DNA from: Clostridiales bacterium
GTDB lineage: Bacteria; Bacillota; DSM-16504; Desulfitibacterales; JAICDB01
Length of the DNA stretch: 64,000 nt
Reading direction: 5' to 3'
NCBI GenBank assembly: GCA_020063565.1
Contig: JAICDB010000011.1
Coordinates: forward strand, 62,001-126,000
Shown here: piece by piece, positions 1 through 64,000 of the stretch
Position numbering within the stretch: the stretch's first letter is position 1
Layout: each line of letters begins with the position of its first letter
Notes under the pieces: model-generated
Seen by the model: only the letters and a program-made list of their open reading frames with translations
Told to the model about the DNA's origin: nothing
Database searches by the model: none
Position numbers and translations under genes: made by a program

Positions 1-327
1 GCAGTGGGTATGTATTATCTTCCCCTTGCTTTTCCTTCAGAACCCGGTTTAGACTTATTATATCTAAATGGTGTTATAGCGGGACTTATTGCCTATTTGC
101 TGGGGAGGTCACGACGGGCAGCATTTGCCGGAGCAGTCTTTGCAGTTTTTTTGTTGGACTTATTGGACTTTACGCACTTGGTACGATATGGGGCATTTGC
201 CTGGTGGAGCGTTGGCGGCGCTGGACTATTCGATTCCATGGTTGTTGCCGGATTTACAGGTGCATTGATAGCTGAAGTTATCGGTGAGATTAGAGAGCGC
301 TGGTCCCAAAGGAGGGTACTGGAGTGA
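1..327 (+). CDS. DUF1614 family membrane protein, C-terminal part (5' end outside window)
   Basis: The frame is open to the first base of the window, so the ATG at position 4 is probably internal and the gene begins upstream. About 108 residues are visible, with hydrophobic helices and the segment GGAGLFDSMVVAG, which matches the conserved GGAGTFDGI-like end of DUF1614 membrane proteins as I remember that family. The stop codon overlaps the GTG start of the SpoIIP-like gene by 4 bases (GTGA), so the two are translationally coupled. The biochemical function of DUF1614 is unknown. The family call is by pattern recognition only. Confidence 0.6.
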   Translation, partial: AVGMYYLPLAFPSEPGLDLLYLNGVIAGLIAYLLGRSRRAAFAGAVFAVFLLDLLDFTHLVRYGAFAWWSVGGAGLFDSMVVAGFTGALIAEVIGEIRERWSQRRVLE

Positions 328-1451
328 AAGGAGTGAGCAAAAGGTTTTACTCAATTGTCGTTTTAATGATTCTAATTATCTTCTTTTCAGGGCCGGCCTG
401 TGACTCTGCTACTGATGGTAACAGTTACTTTACCTTGCTTGATAAAACAGGTAAAGTACTGATGTGTACGTCCCGCCGGATTTATGCAGGTGATATCTTT
501 TTAAATGAGGATAACATGGTTTATAAAGTAATGCAGGTTAAAGGAAAAAAGGCTTATGCGGAATATATAGAAACTGTTGACCTTAATCTCTGTCTCACGC
601 AGTCCCCACATGAAAAAGTTAAAGAGATAGTGATGGCTGTAGCAAATACTGATGATGAAAAAAGACCGGTAGCCATCTATCATAGCCATTCAGATGAATC
701 ATTTCAGCCAACTGATGGTACTTCAAGTATACCTCGGAAGGGTAGTATTTTTGAGGTAGGAGAGGCTCTGGCTGAATCCTTAGAAAAACAAGGAGTTCAG
801 GTGGTTCATTCTACTAGAACTCACGATCCTCATGACGCCCGTGCCTACAGCCGCTCCCGCAGGACGGCGCTGGCCCTGCTCCGGGAGCACCGGCCGGTAG
901 CTCTCCTAGATGTACACCGGGATGCTACTCCGCCGGAAACCTATCTGAAGGAGGTAGAGGGAAAAAAGGTTGCCCGGATAATGTTAGTGGTGGGAAGATA
1001 CAATCCCCGCAAAAAAACAAACGATAGTTTCGCAAAGGAAATTAAGGCGGCGGTGGATAAGAGGTATCCAGGGCTAATTAAAGGTATTTTTTACGCTAGA
1101 GGGACCTATAATCAGGATTTGGCTCCACGTAGTATTTTAATGGAAGTTGGTACACATACACTAGCGAGGGAACTTGCAGAAGAAGCGGTTAGGATGTTTG
1201 CGCTGGCGGCGGCTCCGGTTATTCAACCTTATGCTACTGCTGAGAAGAGACCGGATGTTGTCAGAAAGCACATCAAAAATACACTGCTGGTTTCTCTGTA
1301 TTTTATAATAATAGCATTGCTTGGAGCTGTAGGTTTGCTAGTGTTAAACGGACGCGACCCACGAAATATGGTACACTACTTGAAAGACTTAATGAAAAAA
1401 ATATATACAATGGCCATTAACGTGATAGATTATAACAAGAAAAAAACGTAA
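324..1451 (+). CDS. spoIIP: SpoIIP-like stage II sporulation protein (peptidoglycan amidase/endopeptidase)
   Basis: 375 residues starting with GTG, overlapping the previous stop. The N-terminus carries a hydrophobic signal or anchor (residues about 7-22), followed by a linker and the SpoIIP hydrolase domain. The domain contains the HSHSDESF motif (family HTHxxESF-type zinc/catalytic site), a DVHRD motif, and a later EVGTHTL motif that supplies further metal or active-site residues. In the family, SpoIIP cleaves peptidoglycan during engulfment together with SpoIID and SpoIIM. Unusual is an additional C-terminal hydrophobic helix (around residues 315-340) after the catalytic domain. It may be a SpoIIP paralogue rather than the canonical gpr-linked copy, because no gpr is next to it. 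Confidence 0.8.
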   Translation: MKGVSKRFYSIVVLMILIIFFSGPACDSATDGNSYFTLLDKTGKVLMCTSRRIYAGDIFLNEDNMVYKVMQVKGKKAYAEYIETVDLNLCLTQSPHEKVKEIVMAVANTDDEKRPVAIYHSHSDESFQPTDGTSSIPRKGSIFEVGEALAESLEKQGVQVVHSTRTHDPHDARAYSRSRRTALALLREHRPVALLDVHRDATPPETYLKEVEGKKVARIMLVVGRYNPRKKTNDSFAKEIKAAVDKRYPGLIKGIFYARGTYNQDLAPRSILMEVGTHTLARELAEEAVRMFALAAAPVIQPYATAEKRPDVVRKHIKNTLLVSLYFIIIALLGAVGLLVLNGRDPRNMVHYLKDLMKKIYTMAINVIDYNKKKT

Positions 1452-1540
1452 GGCTAGAAACTGGTATATCTATACCTAAATTTTCTATTGCAATAGCTTG
1501 CCAATGCTTGTAAACTTATAATACAAAGTGAATTAATGTA

Positions 1541-1715
1541 AATAAACAAGTGGTACTCTTTCAACCTCTTAGGAGTACGAAAAGGGAATCCGGTGTAAAT
1601 CCGGAGCGGTCCCGCCACTGTGAGGGGGAGCCCCTTGCAAGAAGCCACCGAGCAACTACTCGGGAAGGCGCAAGGTAAGGCAGTGAACCCGAGCCAGGAA
1701 ACCTGCTTGTTTATT
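1541..1715 (+). promoter_or_regulatory. Cobalamin riboswitch (leader of nrdDG)
   Basis: The core has the conserved cobalamin aptamer blocks: GGGAATCCGGTG, then GCGGTCCCGCCACTGT, and the B12 box GAGCCAGGAAACCTGC. The outer P1 helix is a perfect 10-bp pairing of 1541-1550 with 1706-1715. Downstream, TTTGCACCC at 1722-1730 can pair with GGGTGCAAA at 1791-1799 and so compete with the terminator hairpin at 1773-1811. This is a classical transcription-termination platform (off with ligand). A TATAAT-like box lies at 1517-1522. It controls a B12-independent enzyme, nrdDG. Confidence 0.93.
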
Positions 1716-1772
1716 CAGCCATTTGCACCCACGGTCGATGGGAGGATGGTATGTTGCTACATGGGCAACTAT

Positions 1773-1811
1773 ACCCTTTTTGTGCCTTCCGGGTGCAAAA
1801 AGGGTTTTTTA
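1773..1811 (+). terminator. Rho-independent terminator of the nrdDG riboswitch
   Basis: ACCCTTTTTG (1773-1782) pairs with CAAAAAGGGT (1796-1805) and is followed by a T-run. It is the expression platform of the preceding cobalamin riboswitch; its 3' arm overlaps the sequence complementary to 1722-1730. Confidence 0.88.
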
Positions 1812-1837
1812 TTTTAAGAACCGGGAGGGAGTACAAA

Positions 1838-3778
1838 ATGCTCAAAATAATTATTAAAAGGGATGGCAGAACAGTCGCTTTTAATGAGGAGAAAATAACC
1901 AAATCCTATATCCTCTATCGCAAGCAGCGTGCGGAGATGCGCCAGTTCAGCAGTTTTTTGGTGGATGCGGAAAAAATGGTTAATGAATATGTGGGTGGCA
2001 GGAGCTGGAAGATAAATGAAAACAGCAATATTAATTTCTCGTTACAGGGATTAAATAATCATATAATATCTGCAGTAACCTCCAAATACTGGCTGGAAAA
2101 AATTTATCCGGAAGAAATTAAAATGGCCCATAAGAGCGGGGACATCCATATCCATGACCTGAACCTTCTTGCTCCTTACTGCTGCGGCTGGAATATTGAG
2201 GATATCCTCTTAAATGGCTTTTCCGGTGTAGCCCAAAAGGTTGAAAGCAGGCCTGCAAAACATTTTCGCAGTGCCCTGGGGCAGATAACTAACTTTTTTT
2301 ATACGCTGCAGGGAGAAGCTGCTGGAGCCCAGGCCCTGTCTAATTTTGATACATACCTGGCGCCCTTTATTCGCTATGATGGATTAAACTACAGGGAGGT
2401 TGAACAGGCGCTGCAGGAATTTGTCTTTAACCTTAACGTTCCAACCAGAGTAGGTTTTCAAACACCCTTTGTTAATATAACCATGGATGTTGTTGTTCCG
2501 AAAATCCTTGCAAATGAGCCCGTCATTCTTGGGGGGAAACGTTTGGATGACGCAAAATACGGGGATTTCCAGGCTGAAATGAACATGCTCAATAAAGCTT
2601 TTTGTAAAGTTATGATGGAGGGAGATGCCAAAGGGCGTATTTTTACATTTCCAATTCCAACTTACAATATAGGAAAAGACTTTGCCTGGGATAGCCCTGT
2701 TGTGGAAACTATTATGGAGATGACAGCAAAATACGGCATACCTTACTTTGCCAACTTTATTAACTCAGACCTTTCTCCGGAAGATGTGCGCAGTATGTGC
2801 TGCCGTCTCAGACTTGACAACAGGGAACTTCAAAAGAGAGGCGGAGGGCTGTTTGGTGCAAACCCTCTCACAGGTTCCATAGGTGTAGTTACCATCAACT
2901 TACCCCGGATAGGTTACAAAGCTCATAGTCCGATGGATTTCTTTAAACAACTTAGACAGCAGATGAATTTGGCGAAGGAAAGCTTACTTATTAAAAGAAG
3001 AATCTTAGAAAAACTGATGGAGGAGGGATTGTATCCTTATTCCAGGTTTTATTTAAGGGATGTGAAAATGAGATTTAATGAATACTGGCACAATCACTTT
3101 AATACCATAGGTTTGGTAGGTATGAATGAAGCATTGCTTAATTTTATGAATAAAAGCATTGCTTCCAGTGAAGGAAGAAAGTTTGCCATAGGCGTTTTAG
3201 ATTATATGAGGGAAGTCATTAGGGAATACCAGGAAGAAACAGGGCAGTTGTTTAACCTTGAAGCCACCCCTGCCGAGGGCACAGCCTACAGGCTTGCTAA
3301 AATAGACAGGAAGCTGTTTTCGGATATTATAACCTCAGGAGAAGAAGAACCTTATTATACTAATTCTACACAACTGCCTGTTGGTTATACTGATGATATT
3401 TTTGAAGCATTAGATCTGCAAGAGGAACTTCAGATTCGTTATACGGGTGGTACTGTTTTTCACGGCTTTCTAGGGGAAAGGATTACAGATGTGGGGAATT
3501 GTAAAAAGCTTCTTAAACTGGTACTGAGCAATTATCAGATACCGTACTTTACAATAACTCCCACATTCAGCATTTGTGAAAACCATGGCTATTTAAACGG
3601 GGAACAAAGCAATTGTCCCGTATGTGGCGAAAAAACTGAAGTATGGAGTCGTGTGGTAGGCTTCTATAGGCCGGTTGACAACTGGAACAACGGTAAAAAA
3701 AGTGAGTTTGCCCAAAGAAAAGAATTTTGTGTAGGACACCCGCAGGAGGTGTTTGTCTATGATAAAGGGCTGGCATAA
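1838..3778 (+). CDS. nrdD: Anaerobic (class III) ribonucleoside-triphosphate reductase
   Basis: 646 residues. The ATG at 1838 has GGGAGGGAG just upstream; upstream in-frame starts lie inside the riboswitch and are rejected. Residues 1-95 form an ATP-cone allosteric domain. The catalytic barrel contains MCCRLRLDN near residue 320 with the thiyl-radical cysteine region. The C-terminus has a zinc site (CxxH ... CPVCG) and the glycyl-radical motif RVVGFYRP with Gly608 as the radical residue. The enzyme makes dNTPs without oxygen and without B12, and needs NrdG for activation. The adjacent nrdG overlaps its stop. Control by a cobalamin riboswitch implies that it is shut off when B12 is plentiful. 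Confidence 0.96.
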   Translation: MLKIIIKRDGRTVAFNEEKITKSYILYRKQRAEMRQFSSFLVDAEKMVNEYVGGRSWKINENSNINFSLQGLNNHIISAVTSKYWLEKIYPEEIKMAHKSGDIHIHDLNLLAPYCCGWNIEDILLNGFSGVAQKVESRPAKHFRSALGQITNFFYTLQGEAAGAQALSNFDTYLAPFIRYDGLNYREVEQALQEFVFNLNVPTRVGFQTPFVNITMDVVVPKILANEPVILGGKRLDDAKYGDFQAEMNMLNKAFCKVMMEGDAKGRIFTFPIPTYNIGKDFAWDSPVVETIMEMTAKYGIPYFANFINSDLSPEDVRSMCCRLRLDNRELQKRGGGLFGANPLTGSIGVVTINLPRIGYKAHSPMDFFKQLRQQMNLAKESLLIKRRILEKLMEEGLYPYSRFYLRDVKMRFNEYWHNHFNTIGLVGMNEALLNFMNKSIASSEGRKFAIGVLDYMREVIREYQEETGQLFNLEATPAEGTAYRLAKIDRKLFSDIITSGEEEPYYTNSTQLPVGYTDDIFEALDLQEELQIRYTGGTVFHGFLGERITDVGNCKKLLKLVLSNYQIPYFTITPTFSICENHGYLNGEQSNCPVCGEKTEVWSRVVGFYRPVDNWNNGKKSEFAQRKEFCVGHPQEVFVYDKGLA

Positions 3779-4430
3779 ACTCAGTTTAATAGATTATCCG
3801 GGGCACCTCTGCACAACAATCTTTCTGGGAGGGTGCAATTTCAGGTGCTTTTACTGCCACAACAGTGATATAGCATTCAGCCCTGAAAGTAGTCCTGACT
3901 ACAGTATAGAAGATATTTTAGATTATCTGGAACACAGGCAAAACTACATTGAAGGAGTATGCATAAGCGGCGGGGAACCTACAATTTATTGCGGGTTAAT
4001 AAACTTAATAGAACAGATTAAAAGTAAAGGCTTTAAAGTTAAACTGGATACTAACGGGACACGTCCCGAAGTATTATGGGATATTATTAGATACAAACTT
4101 GTAGACTATATTGCAATGGATATTAAGGCTCCCAGGTATAAATACTGCTTGCTTTCAGGAATCAGCAAGGAATATTTGGATTTGGATGCTATAGAGAGGA
4201 GTATTGAGATTGTTAGAAAAAACAGGGTTGATTATGAATTTAGAACTACCGTTATACCTGAAGTTTTAAGTATGGAAGATATAATACTTATTGGCTGCTG
4301 GCTTTCCGGTTCGCAAAAGTATGTACTGCAGTCCTATAAGGGTAAATATGGCTGTCTTGCGGTGGATAGACTGACACAATACGCAGAAATGGTTTCTCCG
4401 CATTTTCAGAAGGTGGAGGTTAGAGCTTGA
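3759..4430 (+). CDS. nrdG: Anaerobic ribonucleotide reductase activating enzyme (radical SAM)
   Basis: 223 residues. The ATG at 3759 is preferred over the TTG at 3753 because the AGGAGGT at 3744-3750 gives an 8-base spacing. The radical-SAM cluster motif GCNFRCFYCHN supplies Cys26, Cys30 and Cys33, which bind the [4Fe-4S] cluster that cleaves S-adenosylmethionine. ISGGEPT follows as the SAM-binding GGE motif. It installs the glycyl radical on NrdD (Gly608). The gene overlaps the end of nrdD by 20 bases, so they are co-translated. The sequence resembles the longer NrdG2/PFL-activase-like group rather than the short enterobacterial NrdG. Confidence 0.92.
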   Translation: MIKGWHKLSLIDYPGHLCTTIFLGGCNFRCFYCHNSDIAFSPESSPDYSIEDILDYLEHRQNYIEGVCISGGEPTIYCGLINLIEQIKSKGFKVKLDTNGTRPEVLWDIIRYKLVDYIAMDIKAPRYKYCLLSGISKEYLDLDAIERSIEIVRKNRVDYEFRTTVIPEVLSMEDIILIGCWLSGSQKYVLQSYKGKYGCLAVDRLTQYAEMVSPHFQKVEVRA

Positions 4431-4514
4431 AAAGAATACACCAGAATTTGTTCAAATTTTCTATTGAAATAATTTGCCAGTGGTGATAGAATTATTTCAA
4501 AAGTTAATAGTTTG

Positions 4515-4785
4515 ATAGCAAGTGAAAGTGTGTAGGTCAAAAAGGATTTTTTGAACTACCTCTTAAAGGGAATCCGGTGTAAATCCGGAGCGGTCCCGCC
4601 ACTGTAAGGGGGAGCCTTCTTGCTTTTGGCCACTGTCCAGGCACTTAACTAGCATTGAAGTAAAGAAAGACTTAGTATAAAGGTTGTTCTATTTCAGTGT
4701 TAGTCATCAAAAAACTATGGTTAAGTGCCGGACGGGAAGGCGCAAGATCGGGCTGTGAACCTGAGCCAGGAAACCTGCTTGTTAT
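4515..4785 (+). promoter_or_regulatory. Cobalamin riboswitch with an expanded peripheral arm (leader of cbiJ-cbiMNQO)
   Basis: The core blocks GGGAATCCGGTG, GCGGTCCCGCCACTGT and GAGCCAGGAAACCTGC are the same as in the nrdDG leader. P1 pairs 4515-4522 with 4778-4785. Between them the peripheral domain is enlarged by about 100 nt. GTCC/GGCACTTAAC (4635-4649) pairs with 4720-4733, and inside it 4650-4660 pairs with 4693-4703, making a long rod. The TTTGTACCC segment after the aptamer is complementary to the terminator's 3' arm, giving the same switch design as at nrdDG. The strong similarity of the two leaders suggests duplication. Confidence 0.92.
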
Positions 4786-4843
4786 TTAAGCTATTTGTAC
4801 CCACGGTCGATGGGGAAAGCGGTATTAGTTGAGATGGGATAAT

Positions 4844-4879
4844 ACCCCTTTGTATCAGTGGTACAAAGGGGTGTTTTTA
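4844..4879 (+). terminator. Riboswitch terminator upstream of cbiJ-cbiMNQO
   Basis: A perfect 11-bp stem (4844-4854 with 4862-4872) with a short loop and a T-run. The 3' arm includes the GTACAAAG sequence that can instead pair with the TTTGTAC element after the aptamer. Confidence 0.9.
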
Positions 4880-4897
4880 TTATTAATTTAAAGTGTG

Positions 4898-4984
4898 TGT
4901 TCGAAAAGGAGCACGAGAGACACGAGAAGTTCAAGGCGGCGAAGGCTCTGAGCAGCGGAGCGTACATTGAAGTACGTGAGCAGC
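4898..4984 (+). repeat. MITE-like repeat, truncated copy
   Basis: The first 87 bases match the full copy at 5152-5295, with 84 of 87 positions identical by hand alignment. It begins with the terminal repeat TGTTCGAAAAG and stops abruptly at GTGAGCAGC. The right half and right terminal repeat are missing. It lies between the riboswitch terminator and the type-II-like cobalamin element. Confidence 0.75.
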
Positions 4985-4994
4985 AAATATTTCT

Positions 4995-5128
4995 GAAATA
5001 GGTACTTTATCCTGAGGGATAAGGTTTAATCTAGACCGGTGAAATTCCGGTGCGAAACTGTGAAGGATAGCAAGGTTCAAATAGACTTGAGCCTGCAATG
5101 ATTCCTGAGCCAGTTAGAGGCCTATTTC
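4995..5128 (+). promoter_or_regulatory. Candidate type-II (Cbl-II-like) cobalamin riboswitch
   Basis: A perfect 8-bp outer helix pairs GAAATAGG (4995-5002) with CCTATTTC (5121-5128). Inside it are CCGGTGAAATTCCGG (a hairpin with the GGTGaAAtTCC core seen in cobalamin aptamers), then GCGAAACTGTGA. Near the 3' end is CTGAGCCAG, resembling a shortened B12 box, placed as in the Cbl-II group (short, lacking the large peripheral domain). The location upstream of cobalt-transport genes supports the call. It would be the second cobalamin sensor in one leader. No obvious terminator follows directly; a MITE copy begins 24 bases downstream, so the expression platform may be displaced or lost. Confidence 0.6.
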
Positions 5129-5151
5129 AATCGCGCACCGTTTATAGTGAG

Positions 5152-5295
5152 TGTTCGAAAAGGAGCACGAGAGACGCAAGAAGTTCAAGGCGGTGAAGGC
5201 TCTGAGCAGCGGAGCGTACATTGAAGTACGTGAGCAGCGTAGGAGACGAGCCAACGCAGAAATTCGCAGCGGATTTCGCGCGGACTTTTCGAACA
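5152..5295 (+). repeat. MITE-like repeat, full copy (144 bp)
   Basis: It has 11-bp terminal inverted repeats: TGTTCGAAAAG at 5152-5162 and CTTTTCGAACA at 5285-5295. The interior has several sub-hairpins and no credible gene; a 63-codon open frame across it is a by-product of its composition. A truncated copy is at 4898-4984 and a collapsed end-to-end remnant at 41103-41118. No target-site duplication is evident. Confidence 0.75.
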
Positions 5296-5488
5296 TCTAC
5301 TTAAGGGGGGGTGATTGGATAGGTCTATGTTTTTTTAAGTAGCTCCCCGGTGGTAAACTGGGGATATTTTATACTCAAAGAAAGTATTAATTTGGGGATG
5401 CATAAATTCAACTAAGGCTTCCGCCGGCGTCAAAGACTTGGCGCAAGCCAAGTTTTCATTTAATTATCGTAGTTATCGGGGTGAGTAA
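5296..5488 (+). other. Leader segment before cbiJ with alternative pairings
   Basis: This noncoding stretch holds an inverted repeat, CTACTTAA (5297-5304) with TTAAGTAG (5335-5342). A G-run (5305-5311) can pair with CTCCCC (5343-5348), which can alternatively pair with ACTGGGG further on. These could be a remnant expression platform of the cobalamin element at 4995-5128. It also contains the dispersed 59-bp repeat (5392-5450). Confidence 0.35.
5392..5450 (+). repeat. Dispersed 59-bp repeat, copy A
   Basis: 52 of 59 positions are identical, without gaps, to 39446-39504 by hand alignment. The 3' half contains an inverted repeat around GCAA: ACTTGGC and GCCAAGT. Both copies lie in intergenic DNA 40-130 bp upstream of a gene for uptake or metabolism. 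It has no coding potential and its function is unknown. Confidence 0.7.
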
Positions 5489-6277
5489 ATGATTGCAGTA
5501 GTTTGCGGCACCAGAGAAGGAAGAGAAATAGCTTCGCTTCTTGTTGAGAAGGGATTTGAGTGTATTGCTCTTACCACTACCGAATATGGTAAAAGACTAG
5601 CAGGAGAGAGCGGAGTTGAAGTTATTTCGGGTAATTTTACAGGAGAAAAATTAAACACTATATTTTCGGAAAAGGATATAAAAACTGTAGTTGATGTTTC
5701 GCATCCCTTTGCACACAGGGAAGCAAAGCTATTGAAAAAGCTTTGTGATGAAAAGCAAATTAATTATATTCGCTATTTAAGGGAAGAAACGGAAATACCA
5801 GAAAATTCTCTGATTCACCCGGTAACCTCCTGGCAGGAAGCGGCAGAATATGCCGGGAGGCTGGGAAATACCATTTTTCTCACCACCGGCAGTCATAACC
5901 TGGAGGAGTTTTTAGAATATATTGACTTAAATAAAAAAAGGGTTATTGTAAGGGTTTTACCGGACCATAAGATTATTAAAAAGTGTCAGGATTTAGGTTT
6001 TGCGCCCAAGGACATCGTAGCTATGCAGGGACCTTTTTCAAAGCAGATGAACAGGTGGACCTTCAAAATGTATAATGCATCAGTTGTAATAACCAAAGAC
6101 AGTGGTAAAGCCGGGGGAACAGATACCAAGGTTTCTGCCGCCCTGGATTTAAAAATACCTGTGGTAGTAATTAAACGCCCCTTCATGCAACAGGGGAAAA
6201 CAGTTAGAACTTATGATGAAGTATTACAGTTTTTAAGAGAACAATCCGATCAAAATTCTAAACAAATGAGAAGTTAG
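5489..6277 (+). CDS. cbiJ: Cobalt-precorrin-6A reductase (first copy)
   Basis: 262 residues; the ATG at 5489 follows GGGGTGAG. It belongs to the CobK/CbiJ family: an N-terminal nucleotide-binding segment [12 protein letters not shown], the SHPFA motif near residue 72, and the C-terminal [10 protein letters not shown] motif. The enzyme reduces the corrin macrocycle of cobalt-precorrin-6A using a nicotinamide cofactor. It heads the cobalt-transport operon, with cbiM 10 bases downstream. A second, clearly different copy lies in the main cobalamin operon (53608-54390). Whether the two differ in substrate or only in expression is unknown. Confidence 0.9.
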
Positions 6278-6287
6278 GAGGATTTTA

Positions 6288-7028
6288 ATGTATAAAATAC
6301 TCTCTTCTATGATATTTGCGCTTCTAGGCCTTTTGTTTGTGCCTACAAACGCTTATGGTATGCATATTATGGAAGGATTTTTGCCTATTAGCTGGGCAGC
6401 GCTTTGGGGTGTAGTCACTTTACCCTTTGTAATTTACGGTCTTCGTTCCATTAAAAATAAGGTTGACGAAAATCCGAGCATAAAAATGCTCATTGCCTTT
6501 GCAGGAGCCTTTGCATTTGTGTTATCTGCACTTAAAATACCGTCTGTTACAGGAAGTTGTTCCCATCCTACAGGAGTAGGATTAGGTGCCATTTTATTTG
6601 GACCTACGGTAATGACAGTACTGGGGCTAATAGTTTTAATTTTCCAGGCACTTCTTTTAGCCCACGGCGGTATTACCACCCTTGGAGCAAATACCTTTTC
6701 CATGGCTGTTGTGGGACCCTTTGTTGCTTACTGGTTATATAAAGGGTTGCAAAAAATGGGAGCGCCAAGATGGCTGGCAGTATTTCTGGGCGCCGGTTTG
6801 GGAGATTTGGCTACATATGTAGTTACTTCAATACAGCTTGCACTTGCTTATCCTTCTGAAGCTGGGGGTGTAGCTGCTTCCCTGGCCAAATTTGCCGGAA
6901 TTTTTGCTGTAACTCAAATTCCGCTAGCTATTTGTGAAGGTCTGTTAACTGTGGTAGTTATTAATTTCCTGGTTTCCTATAACAAGCAGGACCTGCAACA
7001 ACTTTCAGTTATCAAGAAGGAGGGCTAA
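6288..7028 (+). CDS. cbiM: Cobalt ECF transporter substrate-capture protein CbiM
   Basis: 246 residues with an N-terminal signal peptide (about residues 1-24). Cleavage before MHIMEGFLP would expose the Met-His N-terminus known in CbiM/NikM to ligate Co(II) or Ni(II). Several membrane helices follow, with the family segments [16 protein letters not shown] and [11 protein letters not shown]. CbiM with CbiN captures cobalt and passes it to the CbiQ-CbiO energising module. It is followed directly by cbiN (2-base gap). Genomic association with cbiJ and cobalamin riboswitches points to cobalt rather than nickel. Confidence 0.95.
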
Positions 7029-7030
7029 AA

Positions 7031-7312
7031 ATGGCTAAAAATATATTTTTATTGTTACTGGTTGTGGTGATTGCTGCAATTCCTTTGATTATCAATCCGG
7101 GAGCGGAATACGGAGGCGCTGACGGGGAAGCGGAAGCAGCTATTTCTGAAATAAGCCCGGATGCGGAACCCTGGTTTGATCCGATTTGGGAACCACCCAG
7201 TGGAGAAATTGAAAGTTTGCTATTTGTGCTGCAGGCGGCAATTGGAGCAGGTGTTTTCAGTTTTTACATGGGGTATCTGGTTGGTAAGAAAAAGGGAATG
7301 GAAGTAGGTTAA
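7031..7312 (+). CDS. cbiN: Cobalt transport accessory protein CbiN
   Basis: 93 residues with two predicted membrane helices (about 5-22 and 65-85) joined by an acidic extracellular loop that includes EPWFDPIWEPPSGEIESLLF, the conserved CbiN loop. CbiN is a small auxiliary subunit that enables CbiM to take up cobalt. It sits tightly between cbiM and cbiQ (2-base gaps), the canonical CbiMNQO order. Confidence 0.95.
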   Translation: MAKNIFLLLLVVVIAAIPLIINPGAEYGGADGEAEAAISEISPDAEPWFDPIWEPPSGEIESLLFVLQAAIGAGVFSFYMGYLVGKKKGMEVG

Positions 7313-7314
7313 GA

Positions 7315-8094
7315 ATGTTTAAAATTGACCACTTTGCCTATTCTAACAACTTAAGAGCGGTTCATCCCCTCGAGAAATTTCTCTTTGCTATAATCACAAT
7401 GTTATTGTGTCTAATCTTTGGCGATATAATAACTTCCTTGGCTGTGTTAGCTTTAATGTCAGGGTGCGTGATAATGCTGGCCGGGATCAACTGGCGGCTA
7501 TATGTAAAACTTTTAACTTTGCCGTTAAGTTTTTTACTTGTAGGGATAGTGGCAATCATAGTGTCGCTATCCCTGCAGCCCGTTGATTTTTTATATGGGT
7601 TTAATATTGGCAGGTTATATATTGGCATCCAATCAGGAGATCCATATGTGGCCGGAAGACTGTTTTTCAAAGCATTGGGTGCGGTGTCCTGTTTGTATTT
7701 TTTAGCGTTAACCACTCCCATGACTGAAATTTTTACTGTCTTACGAAAATTTAAGGTGCCACCCCTTTTCATTGAATTAATGGAACTTATCTATAGATTC
7801 ATATTTGTTCTTTTGGAAACAGCCGGTAAAATTCATCTTTCCCAGAATTCCAGGTGGGGATATGCCTCCTTTAAGTCTTCATACAGGTCATTGGGGATAC
7901 TTTTATCCAACTTATTTGCCAGGGCATACTGGCGCTCCAAGATTAGCTTTACAGCACTTCTTTCAAGAGGGTATACTGGTAATATCAATGTGCTTCAGCC
8001 CGAATACAATACGTCAATGAAAAATATTTGCCTTATAGCAGTAGTGGATATTTTGCTGCTTCTTCTGGGACTTTACGGGAGGGGAATAATTTGA
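7315..8094 (+). CDS. cbiQ: Cobalt ECF transporter transmembrane protein CbiQ
   Basis: 259 residues, starting at an ATG 2 bases after cbiN. It is the T-component of the energy-coupling-factor transporter: N-terminal HPLEKFLFAI motif, membrane helices, and coupling helices in the region ARAYWRSKISFTALLSRGY, where the Ala-Arg-Gly motifs contact the ATPase. Its stop codon overlaps the start of cbiO. It links ATP hydrolysis by CbiO to substrate release by CbiM. Confidence 0.92.
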   Translation: MFKIDHFAYSNNLRAVHPLEKFLFAIITMLLCLIFGDIITSLAVLALMSGCVIMLAGINWRLYVKLLTLPLSFLLVGIVAIIVSLSLQPVDFLYGFNIGRLYIGIQSGDPYVAGRLFFKALGAVSCLYFLALTTPMTEIFTVLRKFKVPPLFIELMELIYRFIFVLLETAGKIHLSQNSRWGYASFKSSYRSLGILLSNLFARAYWRSKISFTALLSRGYTGNINVLQPEYNTSMKNICLIAVVDILLLLLGLYGRGII

Positions 8095-8945
8095 CATTTA
8101 TTCTGGAAGCAAAAGATGTACATTTTCAATATGAGGATGGCACCATGGCCCTGCAAGGCGTTTCTTTAGGGATAGAAGAAGGGAAAAAGGTTGTTATTTT
8201 AGGCTCCAATGGCGCTGGTAAATCTACTTTATTTTTACATTTTAACGGTATACATAAGCCGCAAAGCGGAGAAATAAAATTTGCTGATGAAAAGATTAAA
8301 TATAAAAATTCCTACCTGAAAAATTTACGCAAAAATGTGGGCATAGTCTTCCAGGATCCCGATACACAGCTTTTTTCAGCAAATGTATTTCAGGAAATTT
8401 CCTTTGGGCCCTTAAATCTCGGTCTATCAGAGGAAGAGACACGCCGGAGAGTTACCAGAGCCATGGAAGAAACGGGAATTACCCACTTGAAGGATAGGCC
8501 AACCCACCTTTTAAGTTACGGTGAAAAGAAAAGGGTTGCCATTGCTGATATTCTTGCCATGGACCCTCAGGTCATAATCTTCGATGAGCCTACAGCCTGG
8601 CTGGATCCTGTAAGTACCGTACAGATTATTCATCTCCTCAATAAAATTAATGAGCAGGGAAAAACACTGCTCTTATCCACCCATGACGTTGACCTGGCTT
8701 ATTCCTGGGCAGATTATATCATAGTTATGAAAAAGGGCAGGGTTATCAGCAAGGGAAGGCCTGAGGAAGTTTTTCAGGATGAAATCCTTTTAAAGGACGC
8801 AGGCCTGGTCAAGCCCTGGATTCTGGAAGTTTACGATAAATTGCTGGAGCAAGGCATGCTTAGAGATAGTTCATTTATTCCCCGCACCAAGGAAGAGTTA
8901 TTACAAATGATTGGTGAAAAAGAAATTAAGGTAAGTGTTCTTTAA
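8091..8945 (+). CDS. cbiO: Cobalt ECF transporter ATPase CbiO
   Basis: 284 residues from a TTG start that overlaps the cbiQ stop (TTGA), with GGGAGGGG seven bases upstream; longer upstream starts would run far into cbiQ. Motifs in order are Walker A LGSNGAGKST, Q-loop FQDPDTQLF, ABC signature LSYGEKKR, Walker B VIIFDEPTAWLDP and the H-loop STHDVD. The C-terminal 60 residues form the usual CbiO extension. It is the last gene before a terminator. Confidence 0.95.
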   Translation: MTFILEAKDVHFQYEDGTMALQGVSLGIEEGKKVVILGSNGAGKSTLFLHFNGIHKPQSGEIKFADEKIKYKNSYLKNLRKNVGIVFQDPDTQLFSANVFQEISFGPLNLGLSEEETRRRVTRAMEETGITHLKDRPTHLLSYGEKKRVAIADILAMDPQVIIFDEPTAWLDPVSTVQIIHLLNKINEQGKTLLLSTHDVDLAYSWADYIIVMKKGRVISKGRPEEVFQDEILLKDAGLVKPWILEVYDKLLEQGMLRDSSFIPRTKEELLQMIGEKEIKVSVL

Positions 8946-8979
8946 TTTAATTGAAAAGAACATCCTCTTTATTATACAA

Positions 8980-9008
8980 AAGAGAACCTGTTTCGGTTCT
9001 CTTTTTTA
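8980..9008 (+). terminator. Terminator after cbiO
   Basis: AGAGAACC (8981-8988) pairs with GGTTCTCT (8995-9002), followed by a run of T. It closes the cbiJ-cbiMNQO operon. Confidence 0.9.
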
Positions 9009-9040
9009 TGGTCAAAAGAATTGAAATATTTACTTTTTCA

Positions 9041-9070
9041 TTGACAGCACTCAAAATCCTGGTATATAAT
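9041..9070 (+). promoter_or_regulatory. Sigma-A type promoter of the P-type ATPase gene
   Basis: TTGACA at 9041-9046 and TATAAT at 9065-9070 with an 18-base spacer, both perfect consensus hexamers. The candidate ArsR-family operator lies just downstream. Confidence 0.75.
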
Positions 9071-9081
9071 TTAATTAACAG

Positions 9082-9097
9082 TTGAACACTTATTCAA
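9082..9097 (+). promoter_or_regulatory. Candidate ArsR/SmtB-family (CadC-like) operator
   Basis: TTGAA-N6-TTCAA dyad just downstream of the promoter -10 box, placed to block initiation. The sequence resembles known CadC/SmtB 12-2-12-type half sites built on TGAA/TTCA. A CadC-like regulator is encoded at 43202-43570. The link is inferred. Confidence 0.55.
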
Positions 9098-9129
9098 TTG
9101 TAAAAGTTTTAATTTTAGAGGTGAGAACG

Positions 9130-11367
9130 GTGCATAATATAAACAAATATCAGAAAGAAATTGCAGCTACTTGCGATGCAACATGTAATTGTTGCAGTGG
9201 ACTGTCTTCATTCAACAAATCTCATAACAAGGATTTCAATATGAAAAGTAATGATAATAACAAAAAAGATACTTTTATTTTACAGGGTTTGGATTGTGCT
9301 GATTGCGCAGCAAAGCTGGAGAAGAAACTAAACTCCCTCAAGGGAGTGGAGGTAGCCAGTATCAACTTTGGAGCATCAACGTTGAAAGTGGAACATACAA
9401 TTGATGTTTCGAAAATTATCAAGAAAGTTGAAGAGGCAGGATATGGTATAAGTTTAAGGGGTGAGGCGCAGCAACAAAATAACCGGGCATTTTTCTCAAT
9501 AAGGAACTATAAATTACTACACACGGCAATTTCAGGTGTTTTTCTTTTACTGGGAATAGTTTCTGCTTTTTTAAATTTCGAGAATATAACCTTACCTTTT
9601 TATATTGCAGCTATTTTAGCAGGTGGTTATTATCCTGCCAGGACAGGGTTTTATTCACTTAAGAACGGTTTCACTTTTGACATGAATGTCCTAATGACAA
9701 TTGCAGTTGTAGGCGCTGCTGCAATTGGTGAATGGCTAGAGGCTGCAACTGTTATTTTTCTGTTTTCATTAGGAAATACCCTTGAATCCTATACAATGGA
9801 AAAAACAAGACAATCGATAAGAAGCTTAATGAACCTGGCGCCAAAGGAAGCGACTGTGAGAAGAGATGATAGTGAAGTCTTACTGCCGGTTGAAGATATC
9901 CAGCTGGGAGATATAGTTGTAATTAAACCCGGGGAAAAAATACCTGTGGATGGAGAAATCATTACAGGAATTTCAAGTATCAATCAAGCGCCCATTACAG
10001 GTGAATCCATACCGGTTAGAAAAGAAAAAGGAGACAAGGTATTTGCCGGAACCATAAACCAGAATGGTTATTTAGAAGTAAAAACTTTGAAGTTAGTTAA
10101 AGATACTACACTTGCAAAAATAATTGAAATGGTGGAGGAAGCACAGGAGCAAAAGGCGCCCTCCCAGAGATTTGTTGATGTTTTTGCAAAATACTATACA
10201 CCTGCTGTTATTGGACTGGCTGTAGTTATTGCTGCCGTGCCACCGCTATTCTTCAATGGACACTTTAATGAATGGTTTTACAGGGCATTAGCACTTCTTG
10301 TTGTATCATGCCCCTGTGCCCTTGTAATTTCAACTCCTGTTTCCATAGTATCTGCAATAGGGAATGCTGCTAAAAATGGTGTTCTCATTAAGGGTGGAGC
10401 ATATTTGGAACAGGCCGGTAATGTAGGAGCAGTGGCATTTGATAAAACAGGCACCTTGACTCAAGGTGAACCGGAGGTTAAGGATGTAATAGCGCTTGGA
10501 GCAAATGATGAACAGGAAGTTGTAAAAATTGCTGCTGTAGTAGAAGCCGGCTCGGAACATCACCTTGCTGAAGCGATTTTAAAGAAGGCGAAGGAATATC
10601 AAATTGAATATGCTCCTTGTAATGATTTTGTTTCCATAACAGGTAAAGGTGTCAAAGGAAATATAGAAGGTATTGATTACTATGTAGCAAGCCCGCGCTA
10701 CTTTCTGGAAGAACTAAAGGTCCAAAACAGTCAACTGCAAAAAGAAGTTGAGAAGCTGCAAAGACAAGGTAAAACCACGGTAGTTGTTGGAAATAGAGAA
10801 AAGGTTCTTGGAATAATTGCAATTGCTGATTCTGTAAGGGAAAACAGTAAGAAAACCATCCAAAAATTGAAAAAAGCCGGTATTGCAACTATTATGTTAA
10901 CTGGAGATAACAGAAAAACTGCTGCAGCTATAGCTTCCGAACTGGAGCTTAATGATTTTGAAGCTGAACTATTACCGGAAGATAAAGTGAATTCAATAAA
11001 GGAACTTGAAAGGAAATACGGTAACGTTGTCATGGTAGGAGACGGAATTAATGATGCTCCTGCACTAGCTACGGCTACAGTTGGAATTGCCATGGGAGGC
11101 GCCGGAACTGATACTGCACTGGAAACTGCAGATATTGTTTTGATGGCTGATGATCCGGGCAAACTTCCCTTTACGATGAATCTTAGCAAAAAGGCATTGA
11201 AAATAATAAAGCAAAATATTGCCTTTGCTCTTGTAATAAAGCTTTTGGCAGTTGCGCTGGTATTTCCGGGGGTATTAAACCTCTGGCTGGCGATCCTTGC
11301 TGATACAGGTGCTTCTTTGGCAGTCATTGCAAACGGAATGCGTTTGTTAGGAGGCATTAGAGATTAA
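9130..11367 (+). CDS. cadA: Heavy-metal P1B-type ATPase (Cd/Zn/Pb efflux, CadA/ZntA-like)
   Basis: 745 residues. The GTG at 9130 is chosen because GAGGTGAG lies just upstream; an earlier ATG at 9082 would overlap the operator. The N-terminus is cysteine-rich (CDATCNCCSG), followed by one HMA domain with CADC at about Cys56/Cys59. Membrane helices carry the CPC motif (394-396). The phosphorylation motif DKTGT has Asp438. The domain HP site reads SEHHLAEAI, with His where the family usually has Pro, and the hinge is GDGINDAPAL. CPC plus a Cys-rich N-terminus fits Zn/Cd/Pb export better than Cu. It is single-gene, with a terminator overlapping the stop region. Confidence 0.9.
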   Translation: MHNINKYQKEIAATCDATCNCCSGLSSFNKSHNKDFNMKSNDNNKKDTFILQGLDCADCAAKLEKKLNSLKGVEVASINFGASTLKVEHTIDVSKIIKKVEEAGYGISLRGEAQQQNNRAFFSIRNYKLLHTAISGVFLLLGIVSAFLNFENITLPFYIAAILAGGYYPARTGFYSLKNGFTFDMNVLMTIAVVGAAAIGEWLEAATVIFLFSLGNTLESYTMEKTRQSIRSLMNLAPKEATVRRDDSEVLLPVEDIQLGDIVVIKPGEKIPVDGEIITGISSINQAPITGESIPVRKEKGDKVFAGTINQNGYLEVKTLKLVKDTTLAKIIEMVEEAQEQKAPSQRFVDVFAKYYTPAVIGLAVVIAAVPPLFFNGHFNEWFYRALALLVVSCPCALVISTPVSIVSAIGNAAKNGVLIKGGAYLEQAGNVGAVAFDKTGTLTQGEPEVKDVIALGANDEQEVVKIAAVVEAGSEHHLAEAILKKAKEYQIEYAPCNDFVSITGKGVKGNIEGIDYYVASPRYFLEELKVQNSQLQKEVEKLQRQGKTTVVVGNREKVLGIIAIADSVRENSKKTIQKLKKAGIATIMLTGDNRKTAAAIASELELNDFEAELLPEDKVNSIKELERKYGNVVMVGDGINDAPALATATVGIAMGGAGTDTALETADIVLMADDPGKLPFTMNLSKKALKIIKQNIAFALVIKLLAVALVFPGVLNLWLAILADTGASLAVIANGMRLLGGIRD

Positions 11368-11386
11368 TTTCTCTAATGCTTTTTTA
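11354..11386 (+). terminator. Terminator overlapping the end of cadA
   Basis: GCATTAGAG (11354-11362) pairs with CTCTAATGC (11371-11379), followed by a T-run. The 5' arm lies within the last codons of the ATPase gene. Confidence 0.85.
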
Positions 11387-11468
11387 TTTTCTTTCTAATT
11401 TTTCTATTACATTCATATGTTTTAAAATAGGGGTTTTAATGAAAAATGAAGGGAAGTGCTTTTAAAAA

Positions 11469-12509
11469 TTGATAATTCTTGTACTGCTGCTGTTATTAAT
11501 TATGGTTTTTGTTCTGCCGTTTATCTTTGGTGAAATAGAAGAGAATCTGGAGTTTTTTTTATTTGTAATGGGTGTGCTTGTTGCTATTACTTCCGGAGAA
11601 ATGTGTCAGGAACTTGTCATAAGGGCTCTTAAAGAGCCCCTCATGATATCTTTAGTAGTCTTAATTTCGGGAATACTGTTTGAGATTTTTAAGGCAAAGA
11701 TTAAAAATTTTATATATTTTGTACTAAATACCTTACCTCTCAAGGTCTTTATATTTTTAGTAGTTATAATGTTAGGCCTGCTTTCAAGCATTATTACAGC
11801 CATTATATCCTCATTGATTTTAGTTGAAATATTGGATGCGGTTCCCTTAAAAAGAAATTGCAAAATCAACGTTACTATAGTTGCATGCTTTGCAATTGGT
11901 CTAGGGGCTGCTCTTACACCTGTAGGAGAACCCCTTTCAACTATAGCAGTTTCAAAAATGAATAAAGATTTCTGGTATTTGTTTTCTTTATTGGCCATTT
12001 ACATAATACCCGGTATTTTAGTGATGGGGATTTTAAGTACATTTTTCGTGGACAATAAATTTGGAGAACATTATAATACTCGTCAATCCTGTCAGAAAAA
12101 AATAATTATTTGTGATTCCAAATGCGAAAAATACGTAGATGTAGTCAGCAGATCCTGTAAGGTTTACCTGTTTGTAATGGCGCTGCATTTTTTGGGAGAA
12201 GGATTTAACCCCTTGATAAATAACTATATACTAAAGTTAAATACTCCCATTCTGTACTGGATCAATATGATTTCAGCAGTTTTAGACAATGCTACCCTGG
12301 CAGCTGCTGAATTAAGCCCTCGCATGACACCGGAACAGGTGCAGAGCATTCTTATGGCTCTACTGGTTAGCGGTGGAATGTTAATTCCGGGAAATATTCC
12401 AAATATAATTTCTGCAAATAAGCTGAAAATTACAAGCAGGGAATGGGCCTTAACTGGCTTTCCCTTAGGGATTCTGGTTATGACTGTCTATTTTTTGATT
12501 TTATTTTAA
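11469..12509 (+). CDS. DUF1646 family membrane protein (putative ion transporter)
   Basis: 346 residues from a TTG start with a weak GGGAAG upstream. About ten hydrophobic helices are present. The segments ENLEFFLFVMGVL near the N-terminus, GLGAALTPVGEPLST in the middle and VSGGMLIPGNIPN near the C-terminus match my recollection of DUF1646, a group related to cation/proton antiporters of the ArsB/NhaD superfamily. A cysteine-containing hydrophilic loop (around residues 213-230, CDSKCEKY) is notable beside a metal-efflux ATPase. The substrate is not known. Confidence 0.65.
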   Translation: MIILVLLLLLIMVFVLPFIFGEIEENLEFFLFVMGVLVAITSGEMCQELVIRALKEPLMISLVVLISGILFEIFKAKIKNFIYFVLNTLPLKVFIFLVVIMLGLLSSIITAIISSLILVEILDAVPLKRNCKINVTIVACFAIGLGAALTPVGEPLSTIAVSKMNKDFWYLFSLLAIYIIPGILVMGILSTFFVDNKFGEHYNTRQSCQKKIIICDSKCEKYVDVVSRSCKVYLFVMALHFLGEGFNPLINNYILKLNTPILYWINMISAVLDNATLAAAELSPRMTPEQVQSILMALLVSGGMLIPGNIPNIISANKLKITSREWALTGFPLGILVMTVYFLILF

Positions 12510-12572
12510 AGTTGCATAAAATAATAATTTTATCGCATACTAAAAAAAAATTATTTGAGGTGTTATATACAA

Positions 12573-13091
12573 ATGAAAGGAATATTTGAACAATTTCTGG
12601 GCCCCAATAAAGCAACTACAACTGAAGAACAGCTAACAGTTCACTGTGGAGAGATTTTTCAATTATGGCAGCACTTAGTTAAAAGGTATGATATTCGAGA
12701 ACTGACTGACATTTTCCAAAATTTTGCTAAAGATACTGAATTTAAAGCTATTTTGTCTTTGGGATTAAATGTCCTGGACGAAGAAATAAAAGAATTAGAA
12801 GATGAGATGAAGCGACTGGGAATACCATTACCAGCTCGACCGCCAAAATCAATCAATACACCATCTAATACTGAGGTTCTGCGAGATGAATTGATGTTTC
12901 GCATAGTATATACCGGAATACAAAGCTTTTTAAGTGAACAAATCCAGAGTATTTTGGCCATGCAAAATAAAAAATTAAGAAATATATTTTTAAAGATGGA
13001 ACGTAAAGAAATTGATATGTATAATAAAATGTCAGTTTACGGAAAATTAAAAGGCTGGATATATATACCACCTGAATACGGACCCAAATAA
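12573..13091 (+). CDS. DUF3231 family protein (single-domain)
   Basis: 172 residues. The ATG at 12573 is used because TGAGGTG sits about 10 bases upstream. The predicted fold is all-alpha: MKGIFEQFLGPN at the start, then HCGEIFQLWQHLVKRYD and the middle segment LGIPLPARPPKS, which separates two helix pairs. This matches DUF3231, usually about 330 residues with two copies of the unit; here only one unit is present. Bacillus members are spore-associated or general stress proteins, but no function is established. Confidence 0.6.
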   Translation: MKGIFEQFLGPNKATTTEEQLTVHCGEIFQLWQHLVKRYDIRELTDIFQNFAKDTEFKAILSLGLNVLDEEIKELEDEMKRLGIPLPARPPKSINTPSNTEVLRDELMFRIVYTGIQSFLSEQIQSILAMQNKKLRNIFLKMERKEIDMYNKMSVYGKLKGWIYIPPEYGPK

Positions 13092-13103
13092 AAACATCAG
13101 ATT

Positions 13104-13153
13104 TTAAAAAAAATAAGCCTATATCTTTAATTACCCGGTCGATTAAGATATAG
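13104..13153 (-). terminator. Terminator of the acuABC operon
   Basis: The stem CCTATATCTT (13118-13127) pairs with AAGATATAGG (13144-13153). Read on the minus strand it is followed by a T-rich run (complement of 13105-13116). It lies between the convergent DUF3231 and acuC genes. Confidence 0.7.
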
Positions 13154-13170
13154 GTCGTAATATTTCAAAA

Positions 13171-14316
13171 TTATATACCTTTTTTCCAGTCGAAAAGAAT
13201 GCAGTTTAAGACTTTAGCTGCAGTCATGAAATTTTTTTCTCTAATCTCTTTTTTTCTGGGAATTGCTATACAAAAACTGTCACCATCTGTTATCCTGGCC
13301 GGTATTTGTTCTCCACTGATGGAAATCCATTTATTAACCAATGAAGCAGGTATCTCAGGTGTAAAGGGCCTTTCAGAAATTTCGCTCCAGAGGGCAGTCC
13401 AGGCTCTGGGAACGACTTGCCATGGATTGTAGCCGCCTCCACCTGTGCATAACAACTTTCCTTGGGTAAATTCATGTGCAAAACTATGAACCCTTTTGTA
13501 TATTTCCAGAAAACCATCCATTGTAAGGGTTAAATGTGTTAGCGGGTCAAGGATATGGCCGTCGCACCCGCATTGGGCAATTAGAATGTCGGGTTTAAAC
13601 TCCTTTAACAGGGGATAAACTACATTATCCAGTACATGCAGGTAAGAATCGTTTTCAGAAAATGCTTCCAAAGGAATGTTGACTGCATAACCGTATCCGG
13701 CATTTTTTCCCCTCTCAAAAATAGTGCCTGTACCCGGAAAAAGATAGCGTCCTGTTTCATGGATGGAAATTGTAAGCACTTGTGGATCATTGTAAAACGC
13801 ATTTTGCACTCCATCCCCGTGATGGGCATCTAGGTCCAAATAAGCTATCCGCAAGTTATAATTTTCCTGAATGTACTTTATTGCAATTACCAAGTCATTG
13901 TACACACAAAAACCGCTGGATAGTTCCCTTTGTGCGTGATGCAGTCCTCCGCCTATATTAAAGACGTGATCATAATTTTCTGAAAGTAGCAAATCCGCTG
14001 CCATTATGGTACCGCCAACAATAAAAGAAGCAGCTCTGTGGATTTCCGGTGTTATAGTATTATCTTCACTTGCCAGACCGTACTTGTTATCTCTGATGCA
14101 TCGGGAAACTGCCTGGATATATTCGGGTGAGTGGAAAAGCTGCAGATCTTTTTCTGTTGCCATTTTTGGCTCCAAAATATCTTTTTCTGAAAGAATTCCC
14201 AATGTGCCAGAAAGCTCCAGTGTTAGCTCCAGCCGCCGGGAATTAAAAGGGTGATCTTCTCCGAAACCGTATTTAAGATAAGCCGGTGTATAAATTAGAC
14301 TAACTTTTTTACTCAC
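13171..14316 (-). CDS. acuC: Acetoin utilization protein AcuC (class I histone deacetylase-like)
   Basis: 381 residues from the GTG at 14316, which has AGGTG six bases upstream; the GTG nine bases earlier is part of that ribosome-binding site. Zinc-hydrolase motifs of the arginase/deacetylase fold are present: NIGGGLHHA, YLDLDAHHGDGVQ (zinc and charge-relay residues) and CTGGGGYNP near the C-terminus. In Bacillus subtilis AcuC removes the acetyl group that AcuA puts on acetyl-CoA synthetase. The divergent acsA here carries the matching lysine motif. Its start overlaps the end of acuB. Confidence 0.92.
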   Translation of the reverse strand: MSKKVSLIYTPAYLKYGFGEDHPFNSRRLELTLELSGTLGILSEKDILEPKMATEKDLQLFHSPEYIQAVSRCIRDNKYGLASEDNTITPEIHRAASFIVGGTIMAADLLLSENYDHVFNIGGGLHHAQRELSSGFCVYNDLVIAIKYIQENYNLRIAYLDLDAHHGDGVQNAFYNDPQVLTISIHETGRYLFPGTGTIFERGKNAGYGYAVNIPLEAFSENDSYLHVLDNVVYPLLKEFKPDILIAQCGCDGHILDPLTHLTLTMDGFLEIYKRVHSFAHEFTQGKLLCTGGGGYNPWQVVPRAWTALWSEISERPFTPEIPASLVNKWISISGEQIPARITDGDSFCIAIPRKKEIREKNFMTAAKVLNCILFDWKKGI

Positions 14317-14956
14317 AGCATTCACCTGGTTTCAGAGGCCACTTTACTTTAAAGCCGTTTTTCTCGAAATCTTCCTGGATCTTTCTTATATCCAGTGATT
14401 GTAATCGTAAAATAATTACCCTGGACCGGGAGTCACTGCCTTTTGAGAGAAGTATACTATCAATATTAACTCCGTGATCCCCTACAATACCTGCAACTTT
14501 AGCCAGGCTGCCGGGCTTGTGGGGAACCTCTACCTCTATGTGGGAGCCTTCTTTAAAAAAACCAAGCAATTCCACTAGAGTCCTTAGGATATCCGTTTCA
14601 GTCACTATCCCTACCAGTTCATTATCTCTTACTACCGGCAGGCAGCCTATCTTATGTTCATATAAAAGTCGAGCTGCTTCCTCTATAAAATCCATGGGGT
14701 GGACGGTAATTAGACTTTCTTGCATTATGTCTTTCATGGTTACTTCCTCAAGGACGCTCTCATTACCGGGGTAGACGGGAGAAGGGCTTGCAGAGCGCAG
14801 GTCGCGGTCAGAAACTATACCTACCAGTTTCTTGTTTTTGTTGACTACCGGCAGGTGGCGGATATTATTCTTTCTTGTAATTTCCAGGGCAGTTTTCAGT
14901 TTTGTTTCCGGCTTTACGGTTACAACCTTTGTGACCATTATCTCTTCAACTAGCAT
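14309..14956 (-). CDS. acuB: AcuB: CBS-domain pair plus ACT domain
   Basis: 215 residues. Two CBS domains (about 7-60 and 75-130) carry HLPVVNKNKKLVGIVSDRDL and CLPVVRDNELVGIVTETDI, followed by an ACT-like domain (about 138-205) with VPHKPGSLAKVAGIV. CBS pairs usually bind adenine nucleotides and ACT domains bind amino acids, so it may sense energy state. Its exact role in the acu system is not known. It lies between acuA and acuC, overlapping acuC by a few bases. Confidence 0.9.
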   Translation of the reverse strand: MLVEEIMVTKVVTVKPETKLKTALEITRKNNIRHLPVVNKNKKLVGIVSDRDLRSASPSPVYPGNESVLEEVTMKDIMQESLITVHPMDFIEEAARLLYEHKIGCLPVVRDNELVGIVTETDILRTLVELLGFFKEGSHIEVEVPHKPGSLAKVAGIVGDHGVNIDSILLSKGSDSRSRVIILRLQSLDIRKIQEDFEKNGFKVKWPLKPGECCE

Positions 14957-14968
14957 TTAAAGCCCCCC

Positions 14969-15580
14969 TTAAAACATCCTTTTATTTAGAAAGAGATAAC
15001 TTTCAAATTTGATAACTGTTTTTTCTAAAACATTTTCACCGTACCTAACCATCAAAGAGTTAGCAGGATGGGAAATTATTTCCGGGTCATCGGTAGACAC
15101 CAGTTGAAAACCTACTTCTTCCAGAGCACATTCTATCATGCTTTTGTACTCCCAGACATTAAGTCCCGTTCCCTCCAAATCCCAGTGCCAGTAGTATTCT
15201 GTAGAAATTATTATGTAGTCTTCAACTACGGGGTTGCTAAAACCGATTCGCAAAAGGCTCTTTGCGATACCTTTGTTTCTCCACCCTGGACAGACTTCAA
15301 TTGCACCAAATTCCAGTAATTCTTTTATTTTTATCTGTCCCCATCTTTCAAGGGGGTCCGGGTAATGGAAAGTAATGTATCCGATAATTTTTTCTTCGAT
15401 ATGAGCTATATAAACCATACCTTCGGGAAGCCCGGCAATATCAGCCAGCGCTTTTTGCTGCTCTGCGGGTGACCTGAAAGAAGCTAATCCTGAACACATT
15501 TTTTTGGATAATATTTGTCCTTTTGATACCGGGCCTTCCAGTAAAACAGTACCTTGTTCAAGTATTAATTTGGAAATCAC
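14969..15580 (-). CDS. acuA: AcuA: GNAT acetyltransferase acting on acetyl-CoA synthetase
   Basis: 203 residues from the GTG at 15580, with GAGGTGAA upstream. It has a GNAT fold; the acetyl-CoA pyrophosphate-binding loop is in FGAIEVCPGWRNKGIAKSLL. In B. subtilis AcuA acetylates the active-site-adjacent lysine of AcsA and inactivates it. Gene order acuA-acuB-acuC divergent from acsA is the same as in Bacillus, which strongly supports the function. It is the first gene of the operon, with a 308-bp divergent promoter region to acsA. Confidence 0.92.
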   Translation of the reverse strand: MISKLILEQGTVLLEGPVSKGQILSKKMCSGLASFRSPAEQQKALADIAGLPEGMVYIAHIEEKIIGYITFHYPDPLERWGQIKIKELLEFGAIEVCPGWRNKGIAKSLLRIGFSNPVVEDYIIISTEYYWHWDLEGTGLNVWEYKSMIECALEEVGFQLVSTDDPEIISHPANSLMVRYGENVLEKTVIKFESYLFLNKRMF

Positions 15581-15888
15581 CTTTTCACCTCTCTGAGATG
15601 AATTTTAGCTTTACAATTCTCCCTAAATTTCGAAAATTCCTTTAATATCTATAAAGAAAATTTAAACTGGTCATTTTTAGAAAGTGAAAGGTGTGGCATC
15701 AAAGGCTAACAGTGTTATTAGAGCAATTATGCTTCTAAGCGATATTTTAAGGTCCATCCAGGATTCTTTTCAGCCGCTTTATCAACCTTTTTCAGCCTTT
15801 TAAAGAAGTTATATTTTAATGATTTTTTGGCCGTGTTATAGTATACTCACCAAAAGATGTTAGAAAATTCTATCTAGAGGTGAGAATT
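15581..15888. promoter_or_regulatory. Divergent acuA/acsA intergenic region
   Basis: This 308-bp AT-rich region must hold promoters for both directions. A TATAGTATACT sequence at 15838-15848 is a candidate -10 for acsA, but no convincing -35 is seen. No clear CcpA-type operator was recognised by eye. The acsA ribosome-binding site GAGGTGAG is at its right end. Confidence 0.35.
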
Positions 15889-17613
15889 ATGCGCAAATGT
15901 CAGGTAACGAAAACAATTCCTGTGCAAGCGGAAAAATACAATCTGGTGAATTATGAAGAGGCATATAAGAATTTCAAGTGGAGTGATGTAGAGAAGAATT
16001 TTTCATGGTATGAGAAGGGCAAGGTTAACATGGCCTATGAATGTATCGACCGTCATGTCCAGTCCGGTTTACAGGATAAAATTGCACTTCATTTTAAGAA
16101 CTGTACCAGGGAAGAAAGTTATACCTTTGAAGATTTAAGTATTATGTCCAACAAGTTTGGTAATGTTTTAAAAGAACTTGGTATAAAGAAGGGAGATAGA
16201 GTTTTTATCTTTCTCCCGCGCAGTCCGGAACTGTATACGGCATTTCTGGGAATTTTAAAAATAGGGGCAATTGCCGGGCCACTCTTTGAAGCATTTATGG
16301 AGGACGCAGTTAGAGACCGCCTCCAGGATAGTGAAGCAGTTGCAATTATTACAAATCCTGAATTAAAGAAAAGAGTTCCCGTTGATGAACTGCCGGCTTT
16401 AAAGCATGTAATTCTGGTGGGAGATGACGGCAACCTGCAGGAAAATGAAATTTCATTCCAAAAGGCACTGGAAGCAGCTTCTCCTGAGCTGGAAATAGAA
16501 TGGGTTGACAGGGAAGATGGAATGCTATTACACTACACTTCAGGCTCTACAGGAAAGCCCAAAGGAGTTTTGCATGTTCATAATGCAATGATTCAACACT
16601 ACCAGACGGCAAAATGGGTTCTGGACCTGCGAGAGGATGATGTTTACTGGTGTACGGCAGACCCCGGCTGGGTAACGGGTACTTCTTACGGTATTTTCGG
16701 GCCATGGCTCCACGGGGTTACCAATGTTGTCAAGGGAGGACGTTTTGATCCTGCAGAGTGGTACGGTACCATTGAAAAATATCGCGTTACGGTTTGGTAC
16801 AGCGCTCCTACTGCCTTTAGAATGCTAATGGCGGCAGGGGAGGAAGTGTTGCAGCAAGCTGATTTATCTTCACTGCGCCATGTTTTAAGTGTGGGAGAAC
16901 CTTTAAATCCGGAGGTTATCTACTGGGGACTTGAACACTTGAAGCAACGTATCCATGACACATGGTGGATGACGGAGACGGGCGGCCAGTTGATTGTTAA
17001 TTTTCCCGGTATGTCAATTAAACCTGGATCTATGGGTAGGCCCTTCCCGGGAATCTATGCTGCCATTGTGGATGAAGAGGGTAAAGAGTTACCTCCCTAT
17101 GAAATGGGACGTTTGGCAATTAAGGCCGGGTGGCCTTCAATGATGAGGGCTATCTGGAACAATGAGCCAAAGTACCGGGAATATTTTATGCAGGAACCCT
17201 GGTATATTTCAGGTGACATTGCATATAAAGATGAAGATGGGTATTTTTGGTTCCAGGGACGCCAGGATGATGTGATAAATACTTCCGGGGAAAGGGTAGG
17301 TCCCTTTGAGGTGGAAAGCAAGCTAATTGAACATCCTGCTGTGGCAGAAGCAGGGGTTATCGGGAAACCTGATCCCTTAAGGGGAGAGATCATAAAGGCC
17401 TTTGTGGTACTTAACAAGGAGTATATACCTTCTGAAAAGTTAAAGGAAGACATCAGGGATTTTGTAAAAAAAGGCCTGGCTGCCCATGCAGCTCCCAGGG
17501 AGATAGAGTTTAAGGATAAACTGCCTAAGACCCGATCGGGTAAGATCTTGAGAAGAGTACTGAAGGCCTGGGAACTGGGACTTCCAACGGGCGACTTATC
17601 CACAATGGAGTAA
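15889..17613 (+). CDS. acsA: Acetyl-CoA synthetase (AMP-forming acetate-CoA ligase)
   Basis: 574 residues from the ATG at 15889 (GAGGTGAG upstream; the GTG at 15880 is part of that site). It belongs to the ANL superfamily: the P-loop-like TSGSTGKPKG at about 216-225, WWMTETGG in the adenylate pocket, SGDIAYKDEDGYFWFQGR, and the C-terminal PKTRSGKILRR with catalytic Lys552. That lysine corresponds to the one modified by AcuA (Lys549 in B. subtilis). The enzyme activates acetate to acetyl-CoA at the cost of ATP to AMP. Regulation by reversible acetylation is inferred from the neighbouring acuABC. Confidence 0.94.
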   Translation: MRKCQVTKTIPVQAEKYNLVNYEEAYKNFKWSDVEKNFSWYEKGKVNMAYECIDRHVQSGLQDKIALHFKNCTREESYTFEDLSIMSNKFGNVLKELGIKKGDRVFIFLPRSPELYTAFLGILKIGAIAGPLFEAFMEDAVRDRLQDSEAVAIITNPELKKRVPVDELPALKHVILVGDDGNLQENEISFQKALEAASPELEIEWVDREDGMLLHYTSGSTGKPKGVLHVHNAMIQHYQTAKWVLDLREDDVYWCTADPGWVTGTSYGIFGPWLHGVTNVVKGGRFDPAEWYGTIEKYRVTVWYSAPTAFRMLMAAGEEVLQQADLSSLRHVLSVGEPLNPEVIYWGLEHLKQRIHDTWWMTETGGQLIVNFPGMSIKPGSMGRPFPGIYAAIVDEEGKELPPYEMGRLAIKAGWPSMMRAIWNNEPKYREYFMQEPWYISGDIAYKDEDGYFWFQGRQDDVINTSGERVGPFEVESKLIEHPAVAEAGVIGKPDPLRGEIIKAFVVLNKEYIPSEKLKEDIRDFVKKGLAAHAAPREIEFKDKLPKTRSGKILRRVLKAWELGLPTGDLSTME

Positions 17614-17614
17614 A

Positions 17615-17944
17615 GTAATTTATTACCCATATAAAGAAATTTCTGAAGTAATGGCTATTCCACTTCACACAGTAAAAAACAATTTGTTTAAAGCAAGAAA
17701 AAATTACACTCAATGTCAGATGTTCTTAAAAGAATATCAAAGTCTCTATAGGAAATTTGAAAGCTTAGAGACTCCGGAGCTTGAAAATTATATTACTTTA
17801 AATGTCATGTCCGATTTACCTGAAGTTGACTTTAAAAAGCAGGCTGCTGCCAAAAAATCAATTTACACTTTATCTATGCTGTTATTTGTAGCTTTAGTTG
17901 TTTTTACTGGGATTGATAATTGCTACAAAGTTCGGAACAAATAA
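17615..17944 (+). pseudogene. Remnant of an ECF-type sigma factor (region 4) joined to a membrane tail
   Basis: Reading from 17615 the frame gives VIYYPYKEISEVMAIPLHTV, a good match to the helix-turn-helix of sigma region 4, and continues into LFKARKN. There is no region 2, and no start codon lies in the right place. The ATG at 17651 falls inside the HTH. After the HTH the frame runs into a segment with one membrane helix (about 72-90 from that ATG) like the tail of an anti-sigma protein. An internal deletion that fused a sigma gene to its anti-sigma gene would explain this. It is probably not functional. Confidence 0.55.
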
Positions 17945-18086
17945 ACCCTGGTTTAAGAAAAAAGAACTGTAGATTTGTGGTACCGTATTTTTAAAATTGT
18001 AAAAAAATAGCTTGTTTGTAAATACACTACAGGATAAAATATAAAGTAAATGAAACAATCATAGTTTAGTGACGTTAAGAGGGTGA

Positions 18087-18488
18087 TTGTTTATGAATAA
18101 TGAAGAAAAAATTCTAGGTTTATTGTACAAGCAACAAGAATATTTCAAGCATATGCGAGAAGACTTGGAAAATATGCGAGAAGACTTGGAAAATATGCGA
18201 GAAGACATGGAAAATATGCGAGAAGACATGAAGCATATGCAAGAAGATATTAAATATATTAAAATACAGCAAGCTGAACATGGAGCAATGCTTAACTCAC
18301 TTGAGCACAGAGTAGAGGAAAATACGGCACAGCTTTCAATTATTTCAGAGGATATTGCATATATTAAGGGTGATATTGAGCAGTTAAAAACAACACAAAA
18401 GCGACAGGAAAGAATTTTAGAACGTCTTTCAATCCGTTCCATAGAACACGAATATCGCCTTAACGAATTGGAAAAAGTGGCTAAGTAA
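18087..18488 (+). CDS. Coiled-coil protein with tandem heptad repeats (family member 1)
   Basis: 133 residues; the ATG at 18093 (Met3) is an equally good start after GAGGGTGAT. Five consecutive 21-bp DNA units (18153-18257) encode heptads of type MREDLEN, giving a parallel coiled coil. The C-terminus RQERILERLSIRSIEHEYRL is shared with the protein at 43700-44095, which has a different heptad array. A decayed third relative lies at 22336-22505 (minus). There is no signal peptide or membrane helix. Function is unknown; a structural or scaffold role is plausible. Confidence 0.75.
   Translation: MFMNNEEKILGLLYKQQEYFKHMREDLENMREDLENMREDMENMREDMKHMQEDIKYIKIQQAEHGAMLNSLEHRVEENTAQLSIISEDIAYIKGDIEQLKTTQKRQERILERLSIRSIEHEYRLNELEKVAK
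18153..18257 (+). repeat. Five tandem 21-bp units encoding heptads
   Basis: The units start at 18153, 18174, 18195, 18216 and 18237. The first two are identical, the third differs by two bases, and the last is the most diverged. The repeat length equals one coiled-coil heptad, so unit gain or loss by slippage would change coil length without a frameshift. Confidence 0.85.
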
Positions 18489-18511
18489 TAATTAGGGAAA
18501 GGATAAGAAAT

Positions 18512-18832
18512 ATGATTATTGTAAATACTCCCGAAATAAGAGGCAAGGAAATCATTGAAACATTAGGTCTGGTAAGGGGTAATACCATCAGGGCAAAGCA
18601 TATCGGTAAAGATATCGGCGCAGCTTTAAAGCATCTGGTTGGCGGCGAACTGAAAGGTTACTCGGCAATGTTATCTGAAGCGAGAGAAGCTGCCCTTGTT
18701 TCAATGGAAAAAGAGGCAGAAAAATTAGGAGCTGATGCAGTAGTCAATGTGAGATTTTCAACGTCAGCAATAATGCAGGGAGCCGCAGAAATTCTTGTTT
18801 ACGGAACGGCTGTAAAAATAAAGGATAAGTAA
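18512..18832 (+). CDS. YbjQ/UPF0145 family protein (putative heavy-metal-binding domain)
   Basis: 106 residues; the ATG follows GGGAAAGGAT. It is typical of the YbjQ/DUF74 family: GLVRGNTIRAKHIGKD near the start, and EAEKLGADAVVNVRF with GAAEILVYGTAV at the end. It forms a small soluble pentamer-type fold in known structures. The metal-binding annotation of the family is weakly supported, and no cysteine or histidine cluster is seen here. A strong terminator follows. Confidence 0.85.
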   Translation: MIIVNTPEIRGKEIIETLGLVRGNTIRAKHIGKDIGAALKHLVGGELKGYSAMLSEAREAALVSMEKEAEKLGADAVVNVRFSTSAIMQGAAEILVYGTAVKIKDK

Positions 18833-18849
18833 TAAAGCGAAATTTAATG

Positions 18850-18888
18850 AAAATCCCGGTTCCTTTCTTGTGAGGGCCGGGATTTTAT
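18850..18888 (+). terminator. Terminator after the YbjQ gene
   Basis: AAAATCCCGG (18850-18859) pairs with CCGGGATTTT (18877-18886). Confidence 0.85.
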
Positions 18889-19032
18889 ATAGAGAGGAAT
18901 ACTATAAAGAGCGTAATCTTTCATTGGCTCACGATATAAAAGAACAAAACTAGTTTTTCTAAAAAGCTCGAAATTTATCATCAGTCGCGGTAAAATATTA
19001 TGTGAAATCTAGTGCTTTGGACGGGGTGCTTT

Positions 19033-22000
19033 ATGTTTTCCATAACTGATGACATGATTGAGGGTATAGCGACAGATAGCCAAGTTTTTAGAAGAGGACT
19101 AAATTATTATAAAGATAAACGGATACTTGATTTTGAATTTTATGAAGAAGACTTATGTGCTTCGGCAATAGTGGTTGGCAGCGACGAATATGAAGTGGAA
19201 GTGTGTTTTTCAACAACGGGAGAAATAATAGATATGTATTGTGACTGTCCTGCGTTTTACCAGTATGAGGGGGCCTGCAAGCATATTGTAGCTCTTTTAA
19301 AGGAGTGCCAGAATATATCATTATCAAAAAGACAAACAAAGACTTCACAAAATAACAGGCTGGCTGATAATATTCTGGACCACTTTGAGTACAGTTTGAA
19401 CAGTTCGAAAAAGAAACCTGTAAACCTGGAAATTACCTTTGAAATGTTTTATAAAATGAGAAATTTTAGACGGGAAGCTTTTCCTGCTCTTTCTTTAAGA
19501 ATGGGTGAGGAGAAACTTTATGTTGTCAAAAACATAAAGAAGATAATTGAGGTACTGGAAAACGGGAAAGAAAGTATTGTTTTTGGTAAAAACTTTGCAT
19601 TTGACCCGCTTATTCATACATTCCGACCCGAGGACAGGCCTGTTATTAATTTATTACGTGAAATGTATGAAATGGAAAAAAATATTCACGAAGAATCCTG
19701 GTGGTATTCAAGCTGGCAGAACAGTCAGGGAAGTTTATTTAAAGGTAAGCAAATCATTTTAACGCAGGTTGCCGTTAAGAGATTATTTTCCCTTTTGCAC
19801 TCTAAAGGATTTAATGTAAAATTATTTGATGATGAATATAAGAATGTGAAGATTGTAGAAGAAGATTTGCCCCTCTATTTCATGCTGGATAAAAATAATG
19901 ATGACCTGGTACTGCGATGGAAAAAGCTGAGTGTGTTTCCCCTGGTCAAAACCGGAGAGTATTTTTTCTTCGATGGAAAAATTCACAGAATCTCAGACTA
20001 CCAGAAAAAATATTTTGCACCGCTCATAAATGCCTTTGCGGAATCACCTGACGGTATTAGCTTTTCAAAAAATCAGAAAGAACGCTTTGTAGCGGAAGTT
20101 TTACCGGTGGTAAAGCAAATAGGGCAGGTCGAAATATCACCTGCAGTTAAGGAAAGTTTTTATGAAACTGATTTAAAGGTAGAAGTTTATCTAGATAGAG
20201 CAGGGGATGCTGTTACGGCAAAGGTTGAGTTCGTGTACGGCAAAATACGCTTTAATCCTTTTGCTGGTAAGTCCGACTTCCAGACAGGAGATAAAATACT
20301 GGTTCGTGATGTGGAACATGAAAGGGCTATTATAAATCTTTTTGAAAAAGCAGAGTTTCGAACTTTAAATGGAAATCTATACCTGGAAGAGGAAGAAAAA
20401 ATATATGAATTTGTGTATAATATCCTGCCTGAAATTCAGGAACTGGCAGAAGTTTTCTATTCCCAAAACTTTCGCAAGATGCATGTCAGGGATTCGGCAG
20501 CTTTTGCAGGGGGAGTTCGTCTTAACGAGAATAGCGGGATGTTGGAGTTTTCCTTCCAGATGGAAGGTATTGATATGGCGGAATTACGTGATGTTTTTAA
20601 ATCCTTACGAGAGAAGAAAAAATATCACCGCCTCAAAGACGGTTCTTTTTTGCCACTGGATCCTTCTGATTCACATTTGGATCAGGTAATGAACATGATT
20701 GATTCATTGAACATTTCGGAACGTGAATTGAAGAAAAAAGTTATCAAAATACCCAAATACAGAGCCTTATATATTGACCGTTGTTTAAGGGAATCGAAAT
20801 TACAAATCGAGAGAAACCTAGCCTTTAAACAACTGGTACAGAATATCACTGAACCGCAGGATATGGAATTTGAAATTCCGAAGAATTTTCATGGTGTACT
20901 GCGTGATTACCAGAAGACCGGGTTTAAATGGTTAAAGACACTTGCAATGTATGGCCTTGGCGGAATTCTGGCAGATGATATGGGTTTGGGAAAAACTATT
21001 CAGACCATTGCCTTTATAATGTCCGAAAAGGAAAGGGTACAGGCGCCTTCGCTGGTTATTGCACCTACTTCTGTGGTATACAACTGGCAAGATGAAGCCC
21101 GCAAATTTGCCCCCGATTTGAAGGTTGTGGTAGTTTCCGGAACTCCAAAAGAACGGGAGATGCAGCTAAAAGAGGCGAAAAAAGCAGATCTGGTTATTAC
21201 ATCTTATGCCTTGATTCGACGGGATGTGGAACTATATGAAGACTTAAATTTCGGCTACTGTTTTCTGGATGAAGCGCAGCATATTAAAAATCCCAATTCA
21301 TTGGGCGCTAAAGCAGTAAAAACAATTAAAGCAATGGGGTACTTTGCCTTAACCGGAACCCCCCTTGAAAATAGTTTAACGGAGCTATGGTCTATTTTTG
21401 ATTTTGTGATGCGAGGTTACTTATTATCCCATCAAAAATTTATCAAGAAATATGAAAGGCCTATTGTAAAAAATCAAGACGAAAGCGCCTTAAGGGAATT
21501 GCAAAAACAGATAGCGCCCTTTATTTTACGGAGGATGAAAAAGGATGTTTTACAAGAGCTTCCGCCCAAGTTTGAAAGTAGGATGCTGACTGATTTAACA
21601 AAGGAACAAAAAAAGATATATCTCACATATTTGCAAAAAGCAAAGGGAGAAATTGAAGAGGCAATAGCTACCAAGGGATTTGAGAAAAGTCAAATCAAAA
21701 TTTTGTCAGCCTTAACAAGGTTGCGCCAGATTTGCTGCCACCCGGCAACTTTTTTAGAAAATTATAAAGGCGAGAGCGGCAAACTTCTGTATTTGAAAGA
21801 AATAATGAAAGATGCCGTAGAAAGCGGTCACAAGATTTTACTCTTCTCGCAATTTACCGGTATGCTGGAAATTATCCGTGAGCATTTGAACGATGAACAG
21901 ATAGAACATTTTTACCTGAATGGTTCTACTAAAACGGAAGATAGAGTCCAAATGGTCCGAGCTTTTAACAGGGGAAAGGGGGATGTCTTTTTAATATCCT

Positions 22001-22290
22001 TAAAGGCCGGGGGAACAGGCTTAAATTTAACCGGAGCCGACATGGTAATTCACTATGACCCTTGGTGGAATCCCGCTGTAGAAGAGCAGGCGACAGATCG
22101 TGCGTACCGTATAGGTCAGAAAAATTCGGTCCAGGTAATAAAACTGATTACAAAAGGTACTATTGAAGAAAAGATCTATGAGCTGCAGCAAAAAAAGAAG
22201 GCTATGATCAATTCTGTTATTAAGCCTGGAGAAACAATGCTTTCAAAAATGACGGAGCAAGAAGTCAGGGAATTATTTAATGTAGTGTGA
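19033..22290 (+). CDS. SWIM zinc-finger SNF2-family helicase/ATPase
   Basis: 1085 residues from the ATG at 19033 (GGGGTG upstream). The order is an N-terminal SWIM zinc finger (Cys70-x-Cys72 ... Cys-x-His), a SNF2-associated middle region (about 100-580), then the SNF2 ATPase. The ATPase has Walker A DDMGLGKT with Lys654, Walker B DEAQ at 746-749, LTGTPLENS, and the C-terminal helicase lobe with DPWWNPAVEEQATDRAYRIG. Members are ATP-dependent DNA translocases; a precise cellular role in bacteria is not settled. It is a single gene with its own terminator and no restriction or defence neighbours. Confidence 0.92.
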   Translation: MFSITDDMIEGIATDSQVFRRGLNYYKDKRILDFEFYEEDLCASAIVVGSDEYEVEVCFSTTGEIIDMYCDCPAFYQYEGACKHIVALLKECQNISLSKRQTKTSQNNRLADNILDHFEYSLNSSKKKPVNLEITFEMFYKMRNFRREAFPALSLRMGEEKLYVVKNIKKIIEVLENGKESIVFGKNFAFDPLIHTFRPEDRPVINLLREMYEMEKNIHEESWWYSSWQNSQGSLFKGKQIILTQVAVKRLFSLLHSKGFNVKLFDDEYKNVKIVEEDLPLYFMLDKNNDDLVLRWKKLSVFPLVKTGEYFFFDGKIHRISDYQKKYFAPLINAFAESPDGISFSKNQKERFVAEVLPVVKQIGQVEISPAVKESFYETDLKVEVYLDRAGDAVTAKVEFVYGKIRFNPFAGKSDFQTGDKILVRDVEHERAIINLFEKAEFRTLNGNLYLEEEEKIYEFVYNILPEIQELAEVFYSQNFRKMHVRDSAAFAGGVRLNENSGMLEFSFQMEGIDMAELRDVFKSLREKKKYHRLKDGSFLPLDPSDSHLDQVMNMIDSLNISERELKKKVIKIPKYRALYIDRCLRESKLQIERNLAFKQLVQNITEPQDMEFEIPKNFHGVLRDYQKTGFKWLKTLAMYGLGGILADDMGLGKTIQTIAFIMSEKERVQAPSLVIAPTSVVYNWQDEARKFAPDLKVVVVSGTPKEREMQLKEAKKADLVITSYALIRRDVELYEDLNFGYCFLDEAQHIKNPNSLGAKAVKTIKAMGYFALTGTPLENSLTELWSIFDFVMRGYLLSHQKFIKKYERPIVKNQDESALRELQKQIAPFILRRMKKDVLQELPPKFESRMLTDLTKEQKKIYLTYLQKAKGEIEEAIATKGFEKSQIKILSALTRLRQICCHPATFLENYKGESGKLLYLKEIMKDAVESGHKILLFSQFTGMLEIIREHLNDEQIEHFYLNGSTKTEDRVQMVRAFNRGKGDVFLISLKAGGTGLNLTGADMVIHYDPWWNPAVEEQATDRAYRIGQKNSVQVIKLITKGTIEEKIYELQQKKKAMINSVIKPGETMLSKMTEQEVRELFNVV

Positions 22291-22300
22291 TTACTCAGAG

Positions 22301-22336
22301 AAGACAGCTTTTCATTAAAGGAGGCTGTCTTTTTTT
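22301..22336 (+). terminator. Terminator after the SNF2 gene
   Basis: AGACAGC (22302-22308) pairs with GCTGTCT (22324-22330), then T7. Confidence 0.85.
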
Positions 22337-22505
22337 ACTACCCCTTCAATATTAGCAACCTTATGGAGTAGCTTGTCCATTTCCGCTTATTAACTTCAAT
22401 AGAGTGTTGTAGAGACTTAAGAATTTGAGTGTTTTCATCCTGCTGGATTTTCCTGCTGCATTTCACTTTGCTGGGTTTTGAGACTCTTAATGTCCTCTTT
22501 ATGAT
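22336..22505 (-). pseudogene. Decayed member of the coiled-coil family
   Basis: On the minus strand three short in-frame stretches in different frames read KEDIKSLKTQQSEMQQ, DENTQILKSLQHSIE and AEMDKLLHKVANIEG. These resemble the post-heptad region of the proteins at 18087 and 43700 (for example TENTKMLKVLLHRTEE). Two small indels separate them and no start or intact frame remains. It lies just downstream of the broken GH18 gene on the same strand. Confidence 0.5.
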
Positions 22506-22534
22506 AAAACCACGGTAAATGTTACTGTGGTTTT
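22506..22534. terminator. Hairpin after the GH18 pseudogene
   Basis: The 13-base arms AAAACCACGGTAA (22506-22518) and TTACTGTGGTTTT (22522-22534) form a strong hairpin with a 3-base loop. The T-tract is short in either direction, so termination is possible but not certain. Confidence 0.5.
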
Positions 22535-22551
22535 ACTTTCTGTAAGATACT

Positions 22552-23695
22552 TTACCTTATTTTTAGATTGTTTTTCAACGCAGCCCACATATCATCCGAA
22601 ATTAATCCTAACCTCCAGAGGGCAATACCCTGCAGGTCATATCTCTTTGCAATACTTATTTTAGTAGGTATACTTTCTGCTGTCTCACTGTGGGCAGAAA
22701 TTCCGAGAAGCAGCTTTTTCGGTGGAACGCTTTGTATTGCCATTTCAACAGCCTGTTTGACCCGGGAGACTGGTTCCGGCCCAGGCTCCTCTTTGTAATC
22801 GTAAGCCATAATAATTATTTTGTCTGCTAATTCACCTAATGCCCCGTAGTCGTACCCTTTATAAGCACTATTGGGGGCATGAAGGGTCAAGGTTCACTCC
22901 TCCATACTGTTTGGCTTCCTCAATTATATTATTTACAGCATTTTTCATGCCTTTTTCATTACTTAAAAAATTATAAACCGGAGAGTTTGTCATATAGACA
23001 ACCATTTGCGTTTTCAGATCAAAGCTTTCAGCAGCTTCCAGTACCTTTTCCCAGCCAGCCGGTTTTTTCCAGCCCGAGTTACTGTTAGTAAGGAGATTAC
23101 CTTTTTCATCTAAAGTATACCAACCCAGAGCAATTTCACTCACCACATCAGTATTACCTTTGCCGGTTTCGGGGAAATCATTTTCGAATAAATCACTCCA
23201 GCTACTTGTACCTTTTTTAGGGTCTCCTAGAGCATAAAAACCTAGTACCTTCATTTTTGTAGGTGGTGAAATAATTTCCACACTGTGAGTGGCCGCAATC
23301 CATTTCACCTGACAACCGAAACTTTCGCTGAAGAAACGTAATGGTATGAGTGTTCTGCCATTTAAAATTACCGGGGACACTTCTAATTGGAGAGGTTTTT
23401 CATTATGTAAGACAATCTTGTTACCGATTTGCAGCCGGATACTGTTTTCCCCAGCATATGCCCCTACAGTTTGCGTTGAAGCATCCCAGGTAACGTGCAC
23501 ATTTAAGGCTTCCGCTATAGAACGGAAGGGGACTAATGTGCTTCCATTTATTATTACAGGTTGTACATCAAATGTAACAGGGAGCCCGTCAAGTAAAACT
23601 GTGATCCCTTGAGAATTTTCTTGCGCCGCTGCTGGAAGAGGAAGACCGCAATTTAAAACTATCATAATAGCAAGAATAAGTAATAGGCGTTTCAT
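22552..23695 (-). pseudogene. Broken secreted protein: copper-amine-oxidase-like domain plus GH18 (chitinase-like) domain
   Basis: It reads from the ATG at 23695 (GGAGTGG upstream): signal peptide (about 1-23), then two short stalk-type repeats of the copper amine oxidase N-terminal domain (TLVPFRSIAEALNV and TLIPLRFFSESFG), then the start of a GH18-like domain (KVLGFYALG). At YGGVNLD the frame breaks after a few codons. The following frame resumes at LHAPNSAYKGYDYG and runs to the end. About 50 residues expected between them, including the catalytic DxE region, are missing. A deletion with a frameshift explains this, so the enzyme is almost surely inactive. Confidence 0.8.
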
Positions 23696-24199
23696 AAAGA
23701 CCACTCCATAGAAAAGTATTGAATGGCTATTTAGAAGAGGATAATTTATTTATTCGTTGTAAAATCAAATAATCCTCTTCCCGGTTTCTATATTTCAAAT
23801 GAGGAAAAATCCAAATCAGGTACCGTCAATACTGGGCTATAAATTAATTTATAATAGAATACACTAAAAAAATAGATAGAAATGGATATTTATTCAAGGG
23901 AATTTGGGGAAGTGCCCGTGGGTTTTAAATTACAAGCTTTTTATGTTGTTTTTCAATACACTCCACATCTCGTAATAAGGAGTGAGTGTTTTTTTGCAAC
24001 AAAAGGAGCATAAAATCTCCATATCTTATGCAAAATATTTCTCGAAAAATATTTTTTATATGAAAAGTAAATAGAAAAAACACACATGTCATAGAATAAA
24101 GTGGTTTCCTGTAAATGGAAATTAATTAAAGTAAATTGTATCATGTAAGGTGGGTAAGGAGAATAGGACCGAAAATTCTTCACTTAGGGTGATGGAATT
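23696..24199. other. Intergenic region without a recognisable gene
   Basis: 504 bp of AT-rich DNA. A 76-codon open frame on the minus strand (23953-24183) has no ribosome-binding site and composition typical of noncoding DNA. A TATAAT at 23850-23855 lacks a good -35. No riboswitch, tRNA or repeat was recognised. Confidence 0.4.
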
Positions 24200-24514
24200 G
24201 TGCAAGTAAATTATGCACTAAATTTAGTGATTAAAATAATTATTATGTTAAATTTGTGGGATCTAATTCTGACATACTTTGGTCTTAAACTGGAATTTAT
24301 TCATGAAGTTAATCCAATAATGAATATTTTATATAATTGTAATCCAGTGATCTTTATAACTATTAAAGCAATTATTCCAACTATCTTATTAATATTCATT
24401 AGCGGACATGTTCATAAAATAAAATATTGCGAATATCCCCTGATGTTTCTTTTTTTGCTTTACAGTGGGTTGATGATTTTGCATTTAAGGTGGATATATA
24501 TTTTTGTATCTTAA
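24200..24514 (+). CDS. Small membrane protein, DUF5658-like
   Basis: 104 residues from a GTG at 24200 with AGGGTGATGG upstream. Three membrane helices are predicted. LNLWDLILTYFGL and EVNPIMNILY match the pattern of DUF5658 proteins (N-x-x-D-x-x-x-T and E-x-NP-x-M). Function is unknown. It stands alone ahead of the c-di-GMP-II leader. Confidence 0.55.
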   Translation: MQVNYALNLVIKIIIMLNLWDLILTYFGLKLEFIHEVNPIMNILYNCNPVIFITIKAIIPTILLIFISGHVHKIKYCEYPLMFLFLLYSGLMILHLRWIYIFVS

Positions 24515-24633
24515 ACCCGTAAAAACCAGAAAAATGTAAAAAAACTGTAGTAAGTAATACCAAATAACCTGCAGTAATTGACATATTTTACCTGTTTTTT
24601 CCTTTATAATGGGGGTGTACTCAAAGAAAAATA

Positions 24634-24706
24634 GGGGTGGGCTATGAAGTGCGTTTCAAAACTGGGCACCTGAAACGTACAGAGTCAGTGGTGCAACCGA
24701 ACCCGG
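24634..24706 (+). promoter_or_regulatory. c-di-GMP-II riboswitch
   Basis: The sequence follows the c-di-GMP-II aptamer pattern: ATGAAG, then CTGGGCACCTGA, a short hairpin, GAGTCAGTGGTGCAACCGA and a C-rich end. GCACC (24666-24670) pairs with GGTGC (24690-24694), CTGA (24670-24673) with TCAG (24685-24688), and the G-rich 5' flank can pair with the ACCC at the end. A terminator (24700-24732) starts within the aptamer's last bases, so ligand binding and termination are mutually dependent. It precedes a signal peptidase gene. A TATAAT at 24605-24610 is a candidate -10 box. Confidence 0.78.
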
Positions 24707-24732
24707 CCTTTGCGAAGGATCGGGTTTTAATT
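24700..24732 (+). terminator. Terminator of the c-di-GMP-II riboswitch
   Basis: AACCCG (24700-24705) pairs with CGGGTT (24721-24726), with an inner CCTT/AAGG helix, followed by a T-rich tail. It overlaps the 3' end of the aptamer. Confidence 0.75.
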
Positions 24733-24788
24733 TAACTCAGGGATATGTCCGGCTATTATGTTTGATATTAAAAAGTGGAGGAATTTTA

Positions 24789-25307
24789 GTGATTTCTAAG
24801 TCGTTGCGCTGGTCTGTAAATGTTGCTAGTATGTTACTGGTAATTGTGCTTGTACTAACACTGTATAATGTTTGCCAGGTCAGAAAACACCCTGCAAAAG
24901 TCCCATCAATATGCGGCTATAATTTTTTCTCAGTCCTTTCCGGAAGCATGCAACCGTTGATAGAGGCCGGGGATTTGATTGTAACGAGGAATGTGAATGC
25001 AGAAGAATTGCGAATAGAGGATGTGATAACTTACAGAGTAGATGAAGGATTTTTAGTTACCCATAGGATTGTTGATATAGCATATAAAAACGGAAAGTTA
25101 TTTTTTAAGACTAAAGGGGATGCAAATAAGTATCCGGATAAAAAACCGGTTTTATCTGAGCAGTTGGTAGGTACATTTGTATTTAAGATTCCTAATTTAG
25201 GGTATGTTGCCAATTTTATTAGTACTAAAATATGCTTTATGATCTTTATAATTTTTCCAATAACAATTATAACAATTACAGAGTTTAAAAACAGGCATGA
25301 TAGTTGA
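24789..25307 (+). CDS. sipW: Signal peptidase I, SipW/ER type
   Basis: 172 residues from the GTG at 24789, with GGAGG seven bases before. It has an N-terminal membrane helix (about 8-28), the catalytic serine in SGSMQP (Ser53), the domain segment EAGDLIV, and VTHRIVDI with His92 in place of the lysine general base of ordinary bacterial enzymes, which marks the SipW/archaeal/eukaryotic-ER type. A second membrane helix lies at the C-terminus (about 150-168). It removes signal peptides from exported proteins; in Bacillus SipW processes biofilm matrix proteins. No obvious substrate gene is next to it. Expression is probably set by the c-di-GMP leader. Confidence 0.88.
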   Translation: MISKSLRWSVNVASMLLVIVLVLTLYNVCQVRKHPAKVPSICGYNFFSVLSGSMQPLIEAGDLIVTRNVNAEELRIEDVITYRVDEGFLVTHRIVDIAYKNGKLFFKTKGDANKYPDKKPVLSEQLVGTFVFKIPNLGYVANFISTKICFMIFIIFPITIITITEFKNRHDS

Positions 25308-25534
25308 AAATCAAAATAAGGTTAAAGAGGTGGTAATTGACTTGGTAAGTACCATTCCGATTTTGTAAATTGGATAAACTACTGCCAATTACAGGTGAAA
25401 TCTGGTCTAAAAGGGTTAGAACTGTTAATAGATAAAGTGCATAAATTTTTTCAACTTTTCAGGCTACAAAATTTTATATTATTTCATTCTTAAGGTAAAA
25501 TATTAAAAAATACACTTTTTAAAGGGTGATAAAT

Positions 25535-26464
25535 TTGAACTTCGCAAAAAACATTTCCGACCTCATCGGCAAAACTCCCCTAGTAAAAATCAATAAGCTG
25601 GATGGGGCAGAAAACGCTATAGTCCTGGCCAAAATGGAATACTTCAATCCCGGAGGCAGCGTAAAAGACAGGATTGCCAAAAACATGATCGAGGTTGCAG
25701 AAAAGGAAGGAAAATTGAAAGAAGGCGGTATGATAGTTGAACCTACCAGCGGCAATACCGGGGTAGGACTAGCGTTAATGTCTGCAGTCAAGGGCTATCG
25801 TCTCGTTCTGACAATGCCTGAAACAATGAGTGTTGAAAGAAGGAAGCTTTTCAAGGCACTGGGAGCGGAAGTGGTACTTACTCCGGGCGATAAAGGAATG
25901 AAGGGAGCTATAGAAAAAGCTAAAGAAATAGTACGGGAAAATCCTAATTCTTTCATGCCCCAGCAATTTGAAAACCCTGCCAACCCGGAAATACATAGGC
26001 AAACCACAGCGGAGGAAATCTGGGAAGATACCAACGGTAAAGTGGACATAGTCGTAGGTGGTGTCGGCACCGGTGGAACGATAACCGGAATAGGTGAAGT
26101 ATTGAAAAAACGCAAACCGGATGTAAGGATAGTTGCAGTAGAACCGGCGGAATCTGCTGTTCTTTCGGGTGAAGACCCCGGTCCGCATAAGATACAGGGA
26201 ATCGGGGCAGGTTTTGTGCCGGAAATATTTAACAGTGAAGTAGTTGATGAAATAATTAAGGTAAAAAGTGAAGAAGCCTTTGCTGTTTCCAGAAAACTTG
26301 CCAGGGAAGAGGGACTTTTAGTTGGAATTTCTTCGGGAGCGGCCATGCATGCCGCTTTGGAAATAGCAAAAGAGCAGGATAAGGTGAGTAGCAGGACCAT
26401 AGTAGTTATTTTGCCTGATACGGGAGAAAGATATTTAAGCACACCGCTTTTTGAAGAAGTTTAA
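25535..26464 (+). CDS. cysK: Cysteine synthase (O-acetylserine sulfhydrylase)
   Basis: 309 residues. The TTG at 25535 is preferred because AAAGGGTGA lies just upstream; the GTG at 25526 is inside that site. It is a PLP enzyme of fold type II with GGSVKDR (PLP-binding Lys44), the TSGNTG substrate loop, the [12 protein letters not shown] phosphate-binding loop and the C-terminal GISSGAA. It makes L-cysteine from O-acetylserine and sulfide. There is no S-box or T-box upstream in the 227-bp gap. Sulfur-import genes lie elsewhere in the window (39631-41060). Confidence 0.95.
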
Positions 26465-26607
26465 GACACAGCCGATGTATGTAGTGGCTAGATCCACTAG
26501 ACTCCAAAATTTTTCCAGTGTATCCTTATGCCAAGGGTATCTATTTTTGTGAGTTCGACGGGCGGCGCCCGAGAAAACTACATGTAAAGGTTTTAGGGGA
26601 TTAGCTT
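26465..26607. other. Intergenic hairpins between cysK and the flavoprotein gene
   Basis: It contains AGTGG-N6-CCACT and a GC-rich CGGGC-GGC-GCCCG hairpin in otherwise AT-rich DNA. Neither has a T-run. They might be repeat remnants; no second copy is visible in the window. Confidence 0.3.
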
Positions 26608-28233
26608 ATGGAAAAGTATAATTGTGATCTTTTAGTCGTGGGAGGGGGCCTGGCCGGCCTGGTGGCGGCCATTGAAGCAGCAAAATTAGGACAAGATGTT
26701 ACGTTGCTGAGTAAATGTTGGACGGGTAAAAGCGGAAACACAGTTATTTCTGAGGCCAACTTTGCTCTGGGGATTGCCGGTGACGGGTCTGAAGATTCTC
26801 CGCAGCTTTTTTCAGAAGACATTTTAAGAAGTGGTCGGGGAGTCAATGATCCTAACCTTGTTCAAATATTTTCAAAAGAAGCTTTTGAGGCAGTTCCTCT
26901 TTTAGAGGAGTATGGTATAAAGTTGGTACATACTGATGGAAAACCGGCTAAAAAACAGCCGCCCGGCCATTCCGCTCCCAGGTTTCTTTCTGTAAAGAAT
27001 GTTCACTATTCCTATCACTTGAAAGGTATGAATATTACTGATCAACTGGTCAAAAAGGCCGCTGATTATAATGTCAAAATTTTAAACAATCAATGTGTTA
27101 TTGAAATTTTAACTGAAAATAATACGGCTCAAGGTGTTTTGGCACTGGATAAGAAAACGGGAAAAGTTGCCTGCTTTTTAGCAAAGGCAATTGTTTTAAC
27201 TGCCGGTGGGGGCGGCAGAATCTTTAAAAGAACCAATAACGTTCGAGATATAACGGGTGATTCATATGGGCTTGCTCTAAGTGCGGGTTGCAAACTGCGA
27301 GATATGGAATTTATTCAGTTTTACCCTACAATGAGTGTTTGGCCAATCAAGATTCCTGTAACAAATTCTCTGTTATCAGCCGGAGCCTTTTTGCAAAATG
27401 CCGATAACGAAAGATTCATGCAAAGGTATGATCCGAGGGGCGATCTTGCTACCCGAGATGTCATGTCCAGGGCAATTTTCAAGGAGATATCCGAAGGGCG
27501 GGGAGTAAATGGCTGTGTTTATTTAAATTTCTCTGAAATTCCCGCTGAAACCTTTACTAGAGATTATTCCTGGCTAAAAAATGTCTTTGATAAAAGAGGT
27601 TTTAATTTTAAGTCTGACCGTCTCTTAATTCAACCGACGACTCACTTTTTCTGCGGTGGAATAGCTGTAAATGAAAAACTCCAAACAAATGTGGAGGGTT
27701 TGTTTGCTGCAGGTGAAGCCGTAGGAGGTTTACACGGGAGCAATCGCCTCCCCGGAACTGCACTTGCGGAAGCGTTAGTCTTTGGAAGGCGTGCGGCAGT
27801 TAACTCCGTAAACTATAGCAAAAATATTGAAAAAAGAAATAAATTTCAGGGCAGAAGTTTCCGGCCTCAAGCCCGAGGCGGTACCATAAAGCTTCAAGAA
27901 ATTAGTGCTCAACTGCGAAACATTATGTGGAATAATGCTTCCATACTTAGGGATAAAAAATCATTACAAAAGGCATTACAGGTGGTGCTGGAGTGCAACC
28001 TTCTTTTAAATAAAGCGGGTGTCGGTTCTCCCCTGGAAGTGGTAAAATATTATGAAACAAAAAATATGTGTTTGGCAGCACAAGCTATAATCAACTCAGC
28101 CCTTTTTCGTCAAGAGAGTAGAGGAAGCCATTTTCGTGAAGATTATCAAAATGAGCGTGAGGAATACAGCGGTAAGAATTCTGTAAGTTTTTTAGATGAT
28201 AGCAAATCCGAAATTATAGTTAAAATGTTTTGA
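26608..28233 (+). CDS. FAD-dependent oxidoreductase, fumarate reductase/aspartate oxidase family
   Basis: 541 residues. The N-terminal dinucleotide-binding motif is VVGGGLAGLVAAIEAAKLG (about 10-28). Later signatures are TAGGGGR, EFIQFYPT, the catalytic-domain segment THFFCGGIAV and the FAD-binding end GLFAAGEAVGGLHGSNRLPG. This is the frdA/sdhA/nadB family of soluble flavoproteins. No iron-sulfur or membrane partner is adjacent, so it cannot be called a complete respiratory fumarate reductase; a soluble electron-donor-linked reductase is possible. The substrate is not determined. Confidence 0.8.
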   Translation: MEKYNCDLLVVGGGLAGLVAAIEAAKLGQDVTLLSKCWTGKSGNTVISEANFALGIAGDGSEDSPQLFSEDILRSGRGVNDPNLVQIFSKEAFEAVPLLEEYGIKLVHTDGKPAKKQPPGHSAPRFLSVKNVHYSYHLKGMNITDQLVKKAADYNVKILNNQCVIEILTENNTAQGVLALDKKTGKVACFLAKAIVLTAGGGGRIFKRTNNVRDITGDSYGLALSAGCKLRDMEFIQFYPTMSVWPIKIPVTNSLLSAGAFLQNADNERFMQRYDPRGDLATRDVMSRAIFKEISEGRGVNGCVYLNFSEIPAETFTRDYSWLKNVFDKRGFNFKSDRLLIQPTTHFFCGGIAVNEKLQTNVEGLFAAGEAVGGLHGSNRLPGTALAEALVFGRRAAVNSVNYSKNIEKRNKFQGRSFRPQARGGTIKLQEISAQLRNIMWNNASILRDKKSLQKALQVVLECNLLLNKAGVGSPLEVVKYYETKNMCLAAQAIINSALFRQESRGSHFREDYQNEREEYSGKNSVSFLDDSKSEIIVKMF

Positions 28234-28337
28234 GTTGAAAAATATTTTCATATTTCCCGAAAATAGCCCTTTGGTTCTTCTAAAAGCTCATGTATAATAG
28301 ATTGTAACGAAAGGTACAAAACCGGTGGTGATATTGC

Positions 28338-29387
28338 ATGAATCCATATTATAGCATACTTACAAAGGCAGAAGATACGGGCAATCTATCAGCCGGTGAA
28401 ATAAAAAATCTTTTAGACCCGCCTTCTTCCAAAGAAGAAAACGAACTCTTCAAAGCTGCTGATAGAGTCCGTCAGTATTATATGGGGGATGAAATCTGGC
28501 TCAGAGGTATAATCGAATTTTCCAATAAGTGCAGTAGAAACTGTATTTACTGTGGACTTCGGGCCCAAAATACCAAGAAGTGGCGCTATGAAATGACTGT
28601 AGATGAGATAGTGAATACTTCGAAATTAATTGCTTCCCTAGAAATAGGTACTGTCGTCTTACAGAGCGGTGAATATCGTTCGTGTCCCCTTGAAAAATTG
28701 AAAACGGTCATCAAAAGAATAAAGGAAATTGATCTTGCGATAACATTAAGTATAGGTGAATACCCGCGGGATATTTACAGGGAATTAAAACAGGCCGGTG
28801 CCGACAGGTTTTTATTACGGCATGAAACTGCTGATCCCGACCTGTATGAGGAACTTCACCCCGGCTACAAGATTAAAGACAGAATAAATGCTCTGAAAAT
28901 TTTAAAAGAAGAAGGCTATGAAGTTGGTTGTGGGTTCATGGTTGGTTTACCGGGCCAAACTTTGGATATTTTAGCTAAAGATGTGCTGTTATGCAAAGAT
29001 ATTGAAGCTGACATGGTGGGTATAGGACCTTTTATTCCCCATCCCGATACCATTTTAAAGGATGAAAAGCAGGGAGACTTTCAGATGACATTGCGATTAC
29101 TGGCGGCAATCAGACTGGTCTGCCGTGATGTGCATCTCCCGGCAACCACAGCTATGGCAACGATTGATGAATTTGGCAGGGAAAAAGCCTGGCAGGCGGG
29201 GGCAAATGTTGTTATGCCCACTGCAACGCCAAAACCTTACAGACAGGCCTATGAACTATATCCTGATAAAAAGTGCCTGGAAGATTCTGTGGAGCACTGT
29301 AGAGGATGTTTGGAAATGAGAATTCTCTCTGTAGGACGAAAAGTTGGTATTGGGCAGGGAGGATCGTATAAAAAAAAGAAAAAATAA
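28338..29387 (+). CDS. hydE: [FeFe]-hydrogenase maturase HydE (radical SAM)
   Basis: 349 residues. The radical-SAM motif CSRNCIYC contributes Cys65, Cys69 and Cys72. QSGEYRS, RHETADPDLYEELHPGY and GFMVGLPGQT are HydE signatures, and GIGPFIPHPDT follows. HydE works with HydG and HydF to build the diiron subcluster of [FeFe]-hydrogenase; those partners are not in the window. The C-terminal tail ends in a lysine run. It is followed by a terminator, so it forms a single-gene unit. Confidence 0.92.
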   Translation: MNPYYSILTKAEDTGNLSAGEIKNLLDPPSSKEENELFKAADRVRQYYMGDEIWLRGIIEFSNKCSRNCIYCGLRAQNTKKWRYEMTVDEIVNTSKLIASLEIGTVVLQSGEYRSCPLEKLKTVIKRIKEIDLAITLSIGEYPRDIYRELKQAGADRFLLRHETADPDLYEELHPGYKIKDRINALKILKEEGYEVGCGFMVGLPGQTLDILAKDVLLCKDIEADMVGIGPFIPHPDTILKDEKQGDFQMTLRLLAAIRLVCRDVHLPATTAMATIDEFGREKAWQAGANVVMPTATPKPYRQAYELYPDKKCLEDSVEHCRGCLEMRILSVGRKVGIGQGGSYKKKKK

Positions 29388-29390
29388 CAA

Positions 29391-29428
29391 AAAAGATAAC
29401 CGCTGTTCTTCGGCGGTTATCTTTTTTT
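29391..29428 (+). terminator. Terminator after hydE
   Basis: AAGATAACCGC (29393-29403) pairs with GCGGTTATCTT (29413-29423), followed by T7. Confidence 0.92.
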
Positions 29429-29528
29429 ATAGGAATAAATTTGATGAAAAAATAATACCGGTTTCACAATTTAAACTGGCGGTACATAACATAGAGTATA
29501 AAACAATTACTGGATTAGGAGGAAAACT

Positions 29529-29801
29529 ATGGCTAATCCTAAAGAGGACTACAGGTCACCTTATGAATACACCGGTTATCCCGGTTGCCCGGATAATCCA
29601 GATTATCCTGAGTATCCATCTCATCCTGATTGCCCTTATTATCCCGAGTATCCGGACTATAAAATTTATCCCTGGATTGATTTGGCGGAGGCATTTGTAC
29701 TTTGGCAAAGATTTGGAAGATTATATCCTCCGGAAGAAGCTCTAATGAAGGGAACTTTATTTCCTGGACTTTGGAGACCTTATCAAAATCGTAGAAGATA
29801 A
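29529..29801 (+). CDS. cotJA: Spore coat protein CotJA
   Basis: 90 residues; the ATG follows GGAGGAAAAC. The N-terminal half is rich in Tyr and Pro with YPG/DYPEYP repeats. The C-terminal half has the CotJA domain (PWIDLAEAFVLWQRFGRLYPP, then GTLFPGLWRPY). CotJA anchors the CotJ complex in the inner spore coat. It is the first gene of the cotJABC operon, with cotJB 15 bases downstream. The Tyr/Pro tail is typical but longer than in Bacillus. Confidence 0.9.
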   Translation: MANPKEDYRSPYEYTGYPGCPDNPDYPEYPSHPDCPYYPEYPDYKIYPWIDLAEAFVLWQRFGRLYPPEEALMKGTLFPGLWRPYQNRRR

Positions 29802-29816
29802 TGGGGAGGTGGATTT

Positions 29817-30086
29817 ATGAGAATGGATAAAAAGCAGTATGCTGCACTTAAGGAACTAATGCAGCTAAATTTTGTTATGACTGAACTTCGATTGTATTTA
29901 GATACTCACCCAAGCGATGTAGAGGCTTTACAAACCTACAATATTGTAGCAATGAGATATCACAAAAAATTAATGGAATATCAAAGAAGATACGGAATGA
30001 TACATGCTGATGCCATAGATCATGTAAATCCCGAACGGTGGAGTTGGATTGATAGTCCTTGGCCATGGGAGATAGAGTATAGATGA
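29817..30086 (+). CDS. cotJB: Spore coat protein CotJB
   Basis: 89 residues; the ATG follows GGGGAGGTGG. It is a small helical protein with the family segments LMQLNFVMTELRLYLDTHP and a C-terminal SWIDSPWPWE. It acts with CotJA and CotJC in the spore coat. It is tightly spaced between them (15-base gaps), so they form one transcript, expected to be under mother-cell sigma factors, although no convincing sigma-E or sigma-K promoter was identified. Confidence 0.9.
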   Translation: MRMDKKQYAALKELMQLNFVMTELRLYLDTHPSDVEALQTYNIVAMRYHKKLMEYQRRYGMIHADAIDHVNPERWSWIDSPWPWEIEYR

Positions 30087-30101
30087 GGAGGGCAGAACTA
30101 T

Positions 30102-30674
30102 ATGTGGATGTATGATAAAAAGCTTGAATATCCGGTAAGGGTAACAAAGCCCGATGTTCAAATGGCAAAATACCTTATGACTCAATATGGAGGGCCTGAC
30201 GGTGAATTGTCGGCAGCCATCAGGTATCTGAATCAGCGTTATACCATTCCTACAAATAGAGCAAAGGGTCTTTTAACTGATATAGGTACTGAAGAATTGG
30301 CCCATTGGGAAATGATAGGCACCATGATATATAAACTACTGAAGGGTGTACCGCCGGAAAAAATAAAGGAAGCAGGACTCGGTTCCCACTATGCTATGCA
30401 TGATAACGCTCTATTTCCGTCAGATGCGGCAGGCGTACCCTGGACTGCAGCATATATTCAGGCCCACGGAGACCCGATAGCTGACCTGCATGAAGATATG
30501 GCTGCAGAGCAGAAGGCTCGGGCGACTTATGAACACTTAATTAGATTGACTGACGACCCGGGACTGATAGACTCCTTGAGGTTCCTGCGGGAAAGGGAAG
30601 TAGTCCACTTCCAGCGATTTGGAGAAGCTTTGAATTATGTGCATGAAAAGATGGAGAGGAAAGAATACTATTAA
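30102..30674 (+). CDS. cotJC: Spore coat CotJC, manganese-catalase family
   Basis: 190 residues with a ferritin-like four-helix fold. Likely metal ligands are in IGTEELAHWEMIGTM and in the later EDMAAEQKARATYEHL and REREVVHFQRFGEAL segments, matching the dimanganese-catalase ligand pattern. It may detoxify peroxide at the spore surface. It is the last gene of cotJABC before a strong hairpin terminator. Confidence 0.92.
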   Translation: MWMYDKKLEYPVRVTKPDVQMAKYLMTQYGGPDGELSAAIRYLNQRYTIPTNRAKGLLTDIGTEELAHWEMIGTMIYKLLKGVPPEKIKEAGLGSHYAMHDNALFPSDAAGVPWTAAYIQAHGDPIADLHEDMAAEQKARATYEHLIRLTDDPGLIDSLRFLREREVVHFQRFGEALNYVHEKMERKEYY

Positions 30675-30680
30675 AATAAT

Positions 30681-30717
30681 AAGGGGCAACTCAAAAATAA
30701 TGAGTTAGCCCCTTTTC
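30681..30717 (+). terminator. Terminator after cotJABC
   Basis: A long hairpin: AAGGGGC...CTCA (30681-30693) with TGAG...GCCCCTT (30701-30714), then T4. Confidence 0.9.
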
Positions 30718-30813
30718 AATTCGTTATTCAGTTCCGAGGTAGATAGTTATTATAGATTTGTTGAAAGCCTATGTTTATTTATGGATTTTTGAAATAAAGT
30801 CTGAAATAAAGTC

Positions 30814-30842
30814 TTGTAATATTATTATTTTTTTGCTAAAAT
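30814..30842 (+). promoter_or_regulatory. Candidate promoter of the pheA T-box leader
   Basis: TTGTAA (30814-30819), a 17-base spacer and TAAAAT (30837-30842), immediately before the leader RNA. Confidence 0.55.
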
Positions 30843-31122
30843 AAGTAAAAATAAATGTAACAAATTGATAAAAACTATGAAGGAGAAAAGTAAGTTAACT
30901 TCGACTTTCCAGGGAGAAGGTGCCATTGACTGGAAGCACCTTTAATGTTTGATTTAACTGAAGTTCTCTCCGGAGTTGCCGGTTGAAAACTTTTGAGTGA
31001 GTAGGCTGAGCCGTAGTCTTCCAACGTTACATGGAAGGGGTATCGGAACATTAGTTCCCGTATCTTGAGTTGAGTGGATTTGTTTTTCAGAGCAAATCAA
31101 CTAGAGTGGTAACGCGGTAAGC

Positions 31123-31160
31123 AAAAGCTTTTCGTCTCTAAATGGCGAATAGCTTTTTTT
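31123..31160 (+). terminator. T-box terminator 1
   Basis: 31123-31134 pairs with 31146-31157 with one mismatch, followed by T. It competes with the antiterminator containing the first T-box. Confidence 0.85.
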
Positions 31161-31270
31161 GTTAGGAATTAATGGTCGGTAGGGTATGTATAATTTTATT
31201 CTTTTGGGAACTGGTTCCTGTACCTGTTGAGTGGGCCCTTTTTAAGGGTCAATTAGGGTGGTACCACGGA

Positions 31271-31318
31271 AGCCCACAGCTTTCGTCCCTTTGAGGACAA
31301 TAGCTGTGGGCTTTTTTA
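31271..31318 (+). terminator. T-box terminator 2
   Basis: A perfect 11-bp stem AGCCCACAGCT (31271-31281) with AGCTGTGGGCT (31302-31312), then T6. It competes with the second T-box antiterminator. Confidence 0.9.
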
Positions 31319-31338
31319 TTTAAAGGAGGGGATTGTAA

Positions 31339-32478
31339 ATGCTTAAAAAAGTTGGTTTTTTGGGTCCCGAAGGTTCATTTTCTGAGGAAGCAGTACTTAA
31401 ATATATCGGAAAAGACCACTGGATAAAAACACCATATAATACATTGGAAGATGTATTTTTATCAGTTGAATCGGGAGAAACTCAAATTGGTATTGTACCC
31501 ATAGAAAATTCCTGTGAGGGTGCTGTTAATCAAACTCTTGATTTGCTGGCATATGAATATAATTTAAAAATAGCAGGAGAGATAATTTTACCTATCAAGC
31601 ATAATCTACTATTGAGGAGTGATTCGGATATAAATAAACTGGAATGTATCCTCTCTCACCCTCAAGCTCTGGCCCAGTGTAGAAAATATTTGTCGGCTAA
31701 TTTTTCAGATATCCCATTATTGGAAGTTTCAAGTACTGCTGAAGCTGCCCGTCAGGTGAAATATTCCGAAAAAGACTGGGCGGCCATTGGAACGGAAAGA
31801 GCTGCCCGTGCATACGGGCTTAATGTTGCAGCCAGGAATATCAATGACACTTCAAAAAACGAAACAAGATTTATAGTTCTTTCCCGAGAAAATAACAACT
31901 GCATCGGAAAGAAATGTAAAACTTCCCTCTTGGTTTATATTCATCATTGGCCTGGCGCCCTGTTTCAGGTTCTTAAAGAGTTTTATTTAAAAGGAATTAA
32001 TCTCACAAAGATAGAATCAAGACCTACAAAAACAAAGATTGGTGATTACTTGTTTTTTATAGACTTTGAGGGATATTACCAAGAACCAAGGGTTAGAGAA
32101 GCTTTAGAGGGAATTAAAGCAGTAGCACAAAAAGTACGGGTATTGGGATCATATCCTTCATATCCCTCAACTGAATATGAAGTCGAGGGAAACAAGACTA
32201 TGTCTTCCCCCACTTTGGATAATTTGAGACAAGAAATTGACCTCATTGATGAACAAATTATCGAATTGCTTGGAAAGCGTACTAAGCTGGTAGACAGGGT
32301 GGCAAATTTTAAAGAGACTGCTGCGAAGGTACGTGACCCGGAACGAGAAAGATTTGTTATAAAGAAGCTTAAGAGAGTTGCCGTAGAAAAAGGATTTCAT
32401 CCTGATGTGGCAGTTAAAATATATAAAATTCTTTTTGATCATTTTGTTAGCCAGCAGAAAAGAAAACTTGCCAAATAA
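31339..32478 (+). CDS. pheA: Bifunctional prephenate dehydratase / chorismate mutase (dehydratase first)
   Basis: 379 residues. It begins with a prephenate dehydratase domain (about 1-185; FLGPEGSFSEEA, IPIENSCEGAV, NETRF near its end), then an ACT domain (about 195-270; with SLLVYIHHWPGAL and ESRPTK, the Phe-binding region) and a C-terminal AroQ-type chorismate mutase (about 292-375; LRQEIDLIDEQIIELLGKR). The usual enterobacterial P-protein has mutase first; here the order is reversed. It makes phenylpyruvate for phenylalanine synthesis and is likely feedback-regulated through ACT. Expression is under the T-box leader. Confidence 0.94.
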   Translation: MLKKVGFLGPEGSFSEEAVLKYIGKDHWIKTPYNTLEDVFLSVESGETQIGIVPIENSCEGAVNQTLDLLAYEYNLKIAGEIILPIKHNLLLRSDSDINKLECILSHPQALAQCRKYLSANFSDIPLLEVSSTAEAARQVKYSEKDWAAIGTERAARAYGLNVAARNINDTSKNETRFIVLSRENNNCIGKKCKTSLLVYIHHWPGALFQVLKEFYLKGINLTKIESRPTKTKIGDYLFFIDFEGYYQEPRVREALEGIKAVAQKVRVLGSYPSYPSTEYEVEGNKTMSSPTLDNLRQEIDLIDEQIIELLGKRTKLVDRVANFKETAAKVRDPERERFVIKKLKRVAVEKGFHPDVAVKIYKILFDHFVSQQKRKLAK

Positions 32479-32500
32479 GAAGAGTATTACTAAAAAAGAG

Positions 32501-32530
32501 AAGCAGCATGTTCCGTACCATGCTGCTTTA
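32501..32530 (+). terminator. Terminator after pheA
   Basis: AAGCAGCATG (32501-32510) pairs with CATGCTGCTT (32519-32528). Confidence 0.8.
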
Positions 32531-32592
32531 ATATTAATGTGGATTCCGATATACACATAAAATTTTTTCATTATAACATAACTTTTACAATT

Positions 32593-33399
32593 TTAATCAT
32601 CATTTCCCATGAAGGTATCGAAAAGAAAGCCTCCCAGTGAACCTTCTCCCTTATCTTTACCCTGTCCTTGGGGAGCTGCTGCAAAAACTCTACTTGCAAG
32701 TCTGCTGAAAGGCAATGATTGCAGCCAAACCGTTCCCGGGCCTTGAAGCGTAGCGAAGAAAAGACCTTCTCCGCCAAATAATGCTGTTTTAATTCCTTTC
32801 ACAAATTGAATATCATAATTCACATTACTTGTCATAGCCACTAAACAACCTGTATCTACCCGTACTATTTCTCCCGGCTGTAATTCTTTTTTAACTATCG
32901 TACCCCCCGCATGGCAGAATGCCATTCCATCTCCTTCAATTTTCTGCATGATAAAACCTTCACCGCCAAAGAAACCGACCCCAATTCGCTTTTGAAAAGC
33001 TATGCCGATTGAGATTCCCTTTGCTCCGGCAAGAAAAGTATCTTTTTGGCAAATAATTTGATTATCATACTGCGATAGATCCAGAGGAATTATTTTACCG
33101 GGGTAAGGACTTGCGAAAGTAACGTGTTTTTTTCCTTGGCTAGTATTTGTAAAAACAGTCATAAACAAACTTTCACCGGTTAAAAGCCTTTTTCCGGCCC
33201 CAACAAACTTACCCAATAAACCACCTGGGCCTCTCTCAGAACCATCACCAAAAATGGTTTCCATCTCAATACCATCTTCCATATACATTAAGGACCCTGC
33301 TTCAGCTATTGCACTTTCTCCCGGGTCAAGTTCAATTTCAACGCACTGCATTTCAGTACCTTTTAGATCATAATCAATTTCATGTACATTGGTTGGCAT
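32593..33399 (-). CDS. AIM24/TIGR00266 family protein
   Basis: 268 residues with an all-beta fold containing repeated glycine-rich strands. MYMEDGIEMETIFGDG near residue 40, followed by a GGLLGKFVGAGKRLLTGES segment, is diagnostic of TIGR00266. A final glycine-rich tail (QGQGKDKGEGSLGGFLFD) is typical. Function is unknown in bacteria; the yeast homologue acts at the mitochondrial inner membrane. The gene is transcribed alone, convergent to pheA. Confidence 0.88.
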   Translation of the reverse strand: MPTNVHEIDYDLKGTEMQCVEIELDPGESAIAEAGSLMYMEDGIEMETIFGDGSERGPGGLLGKFVGAGKRLLTGESLFMTVFTNTSQGKKHVTFASPYPGKIIPLDLSQYDNQIICQKDTFLAGAKGISIGIAFQKRIGVGFFGGEGFIMQKIEGDGMAFCHAGGTIVKKELQPGEIVRVDTGCLVAMTSNVNYDIQFVKGIKTALFGGEGLFFATLQGPGTVWLQSLPFSRLASRVFAAAPQGQGKDKGEGSLGGFLFDTFMGNDD

Positions 33400-33557
33400 T
33401 TCAACATCTCCTTTGATTATTTTCTAAAGTGGTAAATATTACACCTCGCAATGATTTGTATATAATAAGTGTAGTATGAAAAAAATACCTATTCAATACT
33501 CATTATATCATATAGTGGAGAAAGCGGTTCTTAATAAAGAGTTTAGGGACAAAAGAT

Positions 33558-33588
33558 CATGAACTATCCTGGTTCATGGCTGTTTTTA
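33558..33588 (+). other. Hairpin upstream of the Uma2 gene
   Basis: CATGAAC (33558-33564) pairs with GTTCATG (33572-33578), followed shortly by T5. It looks like a terminator, but no plus-strand gene ends upstream. It may be a regulatory hairpin or remnant. A TATAAT at 33605-33610 lies just after it. Confidence 0.35.
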
Positions 33589-33654
33589 TACCTGGATTTT
33601 ATGGTATAATATGGGTATAGTATAATCTATATGATTTTCTTAGGAGTGATCTTT

Positions 33655-34239
33655 ATGTCATTGCCAGAGGGGGATAAAGAATATACTTATTCTGATTATT
33701 TATCATGGGATCACGAAGAAAGATGGGAAATTATTGAGGGAATACCTTGCATGAAAGCTGCGCCTTCACGAATTCACCAGGAAATTTTGATGGAATTATC
33801 AAAACAAATAGCAAACTTTTTAACCGGGAAAGGATGCAGAATCTATCCCGCACCATTCTGCGTCAGGCTGCCGGGTGGCAATGATAAAGATGATAAAGAG
33901 ATTAAAAATGTGGTAGAACCGGATATCACAATTGTCTGTGATAGGTCTAAGCTTGATGATAAGGGCTGCAAAGGGGCTCCTGATATGATCATTGAAATAG
34001 TATCACCATCAACAGCAAGAAAAGATAGGATTGAAAAATTTAATCTCTACGAAAAAGCGGGAGTGAAAGAATACTGGCTGATAGAGCCGGACGAAAAAAT
34101 ATTAAGTGTATTTGTTTTACAGAATGATAATAGATATGGTAGACCTGAAATGTATACTGAAGAGGATGAGGTGAAAGTAACCGTTTTACCTGATCTTGTC
34201 ATTGATTTAAATTCAATATTTTCTGCAATATCGGAATAG
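33655..34239 (+). CDS. Uma2 family (DUF820) putative endonuclease
   Basis: 194 residues from the ATG at 33655 (GGAG at eight bases). The PD-(D/E)xK-like core reads EPDITIVCD and DMIIEIVSPSTARKDR followed by KEYWLIEP. These are the typical Uma2 motifs: an Asp, a Glu within IEIVSPST, and a following lysine. The nuclease activity of this family is predicted rather than shown for most members. It stands alone; the genes after it are remnants. Confidence 0.88.
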   Translation: MSLPEGDKEYTYSDYLSWDHEERWEIIEGIPCMKAAPSRIHQEILMELSKQIANFLTGKGCRIYPAPFCVRLPGGNDKDDKEIKNVVEPDITIVCDRSKLDDKGCKGAPDMIIEIVSPSTARKDRIEKFNLYEKAGVKEYWLIEPDEKILSVFVLQNDNRYGRPEMYTEEDEVKVTVLPDLVIDLNSIFSAISE

Positions 34240-34269
34240 AGATATCCTTCGTGAAAGGAGGCTGAAAAC

Positions 34270-34483
34270 ATGGAAATTATTAAAATGGATCAAATTGAAG
34301 GTAAGGTTAATAAAAGAGGGGTAACCGCCAAACAATTAATCAAGCATGAAAATACTACTGTAATGAATCTTGTCTTAAAACCGGGTGATGTAGTTCCCGA
34401 ACACAATGATGTCTTTACGGGCAGACCGGGGAGAAGCATTTAAAGTTCTTAATGTCAAAACACCGAGTTTATCCAATAATTAA
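34270..34483 (+). pseudogene. Broken cupin-domain gene
   Basis: The ATG at 34270 has GAAAGGAGG upstream and opens a cupin-like start (TTVMNLVLKPGDVVPEH, the first cupin strand with its metal-ligand His). After PEH the expected middle barrel is missing and the frame ends at 34443. In the +1 frame the last residues, GEAFKVLNVKTPS, look like a cupin C-terminus and end at 34483. An internal deletion of roughly 50 codons plus a frameshift fits. The surviving 57-residue frame is unlikely to fold as a cupin. Confidence 0.65.
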
Positions 34484-34513
34484 CGACTTTGAAATTATTA
34501 ACTATTAGGTTTC

Positions 34514-34548
34514 AAAAAAGCAGGCTAAGTAGTATAGCCTGCTTTTTC
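34514..34548. terminator. Bidirectional terminator
   Basis: AAAAAGCAGGCTA (34514-34527) pairs with TAGCCTGCTTTTT (34535-34547). A-run and T-run on both sides let it serve both converging genes. Confidence 0.85.
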
Positions 34549-34802
34549 TATGGATGTCCCAGCATATCAATTTGAGGAGCAAGCATGTAAAATGTTTCGA
34601 TGCCTGTTAAAAGCCACTGCTTGAACCCTAGTAAAGCACTGATTGGCAGGAATCCTTCTACAGCTGCCGGTCTGGAAACATAAGGAAGTTGTCCCCCGCT
34701 TTGCACATGTAGAACAAATTGATAGAATCGCCAGCCGATATAAAGTAAAAATACTGTCATGGAAATTTGAATAAAATGTCTAAGTTTGTTTGTTTTAACC
34801 AT
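34548..34802 (-). pseudogene. N-terminal fragment of a NapH-like 4Fe-4S membrane protein
   Basis: 84 residues. KLRHFIQISMTVFLLYIGWRF forms a membrane helix, and SRPAAVEGFLPISALLGFKQWLLTG is the conserved loop found before the cysteine clusters in NapH/CcoG-type ferredoxins. The frame then stops before any Cys motif, where family members continue for 150 or more residues. It is therefore a truncated remnant. The stop lies at the terminator hairpin shared with the cupin remnant. Confidence 0.6.
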
Positions 34803-35013
34803 AATTGCCTCACCCTAGTAATTTAATGTAGTGTATTTTCTTTCTCAAGAATATCCTTGATGAAAGCCGGTGAAAATGATGAATGTCACAAATTAATCAC
34901 AAAGTTATATATATCATCGAACATATTAGCTTGCATTGCTATTATTATTTTAACAGGAATTTTATTTAATTTAACCGCGTTGGCATTCACTTACATAAGA
35001 GGGGGTTTTCTGA

Positions 35014-35216
35014 TGAACATTAGAAATATGACCATTAGTGAGTATTTAGATAGAGTTAATTCCGTAAAACCTTTACCGAGTGCAGGCGCCACTTTAGCCG
35101 TTACCGGAGCATTTGGAGTTTCCCTTTTAGGAATGCGCTTTGCAAAACTGATTAAAAATGTAAGCCCTGCGGAGATTTCTGAAATGGAGGATAACTTTTT
35201 GGAACTTATTACCTAA
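35014..35216 (+). pseudogene. Possible N-terminal fragment of a cyclodeaminase/cyclohydrolase-family protein
   Basis: From the ATG at 35014 (AGAGGGGG upstream) the frame encodes about 67 residues. TISEYLDRVNSVKPLPSAGA with the following LAVTGAFGVSLLGMRFAKL resembles the first helices of FTCD/FchA proteins, which are normally about 200 residues. The rest is absent. An in-frame extension back to 34857 adds a hydrophobic stretch with no family match. The family call is tentative. Confidence 0.4.
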
Positions 35217-35284
35217 AAAAGAAACTAAATTTTTGGGGAAATCTGCCGATAAATATGATAAAGAATAAAAGAGCAGGTGATGGC

Positions 35285-38200
35285 ATGTTTCTCCGAAAAA
35301 TAGCATTAATATGTGCGCTTATTTTTACTATAGTGTTACTTACAGCAGGCGCTGCAACGGCAAATATTATTGTTGAGACCAAATATTCAGTTACAAATCC
35401 CGATGAGAAATGGCATATTTCGGAAGCCAGGCTCCATACAATACTCCCCAGTGAAGATGATAAAGAATATTGTAAAATTATAGAGGATGATAACAAGAAA
35501 CAAATAAAATTTAATAAAAAGCCTGCCAAATATTTAACGGATGCTAAAGGCAACCAGTTTGTGCTAAAGGCAACCAGTTTGCCACATATTATTATCCATA
35601 TATTGCGGCAGGGCACACTAAAGATTTTAAGGTAGCTGCTCTATATGAAGAACCGGTGAAAATTCCTCAAGAACTTGCAGAAAAGAGTTATTTAGACAAT
35701 AAGCTTTATGATATTTCCTATTCCCTGGAACAGGTCGAAGAAAATGTTTACCTTCAGCCAAGTAATAAAATTGAAAGTGATTCTTCCGATATCCAAAATA
35801 CGGCGCTATACTTAGTCGAAGATGTGGCGGGAATTGACCCGGATAACTATAACCATGATAAAGCATATGAGATAGTAAAGGCTATTTTTGAGTATGTTTC
35901 AGCTTATAAAATTTCTGATGGTAACTATGAAAATTATGACAGCCCGAAAGCAAATCAAGGTGCATTAAGTGCCTGGGAAGTTATAAATAACAATACCGGT
36001 GATTACATAGTGTGTGAAGATTATGCATCCCTGATGGTAGCATTGTTGAGGTCTTTACAGGAAGAGGGAATTTATATTCCGGCAAGAACTGTATCCGGTT
36101 TTAAAATACCTGAATATAAAATGCCTGATGTTCCCGGTGAGTCCCTGGATCCTGAAGAAATGGAAAAATACCGCCATATGTGGGTTGAATATCTGGTTGA
36201 TGTTGATTCTGACGGTGACGGAATTATAGATGAAGAGAAAAAATGGCTTGTGGCAGACCCAACTCCTTCCTATATTAATAATGGTACACAATTTGAGGAC
36301 AACCTTTATTTCGCTGATACGGATGCTTATTATATCCACGATAGCTATGATGCCACAGATCCTGCCAACCTCTTCTATAGAGGATATACAAAGCTTACAG
36401 AGGGTGAGGATTTTAAATATGAATATACGTTAAAATATAGCGATGCCAGTTCGTTGGACAATATTCCGGCCAGCGAGGTTGAAAATAGAGAATATGAAGA
36501 CTTTGTTTACAAACCTAGTATTGATTTAAATCTCTTAAACGGTTCTTCAGGCAATGATTCAGATACGATCTATCTGAAACCGGACCAAATTGGATTTTTA
36601 ACTATAAATTTAAGAAAAAGCAGCTTTGATAAAATGGATTCATTAAAATGGGTTTCTACTGACCCTACCGTTGTGAGAATAGATAATAATTACCTTGTTC
36701 CTGCAATAAATGACGGTAGTGCGGAAATCTATGCAGTGATAAACGGCGTCAAATCACAGGTTAAAAGGGTTGAAATTACTCCAGATGCTGAAATAGTGGA
36801 CCAGTTGAATCGAGTCATTACCAAATTGGAGCAGGTTACCCTCTATCCGGGCCGAAAATTTGAACTACCAACCCTCAAATCTGCAGAAATTTCAGGTGGA
36901 GACGGTCCGTCTTTAAGATGGTGGGTTGAAACTGGAGACGAAGGTATAGTAAGAATTTCCGATAATGAGCTGGAAGCCTTACAGGAAGGTTTTGCTACTA
37001 TTTACGCAGAGCTTAATGGTGTCAAGAAAAGTGTAGACGTGAGGGTTCTTGCTGAGGCAAGGGTAGCGGAGGTAGTTATAAATCACCTAGGCAGTGATCA
37101 GTTTCTGGTTGGCAAGCCCAGTCGTATTCAGGTTGTTGTCTATGTTTGGGGAAATGATGGAGATAAAACTCCCATTGCAAATCTTCCTGTCGAATTAGAG
37201 GCTGAAAATCCAGAAGTTGTAGAAATAAATGTGATTGATGAGGAAAAGAGAATTTATGAAGTTACGCCGCTCCAGTTCCAAACAACAAATTTAATAGCAA
37301 ATGCCAGAGGAATAGAAGGTACCATGGAGGTTGATCCCAAGGAAATAGAAAACCTGCGGATTGAAGAGTTGGACAAGCAGCAGCTTAAAATTAATGAAGA
37401 AGCAACCTTTACAGTAGTAACAGATGACAGCGATTATAAGGATATTATAGAAAATATTCCTTTAGAATGGATCTACGACACAGAGGTTATCTCTGTTGAA
37501 GGAGAAGAGGGTTCATTTAAATTAGTTGCCCAAGGGCCGGGAACTACGACATTACAGGCCCGGGCAGGAAATACCCGCAGTTATCCCGTTACAATTGCTG
37601 TAGAATTACCTGATTTGAAAAGCTTAGAAATAGAGCTGGACGATGAAAGGATCAAATTAGGTGAGACAATTACTATGACAATAGTAGCTAAAGACGAAAA
37701 CGGCGAGGAATATGATCTCACAAACCAAGTGGTAACAATTAGCTCCCAATATGAGGATATTGTCGAAATAATTCCTACAGAGGATAACGCAGTATATGAG
37801 ATTACGGGACTTAAGGAAGGCTCGACAAGAATAACGGCTAAAGCCGGCGGTTTAACTACAGAACCCAAGCAGGTAGAAGTTTATAAACCAAGGCCTGTGG
37901 AACTAAAGATGATAATTCCTGCTGATGAATTGGTAATAGGAGAAATAATGGAGGTTTCTCTGGAAGCAAAAGATCAGGACGGAGACGATTTTGACTTGGC
38001 AAAGAGCAGTATTGATCTGGTTCTTTCCAGAGACGATATTGTTGATGTAAGCAACGACGGTTTTAAACAGATATTTATAGAAGGAAAGAAAATAGGCGCT
38101 TTTGCAATGTATGCCGATGTTCAGGGCGTACAAAGTAATACTGAAAATATAGCAGTTATACCTGCAGATACAAAAATAACAAAAATTGAAGATGAAGATA

Positions 38201-39378
38201 ACAACAATCTCCTTAACCGGGCTGAAGAAGATAGAACAATTATGTTGGGGCAGGAAATTGATATTTATGCAAGCGCCTATGATAAAGATGAAGATAAGCT
38301 TGACTTAACTAATTTAACTGCAGGAATTGAGTGGAAAGTAGAAGACCCGGATGTACTGGAAATCAAACAAGAAAAAATAGATGATACAGGAGAAGATAGT
38401 ATAATTTCTTTGAAAGCGGTCGGTATAGGTGAGACATATGTTTCTGCTTCAATACTTGGTGTAAAGAGTGCCAGAGTAAAGGTGCAGGTTGTACCGGAAT
38501 TAAAGTATACAGTTGAGAAATTTAAAATAAATTTCGGCCTTAGTAAGCTTTTTATGAATGTAGGAGATAAAGTAAGAATTTCGCCATATGATAACCAGGA
38601 AACGGTTTCCGGACAAATTTTTAACCCGGATGAAAGTGTGGTAGAAGTAAAGGATGCTGGTCATGGCGCAATTATCGAAGCAGTTGGGCAGGGTTCAGTG
38701 GAACTATACTGGAAAGATCTTGATGGTAATTATACAAGCGATAAGCTGGTAGTTATTGTGGGAGACCCTGATAACAAGGTATTTGTTGGAGAGTTGATGT
38801 ATGACATTAGAGAAAAATCAATGCTTCCATCTATTCCAAAAGAGCCTCAAGAAGTGGTATTTAAAGACGCTAAGAATCACTGGGCAAAGGATGATATTGC
38901 ACTTGCCTACCAATTGGGTATTGTAGGCGGTTATGAAGGAAATATTTTCAAGCCAAATAAACCGATAACCAGGGCAGAATTTGCAACTATCTTCGCCAAT
39001 GCCCTGGGACTTGAAGTAAAAGAAACTTCAACTTCCTTTAGGGATTTAGAAGGACACTGGAGTAAAAACAAGGTAGAGGCATTGCGTGAACTGGGGATTA
39101 TTGGAGGATACAGTGATGGTACCTTTAAACCGGACAAAGAAATTACCAGGGCAGAAGTTGCGGCAATTATAGCCAAGTCACTGGCGGCTCACTCATCTGC
39201 TGAAAATTGGTTTAACGATATAGACAGTACAAATTGGGCTGCATCATACATTAATAAAGTTGCCGGGTTAGGATTGGTCAATGGTGTAGGCGATGGAAAA
39301 TTTGCTCCCAATAAGAACACAACTAGGGCGGAGGCAATTACACTTATAATGAGGATGTTGAGGGGTTTAAGCAGGTAG
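35285..39378 (+). pseudogene. Large SLH-domain surface protein, frame broken by a 20-bp tandem duplication
   Basis: The ATG at 35285 starts a signal peptide (about 1-26). The frame runs to a perfect 20-bp tandem repeat (35542-35561/35562-35581). Removing one unit joins it to the long downstream frame that runs through to 39378 (first start codon there at 35656). The restored protein is about 1,357 residues. In order it has a transglutaminase-like domain (CEDYASLMVALLR, HMWVEYLVDVD and WLVADP supply the Cys-His-Asp triad), several Ig-like (Big2-type) repeats, and three C-terminal SLH domains that bind cell-wall polymer. It would be a wall-bound exported protein. As written the N-terminal signal peptide is disconnected from the rest. 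Confidence 0.85.
35542..35581 (+). repeat. Perfect 20-bp tandem duplication
   Basis: Two exact adjacent copies of TGCTAAAGGCAACCAGTTTG. A length of 20 is not a multiple of three, so the duplication shifts the SLH-protein frame. Loss of one copy by slippage would restore it. Confidence 0.95.
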
Positions 39379-39389
39379 AGAGCGGACTA

Positions 39390-39418
39390 AAAAAGGCAGC
39401 ATTTCTTGCTGCCTTTTC
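39390..39418 (+). terminator. Terminator after the SLH gene
   Basis: AAAAGGCAGC (39391-39400) pairs with GCTGCCTTTT (39408-39417). Confidence 0.85.
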
Positions 39419-39445
39419 AGCTTTCTACTATCAGAACGTATAATT

Positions 39446-39504
39446 CTGGGGAAGTATAAATTCAACCTAGGCTTCCGACTGCGTCAAAGACTTGGCGCAA
39501 GCCA
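39446..39504 (+). repeat. Dispersed 59-bp repeat, copy B
   Basis: An ungapped match to 5392-5450, differing at seven positions by hand alignment. The TGGC-GCAA-GCCA hairpin is kept. It lies between the SLH gene terminator and the sulfur-transport operon. Confidence 0.7.
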
Positions 39505-39630
39505 GAGGTTAAAAAAGATATCATAATTTACAATTTATTTTTAAAAAATACTAAAGGTTTTTAAAGAATTTATATAGTATAATATAATTAAATGGCCATA
39601 AAATTAATCTTTAGCTGGTGGGGGAATTAT

Positions 39631-40287
39631 ATGTCTGAAGCCATAATGGCAGCAAAAAAAGAGGCTAAAAGACGTAAGAAAAAAAATCAGGCTCCCTGGG
39701 GATTAGTTGTTCTAATTTTTGCAATTATTGTAGCTTTACTGTTTCTACCGCAAAAAAATTTAGCATTTAGTTGGGTTATAGGTCTATCGTTTGGTTTTGT
39801 GCTGCAAAGAGCCAGCTTGTGCTTCTTATCCGGCTTTAGTGAGTTAATTATTACGGGCAATACTTCTTTAGTAAGGGCCATTATCATTGCAATATTTATA
39901 GGAAGTATAGGATTTGCATTTTTGCAATATACCACCCTGACACAGACCTCTGTTTTGATAGGTTATGTTGGACCTGTGGGAGTGCATACTGTTGTTGGTG
40001 CACTACTTTTTGGTCTAGGAATGGTTATTGCCGGTGCTTGCTCTTCAGGTACAATTATGAGAATAGGCGAAGGCTTTTTATTGCAGATAGTGGTACTAAT
40101 AGGTTTTATGATAGGTGCCTTTTGGGGCGCCAGGGATTATGGCTGGTGGCATGACAAGTTTATAGCCGGGGCGCCGGCAATCCATTTGCCTCAAGTAATG
40201 GGTTGGCCACTGGCTATTTTTATTCAACTAGCGGTTTTGATTTTTATCTACTTCGCTTTGTTAAAATATGAAGAAAAAAGATTTTAG
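39631..40287 (+). CDS. YeeE/YedE family sulfur transporter, first half
   Basis: 218 residues from the ATG at 39631 (GGTGGGGG upstream). A basic N-terminus (KKEAKRRKKKNQ) precedes about five membrane helices. FGFVLQRASLCFLSGF contains the conserved Cys of the first YeeE repeat, and GMVIAGACSSGTIMRIGEG is the second conserved Cys motif. The family (TsuA) imports thiosulfate or related sulfur species. Here the two repeats are in separate genes flanking tusA. Confidence 0.88.
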   Translation: MSEAIMAAKKEAKRRKKKNQAPWGLVVLIFAIIVALLFLPQKNLAFSWVIGLSFGFVLQRASLCFLSGFSELIITGNTSLVRAIIIAIFIGSIGFAFLQYTTLTQTSVLIGYVGPVGVHTVVGALLFGLGMVIAGACSSGTIMRIGEGFLLQIVVLIGFMIGAFWGARDYGWWHDKFIAGAPAIHLPQVMGWPLAIFIQLAVLIFIYFALLKYEEKRF

Positions 40288-40315
40288 TAATGCTTTCTTT
40301 TCTGGGGGGATTTTG

Positions 40316-40540
40316 ATGGCAGTACAAAGGCTAAACTGTGTGGGCGAGGTTTGTCCTAAGCCTGTCATATCTACTTTAAAAAAAATGAAGTCGCTGGCAG
40401 TTGGGGACGTTCTGGTTGTTGAAACCGATAATATAGCATCTGTAAAAAATGTTTCTGAGTGGGCTAAAAAAAAGGGCTTACCCGTCCAGACAGAGGAAAT
40501 AGCCCCGGGGGAGTGGGAAGTTTACATTGAAAAAAAATAA
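40316..40540 (+). CDS. tusA: TusA-like sulfur carrier protein
   Basis: 74 residues from the ATG at 40316 (GGGGGGAT upstream). The VGEVCPKPV motif holds the persulfide-carrying cysteine (Cys12 by this start). The protein is soluble and accepts sulfur delivered by the flanking YedE-type transporters. Its stop overlaps the start of the second transporter gene. The genes form one operon. Confidence 0.93.
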   Translation: MAVQRLNCVGEVCPKPVISTLKKMKSLAVGDVLVVETDNIASVKNVSEWAKKKGLPVQTEEIAPGEWEVYIEKK

Positions 40541-41060
40541 ATTATATTCATATGGTACTGTTTTTGGTAAAGTCTGGCCATACTGGTTAGGCGGAATTTT
40601 ACTGGGGATTATTAATATTTTCAGTTTGGCATTTACTGGAAAACCCCTAAGAATAACAAGTGGCTTTTTATACTGGGCAGTAGGAATATATGAATTTTTT
40701 GGAGGAAAGGTTGCGGACTGGTACTATTTTCAAGATGTCTATCATAAACCGGTTCTCCAGAAAAGCTTTTTCATAAATGATACATCTCTACTGGTTATTG
40801 GCGCTGTTACAGGTGCGCTTTTATCTGTATTTTTAGCCTCCAGTTTTAAAGTGAGAAAAATTAAAAACCCTAAGCAGCTCATCTTTGCACTTATTGGCGG
40901 AATAATAATGGGCTATGGTACCAGAATAGCCATGGGTTGTAATATAGGAGCATTTTTAAGTGGTATTTCCTCATTTTCTGCTCACGGATGGGTTTTTGGA
41001 CTATTTATGCTGGTTGGGGTCTGGCTTGGAGTGCAAATTATCAATAAATACCAAATTTAA
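40527..41060 (+). CDS. YeeE/YedE family sulfur transporter, second half
   Basis: 177 residues from a TTG inside the end of tusA (14-base overlap). About four membrane helices; GGIIMGYGTRIAMGCNIGAFLSG contains the conserved Gly-Cys motif of the second YeeE repeat. With the gene at 39631 it probably forms a two-part transporter. No other start with a good ribosome-binding site is seen. A terminator follows directly. Confidence 0.87.
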   Translation: MKKNKLYSYGTVFGKVWPYWLGGILLGIINIFSLAFTGKPLRITSGFLYWAVGIYEFFGGKVADWYYFQDVYHKPVLQKSFFINDTSLLVIGAVTGALLSVFLASSFKVRKIKNPKQLIFALIGGIIMGYGTRIAMGCNIGAFLSGISSFSAHGWVFGLFMLVGVWLGVQIINKYQI

Positions 41061-41095
41061 AGCTACTAACCGCAAGAACGGCAGTAGCTTTTTTT
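41060..41095 (+). terminator. Terminator after the sulfur-transport operon
   Basis: AAGCTACT (41060-41067) pairs with AGTAGCTT (41083-41090), followed by T7. Confidence 0.88.
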
Positions 41096-41102
41096 AAAAG
41101 AG

Positions 41103-41118
41103 GATGTTCGAACACTCA
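41103..41118 (-). repeat. Collapsed remnant of the 144-bp MITE-like element
   Basis: On the minus strand it reads TGAGTGTTCGAACATC: the left outer edge of the element (TGAGTGTTCGAA) fused to its right outer edge (TTCGAACATC). The whole interior is lost, as if recombination or excision occurred across the TTCGAA shared by both termini. Confidence 0.5.
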
Positions 41119-41120
41119 TT

Positions 41121-42038
41121 TTAACAGAAGCCTCTTTTATGTGAGTTTAGAAAGTCTAAAAATTCTTTTTCATGGGGTCTCAGTTTTGTATCTTTAAGAT
41201 AAGCTACATAATAATGAGATGTAAAATCTACATCCTGTACTTCTATTGCCTTAAGATGTCCTATCCGCAGCTCCTTTTTAACAGTATATTCGGGTACAAA
41301 TGAAAGGCCTTGTCCTGCCGTTACACTGGATTTTATTGCTTCGGGAGTATTTAGTTCAACAGCTATATTAAACTCATCAAGGCTGGTACCGTGCTCGCTT
41401 AATGTTTCCTCTATATAACATCTTGTTCCGGAACCTTCTTCCCTCATTATCAATGGTAATTCTTTCAATTCTTCCAATGTTATACTATTGGATTCCCCTG
41501 CACTTAATCTCTCCCAGAACTGTGGTTGAACAACAAGCAACAATTTATCCCGCATAATTTCCATGTATTCCATCTCATCGCCTGGAGGCTTTCCTTGGAT
41601 GATTCCAATTCTTACAGTATGGTTTATCAGCTTTGTAATAACACCCGGGGTATTGGAGATTTCCACATGTACTGATATGTCAGGATTTTTATCTTTAAAT
41701 AAAAAGAGACTGCAAGGCAAAGCATAATCGCCGACAGTTGTACAAGCTCCCAACAGTAGTTGTTGATTCTTGTGAATATTTTTTATATCCCTTTGAATGT
41801 TTTCTTTAAGGGAGAGAATTGTTTTAGCATAATCATAGAGAACTTCACCCGCTTCAGTGAGCTGGACACCTTTAGTACTTCTAATTAACAATTCTGAATC
41901 CAGTTCCTTTTCCAGGGCCTGGAGTTGCATACTGAGCGCCGGTTGAGACAGGTGGAGCTGCTTTGCCGCTTTAGATATGCTATTTGCCATAACAGTAACA
42001 TAAAAAGCTTTTAAATGTTCTAAGTTCACGGGCGCCAC
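41121..42038 (-). CDS. LysR-family transcriptional regulator
   Basis: 305 residues from a GTG. The N-terminal winged HTH (residues about 5-63; ISKAAKQLHLSQPALSMQLQ) precedes a periplasmic-binding-protein-like effector domain (about 90-300). It belongs to the CysB/CysL-like part of the family. It lies between the sulfur-transport operon and divergent glsA; either could be a target. The effector is unknown. A dyad search in the 154-bp divergent region gave nothing beyond AT-rich LysR-like boxes. Confidence 0.88.
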   Translation of the reverse strand: MAPVNLEHLKAFYVTVMANSISKAAKQLHLSQPALSMQLQALEKELDSELLIRSTKGVQLTEAGEVLYDYAKTILSLKENIQRDIKNIHKNQQLLLGACTTVGDYALPCSLFLFKDKNPDISVHVEISNTPGVITKLINHTVRIGIIQGKPPGDEMEYMEIMRDKLLLVVQPQFWERLSAGESNSITLEELKELPLIMREEGSGTRCYIEETLSEHGTSLDEFNIAVELNTPEAIKSSVTAGQGLSFVPEYTVKKELRIGHLKAIEVQDVDFTSHYYVAYLKDTKLRPHEKEFLDFLNSHKRGFC

Positions 42039-42192
42039 CTCTTATTTAAATATTTAATTCCATTCATATTAATTAATATTAGTATATCATAAATTATAGC
42101 ATAATTGTTTTCCTATAATTTCAGAGGAAAATTTTTAGCATTTTAGGGAAAAGTATTATTGTAGAATTAAAAGAGCGTTGAGGAGGTATTTT

Positions 42193-43134
42193 ATGCCTTT
42201 ACCTGACTTTGAAATAAGTAGTCAGCATCTTCAATCCTGGATAGAAGAATGCTTCTCTTTTGCTAGAAGAGGAGAAGTTGCTTCTTATATACCTGCCCTC
42301 CGATCGGTTCCTAAAGGAATACTCGGAGTGGCTATATGTGATTTAAATGGTGAAATTGTAGAAGCCGGCGATAGCGACTACAATTTTACCTTGCAAAGTA
42401 TCTCAAAAGTTATGACTCTTCTTTTAGCCCTGGAAGACCATGGCCCTTATGCCGTTTTTAAAAGAGTGGGTATGGAACCAACCGGTGACCCATTTAATTC
42501 AATTGTTAAACTTGAAACATTAAAGCCTTCTAAGCCCCTCAATCCCATGATAAATGCAGGCGCCATTGCAGTTTGTGACCTTGTAAACGGTAGAACTGCA
42601 GATGAAAAATTTCAAAGAATAGTCGACTTTGTCAAAAGACTGGCTAATACGTCTGAGATAATCCTTGACAGTGATGTCTATAATTCTGAAATGGATACCG
42701 GGCATAGAAACAGGGCGCTTGCATATTTTTTAAAGGATGTTGATGTTATCAGAGGGGATGTGGAAGATACTCTGGAGATCTATTACAGGCAGTGTGCTTT
42801 AAAGGTAACTTGCCGAGATCTGGCTTTTATAGGAGCGGCGCTTGCAAATGATGGTCAAGTTCCCGGAAACGGTGAGCAAATAGTTAAACCTGAATACTGC
42901 AGGATAGCAAAAGCATTTATGGTAACTTGCGGTCTTTATGACGGTTCGGGAGAGTTTGCAATTAAAGTGGGAATACCTGCTAAAAGCGGTGTATCGGGAG
43001 GTATTTTGGCTTCTGTTCCCCATGAATTTGGAATTGGAGTAATCGGCCCTGCATTAGATGATAAGGGAAACAGTATTGCAGGTGTAAAATTACTGGAAAG
43101 AATCTCAAATCACTGGAATTTATCTATTTTTTAA
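42193..43134 (+). CDS. glsA: Glutaminase
   Basis: 313 residues from the ATG at 42193 (GAGGAGGT upstream). Serine-dependent beta-lactamase-like fold: the catalytic Ser69-x-x-Lys72 lies in LQSISKVM; NPMINAGAIA and AKSGVSGGI are further signatures. It hydrolyses glutamine to glutamate and ammonia. It is transcribed divergently from the LysR gene. A terminator overlaps the stop codon. Confidence 0.95.
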   Translation: MPLPDFEISSQHLQSWIEECFSFARRGEVASYIPALRSVPKGILGVAICDLNGEIVEAGDSDYNFTLQSISKVMTLLLALEDHGPYAVFKRVGMEPTGDPFNSIVKLETLKPSKPLNPMINAGAIAVCDLVNGRTADEKFQRIVDFVKRLANTSEIILDSDVYNSEMDTGHRNRALAYFLKDVDVIRGDVEDTLEIYYRQCALKVTCRDLAFIGAALANDGQVPGNGEQIVKPEYCRIAKAFMVTCGLYDGSGEFAIKVGIPAKSGVSGGILASVPHEFGIGVIGPALDDKGNSIAGVKLLERISNHWNLSIF

Positions 43135-43162
43135 AACCCTTCCCTATTAGAAGGGTTTTATA
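43133..43162 (+). terminator. Terminator after glsA
   Basis: AAAACCCTT (43133-43141) pairs with AAGGGTTTT (43151-43159). Confidence 0.85.
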
Positions 43163-43201
43163 GTATTATAATGTTACCAATAAAATGGGCAGGTGGCTGT
43201 T

Positions 43202-43570
43202 GTGAGTTCAAGAAATGACGTATGTGAGGAGTTTTGTGTTACAAGTGGTAGAACAAGGGAATTAAAGGAAAATATTCCGCGGCAAACTGTAGAGATGGCA
43301 TCCTTATTTAAAGTTTTAGGAGATGAAACAAGGGCCAAGATACTTTACCTTTTAACCCTTGAAAAAGAGTTGTGTGTTTGTGACATAGCTGAAATTCTGG
43401 ACAGTTCACTTTCCAATATATCCCATCACTTGCGCCTTTTACGGGCCCACAGGCTTGTTAAATATCGCAAAGCAGGTAAAAATGTTTTCTATTCCCTTGA
43501 TGATATCCATGTAGTTAATATGATCAAGGAAGGATTTGAACATGCTTCCCATATCATAAATGAAGAATAA
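43202..43570 (+). CDS. cadC: CadC-type ArsR-family metal-responsive repressor
   Basis: 122 residues from a GTG at 43202, with AGGTGG five bases upstream. With this start the cysteines fall at Cys8, Cys12, Cys58 and Cys60. This is the CadC pattern (Cys7, Cys11, Cys58 and Cys60 in the staphylococcal protein), including ELCVCD in the alpha-4 helix. The DNA-binding helix is SSLSNISHHLRLLRAH. Such proteins release DNA on binding Cd, Pb or Zn. No metal gene is adjacent; the likely target is the P-type ATPase gene at 9130, which has a matching operator. Confidence 0.9.
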   Translation: MSSRNDVCEEFCVTSGRTRELKENIPRQTVEMASLFKVLGDETRAKILYLLTLEKELCVCDIAEILDSSLSNISHHLRLLRAHRLVKYRKAGKNVFYSLDDIHVVNMIKEGFEHASHIINEE

Positions 43571-43696
43571 ACCCCTCTAACGATACATAAAACTACATAC
43601 TTTTATTGCATAATGAGGACTATAACTTTTTTTCTATAATTTTCTAGCTTTCTAACAATTATATGATATAATTACTCTTGAAAGGAGCAGTGAAAA

Positions 43697-44095
43697 ATGA
43701 ATGAAAAGTTATTAAAGCAAATTTTGAATGAAATAAAGGATTTGAAACAGGGACAAGACAATTTAAACAATCAGTTCAATGATTTAAAGAGCCAGGTTAC
43801 TGATTTAGACAAGCGGGTTGTTAGTTTAACAAGCCAGGTCACTGACTTAAACAATCAGGTCACTGACTTAAACAATCGGGTCACTGACTTAAACAATCGG
43901 GTCACTGACTTAAAAAATCAGGTTACTGAAAACACTAAGATGTTAAAAGTTCTTCTACATAGAACGGAAGAAAATTCGGCTGAGTTAAAGCGTTTATCTG
44001 ATACCCAGGTTCGACAGGAAAAAATTCTTGAAAAACTTTCAATAAGGTCTATTGAACAGGAGTCTTATCTTGATGATTTGCGTAAAAAGGCTTAG
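43697..44095 (+). CDS. Coiled-coil protein with tandem heptad repeats (family member 2)
   Basis: 132 residues; the ATG at 43697 follows GAAAGGAG. Six 21-bp units (43796-43921) encode heptads of the VTDLNNR type. The end, RQEKILEKLSIRSIEQESYL, is nearly the same as in the protein at 18087 (RQERILERLSIRSIEHE), although the heptad arrays share no sequence. A family with a conserved C-terminal cap and a free-running coiled coil is implied. There is no signal peptide and function is unknown. Confidence 0.78.
   Translation: MNEKLLKQILNEIKDLKQGQDNLNNQFNDLKSQVTDLDKRVVSLTSQVTDLNNQVTDLNNRVTDLNNRVTDLKNQVTENTKMLKVLLHRTEENSAELKRLSDTQVRQEKILEKLSIRSIEQESYLDDLRKKA
43796..43921 (+). repeat. Six tandem 21-bp units encoding heptads
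   Basis: The units begin at 43796, 43817, 43838, 43859, 43880 and 43901. The fourth and fifth are identical and the third differs from them by a single base. The period equals one heptad, as in the array at 18153. Confidence 0.85.
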
Positions 44096-44147
44096 GCCTA
44101 TTCTTGACTGAATATAGAAAAAGTCAAAAATAGACCTTTTGTGATTT

Positions 44148-45836
44148 TCACTGTTTCCTTGCATCTAGATCTGTTTCCGCCGCTCTTTCCTCGATCATAT
44201 AAGGTTGAACTTGAATATTCTCATCTGAGTAGAGGTGTTGATAGTATTGTTTTAACATTCTTGTTGAGGAATATTGTTTGCGGGACATGGTAATGCTGGC
44301 CTGCATCATTTCCAGCCATTTTTTCCTGTCTTCATAATATGTGGGTATAACTTCCTCCAAAAGTACTTCATAAAGTGCCTTAATATCCTGTTCGTCCTGG
44401 TGCATATCATCGAAACTCTTCAAATCTACTCTTTCATCTAAAAGCCAACCATTAATGCCGTGTTCAACACCTTCAGCCACCCAGCCATCAAGCACACTAA
44501 CGTTTAATACACCGTTCATTGCTGCTTTCATACCCGATGTACCGCTCGCTTCCAGCGGCCTGCGCGGGTTATTGAGCCAGACGTCACAGCCCTGAACTAA
44601 AAGTTCGGCAATTCCCATGTCATAATTTTCAAGGAAGACCACATTGTTCTTATATCTTTGAGCCATAGATACAACATGCTGAATTATATCCTTACCTATT
44701 TCATCCTTGGGATGTGCCTTTCCGGAGAAGACTAGCTGCATTTTACCCTCTTTCAGAATTGAGTCTATTAGTTCCGGATTTCTAAAAATAAGTCCGGTGC
44801 GCTTGTAGGCAGCCGCCCTGCGTGCAAATCCAATTACTAAATTATCCAGCTTTAAAGCGACACCGGTTTCCTTCTTGACATATTCAAGTAATTTTTTCTT
44901 TAACTTCATGTGGGGCTCCCAGAGGTCTGTATTGTTTTCATATGCTTCTCTAATCTCCGGATTTTGCCAGGTTTTATTATGTACACCGTTGGTTATTGCA
45001 ATGATAGGCGCTGCATTGTCAACATCTTTCCACATCTCCCTGGCAGTTTCGCCGTGAAGTTTTGAAACAGCATTAGCTTTATGTGACATCCTTAAGGCAG
45101 CTACTGTCATGTTAAAGGGGTCGCCGCCGATTTCACACATTTGCGCATAGGTAAGGCCGTTATATGCTTCCATATGCTGAAGTGTGCCGTGATCGTGTGA
45201 CTCGTTACCTGCTTCTACAGGTGTGTGGGTAGTGAATACAACATCATTTTTAATAGCTTTCCAGGCATCATGGAAGGATAAGCCTTCATTTTGCATTTTT
45301 TCTCTGATTAATTCAAGACCGGCAAAAACAGCATGTCCTTCATTAAAATGGTACTTATCAACTTCTATGCCCATGGCCCGTAAAGCCCTTACTCCACCTA
45401 TTCCAAGAATCATTTCTGAGGCTATTCGATCCTGTGCTTCGCCGCCATAGAGCCTATCTGTCATCCAGCCGTGTTTACCGCCCGGGAAATTTGTATCTAA
45501 AAGATAAAGGGGGGCATTATCGTATTTATCAACTAAGTACACTTTACAGGTCACATCTTCACCTCTAACACGAAGATTTACAGTTACTCCTGTATCCTTC
45601 ATAGAATCATAGCTTAAATTAGGATATACATCATAGGGACGGCCATTTTCTCCTATGTATTGTTCGGTGTAGTCCTGATGCCAGAGTATTCCTATACCTA
45701 TAACCGGGGCATTATTTTCTTTGGCAGTCTTTAACAAATCCCCTGCCAAAACTCCTAGCCCGCCGGAATAGATAGGTAATTCTTTATGAAGACCGTATTC
45801 CATGCAAAAATATGCTACTTTTGGTAACTTTTCCAT
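44148..45836 (-). CDS. glgP: Alpha-glucan phosphorylase (short form)
   Basis: 562 residues, typical of the shorter glycogen-phosphorylase group without the N-terminal regulatory region. YSGGLGVLAGDLL near the N-terminus, HFNEGHAVF, RRAAAYKR and the PLP lysine motif EASGTSGMKAAMNG are visible. It releases glucose-1-phosphate from glycogen or other alpha-glucans. No other glycogen gene is adjacent. It is transcribed away from the cobalamin operon. Confidence 0.93.
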   Translation of the reverse strand: MEKLPKVAYFCMEYGLHKELPIYSGGLGVLAGDLLKTAKENNAPVIGIGILWHQDYTEQYIGENGRPYDVYPNLSYDSMKDTGVTVNLRVRGEDVTCKVYLVDKYDNAPLYLLDTNFPGGKHGWMTDRLYGGEAQDRIASEMILGIGGVRALRAMGIEVDKYHFNEGHAVFAGLELIREKMQNEGLSFHDAWKAIKNDVVFTTHTPVEAGNESHDHGTLQHMEAYNGLTYAQMCEIGGDPFNMTVAALRMSHKANAVSKLHGETAREMWKDVDNAAPIIAITNGVHNKTWQNPEIREAYENNTDLWEPHMKLKKKLLEYVKKETGVALKLDNLVIGFARRAAAYKRTGLIFRNPELIDSILKEGKMQLVFSGKAHPKDEIGKDIIQHVVSMAQRYKNNVVFLENYDMGIAELLVQGCDVWLNNPRRPLEASGTSGMKAAMNGVLNVSVLDGWVAEGVEHGINGWLLDERVDLKSFDDMHQDEQDIKALYEVLLEEVIPTYYEDRKKWLEMMQASITMSRKQYSSTRMLKQYYQHLYSDENIQVQPYMIEERAAETDLDARKQ

Positions 45837-46039
45837 TGTGTAATCCCTGCTTAAGACAGGGTTTCACCTCCTGCACAAGTTTCTTCAATTATTTCTTATT
45901 GTTTATTACTTACAAGAATATTATTCTTTTAACAAAATTTTTATTATAAATAAAGGAATTTATCCCTGGTCGGTAGAATCCTTAAATTAAGAAATTTGAA
46001 ATTTTGTTATTGACCTGACACAAAATTGAATAAAAGGAT

Positions 46040-46208
46040 AAGTTAGGTGCCTCGCATGAGGTTAAAAGGGAATCGGGTAACAAGCCCGAGCGGTCCCGCC
46101 ACTGTAACTGGGGACGACCTTTACATTATGTCACTATTTCGGGTTGAGTGCCGGGATGGGAAGGCGTAAAGGAAGGAAGATCCAGGAGCCAGGAAACCTG
46201 CCTAACTT
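46040..46208 (+). promoter_or_regulatory. Cobalamin riboswitch (leader of the main cobalamin operon)
   Basis: P1 is AAGTTAGG (46040-46047) with CCTAACTT (46201-46208). The core includes AAAAGGGAATCGGGT, GCGGTCCCGCCACTGT and the B12 box GAGCCAGGAAACCTGC. Its peripheral arms and expression platform differ from those of the two leaders at 1541 and 4515, so it is an independent lineage. A strong terminator (46278-46311) follows. Confidence 0.93.
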
Positions 46209-46277
46209 GTATGCGTAGCAAGACTCCTTCGAGGAAAGGTAGGTCCGCGCGGTATTACAATACCACGAGTATACCTA

Positions 46278-46311
46278 AAACTTCTCGCCTCAGGAGGTGG
46301 GGAGTTTTTTC
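46278..46311 (+). terminator. Riboswitch terminator before cbiA
   Basis: 46278-46290 pairs with 46295-46307 over 13 positions including a few G-U pairs, followed by T6. Confidence 0.85.
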
Positions 46312-46397
46312 TACTTTAGGAACTTATGGTCAATAGTATTCTTCGAATAATTAGCAGTAGGTTATAGTAACACTGAAGAAAATATTGGAATGAATTT

Positions 46398-46528
46398 AGT
46401 CAAACCCGGTAAACCGTAGGAAAAAATTGGGGCGAGCGTCAGGAGGTCGCGAGCCGCGCGACTTAAGTCAGGACGACGAATTGCGCGGGAACCCCAATTT
46501 TTTCCGGAGGTGAACCGTTGGTTTGACT
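46398..46528 (+). repeat. 131-bp inverted-repeat element (MITE-like) upstream of cbiA
   Basis: The ends AGTCAAACC and GGTTTGACT are inverted. A second inner pair AAAAAATTGGGG (46421-46432) and CCCCAATTTTTT (46492-46503) is perfect. The spacer between the pairs is only partly complementary, giving imperfect termini of about 35 bp. The interior is GC-rich compared with its surroundings. It lies between the riboswitch terminator and cbiA, so it is part of the operon's 5' leader. No second copy is seen in the window. Confidence 0.6.
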
Positions 46529-46596
46529 TAATGAGTGGAACTACTTTCGGAAGTGTTACTGTGGCTACGATAAGCAACTCTCAGGAGGAGAAATAT

Positions 46597-47985
46597 ATGA
46601 ATATTCCACGTTTTGTTATTGCCGGAGCTCAGAGTGGGGTAGGCAAAACAACTCTGACTTTAGGACTATTAAAAGCACTTAAAGAAGCCGGCTTTCGTGT
46701 TCAACCCTTTAAAGTAGGGCCTGATTATATTGATCCGGGACTACACCGGGCTGCGTGTGAAACACCGTCCCACAATCTGGACAGCTGGATGGGTACCGAA
46801 AAAGTAGTTAAAGAGGTTTTTAGCACCTATACTCCGGGTAAAGACGTGGCAGTTATTGAGGGTGTAATGGGGCTTTTTGACGGTGCTAGAGGTGAAAAGG
46901 ATAGGGCAAGTACGGCCCATATAGCTAAAATTCTTAAGGCGCCTGTAATTCTTGTTGTAAATGCCAGGGGTATGGCCAGGAGCTGTGCCGCCCTTATAAA
47001 AGGTTATGCTGAATTTGATCCGCAACTTGACCTGGCAGGAGTTATATTTAACAATGTTGGAAGCGAAAATCATGCCAATTTTTTACGGGAAATTGTTGAA
47101 GATGAATTGGATATACCATGTATAGGTTTTTTGAAACGAAAGAATGAAATAACAATGCCGGAGCGTCATTTAGGTTTGCTCCCGGCGGTGGAAAATAAAA
47201 AGTTAAAGGAGCAGTTGGATTCTTTGGCAGAACTTATAAAGGAAGATATAGATTTGGATAAACTTCTGGCAGTTGCCAGAAAAGCCCCGTCTTTAAATGA
47301 CGTTACTTTCAGCAAAAGTTGTCCGGAAAAAAAGGTTCGCCTGGGAGTAGCCTGGGATGAAGCATTTAATTTTTACTATCACGACAGTATTACATATTTG
47401 CAGGAGTTGGGAGCTGAAATCCATTATTTCAGCCCTTTAAGGGACAAGGAACTTCCTGCTGTAGATGGCTTGTACTTTGGGGGAGGTTTTCCTGAAATCT
47501 TTCTGGAAGAACTGTCCTCCAATAGAGACATGCACTTAAATATAAGACAGGCTCATGAGAATGGAATGCCCATTTATGCTGAATGTGGCGGCTTTATGTA
47601 TCTCATGGAAAAGTTGCAGGATTTTGAAGGGAGAACCTTTTCGGGAGTAGGTATAATACCCGGAAGTGTCAGAATGACTAAAAAACTTGCCGCCCTCGGT
47701 TATGTTAAAGCTTCTCCAGTGGTCAATACACTTCTTGCAAGGCCCGGAGAAACTTTAAGGGGGCATGAATTCCACTGGTCCGAGATGGAAGGTATTCCTG
47801 AGGAAAATGCTGCTTATACGCTGGTAGGTGGTAAAGGCAAGGACGGGAGAAGGGAAGGTTACGCATGCGGTAATTTACTGGGTAGCTATGTGCACCTTCA
47901 CCTGCGTTCTAATCCCACTGCAGCCCGCGGCTTTATTAAAAGCTTAGGAAATTATGGTCAAGAAAAAGCTATGGATAATTGTTAA
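46597..47985 (+). CDS. cbiA: Cobyrinate a,c-diamide synthase
   Basis: 462 residues from the ATG at 46597 with AGGAGGAG upstream; earlier in-frame starts lie in the inverted-repeat element. The N-terminal P-loop GAQSGVGKTT and the C-terminal glutamine-amidotransferase domain with AECGGFMYL (nucleophile Cys) identify CbiA/CobB. It amidates the a and c side chains of cobyrinate using glutamine and ATP. It is the first gene of the operon. A 28-bp perfect palindrome lies between it and cbiD. Confidence 0.94.
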   Translation: MNIPRFVIAGAQSGVGKTTLTLGLLKALKEAGFRVQPFKVGPDYIDPGLHRAACETPSHNLDSWMGTEKVVKEVFSTYTPGKDVAVIEGVMGLFDGARGEKDRASTAHIAKILKAPVILVVNARGMARSCAALIKGYAEFDPQLDLAGVIFNNVGSENHANFLREIVEDELDIPCIGFLKRKNEITMPERHLGLLPAVENKKLKEQLDSLAELIKEDIDLDKLLAVARKAPSLNDVTFSKSCPEKKVRLGVAWDEAFNFYYHDSITYLQELGAEIHYFSPLRDKELPAVDGLYFGGGFPEIFLEELSSNRDMHLNIRQAHENGMPIYAECGGFMYLMEKLQDFEGRTFSGVGIIPGSVRMTKKLAALGYVKASPVVNTLLARPGETLRGHEFHWSEMEGIPEENAAYTLVGGKGKDGRREGYACGNLLGSYVHLHLRSNPTAARGFIKSLGNYGQEKAMDNC

Positions 47986-47990
47986 GGATA

Positions 47991-48018
47991 ACGGTTGTGC
48001 TTCTAGAAGCACAACCGT
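47991..48018. other. 28-nt perfect palindrome between cbiA and cbiD
   Basis: ACGGTTGTGCTTCT followed by its exact complement AGAAGCACAACCGT. No T-run follows, so it is not a standard terminator. It could be an mRNA-processing or stability hairpin, or partial attenuation inside the operon. Confidence 0.6.
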
Positions 48019-48090
48019 ATCCCCCGAAGGCATGAAATGCTTATGTTTTTCTTGCAAAGAATATGCTTAGAATTTAGGAGTGAATAGCTA

Positions 48091-49197
48091 ATGGATGCTC
48101 AAAATCCCAAATTGCGTTCCGGTTATACCACAGGAAGTTGTGCTGCAGCTGCTGCAAAGGCTGCTGCCACCAGTCTGATTAAAGGTGAAAAGGTTGACAC
48201 GGTGCAAATTACTTTACCTGGCGGTGAGGAAGTAACGTTTCAGGTAAGCTCTTTAAATGTAAATTGCCAAAAAGCTTCTGCAGGAATAGTAAAAGATGCG
48301 GGGGATGATCCTGATGTAACACACGGAACCACCATCTGGGCAGAAGTGGAACTTAAAGGTAATGAAATTCAGGTAAAGGGTGGAAAGGGAGTTGGCACCG
48401 TTACAAAGCCCGGACTTTCAGCGCCTGTAGGTGGACCAGCAATTAACCCCACTCCCCTGAAGATGATAAAGGATGAAGTTAAAAAGGTGTTACCACCTGG
48501 AAAAGGGGCTGAAGTTGTGATCAGTGTCCCTGAGGGTGAAAAACTGGCTAAGAAAACATTAAATCCTAAGCTGGGGATAGTGGGGGGGATTTCGATCCTA
48601 GGAACTACAGGAATAGTACGCCCCATGTCTGATGAGGCATATATAAATTCACTCATTCCCCAAATACATCAAACAGTAGCATTAGGCTATAATCACATAG
48701 TACTAACACCTGGCGGTATGGGCAATAAAATGGCTGAAAAGATGGGTGTAAACCGAGATTGTATAGCTCAAACCAGTAATTTTATAGGGATGATGCTGAC
48801 AGAATCTTTAAAAAGTGGCATAAAAGGCGCCGTTTTATTTGGTCACATTGGCAAACTAATTAAGGTTGCAGCCGGAATTTTTAACACCCACAGTAAAGTG
48901 GCAGATGCCCGCAAAGAAACTCTTGCGGCTTATACGGCTCTGGAAGGTGTTGCACCGGAGATAATTACGGGTATTATGGAGGCAAATACCGCCGAAGAGG
49001 GAGTAGAGATTTTAAAGAGAAATAAGCTGGAAAAGGTATTCTTTAGGATTGCTGAAGCAGTAAGTAAAAGAGCGGAGGAGCATTGTTCAGGGGAAATAAA
49101 AGTAGGTACAGTGCTCTATTCCCTAAAGGGTGAGATTCTGGGATATGACAATAGCGCTCTTGAAATAGGGGAGGTTGTAGGATGGAAACCACAATAG
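48091..49197 (+). CDS. cbiD: Cobalt-precorrin-5B C1-methyltransferase
   Basis: 368 residues; AGGAGTG precedes the ATG. The N-terminal RSGYTTGSCAAAAAKAA motif is the hallmark of CbiD. It methylates C1 in the anaerobic pathway after CbiG opens the lactone. The start of cbiE overlaps its end by 16 bases. Confidence 0.95.
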   Translation: MDAQNPKLRSGYTTGSCAAAAAKAAATSLIKGEKVDTVQITLPGGEEVTFQVSSLNVNCQKASAGIVKDAGDDPDVTHGTTIWAEVELKGNEIQVKGGKGVGTVTKPGLSAPVGGPAINPTPLKMIKDEVKKVLPPGKGAEVVISVPEGEKLAKKTLNPKLGIVGGISILGTTGIVRPMSDEAYINSLIPQIHQTVALGYNHIVLTPGGMGNKMAEKMGVNRDCIAQTSNFIGMMLTESLKSGIKGAVLFGHIGKLIKVAAGIFNTHSKVADARKETLAAYTALEGVAPEIITGIMEANTAEEGVEILKRNKLEKVFFRIAEAVSKRAEEHCSGEIKVGTVLYSLKGEILGYDNSALEIGEVVGWKPQ

Positions 49198-49814
49198 CAG
49201 TCATAGGTACCGGACCCGGACACAAGGATTATATTACAGGAGCTGCCCTGAAAAGATTGCAGGAAGCACAAGTTGTAGTAGGGGGAAAAAGGTTGCTTGA
49301 GGAGTTTGCACTTCCCCATCAGGAGCAGTACCCCATAACTAAAGACCTGAAGGGAGTACTGCAGTACATAAAGGAGCAGAGCAAAACAAAAAGTGTTGCA
49401 GTTTTAGTTTCCGGTGATACCGGTATTTACAGTTTTTCAAGCTATCTAACCAAAAACATTCCTCCTGAAAGATTGGAGTTTTACCCCGGTATAAGCTCGC
49501 TGCAGCTGATGTTTGCACGCCTTAAAATGAGCTGGCAGGATGCATGTTTTCTGAGCTTTCATGGAGGGCCTCCCGGCGGAGTGGAAAAAGTTATTTTAGG
49601 TGGAAAAACAGTTGGACTTCTCACTGATAACCACTATACTCCGCAAAAGATTGCAGAATATCTCATCGAAAGGCAGGTGCCGGAAAGTCTGAAAGTGGCA
49701 GTGGGGAGAAACCTTTCTTACGAGGATGAGAGGATATTTAGAGGTACCCTGGGAGAGTTAAGAAACTCCCAGGAAGATTTTAGAAACAGTGTGGTGGTAA
49801 TCTATCATGGGTAA
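49182..49814 (+). CDS. cbiE: Cobalt-precorrin-7 C5-methyltransferase
   Basis: 210 residues of the tetrapyrrole methylase fold: VIGTGPGH at the N-terminus and VSGDTGIYSF in the SAM pocket. In CobL-type proteins CbiE is fused to CbiT; here it is separate and overlaps cbiT by eight bases. It methylates C5. Confidence 0.93.
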   Translation: METTIAVIGTGPGHKDYITGAALKRLQEAQVVVGGKRLLEEFALPHQEQYPITKDLKGVLQYIKEQSKTKSVAVLVSGDTGIYSFSSYLTKNIPPERLEFYPGISSLQLMFARLKMSWQDACFLSFHGGPPGGVEKVILGGKTVGLLTDNHYTPQKIAEYLIERQVPESLKVAVGRNLSYEDERIFRGTLGELRNSQEDFRNSVVVIYHG

Positions 49815-50403
49815 ATGGCAATTTTCAACCCCCGGTATACCTGATGAACATTTTGTCCGCCTTCCAGGTGTACCTATGACAAAGGAAGAGGTACGGGCAA
49901 TAACAATATCTAAACTGCAGCTTTTTCCCAGAGCTTGTGTTTACGATATTGGAGCGGGCAGTGGTTCTGTTGCTGTTGAATGTGCAATTTTGTGCCAGGG
50001 TGGAAAGGTTTTTGCAGTTGAAAGAGAGGAAAAAGCTTTAGAAGCTATTCGGAAGAACATCGCTCATTTTGAGCTTCACAATATAGAATCTATCCCTGGC
50101 GTGGCACCTCAAGCTATGGAAGAGCTTCCTCCTGCCCATCGCATTTTTATCGGGGGAAGCGGTGGAAATTTGGAAGAGATTTTAGTAAAAGCTAAAGAAA
50201 AGTTACTGCCAGGTGGGCGTCTGGTGGTCAACAGCGTTACCCTGGACACTGGCCCGAAAGCTGTAGAATTTATGGAAAAAAACAGTTTTAGAAATATTGA
50301 TATAACAAGTGTAAGTATTGCAAAGGCAGCTGCCAGGGGCCAAGTCAAGCTCTGGCAGTCAAGAAACCCGGTACAGATAGTATCCGGCACAAAGGAGGAG
50401 TAA
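49807..50403 (+). CDS. cbiT: Cobalt-precorrin-6B C15-methyltransferase (decarboxylating)
   Basis: 198 residues of Rossmann-type methyltransferase. VYDIGAGSGSVAVECA is the SAM-binding motif I. It methylates C15 and removes the acetate carboxyl at C12. The ATG overlaps the end of cbiE. This is the partner half of CobL in other organisms. Confidence 0.94.
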   Translation: MGKWQFSTPGIPDEHFVRLPGVPMTKEEVRAITISKLQLFPRACVYDIGAGSGSVAVECAILCQGGKVFAVEREEKALEAIRKNIAHFELHNIESIPGVAPQAMEELPPAHRIFIGGSGGNLEEILVKAKEKLLPGGRLVVNSVTLDTGPKAVEFMEKNSFRNIDITSVSIAKAAARGQVKLWQSRNPVQIVSGTKEE

Positions 50404-50405
50404 AT

Positions 50406-51125
50406 GTGGCAGGAAAATTTTACGGAATCGGTGTAGGCCCGGGAGACCCTGAACTTTTAACCCTCAAGGCCTGCCGTGTTTTAAAGGATGTGGATGTTCT
50501 GGCAATCCCCAAATCCCGGCGAGAAAGACGCAGTATTGCCCTTGAAATAGTGGCACAGGCAGTAGAAAAAGAATGGCAAATAAAAGAGTTGCTGCTCCCA
50601 ATGACACAGGAGCTGGCTGAACTGAAAAAGCACTGGAAAATGGCTTCGCAAGAGATTCTAGAGTTGCTTAATGATGGTAAGGATGTGGCTTTTGTTACAT
50701 TAGGGGATCCCACAATTTACAGTACCTTTACCTATCTTATGAAAGGAGTTAAAGAACTTGCGCCGGATGTAAAGGTAGAAATAGTTCCCGGGATTAGCGC
50801 CATAAATGCCATGTCTGCCTGGGTTCAAAAACCCCTTAGTGAAGGTGATGAAAATCTTGCAGTAATTCCTGCAATTCGCTCCGGGGATGAAATCAAGCTC
50901 CTTCTGGAAAGATTTGACAACCTGGTCCTCATGAAAGCAGGCAAACAGTTTAAGAAGGTATATGAAGTTCTTAAGGAAACAGGCCTGGATAAAAAGGCGA
51001 CTTTTATCAGTCGCTGTGGTTTTTCAGATGGTTTTTATACTGAAAATCTGGAAGAGCTAGAAGATAAAAATTTAGATTATTTATCTTCCATACTGATCAA
51101 AAAAAATAGTGGGGGTGAGGAATAA
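50406..51125 (+). CDS. cbiL: Cobalt-factor-II C20-methyltransferase
   Basis: 239 residues from a GTG. FYGIGVGPGDPELLT and TLGDPTIYST are tetrapyrrole methylase motifs typical of CbiL/CobI. It adds the C20 methyl group at the start of the corrin branch. The stop overlaps the start of cbiF by one base. Confidence 0.94.
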   Translation: MAGKFYGIGVGPGDPELLTLKACRVLKDVDVLAIPKSRRERRSIALEIVAQAVEKEWQIKELLLPMTQELAELKKHWKMASQEILELLNDGKDVAFVTLGDPTIYSTFTYLMKGVKELAPDVKVEIVPGISAINAMSAWVQKPLSEGDENLAVIPAIRSGDEIKLLLERFDNLVLMKAGKQFKKVYEVLKETGLDKKATFISRCGFSDGFYTENLEELEDKNLDYLSSILIKKNSGGEE

Positions 51126-51871
51126 TGATATATTTTGTAGGAGCAGGATCGGGGGATCCGGAACTCATTACCTTGAAAGGATACAAGCTGCTTCAGGAAG
51201 CAGACCTGGTAGTTTATGCGGGCTCCCTCGTAAATCCCGATGTTTTGCAGTATGTCAAGGAGGGTGCCAGAGTAGTTGACAGTGCCTCTCTTAATCTTGA
51301 TGAAATAATTGCAGAAATGGTAAGTGCCCACCGGGAAGGTAAAAAAGTTGTAAGACTTCATACAGGTGATCCGAGCCTTTATGGTGCTATTGGTGAACAG
51401 ATGATAAGGCTGCGGGAGGAAGGAATAGAGTTTAAGATAGTTCCCGGAGTAAGTTCCTTTTTGGCAGCTGCTGCAGCACTAAAAAGGGAATATACCGTTC
51501 CTGATGGTACCCAGACAGTAATACTCACCAGGCTGGAGGGGAGGACCCCCGTGCCTGAAACAGAGAAACTCCGCGATCTGGCAAAGCACAGGGCTTCCAT
51601 GGCCATCTTCCTGTCAGTGAGTATGATAGACCGTGTTGTGGATGAGTTGAAAAGCAGTTATCCTGCCGATACACCTGCTGCAGTTGTGGAGAAGGCTTCC
51701 TGGCCTGAGGAAAGGACCATTATAGGGACTCTGGAAACCCTTGCAGATTTAGTACAAGAAGCAGGAATTAAAAAGACGGCACTTATTCTTGTGGGAGATT
51801 TTCTAACTGCCAGCGGCAAATCAAAACTGTATGATAGGAAGTTTTCCCATGGCTACCGCAAGGGAGAATAA
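51125..51871 (+). CDS. cbiF: Cobalt-precorrin-4 C11-methyltransferase
   Basis: 248 residues. FVGAGSGDPELITLKG and LHTGDPSLYGAIGEQ are CbiF/CobM signatures, and PGVSSFLAAAA follows. It methylates C11. It overlaps the following cbiG by 23 bases. Confidence 0.95.
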   Translation: MIYFVGAGSGDPELITLKGYKLLQEADLVVYAGSLVNPDVLQYVKEGARVVDSASLNLDEIIAEMVSAHREGKKVVRLHTGDPSLYGAIGEQMIRLREEGIEFKIVPGVSSFLAAAAALKREYTVPDGTQTVILTRLEGRTPVPETEKLRDLAKHRASMAIFLSVSMIDRVVDELKSSYPADTPAAVVEKASWPEERTIIGTLETLADLVQEAGIKKTALILVGDFLTASGKSKLYDRKFSHGYRKGE

Positions 51872-52910
51872 GCTAGCCATACTTGCTCTAACAAAGGGAG
51901 GGGCGGCACTGGGAAAAAGGCTGAAAAAAAGTTTTCCCCATTCCCATCTCTACCTGCCGGAACGTCTAAAGGATGAAGAGAGTGAAGAAAGTTTTTACTT
52001 TACAAACTGGAAGGACACAGTAAAAAAAATCTTTGAGATCTATCAAGGTATAATTTTCATCATGGCCACAGGAATTGTTGTTAGGGCAATTGCTCCCCAT
52101 TTAAAGGATAAAAAAGAAGATCCGGCAGTTGTTGTAGTTGATGAAAGGGGAAGGTTCCCCATAAGTTTACTTTCCGGCCATGTTGGCGGCGCTAATGAAT
52201 TATGTATAGAAGTGGCAAATTTTTTAGAAGTGGAGCCTGTAATTACCACTGCAACTGATGTTAATGAAAAACCGGCAGTTGACATGCTGGCAAAAAAATT
52301 AAACTGCAAGGCAGTCCCTCCTGAAAAAGTTAAGCTCTTTAACAGGCTTTTAGCCGAAGGGGAAGCTGTGGAACTTTATACAATGTGGCCGGAAGCTTTT
52401 GCCGGTGAAGGATTTGTCTTGCGATCATGGGAAGAGCTGGGGCAGAAGCTAAATACACGGGGTGCGGTAATCATTACAAATAGAAAGATTACTCCCCCTT
52501 CAGGCGAGCATATTTTTCTATATCCCCGCAACCTTGTGGTGGGGGTGGGCTGCCGCCGCGATGTCCCTGAGGAAGATATAATGGCTGCAATTAGTATAGT
52601 TTTTGATGAATACCAGTTGAATATGGAGTCAATTAAATTACTTGCCTCCATAGATTTAAAGGCTAAGGAAAGAGGTATAATTTCAGTTGCACAAAAATTA
52701 GGTATACCATTTAAAACTATACCAATCGAAAAAATTTCAAGACTGGAAGGAACCTTCCAGGAATCTCATTTTGTAAAAAAAATAACGGGAGTTGGTGGAG
52801 TATGCGAACCTGCTGCGAGGATTTTGAGCAGAGGGGGAAAGCTTGTTGTACCGAAGCAAAAAATAGGGAAAGTAACAGTTGCTGTAGCGGAGGAAAAGTT
52901 TATGTTGTAG
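51849..52910 (+). CDS. cbiG: Cobalt-precorrin-5A hydrolase
   Basis: 353 residues from the ATG at 51849 (AGGAAG upstream). The CbiG order is visible: an N-terminal domain (AILALTKGGAALGKRL), the central segment FPISLLSGHVGGANELC, and the C-terminal domain with VVGVGCRRD. It opens the delta-lactone and releases acetaldehyde, the step that distinguishes the anaerobic route. The last 109 bases overlap cbiH in another frame. Confidence 0.94.
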   Translation: MATARENKLAILALTKGGAALGKRLKKSFPHSHLYLPERLKDEESEESFYFTNWKDTVKKIFEIYQGIIFIMATGIVVRAIAPHLKDKKEDPAVVVVDERGRFPISLLSGHVGGANELCIEVANFLEVEPVITTATDVNEKPAVDMLAKKLNCKAVPPEKVKLFNRLLAEGEAVELYTMWPEAFAGEGFVLRSWEELGQKLNTRGAVIITNRKITPPSGEHIFLYPRNLVVGVGCRRDVPEEDIMAAISIVFDEYQLNMESIKLLASIDLKAKERGIISVAQKLGIPFKTIPIEKISRLEGTFQESHFVKKITGVGGVCEPAARILSRGGKLVVPKQKIGKVTVAVAEEKFML

Positions 52911-53611
52911 GACTTGGACCCGGGGACAGGGACTATATAACTCCCCATGCGTATAAAGTTTTGGAAGAGGCAGATGCAATAGTAGGTTATAAAACCTATG
53001 TGGAACTTGTCAAGGATATTATTAAAGATAAAGAAGTTGTTGCTTCAGGAATGCGCAAAGAAAAGGCAAGGGCTGAAGAGGCAGTAAAACTGGCATTGCA
53101 GGGAAAGTGTGTGGCTGTTATTTCAAGTGGCGATCCGGGTGTGTACGGAATGGCCGGCATTACACTGGAAGTTGCAGACGGTAAGGTTCCGGTAGAAATG
53201 GTGCCGGGTGTTACTGCTGCTACTGCTGCTGCTGCCAGCCTGGGAGCGCCCCTGGTACATGATTTTGCTGTAATAAGCTTAAGTGACCTCTTAACGCCAT
53301 GGAACAAGATAATGTCTCGTTTGGAGGCTTCAGCCATGGCAGATATGGTTATAGTTTTATACAACCCCAGAAGCAAGGGAAGACCTGACCATATTAAGAC
53401 TGCAAGGGAGATAATTCTCTGGCACCGCGACCCGCAAACTCCGGTAGGGCTGGTACGGAGTGCAAGAAGGGGGAAAGAAGAAGTAACAATAACTACACTA
53501 AAAGAAATGTTAAATTATGAAATAGATATGCTTACCACGGTAATAATAGGCAACTCTGAGACTATGGTCAAAAATGGCAAAATGATAACACCAAGGGGTT
53601 ACGATGTATGA
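52802..53611 (+). CDS. cbiH: Cobalt-precorrin-3 C17-methyltransferase with a Cys-rich N-terminal extension
   Basis: 269 residues. The methylase core begins at KVYVVGLGPGDRDYITP (residue about 32), with SSGDPGVYGMAG following. The only in-frame start before it is the ATG at 52802, which adds about 31 residues containing three CC pairs (TCCE, ACCT, SCCS) and overlaps cbiG by 109 bases. A strong GGAGGA sits right before the core but has no start codon in this frame. CbiH contracts the ring and methylates C17. Some CbiH proteins (CbiH60 type) carry an Fe-S region at the C-terminus; an N-terminal Cys region would be different. Confidence 0.85.
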   Translation: MRTCCEDFEQRGKACCTEAKNRESNSCCSGGKVYVVGLGPGDRDYITPHAYKVLEEADAIVGYKTYVELVKDIIKDKEVVASGMRKEKARAEEAVKLALQGKCVAVISSGDPGVYGMAGITLEVADGKVPVEMVPGVTAATAAAASLGAPLVHDFAVISLSDLLTPWNKIMSRLEASAMADMVIVLYNPRSKGRPDHIKTAREIILWHRDPQTPVGLVRSARRGKEEVTITTLKEMLNYEIDMLTTVIIGNSETMVKNGKMITPRGYDV

Positions 53612-54390
53612 TACTGGTGCTTGCCGGGACCTCTGAAGGTAGGGAGGCAGTAAAACTTCTCTTGAGGGAAGGTTTGCCTGTTATGGCTACAGTAACTACT
53701 GAATATGGCGCCCAGCTTTTAAAAGAAGAGGGTTTAAAAAAGGTTGTAACGGGAAAACAGTCTGAAAAAAGCTTATGTGATTTGATTAAGAATAATGGCA
53801 TTGGACTTATTATAGATGCAACTCATCCCTTTGCAGTAGAAATATCATCCATTGCCTTGAAAACAGCCCAAGAGCTGGAAGTTGCGTATGTGAGGCTTGA
53901 AAGGGAAGAGACGCCGCTTCCTGAAAGCCCGCTAATTGTAACTTCACATACTTTGGAAGATGCAGTGGAAGAGGCATTAAGTATAGGGGGGACCCTTTTT
54001 AGCGCTCTTGGAAGCAAGCACCTCCCTTATCTTGTCAAAAAGGCAAAAATGACCGGCACAAAGATTGTAGCCAGGGTTTTGCCAACACCTGCAGTGATAG
54101 AAGATTGCTTTAACTTGGGCTTAAAGCCGGAAGAAATAATAGCAGTTAAAGGCCCGTTTAGCAAGGACCTTAATAAGGAGTTTTTCAGGGAATATGGCGC
54201 AGAAGTGGTCATCACCAAGGACAGTGGAAAGGAAGGCGGCCTACAAGCAAAGCTTGAAGCTGCCCTGGAGCTCAATATCCCCTGTATCGTTTGGAAAAGG
54301 CCCAACCTGGACTATCCTCACGTAATACATAGTCCGGAGGAGATAGTGAGTGAGTTAAGGATCTACAATTTAAGGAGGTTGTATACATGA
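53608..54390 (+). CDS. cbiJ: Cobalt-precorrin-6A reductase (second copy)
   Basis: 260 residues. LAGTSEGREAV, THPFAVE and ITKDSGKEGG match the CbiJ/CobK family, as in the copy at 5489. The two copies differ at well over half of their positions, so they are not a recent duplication. It reduces the corrin ring. The start overlaps the cbiH stop and the end overlaps cbiX. Confidence 0.93.
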   Translation: MILVLAGTSEGREAVKLLLREGLPVMATVTTEYGAQLLKEEGLKKVVTGKQSEKSLCDLIKNNGIGLIIDATHPFAVEISSIALKTAQELEVAYVRLEREETPLPESPLIVTSHTLEDAVEEALSIGGTLFSALGSKHLPYLVKKAKMTGTKIVARVLPTPAVIEDCFNLGLKPEEIIAVKGPFSKDLNKEFFREYGAEVVITKDSGKEGGLQAKLEAALELNIPCIVWKRPNLDYPHVIHSPEEIVSELRIYNLRRLYT

Positions 54391-54764
54391 AAGAAGGAGT
54401 TATACTTTTAGGACACGGTAGCAGGAGAGAAGAAGCCAATAACCTTGTTAGGGATATCTGCTCAATACTTCAGGAGAGAGATTCAGATAAAAAATATGTT
54501 TCTGCATTTTTGGAGTTTGGCGCACCGAGTCTTCCTGACGCTGCCAAAGACCTGATAGAGGAAGGAGCAGAAAGGATAGTTGTTGCTCCAATGTTTCTAA
54601 CAATGGGTAACCATATGCACAGAGATATTCCCGGTAAACTTTTGAGACTCAAAACAACACATCCCGATGTGCGATTCGCCTTTGCAAAACACCTGGGAGC
54701 TGACCCCAGGATAGCGGATATAGTAATGGATAGAGTTACAGAAGCATCCGATCTGATAGAATAG
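54387..54764 (+). CDS. cbiX: Sirohydrochlorin cobaltochelatase, short form
   Basis: 125 residues, the CbiX-short size that works as a homodimer. GHGSRREEAN (His10) and MGNHMHRDIPGKL supply the metal-binding histidines. It inserts Co(II) into sirohydrochlorin, the entry to the operon's pathway. No His-rich tail is present. Confidence 0.93.
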   Translation: MKEGVILLGHGSRREEANNLVRDICSILQERDSDKKYVSAFLEFGAPSLPDAAKDLIEEGAERIVVAPMFLTMGNHMHRDIPGKLLRLKTTHPDVRFAFAKHLGADPRIADIVMDRVTEASDLIE

Positions 54765-54773
54765 GTGAAAATT

Positions 54774-55409
54774 ATGGAAAACATTATCTGGGAACCAAGG
54801 AAAATTGAAGAAAAGAGCATGGAAATAATTGAGCAGAGTATTGATAAACTTCCCCTCCATCAGCTAGAAAAGGCGGTTGTCAAAAGGATCGTTCATACCA
54901 CCGGTGATTTTGAAATTGCTCCATACGTGAAGTTTTCACCCGGCGCTGCAGAAAAAGGTGCAGAGGCAATCAAAAAAGGCGCCAGCGTTTATACTGACGT
55001 TAATATGCTGGCTGCCGGTATAAGCAAAAAAGCGCTTGAAAAATACGGAGGCGGGGTTTATTGCTCAATAGCATCTGAAGAAGTTATTAAAATGGCTAAA
55101 GAAACAGGCAAAACAAGGGCCAGTACCGCCATGAGATTGTGGGGGGAAAAACTTGACGGGCAAGTGGTTGCCATTGGCAATGCTCCTACTGCACTTTTTG
55201 AGCTTTTAAAGATGGTAGAGGAAGGGGTGGCTTTTCCTGCGCTGGTGGTTGGCACCCCAGTAGGCTTTGTAGGCGCTGCAGAGTCTAAGGAGGCCCTTAT
55301 GGCATCTGATATCCCGTATGTCTCAATTCCGGGAACCAGAGGAGGCAGTACGATAGCTGCCGCTGCAGTTAACGCAATTCTCTATTTTAAGGATGATAAT
55401 AATGCCTGA
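54774..55409 (+). CDS. cbiC: Cobalt-precorrin-8 methylmutase
   Basis: 211 residues from the ATG at 54774 (AGGTGA upstream). RIVHTTGDFEIA contains the active-site His, and GNAPTALFELL and GTPVGFVGAAESKEAL are family signatures. It moves the methyl from C11 to C12 to give cobyrinate. It overlaps cobU by eight bases. Confidence 0.95.
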   Translation: MENIIWEPRKIEEKSMEIIEQSIDKLPLHQLEKAVVKRIVHTTGDFEIAPYVKFSPGAAEKGAEAIKKGASVYTDVNMLAAGISKKALEKYGGGVYCSIASEEVIKMAKETGKTRASTAMRLWGEKLDGQVVAIGNAPTALFELLKMVEEGVAFPALVVGTPVGFVGAAESKEALMASDIPYVSIPGTRGGSTIAAAAVNAILYFKDDNNA

Positions 55410-55950
55410 TAGCGGATTGGTTCTTATTACGGGAGGATGCCGCAGCGGCAAAAGCGAGTATGCGGAAAAACTGGCTGAAGAATTGGCAGGGAGAGTAACC
55501 TATCTTGCAACATCCGTAGTGGGTGATGAAGAATTTGCCGTCAGAGTTAGAAAGCATCAGGAGAGAAGGCCTGCTCACTGGGTTACCGTTGAAGAACCCT
55601 TGGAAATAGAAACCGTACTAAAAGAAGGCCATGAAGAAGATGTGATTTTAATTGACAGTTTAAGCGGCTGGTTAACCAACCTTATGTATCAAGATGGTTT
55701 TGAAAACTGGCAGTGGGATGAAAGTAAGGAAAAGGAAACACTGGAGAGAGTCCAGCGGTTTGTTGAAACTGCCAAAAGGACAAATGCCAGGGTGCTCGTA
55801 GTTTCCGATGAAGTTGGATTTGGACTTGTACCCCCATATCCTGAGGGAAGGGCTTTTCGAGACTTAAACGGTAAGGCAAACCAGATTATTGCAAAAGCTG
55901 CAGATAAAGTCTTTTTTGTAGTAGCCGGAATACCAATGGAAATCAAATAG
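55402..55950 (+). CDS. cobU: Adenosylcobinamide kinase / adenosylcobinamide-phosphate guanylyltransferase
   Basis: 182 residues from the ATG at 55402. The P-loop TGGCRSGKS, RRPAHWVTVEEP (the guanylylated-residue region) and VSDEVGFGLVPPYPEGRAFR are CobU motifs. It phosphorylates adenosylcobinamide and transfers GMP to it. It sits between cbiC and cbiP. Confidence 0.94.
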   Translation: MPDSGLVLITGGCRSGKSEYAEKLAEELAGRVTYLATSVVGDEEFAVRVRKHQERRPAHWVTVEEPLEIETVLKEGHEEDVILIDSLSGWLTNLMYQDGFENWQWDESKEKETLERVQRFVETAKRTNARVLVVSDEVGFGLVPPYPEGRAFRDLNGKANQIIAKAADKVFFVVAGIPMEIK

Positions 55951-55965
55951 CGGGGAGGGGAGCTT

Positions 55966-57498
55966 ATGGCTAAGGGAAAATGCATTATGCTTCAGGGTAC
56001 TTCATCCAACGTGGGAAAAAGTGTACTCTGTACTGCGTTATGTCGGATATTTAAGGAGGACGGTTACCTGGTAACTCCCTTTAAAGCGCAGAATATGGCG
56101 CTAAATTCGTACGTGACAATTGACGGGGGAGAAATAGGTAGAGCCCAGGGGGCACAGGCAGAAGCTGCAGGGGTAGAAGCAACTGTGGAGATGAACCCTA
56201 TCCTCATTAAGCCAAAGCAGGATATGGAAGCACAAATTATAGTAATGGGCAGGCCATATAAAGATATGAGTGCAAAGGAATACAGGGCTGACTACCTTCC
56301 AAAGGCTGTTGGACTTGTGAAGGAATGTATAGATTCCTTAAAGGAAAAATTTGACGTAATGGTAATTGAAGGCGCCGGGAGCCCTGCAGAAATTAATTTA
56401 AAGGACCGGGATATTGTTAACATGAAGGCTGCAGAACTTGCTGATTCTCCCGTGCTTCTAGTGGCCGATATAGACAGGGGGGGAGTTTTTGCCAGTCTCA
56501 TAGGTACCCTGGAGCTTTTAGAGCCGGAGGAAAGGGACCGTGTCAAGGGATTCATTATCAACAAGTTCAGGGGAGATATTGACCTTTTAAAACCGGGATT
56601 GGATTTTCTGGAACAAAAAACAGGCAAACCTGTTCTGGGGGTTATCCCCTATCTTCACCAGCATGGAATAGACCAGGAAGATTCTGTTAGCCTGGAAGAA
56701 AGGCTGCAGGACAAGGGAGACTGTAATCTGGAAATAGCAGTTATTCAGCTTCCCAGAATATCAAATTTTACAGATGTTAATGCACTTTTGGAAGCGCCTG
56801 ACATCAAAGTTCGGTATGTAAAGAAAGGTGAAAAAATCGGTAATCCCGATGCAGTTCTTATTCCGGGAACCAAAAATTCAATAATGGACCTTGTCTACCT
56901 TAAAGAAGAAGGCTATTTTACTGAAATAAAAGAACTTGCCCAAAAAGGAAAGTGGATTGTCGGGATTTGCGGTGGCTACCAGATGCTAGGTAAATGGCTC
57001 CATGACCCCCATGGCATTGAAGCTGGAATCGGTTCAGTGGAAGGGCTCGGCCTTTTAGATATTGAGACTACTTTTCTTCCTGAAAAAAGCACTCACCAGG
57101 TTCAGGCAAGGGTCTGCAGCGGTGGCGGCATGTGGAAAAAAATTGAGGGACTACCCATTAAAGGGTATGAAATACATATGGGGACAACTGAACTCGGACC
57201 CGGTGCGCAACCCTTAATCAATATTAATTCTCGCTCCGGCAAAGAGGTTTCGATCTTTGACGGAACAGCAGCTGCTGGTGGTAAAATCTTTGGAACCCAT
57301 TTACACGGTTTGTTTGATAACAGCAAATTCCTCTTTAACTGGATAAACAGTATGAGGGAGGAAAAGAATCTGGAACCACTCAGGGAAAAGGACTTTGAAG
57401 TTTGCAAAAGGGAAGAGGCGTACTCGAAAGCTGCTGCAAATGTTAAAAAGCATCTCGACATGGACAGATTGTATGAGATAATGGGCTTAAAGGAGTAG
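55966..57498 (+). CDS. cbiP: Adenosylcobyric acid synthase
   Basis: 510 residues; GGGGAGGGGAG upstream of the ATG. QGTSSNVGKSVLC is the P-loop, and the glutamine-amidotransferase nucleophile is in GICGGYQMLG. It amidates the b, d, e and g side chains. Length and motif order are those of CbiP/CobQ. Confidence 0.95.
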   Translation: MAKGKCIMLQGTSSNVGKSVLCTALCRIFKEDGYLVTPFKAQNMALNSYVTIDGGEIGRAQGAQAEAAGVEATVEMNPILIKPKQDMEAQIIVMGRPYKDMSAKEYRADYLPKAVGLVKECIDSLKEKFDVMVIEGAGSPAEINLKDRDIVNMKAAELADSPVLLVADIDRGGVFASLIGTLELLEPEERDRVKGFIINKFRGDIDLLKPGLDFLEQKTGKPVLGVIPYLHQHGIDQEDSVSLEERLQDKGDCNLEIAVIQLPRISNFTDVNALLEAPDIKVRYVKKGEKIGNPDAVLIPGTKNSIMDLVYLKEEGYFTEIKELAQKGKWIVGICGGYQMLGKWLHDPHGIEAGIGSVEGLGLLDIETTFLPEKSTHQVQARVCSGGGMWKKIEGLPIKGYEIHMGTTELGPGAQPLININSRSGKEVSIFDGTAAAGGKIFGTHLHGLFDNSKFLFNWINSMREEKNLEPLREKDFEVCKREEAYSKAAANVKKHLDMDRLYEIMGLKE

Positions 57499-57504
57499 TA
57501 AAAG

Positions 57505-58458
57505 ATGCTTGAACTCGTACTTGCCGCAGTGGCGCTTGATTTACTACTCGGCGATCCGCGGAACTTCCCGCATCCGGTAGTTATGATCGGTAAGGCAATA
57601 GAACTGGGAGAAAGGCTAATCAGGCAGATAACTAAAACAAATACAGGCCTTAAAATCGGCGGAACCTTTCTTGTGGCAACTATCGTTTGTAGCACTTATT
57701 TTGCAGCCTATGCAATTATTCTAGCAGCCCAAAATATTCATCCCTACTTTGGAATAGCAGTTCAAGTATGGCTTTTATACACCACCATTTCCATCAAAAG
57801 CCTTCACCAGCATGCAATTGCCGTTGCAGTGCCTTTGCAAAAAGGAGATATGGCGGAAGCCAGGAAAAAGCTTTCTTTCATAGTGGGACGTGATACTGAT
57901 AAGCTGGATGAAAGCGAAGTTACCAGGGGTGTGGTGGAAACTGTAGCTGAGAATACTGTAGATGGCATAATTTCCCCGTTATTTTATGCCTTTATTGGAG
58001 GCGCTCCATTGGCGCTGGCTTATAAAGCGGTTAACACGTTAGATTCTATGGTTGGTTACAGGGAAGAAAGATACCTGCATTTGGGATGGGCAGCTGCGCG
58101 CTTTGATGATGTTGCAAACTTTCTTCCGGCAAGACTGGCAGGAATCTTCTTTGTACTGGCTGCAGTATTTACCCCGCAAGGACCAAAGGCCGCATGGAAA
58201 GTTGTTCTGAGGGATGCCAAAAGGCATCCCAGTCCCAATGGCGGTATACCGGAAGCTGCCGTTGCAGGTGGCTTGGGAATAAAACTAGGGGGAACAAACT
58301 ACTATTTTGGCAAACCTTCCCATAGGGCGGAAATTGGGGATAAAATAGTTTCTTTGGAAGTATCACATATTAAAAAAGTCTTACAGTTGATGTATCTTGT
58401 GACTTTTCTGATGCTGGTTACCGGGGCGGTTGTTACCAGGGTTGCTCTTGTATTATAA
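57505..58458 (+). CDS. cbiB: Adenosylcobinamide-phosphate synthase
   Basis: 317 residues of integral membrane protein. LLLGDPRNFPHPVVMIG at the start, VETVAENTVDGIISPLFY in the middle and RDAKRHPSPNGGIPEAAVAG are CbiB hallmarks. It attaches aminopropanol phosphate to cobyric acid at the membrane. Confidence 0.95.
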   Translation: MLELVLAAVALDLLLGDPRNFPHPVVMIGKAIELGERLIRQITKTNTGLKIGGTFLVATIVCSTYFAAYAIILAAQNIHPYFGIAVQVWLLYTTISIKSLHQHAIAVAVPLQKGDMAEARKKLSFIVGRDTDKLDESEVTRGVVETVAENTVDGIISPLFYAFIGGAPLALAYKAVNTLDSMVGYREERYLHLGWAAARFDDVANFLPARLAGIFFVLAAVFTPQGPKAAWKVVLRDAKRHPSPNGGIPEAAVAGGLGIKLGGTNYYFGKPSHRAEIGDKIVSLEVSHIKKVLQLMYLVTFLMLVTGAVVTRVALVL

Positions 58459-58494
58459 AATATGGTAGAAAGAAAACTTTGTAGGAGGTTAACC

Positions 58495-59064
58495 ATGATT
58501 CAAATCTATACAGGAGACGGTAAGGGAAAAACTACGGCAGCAATGGGGCTGAGTTTAAGAGCAGTTGGACATGGCTTTAATGTTTGTGTAATTCAATTTT
58601 TAAAGGGAAGTACTTACAGCGGTGAATTATATTCATCGCAGCTTCTCCGAGGAAAGATGGAAATTTACCAGTTTGGAAAAACCTGTCCCCATGCTGCAAT
58701 GATAAAATCAGGTTTTATGAAATGTCAGAAATGTGGAAGTTGCTTCATTGGCAGAAAAGAAATAACGGGTCTTGACAGAAAAAAGATTGAGATGGCCTGG
58801 GATTTTGCAAAAAAAGTTTTGAAGGAACGAAAATATAAAATAGTTATCCTTGATGAAATAATGTCTGCCCTTAATAGGCAACTGATAGATCTTGACGAAT
58901 TGCTGCAGGTATTAGACAGTATTCCTGATGATATTGAGGTGGTTATGACCGGTCGCAATGCACCGGATAAGTTAAAGGACAAAGCCCACTATGTTACCGA
59001 GATGAAAATGGAAAAACACCCCTTCAAGCAAGGGATTGAAGCTCGCAGGGGGATAGAGTATTAG
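58495..59064 (+). CDS. cobO: Cob(I)yrinic acid a,c-diamide adenosyltransferase
   Basis: 189 residues from the ATG at 58495, with TAGGAGGT upstream. GDGKGKTTAAMGL is the P-loop and VILDEIMSALN the Walker-B region, as in CobO/BtuR/CobA. It adds the 5'-deoxyadenosyl group. An extra CPHAAMIKSGFMKCQKCGSC segment (about residues 60-85) with four cysteines is an unusual insertion that might bind metal. Confidence 0.93.
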   Translation: MIQIYTGDGKGKTTAAMGLSLRAVGHGFNVCVIQFLKGSTYSGELYSSQLLRGKMEIYQFGKTCPHAAMIKSGFMKCQKCGSCFIGRKEITGLDRKKIEMAWDFAKKVLKERKYKIVILDEIMSALNRQLIDLDELLQVLDSIPDDIEVVMTGRNAPDKLKDKAHYVTEMKMEKHPFKQGIEARRGIEY

Positions 59065-59082
59065 ATGTAGGGGGACTTTATT

Positions 59083-59829
59083 TTGCGCTCATACTTACTT
59101 GCTTTAAGCTTTTTAACTGTACTTCCTATAAAAATCAATTATCTGGCTTCTGATGAACAAATGGAAAGAACCTTATTCTTTTATCCGGTGGTTGGAACAA
59201 CACTTGGAATTATTCTTGTTGCCGTTTCCTGGCTGGGACACTATTTACAATTAGGTATTGCAGCAGACACCTTGACTGTAATTACACTTGTGGTGCTGAC
59301 GGGAGGTCTTCACCTGGATGGCCTCATGGATACTGCAGATGGAGTTATGAGCGGTAAAGAAAGGGAAAAAAAGCTTGAAATTATGAAGGATAGCAGGGTA
59401 GGTGCCATGGGAGTAATTGCGTGTGTTGCAGTACTTATTTTAAAGATTACTTTGCTGTCAGTATTACCGCTATCTCTAAAATTCCGGGCTTTAATCCTGG
59501 CGCCTGCTGCCGGCCGCTGGGCGTTTGTTTATGGTATTACAAGCTTCCCATACGCGCGCTTAAAACCGGGATTAGGCAGTATTTACAGCAAGAAGAAAAA
59601 AGAAATAATTTTATTTATTACTACGGTAATTCTTGTACTGACAGGATTTGTTTTACTGAAGTGGCAGGGATTAATAATTGTTGCAGCTACTTTAGGATTT
59701 CTGTTTTTATTAAATAGAGGATTTATGAAAATACTTGGAGGCGTGACAGGTGATACCTACGGTGCTACGGGAGAGCTGGCAGAAACATGGGTGTTACTGG
59801 TGGCGGCAGTATTGAGTAGGGTGGTGTAG
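59083..59829 (+). CDS. cobS: Adenosylcobinamide-GDP ribazoletransferase
   Basis: 248 residues from a TTG with GGGGGA upstream. It is a polytopic membrane protein. ALSFLTVLPIK near the start, GGLHLDGLMDTADGVMSG and KDSRVGAMGV are CobS motifs. It joins the lower-ligand nucleotide to GDP-cobinamide, the last ring-assembly step. Confidence 0.94.
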   Translation: MRSYLLALSFLTVLPIKINYLASDEQMERTLFFYPVVGTTLGIILVAVSWLGHYLQLGIAADTLTVITLVVLTGGLHLDGLMDTADGVMSGKEREKKLEIMKDSRVGAMGVIACVAVLILKITLLSVLPLSLKFRALILAPAAGRWAFVYGITSFPYARLKPGLGSIYSKKKKEIILFITTVILVLTGFVLLKWQGLIIVAATLGFLFLLNRGFMKILGGVTGDTYGATGELAETWVLLVAAVLSRVV

Positions 59830-59832
59830 CAG

Positions 59833-60696
59833 ATGATTTATCTTAAAGGGACTGCTAAAGCCCCTGGAACATGCGGGGAACTGGTAGAAGGAACCATAGA
59901 TGGCAGGGATTTTCTCATAACATGCCCTGTAGATATCTGGTCAGAGATTACTGTGGAAACAACCGGAGAACCTTTGCAAAAAAGTATTTTTTCAAAAACC
60001 CAACAAGCAATCAGTCTGGCAGTATCTAAATGGAATACACAGCCTGTAACTTTCAGCTTTTCAAGGAAAAGTGACATTCCTTTAGGGAAGGGAATGGGAA
60101 GTAGTACTGCAGATATAGCTGCTGCTGTTCAGGCAGTAGCCCGTGCTCTCGGACAAGAGGCCACTAGTGAGGAAATAGCTGATCTTGCTTTAGAAATTGA
60201 GCCGAGTGATGCATTAATGTATCCTGGAATTTATCTATTTGACCATAAAAAGGGTCGCTGGCGAGAGCCCCTGGGGGATCCCCTAGAGATTGACATAGTA
60301 GTACTGGACCCCGGAGGAGAAGTAGATACTGTCCAGTTTAACAGCAATAAAAATCTTGTCCAATTAAATGCAAAAAAGGAACCCCTTGTGCAGGAAGCTG
60401 CAAATCTAGTAAAGGATGGTTTAGCAGAAAGAGATCCGGAAAAACTAGGCAGGGGTGCTACCATCAGTGCATTTGCAAATCAGGAGATACTTCCCAAGCC
60501 TGATTTGGATGCTGTTCTTAAATGGGCTAAAGAAGTTAAGTCCCTGGGTGTAAATGTGGCCCATAGCGGAACAGTGATGGGTATTCTCCTCCATCCTCAA
60601 GCTGCTGATAAAGATGAAGTAGCGGAATACATCAAAAAGAAGAGACCCGATTGGGACATTTTCACGACTCGTTTGATAGGTGGAGGTATTAAATAA
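59833..60696 (+). CDS. pduX: L-threonine kinase (PduX-like, GHMP family)
   Basis: 287 residues. AKAPGTCGELVEG at the start and the GHMP ATP-binding loop PLGKGMGSSTADIAA identify the PduX-like kinases. It makes L-threonine O-3-phosphate, the substrate of the next gene (cobD), which yields aminopropanol phosphate for CbiB. The placement right before cobD supports this role. Confidence 0.9.
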   Translation: MIYLKGTAKAPGTCGELVEGTIDGRDFLITCPVDIWSEITVETTGEPLQKSIFSKTQQAISLAVSKWNTQPVTFSFSRKSDIPLGKGMGSSTADIAAAVQAVARALGQEATSEEIADLALEIEPSDALMYPGIYLFDHKKGRWREPLGDPLEIDIVVLDPGGEVDTVQFNSNKNLVQLNAKKEPLVQEAANLVKDGLAERDPEKLGRGATISAFANQEILPKPDLDAVLKWAKEVKSLGVNVAHSGTVMGILLHPQAADKDEVAEYIKKKRPDWDIFTTRLIGGGIK

Positions 60697-60711
60697 AGGG
60701 GGAATTAAGAA

Positions 60712-61824
60712 ATGGAGCATAAGCCTTACCACGGGGGTAATCTTTGGGAAGCTGCGCAAAAGTTTGGTATAAAGCCCCAGGATTTTATAGATTTTAGTGC
60801 GAATATAAACCCCCTTGGCCCATCGCCTAAAGCAATCCAAAAAATTAAAAGCAACTTGGAAATGATCCGCCACTACCCGCAGCCGGGGGCAGAAGAGTTA
60901 AAATCTGAACTCGCCGGTTATTTGGGTATTCCGGAAGAAAATTTACTTTTAGGTAATGGTGCAGCAGAATTGATTTATATGCTCGGCAGGCACTTTGATT
61001 CAAGGAGAATAGTACTTGCTGCACCGTGTTTTTCCGAGTATGGGGAAGGCAGTCTAAAAAGTGAATTTAAATATATAGATCTTGGTGCAGAAGACGGTTT
61101 TGCAATTAAGGCCAATGCTTTTATGCCTGAAATAAAGCCCGGTGATGTGGTTTACATAGGCAATCCCAATAATCCAACTGCTACACTGACACCTCCTGAT
61201 GAGTTATTAAGGATTTTTGAAGAGTGTCAGAAAAAGGGAGCAACTTTAGTTGTTGATGAAGCTTTTATAGACTTTGTTGATGAGGAAGAGAAATATACTT
61301 TAAGACATGAAGCTTGTAAACAACCTGAAGATTGTTGTGTTAAAAACTCAGGTTTAATAGTTTTAGGTTCTTTAACTAAATTTTTTGCATTGCCCGGTCT
61401 CCGGCTTGGTTATCTTGTTTCAAGCGCTGAAAATATAAAGTTTTTTGAAAAGCTTTTACCCACATGGAGAATTAATTCGCTGGCACAGGTAGCAGGAGTT
61501 GCCTCTTTAAATGATCAGGAATACATCCAGAGAACCAAGGTAAATAACAAAAAGGAAAGGGAATTTCTGTTAGACGGCCTGCAGAAGATAAATGGCATAA
61601 AGCCTTATAGATCACATGCCAATTTTATTTTAGTGAATTGCAAAGAAACCGGAAGGGATATACACCAAATCCAAAATTACCTGGGGCTGCAGGGAATTTT
61701 GATTCGCCGCTGTGATACTTATCGCAACCTTGATGAATATTATTTGCGCTTGGCTGTCAGGTTGCGAGGCGATAATGAGAGGCTGCTGGAATTGCTTGAA
61801 AGGTATTTGGGGGTAAGGAAATGA
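60712..61824 (+). CDS. cobD: L-threonine-O-3-phosphate decarboxylase
   Basis: 370 residues. HGGNLWEAAQKFG and DFSANINPLGPS at the N-terminus are CobD signatures; the PLP lysine is Lys223 in GSLTKFFALPGLRLGY. It gives (R)-1-amino-2-propanol O-2-phosphate. It overlaps cobC by four bases. Confidence 0.94.
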   Translation: MEHKPYHGGNLWEAAQKFGIKPQDFIDFSANINPLGPSPKAIQKIKSNLEMIRHYPQPGAEELKSELAGYLGIPEENLLLGNGAAELIYMLGRHFDSRRIVLAAPCFSEYGEGSLKSEFKYIDLGAEDGFAIKANAFMPEIKPGDVVYIGNPNNPTATLTPPDELLRIFEECQKKGATLVVDEAFIDFVDEEEKYTLRHEACKQPEDCCVKNSGLIVLGSLTKFFALPGLRLGYLVSSAENIKFFEKLLPTWRINSLAQVAGVASLNDQEYIQRTKVNNKKEREFLLDGLQKINGIKPYRSHANFILVNCKETGRDIHQIQNYLGLQGILIRRCDTYRNLDEYYLRLAVRLRGDNERLLELLERYLGVRK

Positions 61825-62429
61825 AAATATACTTTGTCAGACACGGTGAAACAGACTGGAACAAGAAAAAAATATATCAGGGTCATACAGATATCCCTTT
61901 AAATGAAAAAGGTATCCAACAAGCTGAAAGCGCTGCTGATTACCTTAAAGATAGGGAAATCGAGGCTGTTTATACAAGTGACCTCAAGCGTGCCTACAGA
62001 ACGGGAGAAATAATAGCCCGCCCACACAACTTGCAACCTGTAACGGATAACAGGTTACGGGAAATTAATTTCGGAGCATGGGAAGGACTTGATTATAACG
62101 GGATATATACAAAATATGAAAAGGAATTTGATGATTGGTACAAGGATGTTTTTAATACACGTATCCCCAAAGGTGGAAGTTTTAAAGATGTACTGGATAA
62201 CCTGCTGGATTTCCTACATGATAAATCCATTCAAAAATATCAGGAGATTGTTGTTGCCACCCATGGAGGAGTTATTAAGGCTTTACTTGGTCATATAAAA
62301 AAATCTGAAACCATCCTTTGGGAACAACAAGTTTCACCTGGGTCCATCACAGTAATTAGTTACCATATCGAGCAAGATGAACTGCAAATTGAGGAAGTGA
62401 ACCTTCTTCCTAATTCCCAGTTCAATTAA
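61821..62429 (+). CDS. cobC: Histidine phosphatase, probable alpha-ribazole phosphatase CobC
   Basis: 202 residues. FVRHGETDWN carries the phosphohistidine (His8), LREINFGAWEG follows and THGGVIKALL holds the second active-site His. The fold is shared by many phosphatases; the assignment to CobC rests on its place at the end of the cobalamin operon. A terminator follows. Confidence 0.85.
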   Translation: MKIYFVRHGETDWNKKKIYQGHTDIPLNEKGIQQAESAADYLKDREIEAVYTSDLKRAYRTGEIIARPHNLQPVTDNRLREINFGAWEGLDYNGIYTKYEKEFDDWYKDVFNTRIPKGGSFKDVLDNLLDFLHDKSIQKYQEIVVATHGGVIKALLGHIKKSETILWEQQVSPGSITVISYHIEQDELQIEEVNLLPNSQFN

Positions 62430-62457
62430 GCCTCATAACCAAGATGAGGCTTTTTTT
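62429..62457 (+). terminator. Terminator of the cobalamin operon
   Basis: AGCCTCAT (62429-62436) pairs with ATGAGGCT (62444-62451), then T6. It ends the 19-gene operon begun at 46597. Confidence 0.92.
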
Positions 62458-62531
62458 AAATTATTCTGACCTCACGGTGAAATTAATGTATAATTATTAA
62501 TAGCAAGTTATTACTAGTTAGGGTGATAGCA

Positions 62532-63683
62532 ATGGACCTTAACTTTTTAAATGATTTTTTGCAAAGGATATCAATTTTAAAGATAGATGAGACTTCATGT
62601 CTTAAAGTTATCTCACCGAAATCCACCTGTAATAAGTGCCGGGAAGTCTGCCCGCAAGGTGCAATTACTCTTGGTGAAAGAGTTAATGTAACCGAAGGTT
62701 GTAATAACTGTGGAGCTTGTGTTGCTGTTTGTCCTACGGGGGTCTTCAGTATTTCTGATCCAAGTGATGAGTACTTGCTTGAAAGGGCCGGCAGTAGCAA
62801 AAAAATGGCGCTAACATGTGCGAAATATGCTACTAGGTTGCCTCGAAAAGTAAGGAATTCAGCTATCAAAGTTGAATGCCTTTCACGGCTATCTTTTGAA
62901 AGTTTACTTGCTTTAGGTGTTGCTGTAGAGGATAAGCTATATTTGTATTGTGATGAGAAGTGCTGTAGTGATTGTAATAATAAAAAGACTGTCCAGTATT
63001 TACAATCAGAAATATATAAAGCAAACAGCTTATTGGGAGGAAGTAAGAGTATCTGCTGGACAAAAGATTTTCCTCAGGATGCTTTTCAGAAGCGCCCGAA
63101 AGATTATAAGGGTTTTGATAATACTAGGAGACAATTTTTTAAAGAAATCGGCGCTGGAGTTAAAAAATTACCCTTTGAGGCGCTCTATTATATGCTTAAT
63201 GGGGAAAACGAAATTCCCCGGAATAACTACAATCAGGTGAAAGAAACAAAAGGTTTACCCTTTAAAAGGCAACTTTTGCTAGAATCTTTGCAAAAAGCTA
63301 TGGATAAAAGAGGAATTGAAGGGCAAAAACTAAAATTACCCCTATATAAACTAAAGATAGATAATTGTTATCTCTGCGGGATATGTACAAAGCTTTGCCC
63401 CTATTCCGCCATACGTCTATCTGCTGATGGAAATTTGGAAATAAATTATCTCAGGTGTGTGAACTGCGGCTTGTGTAGTGATGTTTGCAACAACAGAGCA
63501 ATTTCATTCCATGATAATGTAACTTATGAGGAACTCGTTGGAGATAATTGGAAAACAATTGTCCAATCTTCTGAAAAGGTCTGTAAAAAGTGCGGGGAAA
63601 AATTTACAGCAGGCAGCAATAATTGCGTTGAGCTTTGTTTGCGGTGTAAAATAGAAAGTGATATGGCGGGTGGAAAAGGATAG
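62532..63683 (+). CDS. Polyferredoxin-like protein with four 4Fe-4S motifs
   Basis: 383 residues from the ATG at 62532 (AGGGTGAT upstream). Two ferredoxin motifs lie near the N-terminus (CNKCREVCPQGAI; CNNCGACVAVCPTG) and two near residues 280-325 (CYLCGICTKLCPYSA; CVNCGLCSDVCNNRA). A central region has CDEKCCSDC and an internal NTRRQFFKEIGAG resembling a twin-arginine motif, but it is not at the N-terminus. The C-terminus has a CxxC-type pair (CKKCGEKF). The role is unknown; tatC begins 11 bases downstream, so they are likely cotranscribed. Confidence 0.7.
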   Translation: MDLNFLNDFLQRISILKIDETSCLKVISPKSTCNKCREVCPQGAITLGERVNVTEGCNNCGACVAVCPTGVFSISDPSDEYLLERAGSSKKMALTCAKYATRLPRKVRNSAIKVECLSRLSFESLLALGVAVEDKLYLYCDEKCCSDCNNKKTVQYLQSEIYKANSLLGGSKSICWTKDFPQDAFQKRPKDYKGFDNTRRQFFKEIGAGVKKLPFEALYYMLNGENEIPRNNYNQVKETKGLPFKRQLLLESLQKAMDKRGIEGQKLKLPLYKLKIDNCYLCGICTKLCPYSAIRLSADGNLEINYLRCVNCGLCSDVCNNRAISFHDNVTYEELVGDNWKTIVQSSEKVCKKCGEKFTAGSNNCVELCLRCKIESDMAGGKG

Positions 63684-63694
63684 GAGGCATACAA

Positions 63695-64000
63695 ATGGAT
63701 GATAAAAATATGAGTGTGACTGAACACCTGAGTGAACTCAGAAGGGTATTTCTAGTTTCATTCATAGCCGTCTTTATAGCAAGTGTAATAATTTATCTTG
63801 GATTTAGAGAGAGAATCCTGGAGTTCTTTTTACAGCCTGTTAAGGATATGGAGGTATCATTTGTATTTGTCGGTATGACGGAGGCTTTTTTGACCAAGAT
63901 AAAGCTGAGTGTTCTGGCAGGCTTTATAATAGCTTTACCGGTTGTATCGTGGCAGGTGTGGAGTTTTATTGTCCCGGCGCTGCGCCCTAACGAAAAGAAA
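63695..64000 (+). CDS. tatC: Sec-independent protein translocase TatC (3' end outside window)
   Basis: 102 codons are visible, with TAGGAGG before the ATG at 63695. SVTEHLSELRRVFLVSF is the conserved N-terminal cytoplasmic motif of TatC, and FVFVGMTEAFLTKIKLS is the following conserved segment. A membrane helix lies at about 18-36. The gene runs off the right edge. TatC binds twin-arginine signals. Confidence 0.93.
   Translation, partial: MDDKNMSVTEHLSELRRVFLVSFIAVFIASVIIYLGFRERILEFFLQPVKDMEVSFVFVGMTEAFLTKIKLSVLAGFIIALPVVSWQVWSFIVPALRPNEKK

Follow-up and report, generated by a model that had tools for sequence, protein, structure and literature searches.

A classical cobalamin riboswitch followed by a kissing-loop-free, corrinoid-riboswitch-like element: a candidate tandem switch ahead of cobalt uptake genes in anaerobic Bacillota

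Introduction

Does the leader of a cobalt uptake operon in a Clostridiales bacterium carry two working cobalamin sensors, or has one of them been cut off from its output by repeat insertion? The question is raised by a stretch of 64,000 nucleotides (hereafter, the window) from a draft genome (80.8% complete, 29 contigs), in which cbiJ/cobK and cbiMNQO are preceded by an unusually composed leader. The original prediction described a classical cobalamin riboswitch with its terminator, followed by a compact second element that resembled the type-II cobalamin group, was bracketed by a truncated and a full copy of one repeat, and had no normal expression platform next to it. Two explanations were put forward, namely that the operon integrates two forms of cobalamin, or that the repeat has disconnected one of the switches. 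The analysis described here favors, with a probability of roughly 0.55, a model of two switches in series, in which an adenosylcobalamin (AdoCbl) OFF switch would be followed by a second switch that is coupled to its terminator through helix P1, acts in the ON direction and, in this window, senses a corrinoid.

Results

The features of the leader and operon are collected in Table 1. The first element is an ordinary AdoCbl OFF switch with a terminator; the original prediction likewise gave a classical cobalamin riboswitch with its terminator. A sigma-70-like promoter is correctly placed just 5′ of this riboswitch, in a consensus scan whose number of matches was no better than chance; the scan found no promoter inside the repeats.

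Table 1. Coordinates of the features of the leader, the downstream operon and the paralogous tandem
Feature	Position	Strand	Evidence or remark
Sigma-70-like promoter, TTGAAA-17-TAGAAT, TG preceding second hexamer	4464..4492	+	consensus scan
First element: classical cobalamin riboswitch aptamer with L5 (UCCCG)	4506..4796	+	RF00174 90.3 bits; L5 regex
P13-L13 hairpin CCCACGGTCGATGGG, kissing-loop partner in first element	4800..4814	+	sequence; 33/35 first elements have the same hairpin
Terminator of first riboswitch	4841..4879	+	hairpin 4841-4875 and U tail
Truncated copy (98 nt) of interspersed repeat, between the two switches	4887..4984	+	P1 begins about 10 nt downstream
Second element: compact corrinoid-riboswitch-like RNA	4995..5128	+	RF00174 35.6 bits; fold; alignments
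P1 of second element, GAAATAGG/CCTATTTC	4995-5002 / 5121-5128	+	perfect
P2 hairpin of second element	5004-5025	+	
P4 of second element with T-loop-like L4	5035-5039/5047-5051	+	
GCGA in place of L5, second element	5052-5055	+	
P6 of second element	5056-5115	+	
T5′: P1 3′ strand and extension, also 5′ arm of platform hairpin/terminator	5117..5139	+	folds; covariation in relatives
Full copy of interspersed MITE-like repeat, in loop of platform hairpin	about 5141..5303	+	
T3′: 3′ arm GGGGGGGTGATTGGATAGGTC and U-run; alternative partner of T5′ and of 5′ arm of T2	5305..5336	+	
T2: second downstream terminator, TCCCCGGTGGTAAACTGGGGA and U-rich tail	5344..5369	+	5′ arm can pair with T3′
Copy belonging to a third interspersed repeat family, between T2 and cbiJ start codon	5366..5464	+	24 matches in own genome
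cbiJ/cobK, precorrin-6x reductase	5489..6277	+	PF02571 4e-72
cbiM, cobalt ECF transporter substrate component	6288..7028	+	PF01891 8e-60
cbiN	7031..7312	+	PF02553 7e-31
cbiQ	7315..8094	+	PF02361 3e-37
cbiO-type ABC ATPase	8028..8945	+	PF00005 6e-34; start codon uncertain
Paralogous tandem, classical element	C10:44152-44430		
Paralogous tandem, compact element	C10:44526-44692		RF00174 59.0 bits; 47.6 trimmed

When positions 4975-5150 were searched alone, RF00174 matched 4983-5139 above its cut-off (35.6 against 31.5 bits, E = 6e-8), so that the covariance search bears out the claim of two cobalamin-riboswitch-type elements in one leader. Scans of the whole window and of 1.5 kb miss this match through filter loss: the default Rfam filters drop an above-threshold riboswitch that lies within a long sequence. 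Annotation probably underestimates the number of degenerate second elements in general. The perfect 8-bp P1 and the core CCGGTGAAATTCCGG were also as predicted, and the element keeps the P4/L4, ACUGU and GAGCCAG of the cobalamin core. Its fold lies 4.1 standard deviations below those of dinucleotide shuffles and, together with the Rfam E-value and the covariation across the family described below, this led us to reject a chance origin. The L5-L13 kissing loop is absent from the window's second element, in which GCGA replaces L5 and no P13 is found, and inspection by eye revealed no complementarity between its L2 (CCCGAGGG) and the L5 or L13 of the first element. The best reading is that the second element is a descendant of a corrinoid riboswitch without the kissing loop.

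The expression platform of this element, which had been thought to be missing from its vicinity, is retained according to the folds, with a 5′ arm that shares nucleotides with P1 and a 3′ arm located past the full repeat copy. In a fold of 4985-5345, the P1 3′ strand and its extension, GGCCUAUUUCAAUCGC (approximately 5119-5134), pair with GGGUGAUUGGAUAGGUC (approximately 5309-5325), a U-run follows at 5330-5336, and the full repeat copy forms an internal hairpin. Because the T3′ arm and U-run are found past this copy, the repeat is placed within the loop of the terminator hairpin. With the respective pairs forced, the terminator state is favored over the P1 state by 8.0 kcal/mol both with the repeat (-147.0 versus -139.0 kcal/mol) and without it (-80.5 versus -72.5 kcal/mol), a gap that could be small enough for ligand binding to bridge. 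Forcing P1 in the window's fold does not abolish the upper part of the terminator stem or T2, so that the ON state of this particular leader is not obvious.

The bracketing of the second element by two copies of one repeat is real, the truncated and full copies being 95% identical across their shared part. The repeat is MITE-like, that is, short, non-coding and multi-copy (52 matches genome-wide), with the inverted ends TGTTCGAAAAG/CTTTTCGAACA. All three repeat insertions in the leader lie in spacers or loops and spare the pairing arms. Disconnection of a switch by the repeat was rejected once the 3′ arm had been located beyond it, since both arms, and their competition with P1, are unchanged in the folding model.

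The same genome contains a further tandem 22.5 kb upstream (C10:44152-44692), without the repeat and ahead of a gene for a surface protein with SLH and DUF4430 domains. Its compact element is 74% identical to that of the window, and its platform is a perfect, uninterrupted terminator that overlaps P1 and ends in a U-run. Among the differences between the two copies, compensatory changes were read by eye in P2, P4 and P6.

A first covariance model, built from the window element and this paralog, found matches in 22 of 119 relatives; the weaker ones include ordinary single classical switches (for example L050, L052, L056, L057, L059, L063-L065, L069, L071 and L073). A second model, built from 13 diverse elements, found the element in 29 of 398 genomes of the phylum, belonging to 17 of 266 genera and with at most five matches per genome; Moorella thermoacetica, M. 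mulderi and M. stamsii are among the carriers. One of its matches, L116, is again an ordinary single classical switch. The counts leave out the second model's matches in one genus (L136-L138), where the P1/P2 motif stands behind a classical switch and the platform is altered. Pattern matches in two MAGs, one delta-proteobacterial and one from Bacteroidetes (L139, L144), correspond to no model match, and hence were attributed to chance.

A classical cobalamin riboswitch lies directly 5′ of 34 of the 35 strong second elements (33 by motif, one by eye), usually with the second element 95-155 nt past the B12 box; together with the tandem in the window's own genome, this shows the two-sensor arrangement to be conserved. 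A core-bearing element (L122 3068-3250) and its near-identical twin (L123 8774-8956) stand alone before cbiMNQO, with no classical switch within 800 nt upstream. A single classical switch precedes two consecutive second elements at L115:17192-17583 (minus strand). Only some classical switches in a genome are accompanied: in four genomes the proportions are 2/8, 2/3, 2/6 and 2/7, and in the window's genome the proportion is 2/7. The first genes downstream are mostly cbiJ/cobK-cbiMNQO, cbiMNQO, ABC importers with periplasmic binding proteins, or SLH/DUF4430 surface proteins, and second elements are thus mostly found ahead of cobalt or corrinoid uptake genes, where for the importers and surface proteins it is their position that suggests a role in corrinoid uptake. 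A few of the first genes have no assigned function. When 20 second elements were isolated and searched with RF00174, 18 gave no match, one scored 25.1 and only the own-genome paralog passed; most examples are missed by Rfam. Our literature coverage was incomplete and yielded no published description of the second element, and as far as could be checked the tandem design is widespread in anaerobic Bacillota and apparently undescribed.

Covariation was measured on 28 aligned second elements, against shuffles and slid controls. P1 is paired in 90% of cells and P2 in 97%, and double-sided changes affect eight of the nine P2 pairs. For the exclusive T5′/T3′ helix the paired fraction is 77%, and 10 of its 18 pairs vary on both strands. 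The covariation of both mutually exclusive structures exceeds that of all or nearly all shuffles and of every slid control, although in P1 the variation is largely one-sided (five of eight pairs) and covariation is weaker than in P2 or the platform hairpin. RNAalifold, run without a given structure, recovered P1, P2 and the P6 hairpin; 16 of their 23 pairs show compensatory changes.

Two types can be told apart. The core-bearing type comprises the window element, its paralog, L107, L108, L109-L111, L120 and L122, and keeps P4 CGGU..CCG and ACUGU in all nine members and GCCAG in nearly all. In the remaining elements, about two thirds, P4/P5 and the ACUGU/GAGCCAG internal loop are gone, and P1, P2, the P6 hairpin and the P1-overlapping terminator are retained. 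A kink-turn-like GA/GAUGA internal loop in P6 was recognized by eye in both types, and neither L5 nor P13 is present in any of the 35 second elements, as against 33 of 35 first elements with P13.

In elements other than that of the window, the gap between the P1 and terminator states, with pairs forced, is approximately 3 to 14 kcal/mol. The further terminator T2 follows T3′ in about 40% of elements, and T3′ (GGGAGGTG..) is complementary to its 5′ arm. Among 14 of the corresponding antiterminator segments, most exceed shuffled sequences in stability, about five of them clearly; for the window, p is 0.08, which is not significant alone. The T3′ strand GGAGGTGAT is also a near-perfect Shine-Dalgarno sequence, with up to 12 of 13 matches (12/13 in L114, near 9300). 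A leader peptide was rejected because no conserved start codon follows, and a role of ribosome binding to this strand in antitermination is conceivable.

Discussion

In the mechanism that we propose, the 3′ strand of P1 (T5′) doubles as the 5′ arm of the terminator hairpin T5′/T3′. With P1 held, as by a bound ligand, T5′ would be occupied, the full hairpin could not form and transcription would read through; the T3′ strand freed in this manner could then serve as an antiterminator against T2. With P1 open, T5′ would pair with T3′ and transcription would stop. Ligand binding is predicted to turn the operon on because P1 formation predicts read-through, with or without T2, and it is from these modeled folds that we infer the ON sign. 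Combined with the upstream OFF switch, the leader would obey the logic 'AdoCbl low AND second signal present' (NOT A AND B). The inserted repeat would lengthen the terminator loop and leave both competing pairings intact, and the window copy is presumably active. As P4/L4, ACUGU and GAGCCAG are kept, a corrinoid is the likeliest ligand in the window, where the element probably binds some corrinoid form; that the two sensors read two forms of cobalamin, as the original prediction suggested, is possible.

In repressing corrinoid switches, P13 is stabilized by the ligand and blocks an antiterminator, and in the sole activating corrinoid switch known, P13 itself blocks the terminator (PMC10653944). 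The second elements share with the repressing transcriptional riboswitches of RF00174 the P1 helix, the P2 hairpin, P4 with L4, ACUGU, GAGCCAG and the GAUGA loop in P6, as well as the same kinds of operon and the use of the GGGAGGTG strand as antiterminator. They differ in having neither L5 nor P13/L13, in that the P1 3′ strand is the 5′ arm of the terminator and would take over the role of P13, in their reversed predicted sign, and in the loss of P4/P5 from two thirds of the relatives. The activating cobT riboswitch of Alkalihalobacillus halodurans (PMC10653944) resembles the mechanism predicted here in that activation is achieved by preventing a terminator. However, cobT needs the kissing loop and P13, whereas the second element would use P1, has no kissing loop, and stands second in a tandem before uptake genes; a kissing-loop-stabilized P13 antiterminator of the cobT type was not encountered in the second elements, which have neither L5 nor P13. 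As the corrinoid switches studied, repressing and activating alike, are described as needing the kissing loop (PMC10653944), the second element may not sense corrinoids.

Both the window leader and its paralog contain two aptamers that are each followed by their own terminator, as tandem riboswitches do. In this they resemble the tandem AdoCbl doublets (PMC9481103), with two corrinoid-type RNAs per leader and a terminator for each, yet the doublets are counted as belonging to one class and interpreted as pseudo-cooperative, while here 18 of 20 second elements have no RF00174 match. In its predicted logic the leader resembles the TPP/HMP-PP (thiS) tandems, which combine an end-product OFF switch with a terminator-overlapping ON switch to give NOT A AND B (PMC6478431, PMC9481103). 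Their aptamers are other ones, and in the present case the second aptamer derives from the class of the first.

The conservation pattern is what might lead one to doubt that the second element senses a metabolite at all. Approximately two thirds of the relatives are without P4, P5 and the ACUGU/GAGCCAG loop and yet retain P1, P2 and the platform, and T3′ resembles a strong ribosome-binding sequence; P1/P2 and the terminator could accordingly be controlled by a protein, the ribosome or the speed of transcription, or give a fixed level of read-through, with the core a fading relic. Such a device nevertheless appears unlikely given the retention of P4 CGGU..CCG and ACUGU throughout the nine core-bearing members, the compensatory changes between the two copies of the window's genome, the strong covariation of the P6 hairpin in all elements, and a T3′ that no conserved start codon follows. 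In the window alone, the split of the terminator by the repeat might have left the second switch inactive or constitutive, so that the first switch runs the operon by itself. The roughly 165 bp between the arms could delay closing of the hairpin with respect to the U-run, and the truncated copy and third repeat crowd the same leader. This is quite unlikely in view of the intact arms and U-run, which still pair in the folding model around the repeat's internal hairpin, the unchanged gap of 8.0 kcal/mol, and the confinement of all three insertions to spacers or loops.

Could the second element instead be another OFF switch for the same ligand, steepening the response? Twenty-six AdoCbl doublets are known and read in this pseudo-cooperative manner (PMC9481103), and the first element is of their kind. 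It is distinctly improbable for the second, as P13/L13 and L5 are missing in all 35, and coupling runs through P1 alone, whose formation is incompatible with the terminator and not with an antiterminator, the opposite of what is found in repressing corrinoid switches (PMC10653944). The type-II assignment of the original prediction, under which the element would be a Cbl-II (env8-like) sensor of aquo- or methylcobalamin, fares worst and is very improbable. While the element is indeed compact and shares with Cbl-II the absence of the peripheral P7-P11 region, its sole listed cobalamin-family match is to RF00174, no match of the Cbl-II or AdoCbl-variant Rfam models was listed for 4975-5150 up to E 10, and L5 and L13 are absent along with the kissing loop that env8HyCbl possesses, going by its citation in PMC10653944.

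The model of an AdoCbl OFF switch followed by a P1-coupled ON switch is the reading that we prefer for the window. As most relatives are without the P4/P5 core, cobalamin recognized in the known way cannot be the signal of the whole family. We class the second element as a corrinoid riboswitch variant, and see a real possibility that the core-less type is a class of its own. More specifically, and tentatively, since we put the odds somewhat against it, the core-less elements may constitute an orphan riboswitch class that arose from a corrinoid riboswitch, responds to a non-cobalamin signal, such as a precursor of corrinoids or some other indication that uptake would pay, and acts as an ON switch behind the AdoCbl OFF switch. 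Cobalt and corrinoid importers would then be made only when the cofactor is low and the signal present.

If the serial model holds, it describes a lineage of corrinoid riboswitches in which the kissing loop is gone, the switching helix has changed and the sign is reversed; as most members have no cobalamin pocket, it would also make visible how one riboswitch can turn into a different regulator. The second element occurs in culturable Moorella, on operons for cobalt and B12 uptake. In the window leader, a terminator loop has also accommodated a mobile repeat.

Other riboswitches were observed elsewhere in the window. The corrin biosynthesis operon at 46510 has a single classical switch (46028-46219) and no second element, and a further classical cobalamin riboswitch (1531-1724) lies directly 5′ of the anaerobic ribonucleotide reductase gene (NRDD, 1751-3778). 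Rfam gathering matches also identify a c-di-GMP-II riboswitch at 24628-24711 and a T-box leader at 30868-31142.

Follow-up and report, generated by a model that had tools for sequence, protein, structure and literature searches.

A predicted c-di-GMP-II riboswitch precedes a SipW-type signal peptidase gene in a Clostridiales bacterium and recurs ahead of TasA/camelysin-type operons in relatives

The window analysed here is a 64,000-nt stretch of contig JAICDB010000011.1 (assembly GCA_020063565.1, positions 62,001 to 126,000 of the forward strand) from a Clostridiales bacterium; positions are counted from its first nucleotide. The locus of interest consists of a c-di-GMP-II aptamer followed on the same strand, after 77 nt and with no gene between, by a gene for a SipW/ER-type signal peptidase. 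Its features are as follows.

24605..24610, + strand: possible -10 box TATAAT (sequence reading; weak)
24628..24711, + strand: c-di-GMP-II riboswitch aptamer (RF01786 covariance match, pair check, covariation)
24701..24725, + strand: terminator-like hairpin sharing the P1 3′ strand (-11.8 kcal/mol; present too when the leader is folded to minimum energy)
24775..24781, + strand: likely ribosome-binding site GTGGAGG (sequence reading; 7 nt before the GTG)
24789..25307, + strand: SipW/ER-type signal peptidase, 172 aa, GTG start (TIGR02228, invariant residues, SEC11A/C)

An initial annotation had named this aptamer and proposed a covariance search as a check. With the RF01786 model run over the whole window, the aptamer was matched at E 1.5e-11 with 62.5 bits, above the gathering score of 53.5, so the element is real, and the start given for it in the annotation, 24634, lies six bases inside the match. 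The assembly, 2.36 Mb in 29 contigs and 80.8% complete, gave no other RF01786 match. Checked against the Rfam structure, standard pairing is complete in P2 (3/3), P3 (8/8) and the pseudoknot (5/5), and 7 of the 11 P1 pairs form, as three outer A-U pairs, then four mismatches, then an inner GGGU/ACCC. In an alignment of 40 aptamers, the window's included, set on the RF01786 structure, the covariation score was 0.677, compared with 0.240 for shuffled alignments (0 of 500 as high) and a maximum of 0.190 for slid controls, and 82.7% of cells were paired. Upstream, a TTGACA at 24578-24583 was read 21 nt away from the TATAAT at 24605-24610; a promoter scan restricted to spacers of 16-18 nt gave no entry for this TATAAT, which is a weak candidate.

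The hairpin at 24701-24725 has the sequence ACCCGGCCUUUGCGAAGGAUCGGGU, followed by UUUAAUUUA, and its U-rich tail extends to about 24734. The terminator had been described as overlapping the aptamer, rightly, since in the predicted folds the 5′ arm of the hairpin is the 3′ strand of aptamer helix P1; aptamer and expression platform are thus predicted to be mutually exclusive, with one strand serving both. The ligand-free predicted fold is the terminator state, at -35.1 kcal/mol compared with -23.2 kcal/mol when P1, P2 and P3 are forced, pseudoknot and ligand contributions being in neither value. Since the terminator state is favoured without ligand and the P1 strand is shared, the predicted logic is OFF by default and ON with c-di-GMP. 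Among 16 leaders from 15 loci, the P1 3′ strand is the 5′ arm of a hairpin in 12, the window's included (in L090 the overlap is read within a longer hairpin, from its inner portion), the hairpins of L099 and L100 take deeper aptamer bases, L094 yielded no terminator, and the first of two aptamers in L098 was credited with none. The overlap, which most of these relatives have, likewise points to a switch predicted to be ON with c-di-GMP. Against a strong switch stand the interrupted P1, a U-run broken by AA after the hairpin, the absence of the window hairpin from the output of a simple terminator scanner, and a whole leader that folds no better than shuffled sequences (z -1.11).

The assignment of the downstream gene to the SipW/ER type, also made initially, agrees with its score of 117.8 bits against TIGR02228 (SipW/archaeal/ER-type signal peptidase; cut-off 51.85) and with its top PDB matches, SEC11A and SEC11C, which are catalytic subunits of the signal peptidase complex. 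The model for the Bacillus SipW equivalog, NF046067, gave 127.6 bits, under its cut-off of 190, and the protein is therefore called SipW-type rather than a Bacillus SipW equivalog. Ser53, His92, Asp111 and Asp117, which presumably have catalytic roles here, are invariant among 16 aligned peptidase sequences; Ser53 and His92 align with SEC11A, giving a Ser/His pair in place of Ser/Lys.

The next gene after the peptidase (25526-26464, PALP match) encodes a PLP enzyme, which we take to be of the cysteine-synthase type. There is no substrate-like ORF within the window, so that the initial remark that no substrate gene lies nearby was correct, and neither in the window nor in the assembly does a TasA/camelysin or SipW-cognate protein lie beside the peptidase, as in a SipW-TasA matrix operon. 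A search of the genome for TasA-like SipW substrates, suggested along with the annotation, also returned none: TIGR04088, PF12389 and a substrate profile of 25 proteins had no match at E up to 1 in the 80.8% complete assembly. As a fifth of the genome is missing, substrate absence is not proven. The profile of the coiled-coil protein found in relatives (alignment A7) gave four weak matches in the same genome (best E 4.9e-4), all to the coiled-coil part at positions 270-367, and these were rejected as spurious. The assembly holds 13 GGDEF matches and two housekeeping-type signal peptidases; c-di-GMP can therefore probably be made in this host, and the window peptidase can probably be a specialist.

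Other features of the window were recorded. Just upstream of the riboswitch, a gene at 24200-24514 (+) encodes a small membrane protein of the DUF5658 family (PF18902, E 3.4e-19); it was considered as a partner and dropped, as no recurrence was seen by eye in the neighbourhoods of relatives. On the minus strand, at 22552-23704, an ORF with a Copper-amine-oxidase-N domain overlaps a GH18 fragment that lies in another frame, as if one gene had been split by a frameshift. Cobalamin riboswitches occur on the plus strand at 1531-1724, 4506-4796 and 46028-46219, and a T-box leader at 30868-31142 (+).

The recurrence of the pairing was investigated in a phylum sample of 398 genomes, of which 101 had SipW-like matches and 107 matched RF01786. 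Besides the window's genome, at least six (G030, G041, G175, G340, G358 and G380) carry RF01786 on the same strand within 600 bp upstream of SipW, where 0.0057 pairs are expected by chance among the 26 other genomes with both; chance co-location was rejected on this comparison. At the genome level there is no enrichment (27/101 vs 107/398, odds ratio 0.99), and the link between SipW and RF01786 is therefore local. In a sample of four genomes at the order and class level, RF01786 was absent from the other three.

Used alone as the query, the window protein retrieved no relatives; an alignment of seven proteins, run against named genomes, gave 216, of which the best 80 loci were kept. In these 80, a covariance model built from 40 c-di-GMP-II aptamers (R1) made 19 hits in 15 loci besides the window, and 14 of these, from 12 loci, share the strand of the peptidase match and precede it by 43-337 bp, an arrangement with a probability of about 5e-20 under uniform placement if the loci are treated as unrelated. 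Rfam cut-offs confirm 11 of the 12 (L085, L086, L093, L094, L095, L099, L120, L062, L064, L065 and L066, the last four taken as the same contigs as L087, L088, L090 and L098), L065 under the sister family RF03169. The aptamers of L100 and L133 were found by R1 and are below the Rfam cut-off, and the class II match of L137 rests on R1, not Rfam. Two further cases from the phylum search, L063 and L067, bring the number to 14 besides the window. Named carriers include Anaerosolibacter carboniphilus DSM 103526 and Sporosalibacterium faouarense; in Geosporobacter ferrireducens the aptamer is 2.9 kb upstream. A quick tree was made of 84 peptidases, without eight of the 80 loci, which had no usable ORF, and with 11 rows added from further genomes. 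In it the window peptidase falls in a group of 21 rows (support 85, not starred) to which 13 of the 15 aptamer-adjacent peptidases belong.

Of the 14 aptamer-linked relatives, 13 have an ORF matching a SipW-type substrate profile after the peptidase, the exception being L067. Since the profile was itself built from such neighbouring ORFs, 25 of the proteins were rechecked with independent libraries: across several loci, TIGR04088 (SipW-dependent-type signal peptide) matched 24 of these sampled neighbours, PF12389 (camelysin) 23, and the TasA model NF046066 15, with a score under its cut-off in the one case for which a score is given. A third gene type in these operons carries SLH domains and a fourth is coiled-coil, by scans of two proteins each from alignments A8 and A7. 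From this content we infer that the relatives' operons would be matrix-fibre operons with a cell-wall anchor. In L067 a small zinc-ribbon-like protein follows SipW (868-1095), and one also follows the c-di-GMP-II aptamer of L068 (7602-7754). Further c-di-GMP-II aptamers lie near SipW operons at L097:4045-4128, L099:11584-11667 and L137:4833-4917, where the genes after them were judged by eye to be probable sensor kinase and response-regulator genes, an order that recalls cmrRST of C. difficile.

Class I aptamers were also found around these operons. With the limit set at E below 1e-8, a second model (R2) detected c-di-GMP-I aptamers in 16 of the 80 best loci out of 216, 23 hits in all, some distant from the peptidase or on the opposite strand; Rfam confirms class I in 15 loci (ten, plus two, plus three shared contigs), and the match in L118 rests on R2, not Rfam. 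Weaker c-di-GMP-I matches in L098 and L142 (E 0.013 and 0.031) were dropped. An aptamer of either class is present in 26 of these 80 loci. The peptidases of L144 and L103 are preceded by a class I aptamer, and the two SipW-bearing genomes of the window's own order, G001 and G003, have such aptamers both within the operon and around it. Beside SipW matrix operons, transglutaminase-like genes (PF01841) occur after one or two c-di-GMP-I aptamers; those matched by Pfam are listed below, and a further one, in L098, was recognized by inspection only.

L086:5628-6584, PF01841 transglutaminase-like gene
L065:11130-12005, PF01841 transglutaminase-like gene
L097:2980-3867, PF01841 transglutaminase-like gene
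L062:1352-2164, PF01841 transglutaminase-like gene
L076:1544-2341, PF01841 transglutaminase-like gene
L077:1240-2061, PF01841 transglutaminase-like gene

In L065, L086 and L097 a class II aptamer adjoins the transglutaminase-like gene. By analogy with PPEP-1 in C. difficile, it is possible that the transglutaminase-like gene and the matrix operon are wired in opposite directions. Separately, L063 has a class I and a class II aptamer in one leader before SipW (13398-13684, minus strand), about 117 nt apart; this double leader may be the product of a deletion, since the sister contig L065 has a transglutaminase-like gene between its two aptamers.

The observation of an aptamer, an overlapping hairpin and a SipW-type peptidase at this locus is confirmed. 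We infer, with a probability of about 0.7, that the c-di-GMP-II riboswitch is a transcriptional ON switch for a SipW-type peptidase that probably matures TasA/camelysin-like precursors. At low c-di-GMP, as folding suggests, the P1 3′ strand would join the terminator and the transcript would stop before the peptidase gene; with c-di-GMP bound, P1 would keep this strand, no terminator would form and the peptidase would be made, a geometry that recurs in relatives. The peptidase would then mature SipW-type precursors which, judging from relatives, are most probably surface or matrix fibre proteins resembling TasA/camelysin and would appear in the sessile, high c-di-GMP state. In the window's genome the substrate genes are not adjacent and may lie in the missing fifth, be too diverged or have been lost, and the peptidase may be read as a SipW of the matrix type whose partner genes have been lost or are encoded far away. 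Across the sequences compared, support for the putative c-di-GMP control of surface-protein export is strong. The initial proposal that c-di-GMP ties this export to the motile/sessile switch gains from relatives, in which the arrangement heads TasA/camelysin-type operons, and is left short by a genome in which the substrate class was not found. As for its other part, direct control of a peptidase, in the relatives the switch would govern the whole peptidase-plus-substrate operon, not the peptidase alone.

The chief competing explanation, which we consider a serious though clearly less probable one, is that aptamer and peptidase are the remnant of a matrix operon from which this lineage lost the fibre genes; the switch may still work, on a peptidase that now has no dedicated substrate or only aids general secretion. 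The PLP enzyme as the next gene, the lack of any substrate family in the assembly, the position of the peptidase in the tree among operon-type peptidases, and L067, which is likewise aptamer-linked with no TasA-like neighbour, all fit such a relic. It is harder to reconcile with an intact ORF with all conserved residues and an intact aptamer core, because of which both appear to be under selection, and the searches that found no substrate covered an assembly only 80.8% complete.

The remaining alternatives concern the switch itself. Repression of the peptidase by c-di-GMP has a precedent in the class I switches of C. difficile, which are OFF (available text of PMC11477304). Nothing found in the leader itself favours repression; the mutual exclusion of P1 and terminator in the window and most relatives speaks against it, as do the class II switches, described as transcriptional ON switches in C. 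difficile (same text), and we consider it improbable. That riboswitch and peptidase are chance neighbours, the one not controlling the other, would suit the weak terminator, but the shared strand, the short gap with no intervening gene and a pairing that recurs far above chance expectation leave this the least probable of all.

A wider reading, for which we would give even odds, is that SipW-TasA-type matrix operons across Clostridia are recurrently under c-di-GMP riboswitches, which control them directly (class II, with class I taking this place in other lineages) and gate fibre export and assembly at the RNA level with no transcription factor, that a neighbouring transglutaminase-like enzyme preceded by class I is perhaps oppositely wired to remodel or release the matrix, and that in the window the system is pared down to the export peptidase, the one component left under the switch. 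If true, one RNA element would link c-di-GMP to protein-matrix fibres in many anaerobic Firmicutes, offering a route from messenger to biofilm matrix that can be tested with reporters, and the export peptidase would be a control point, since a conditional peptidase would gate all SipW-dependent proteins together. Several named isolates are among the carriers, and the wiring is therefore testable. The aptamer class and the peptidase family are known, and the wiring looks undescribed in the searchable literature, though riboswitch surveys may list the pairing. In the open-access literature no link between a c-di-GMP riboswitch and SipW or TasA was found, nor was one in the available text of PMC2614493, PMC7395162, PMC11477304 and PMC9481103; "peptidase" as a word start is absent from the main text of PMC11477304.

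The window peptidase belongs to the same family as those of the SipW-TasA system of Bacillus subtilis and the SipW-BsaA system of Clostridium perfringens, and its relatives are accompanied by the same type of substrate; unlike those systems, the window has no substrate gene. Control differs as well: sipW-tasA of B. subtilis is controlled by SinR, whereas a c-di-GMP riboswitch is predicted in the window. TasA and BsaA depend on SipW, and PsipW of C. perfringens was reported to require the BsaRS two-component system (available text of PMC7395162). The four c-di-GMP-II switches of C. difficile 630 (CD2831, CD3246, cmrRST and the type IV pilus operon) belong to the same aptamer family as the window's, and in the part of PMC11477304 available they are described as transcriptional ON switches, the logic predicted for the window's, with surface and biofilm-related targets; the window's differs in that its target would be an export signal peptidase, a kind of target that was found nowhere else in the open-access literature. 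A further likeness in C. difficile is the wiring of PPEP-1 and its adhesins, in which an enzyme acting on surface proteins is likewise tied to c-di-GMP by a riboswitch and class I and class II act in opposite directions on enzyme and adhesins (PMC11477304, same part). There the enzyme is a secreted protease that releases adhesins and is under an OFF switch, whereas the SipW-type protein is an export peptidase under a switch predicted to be ON.
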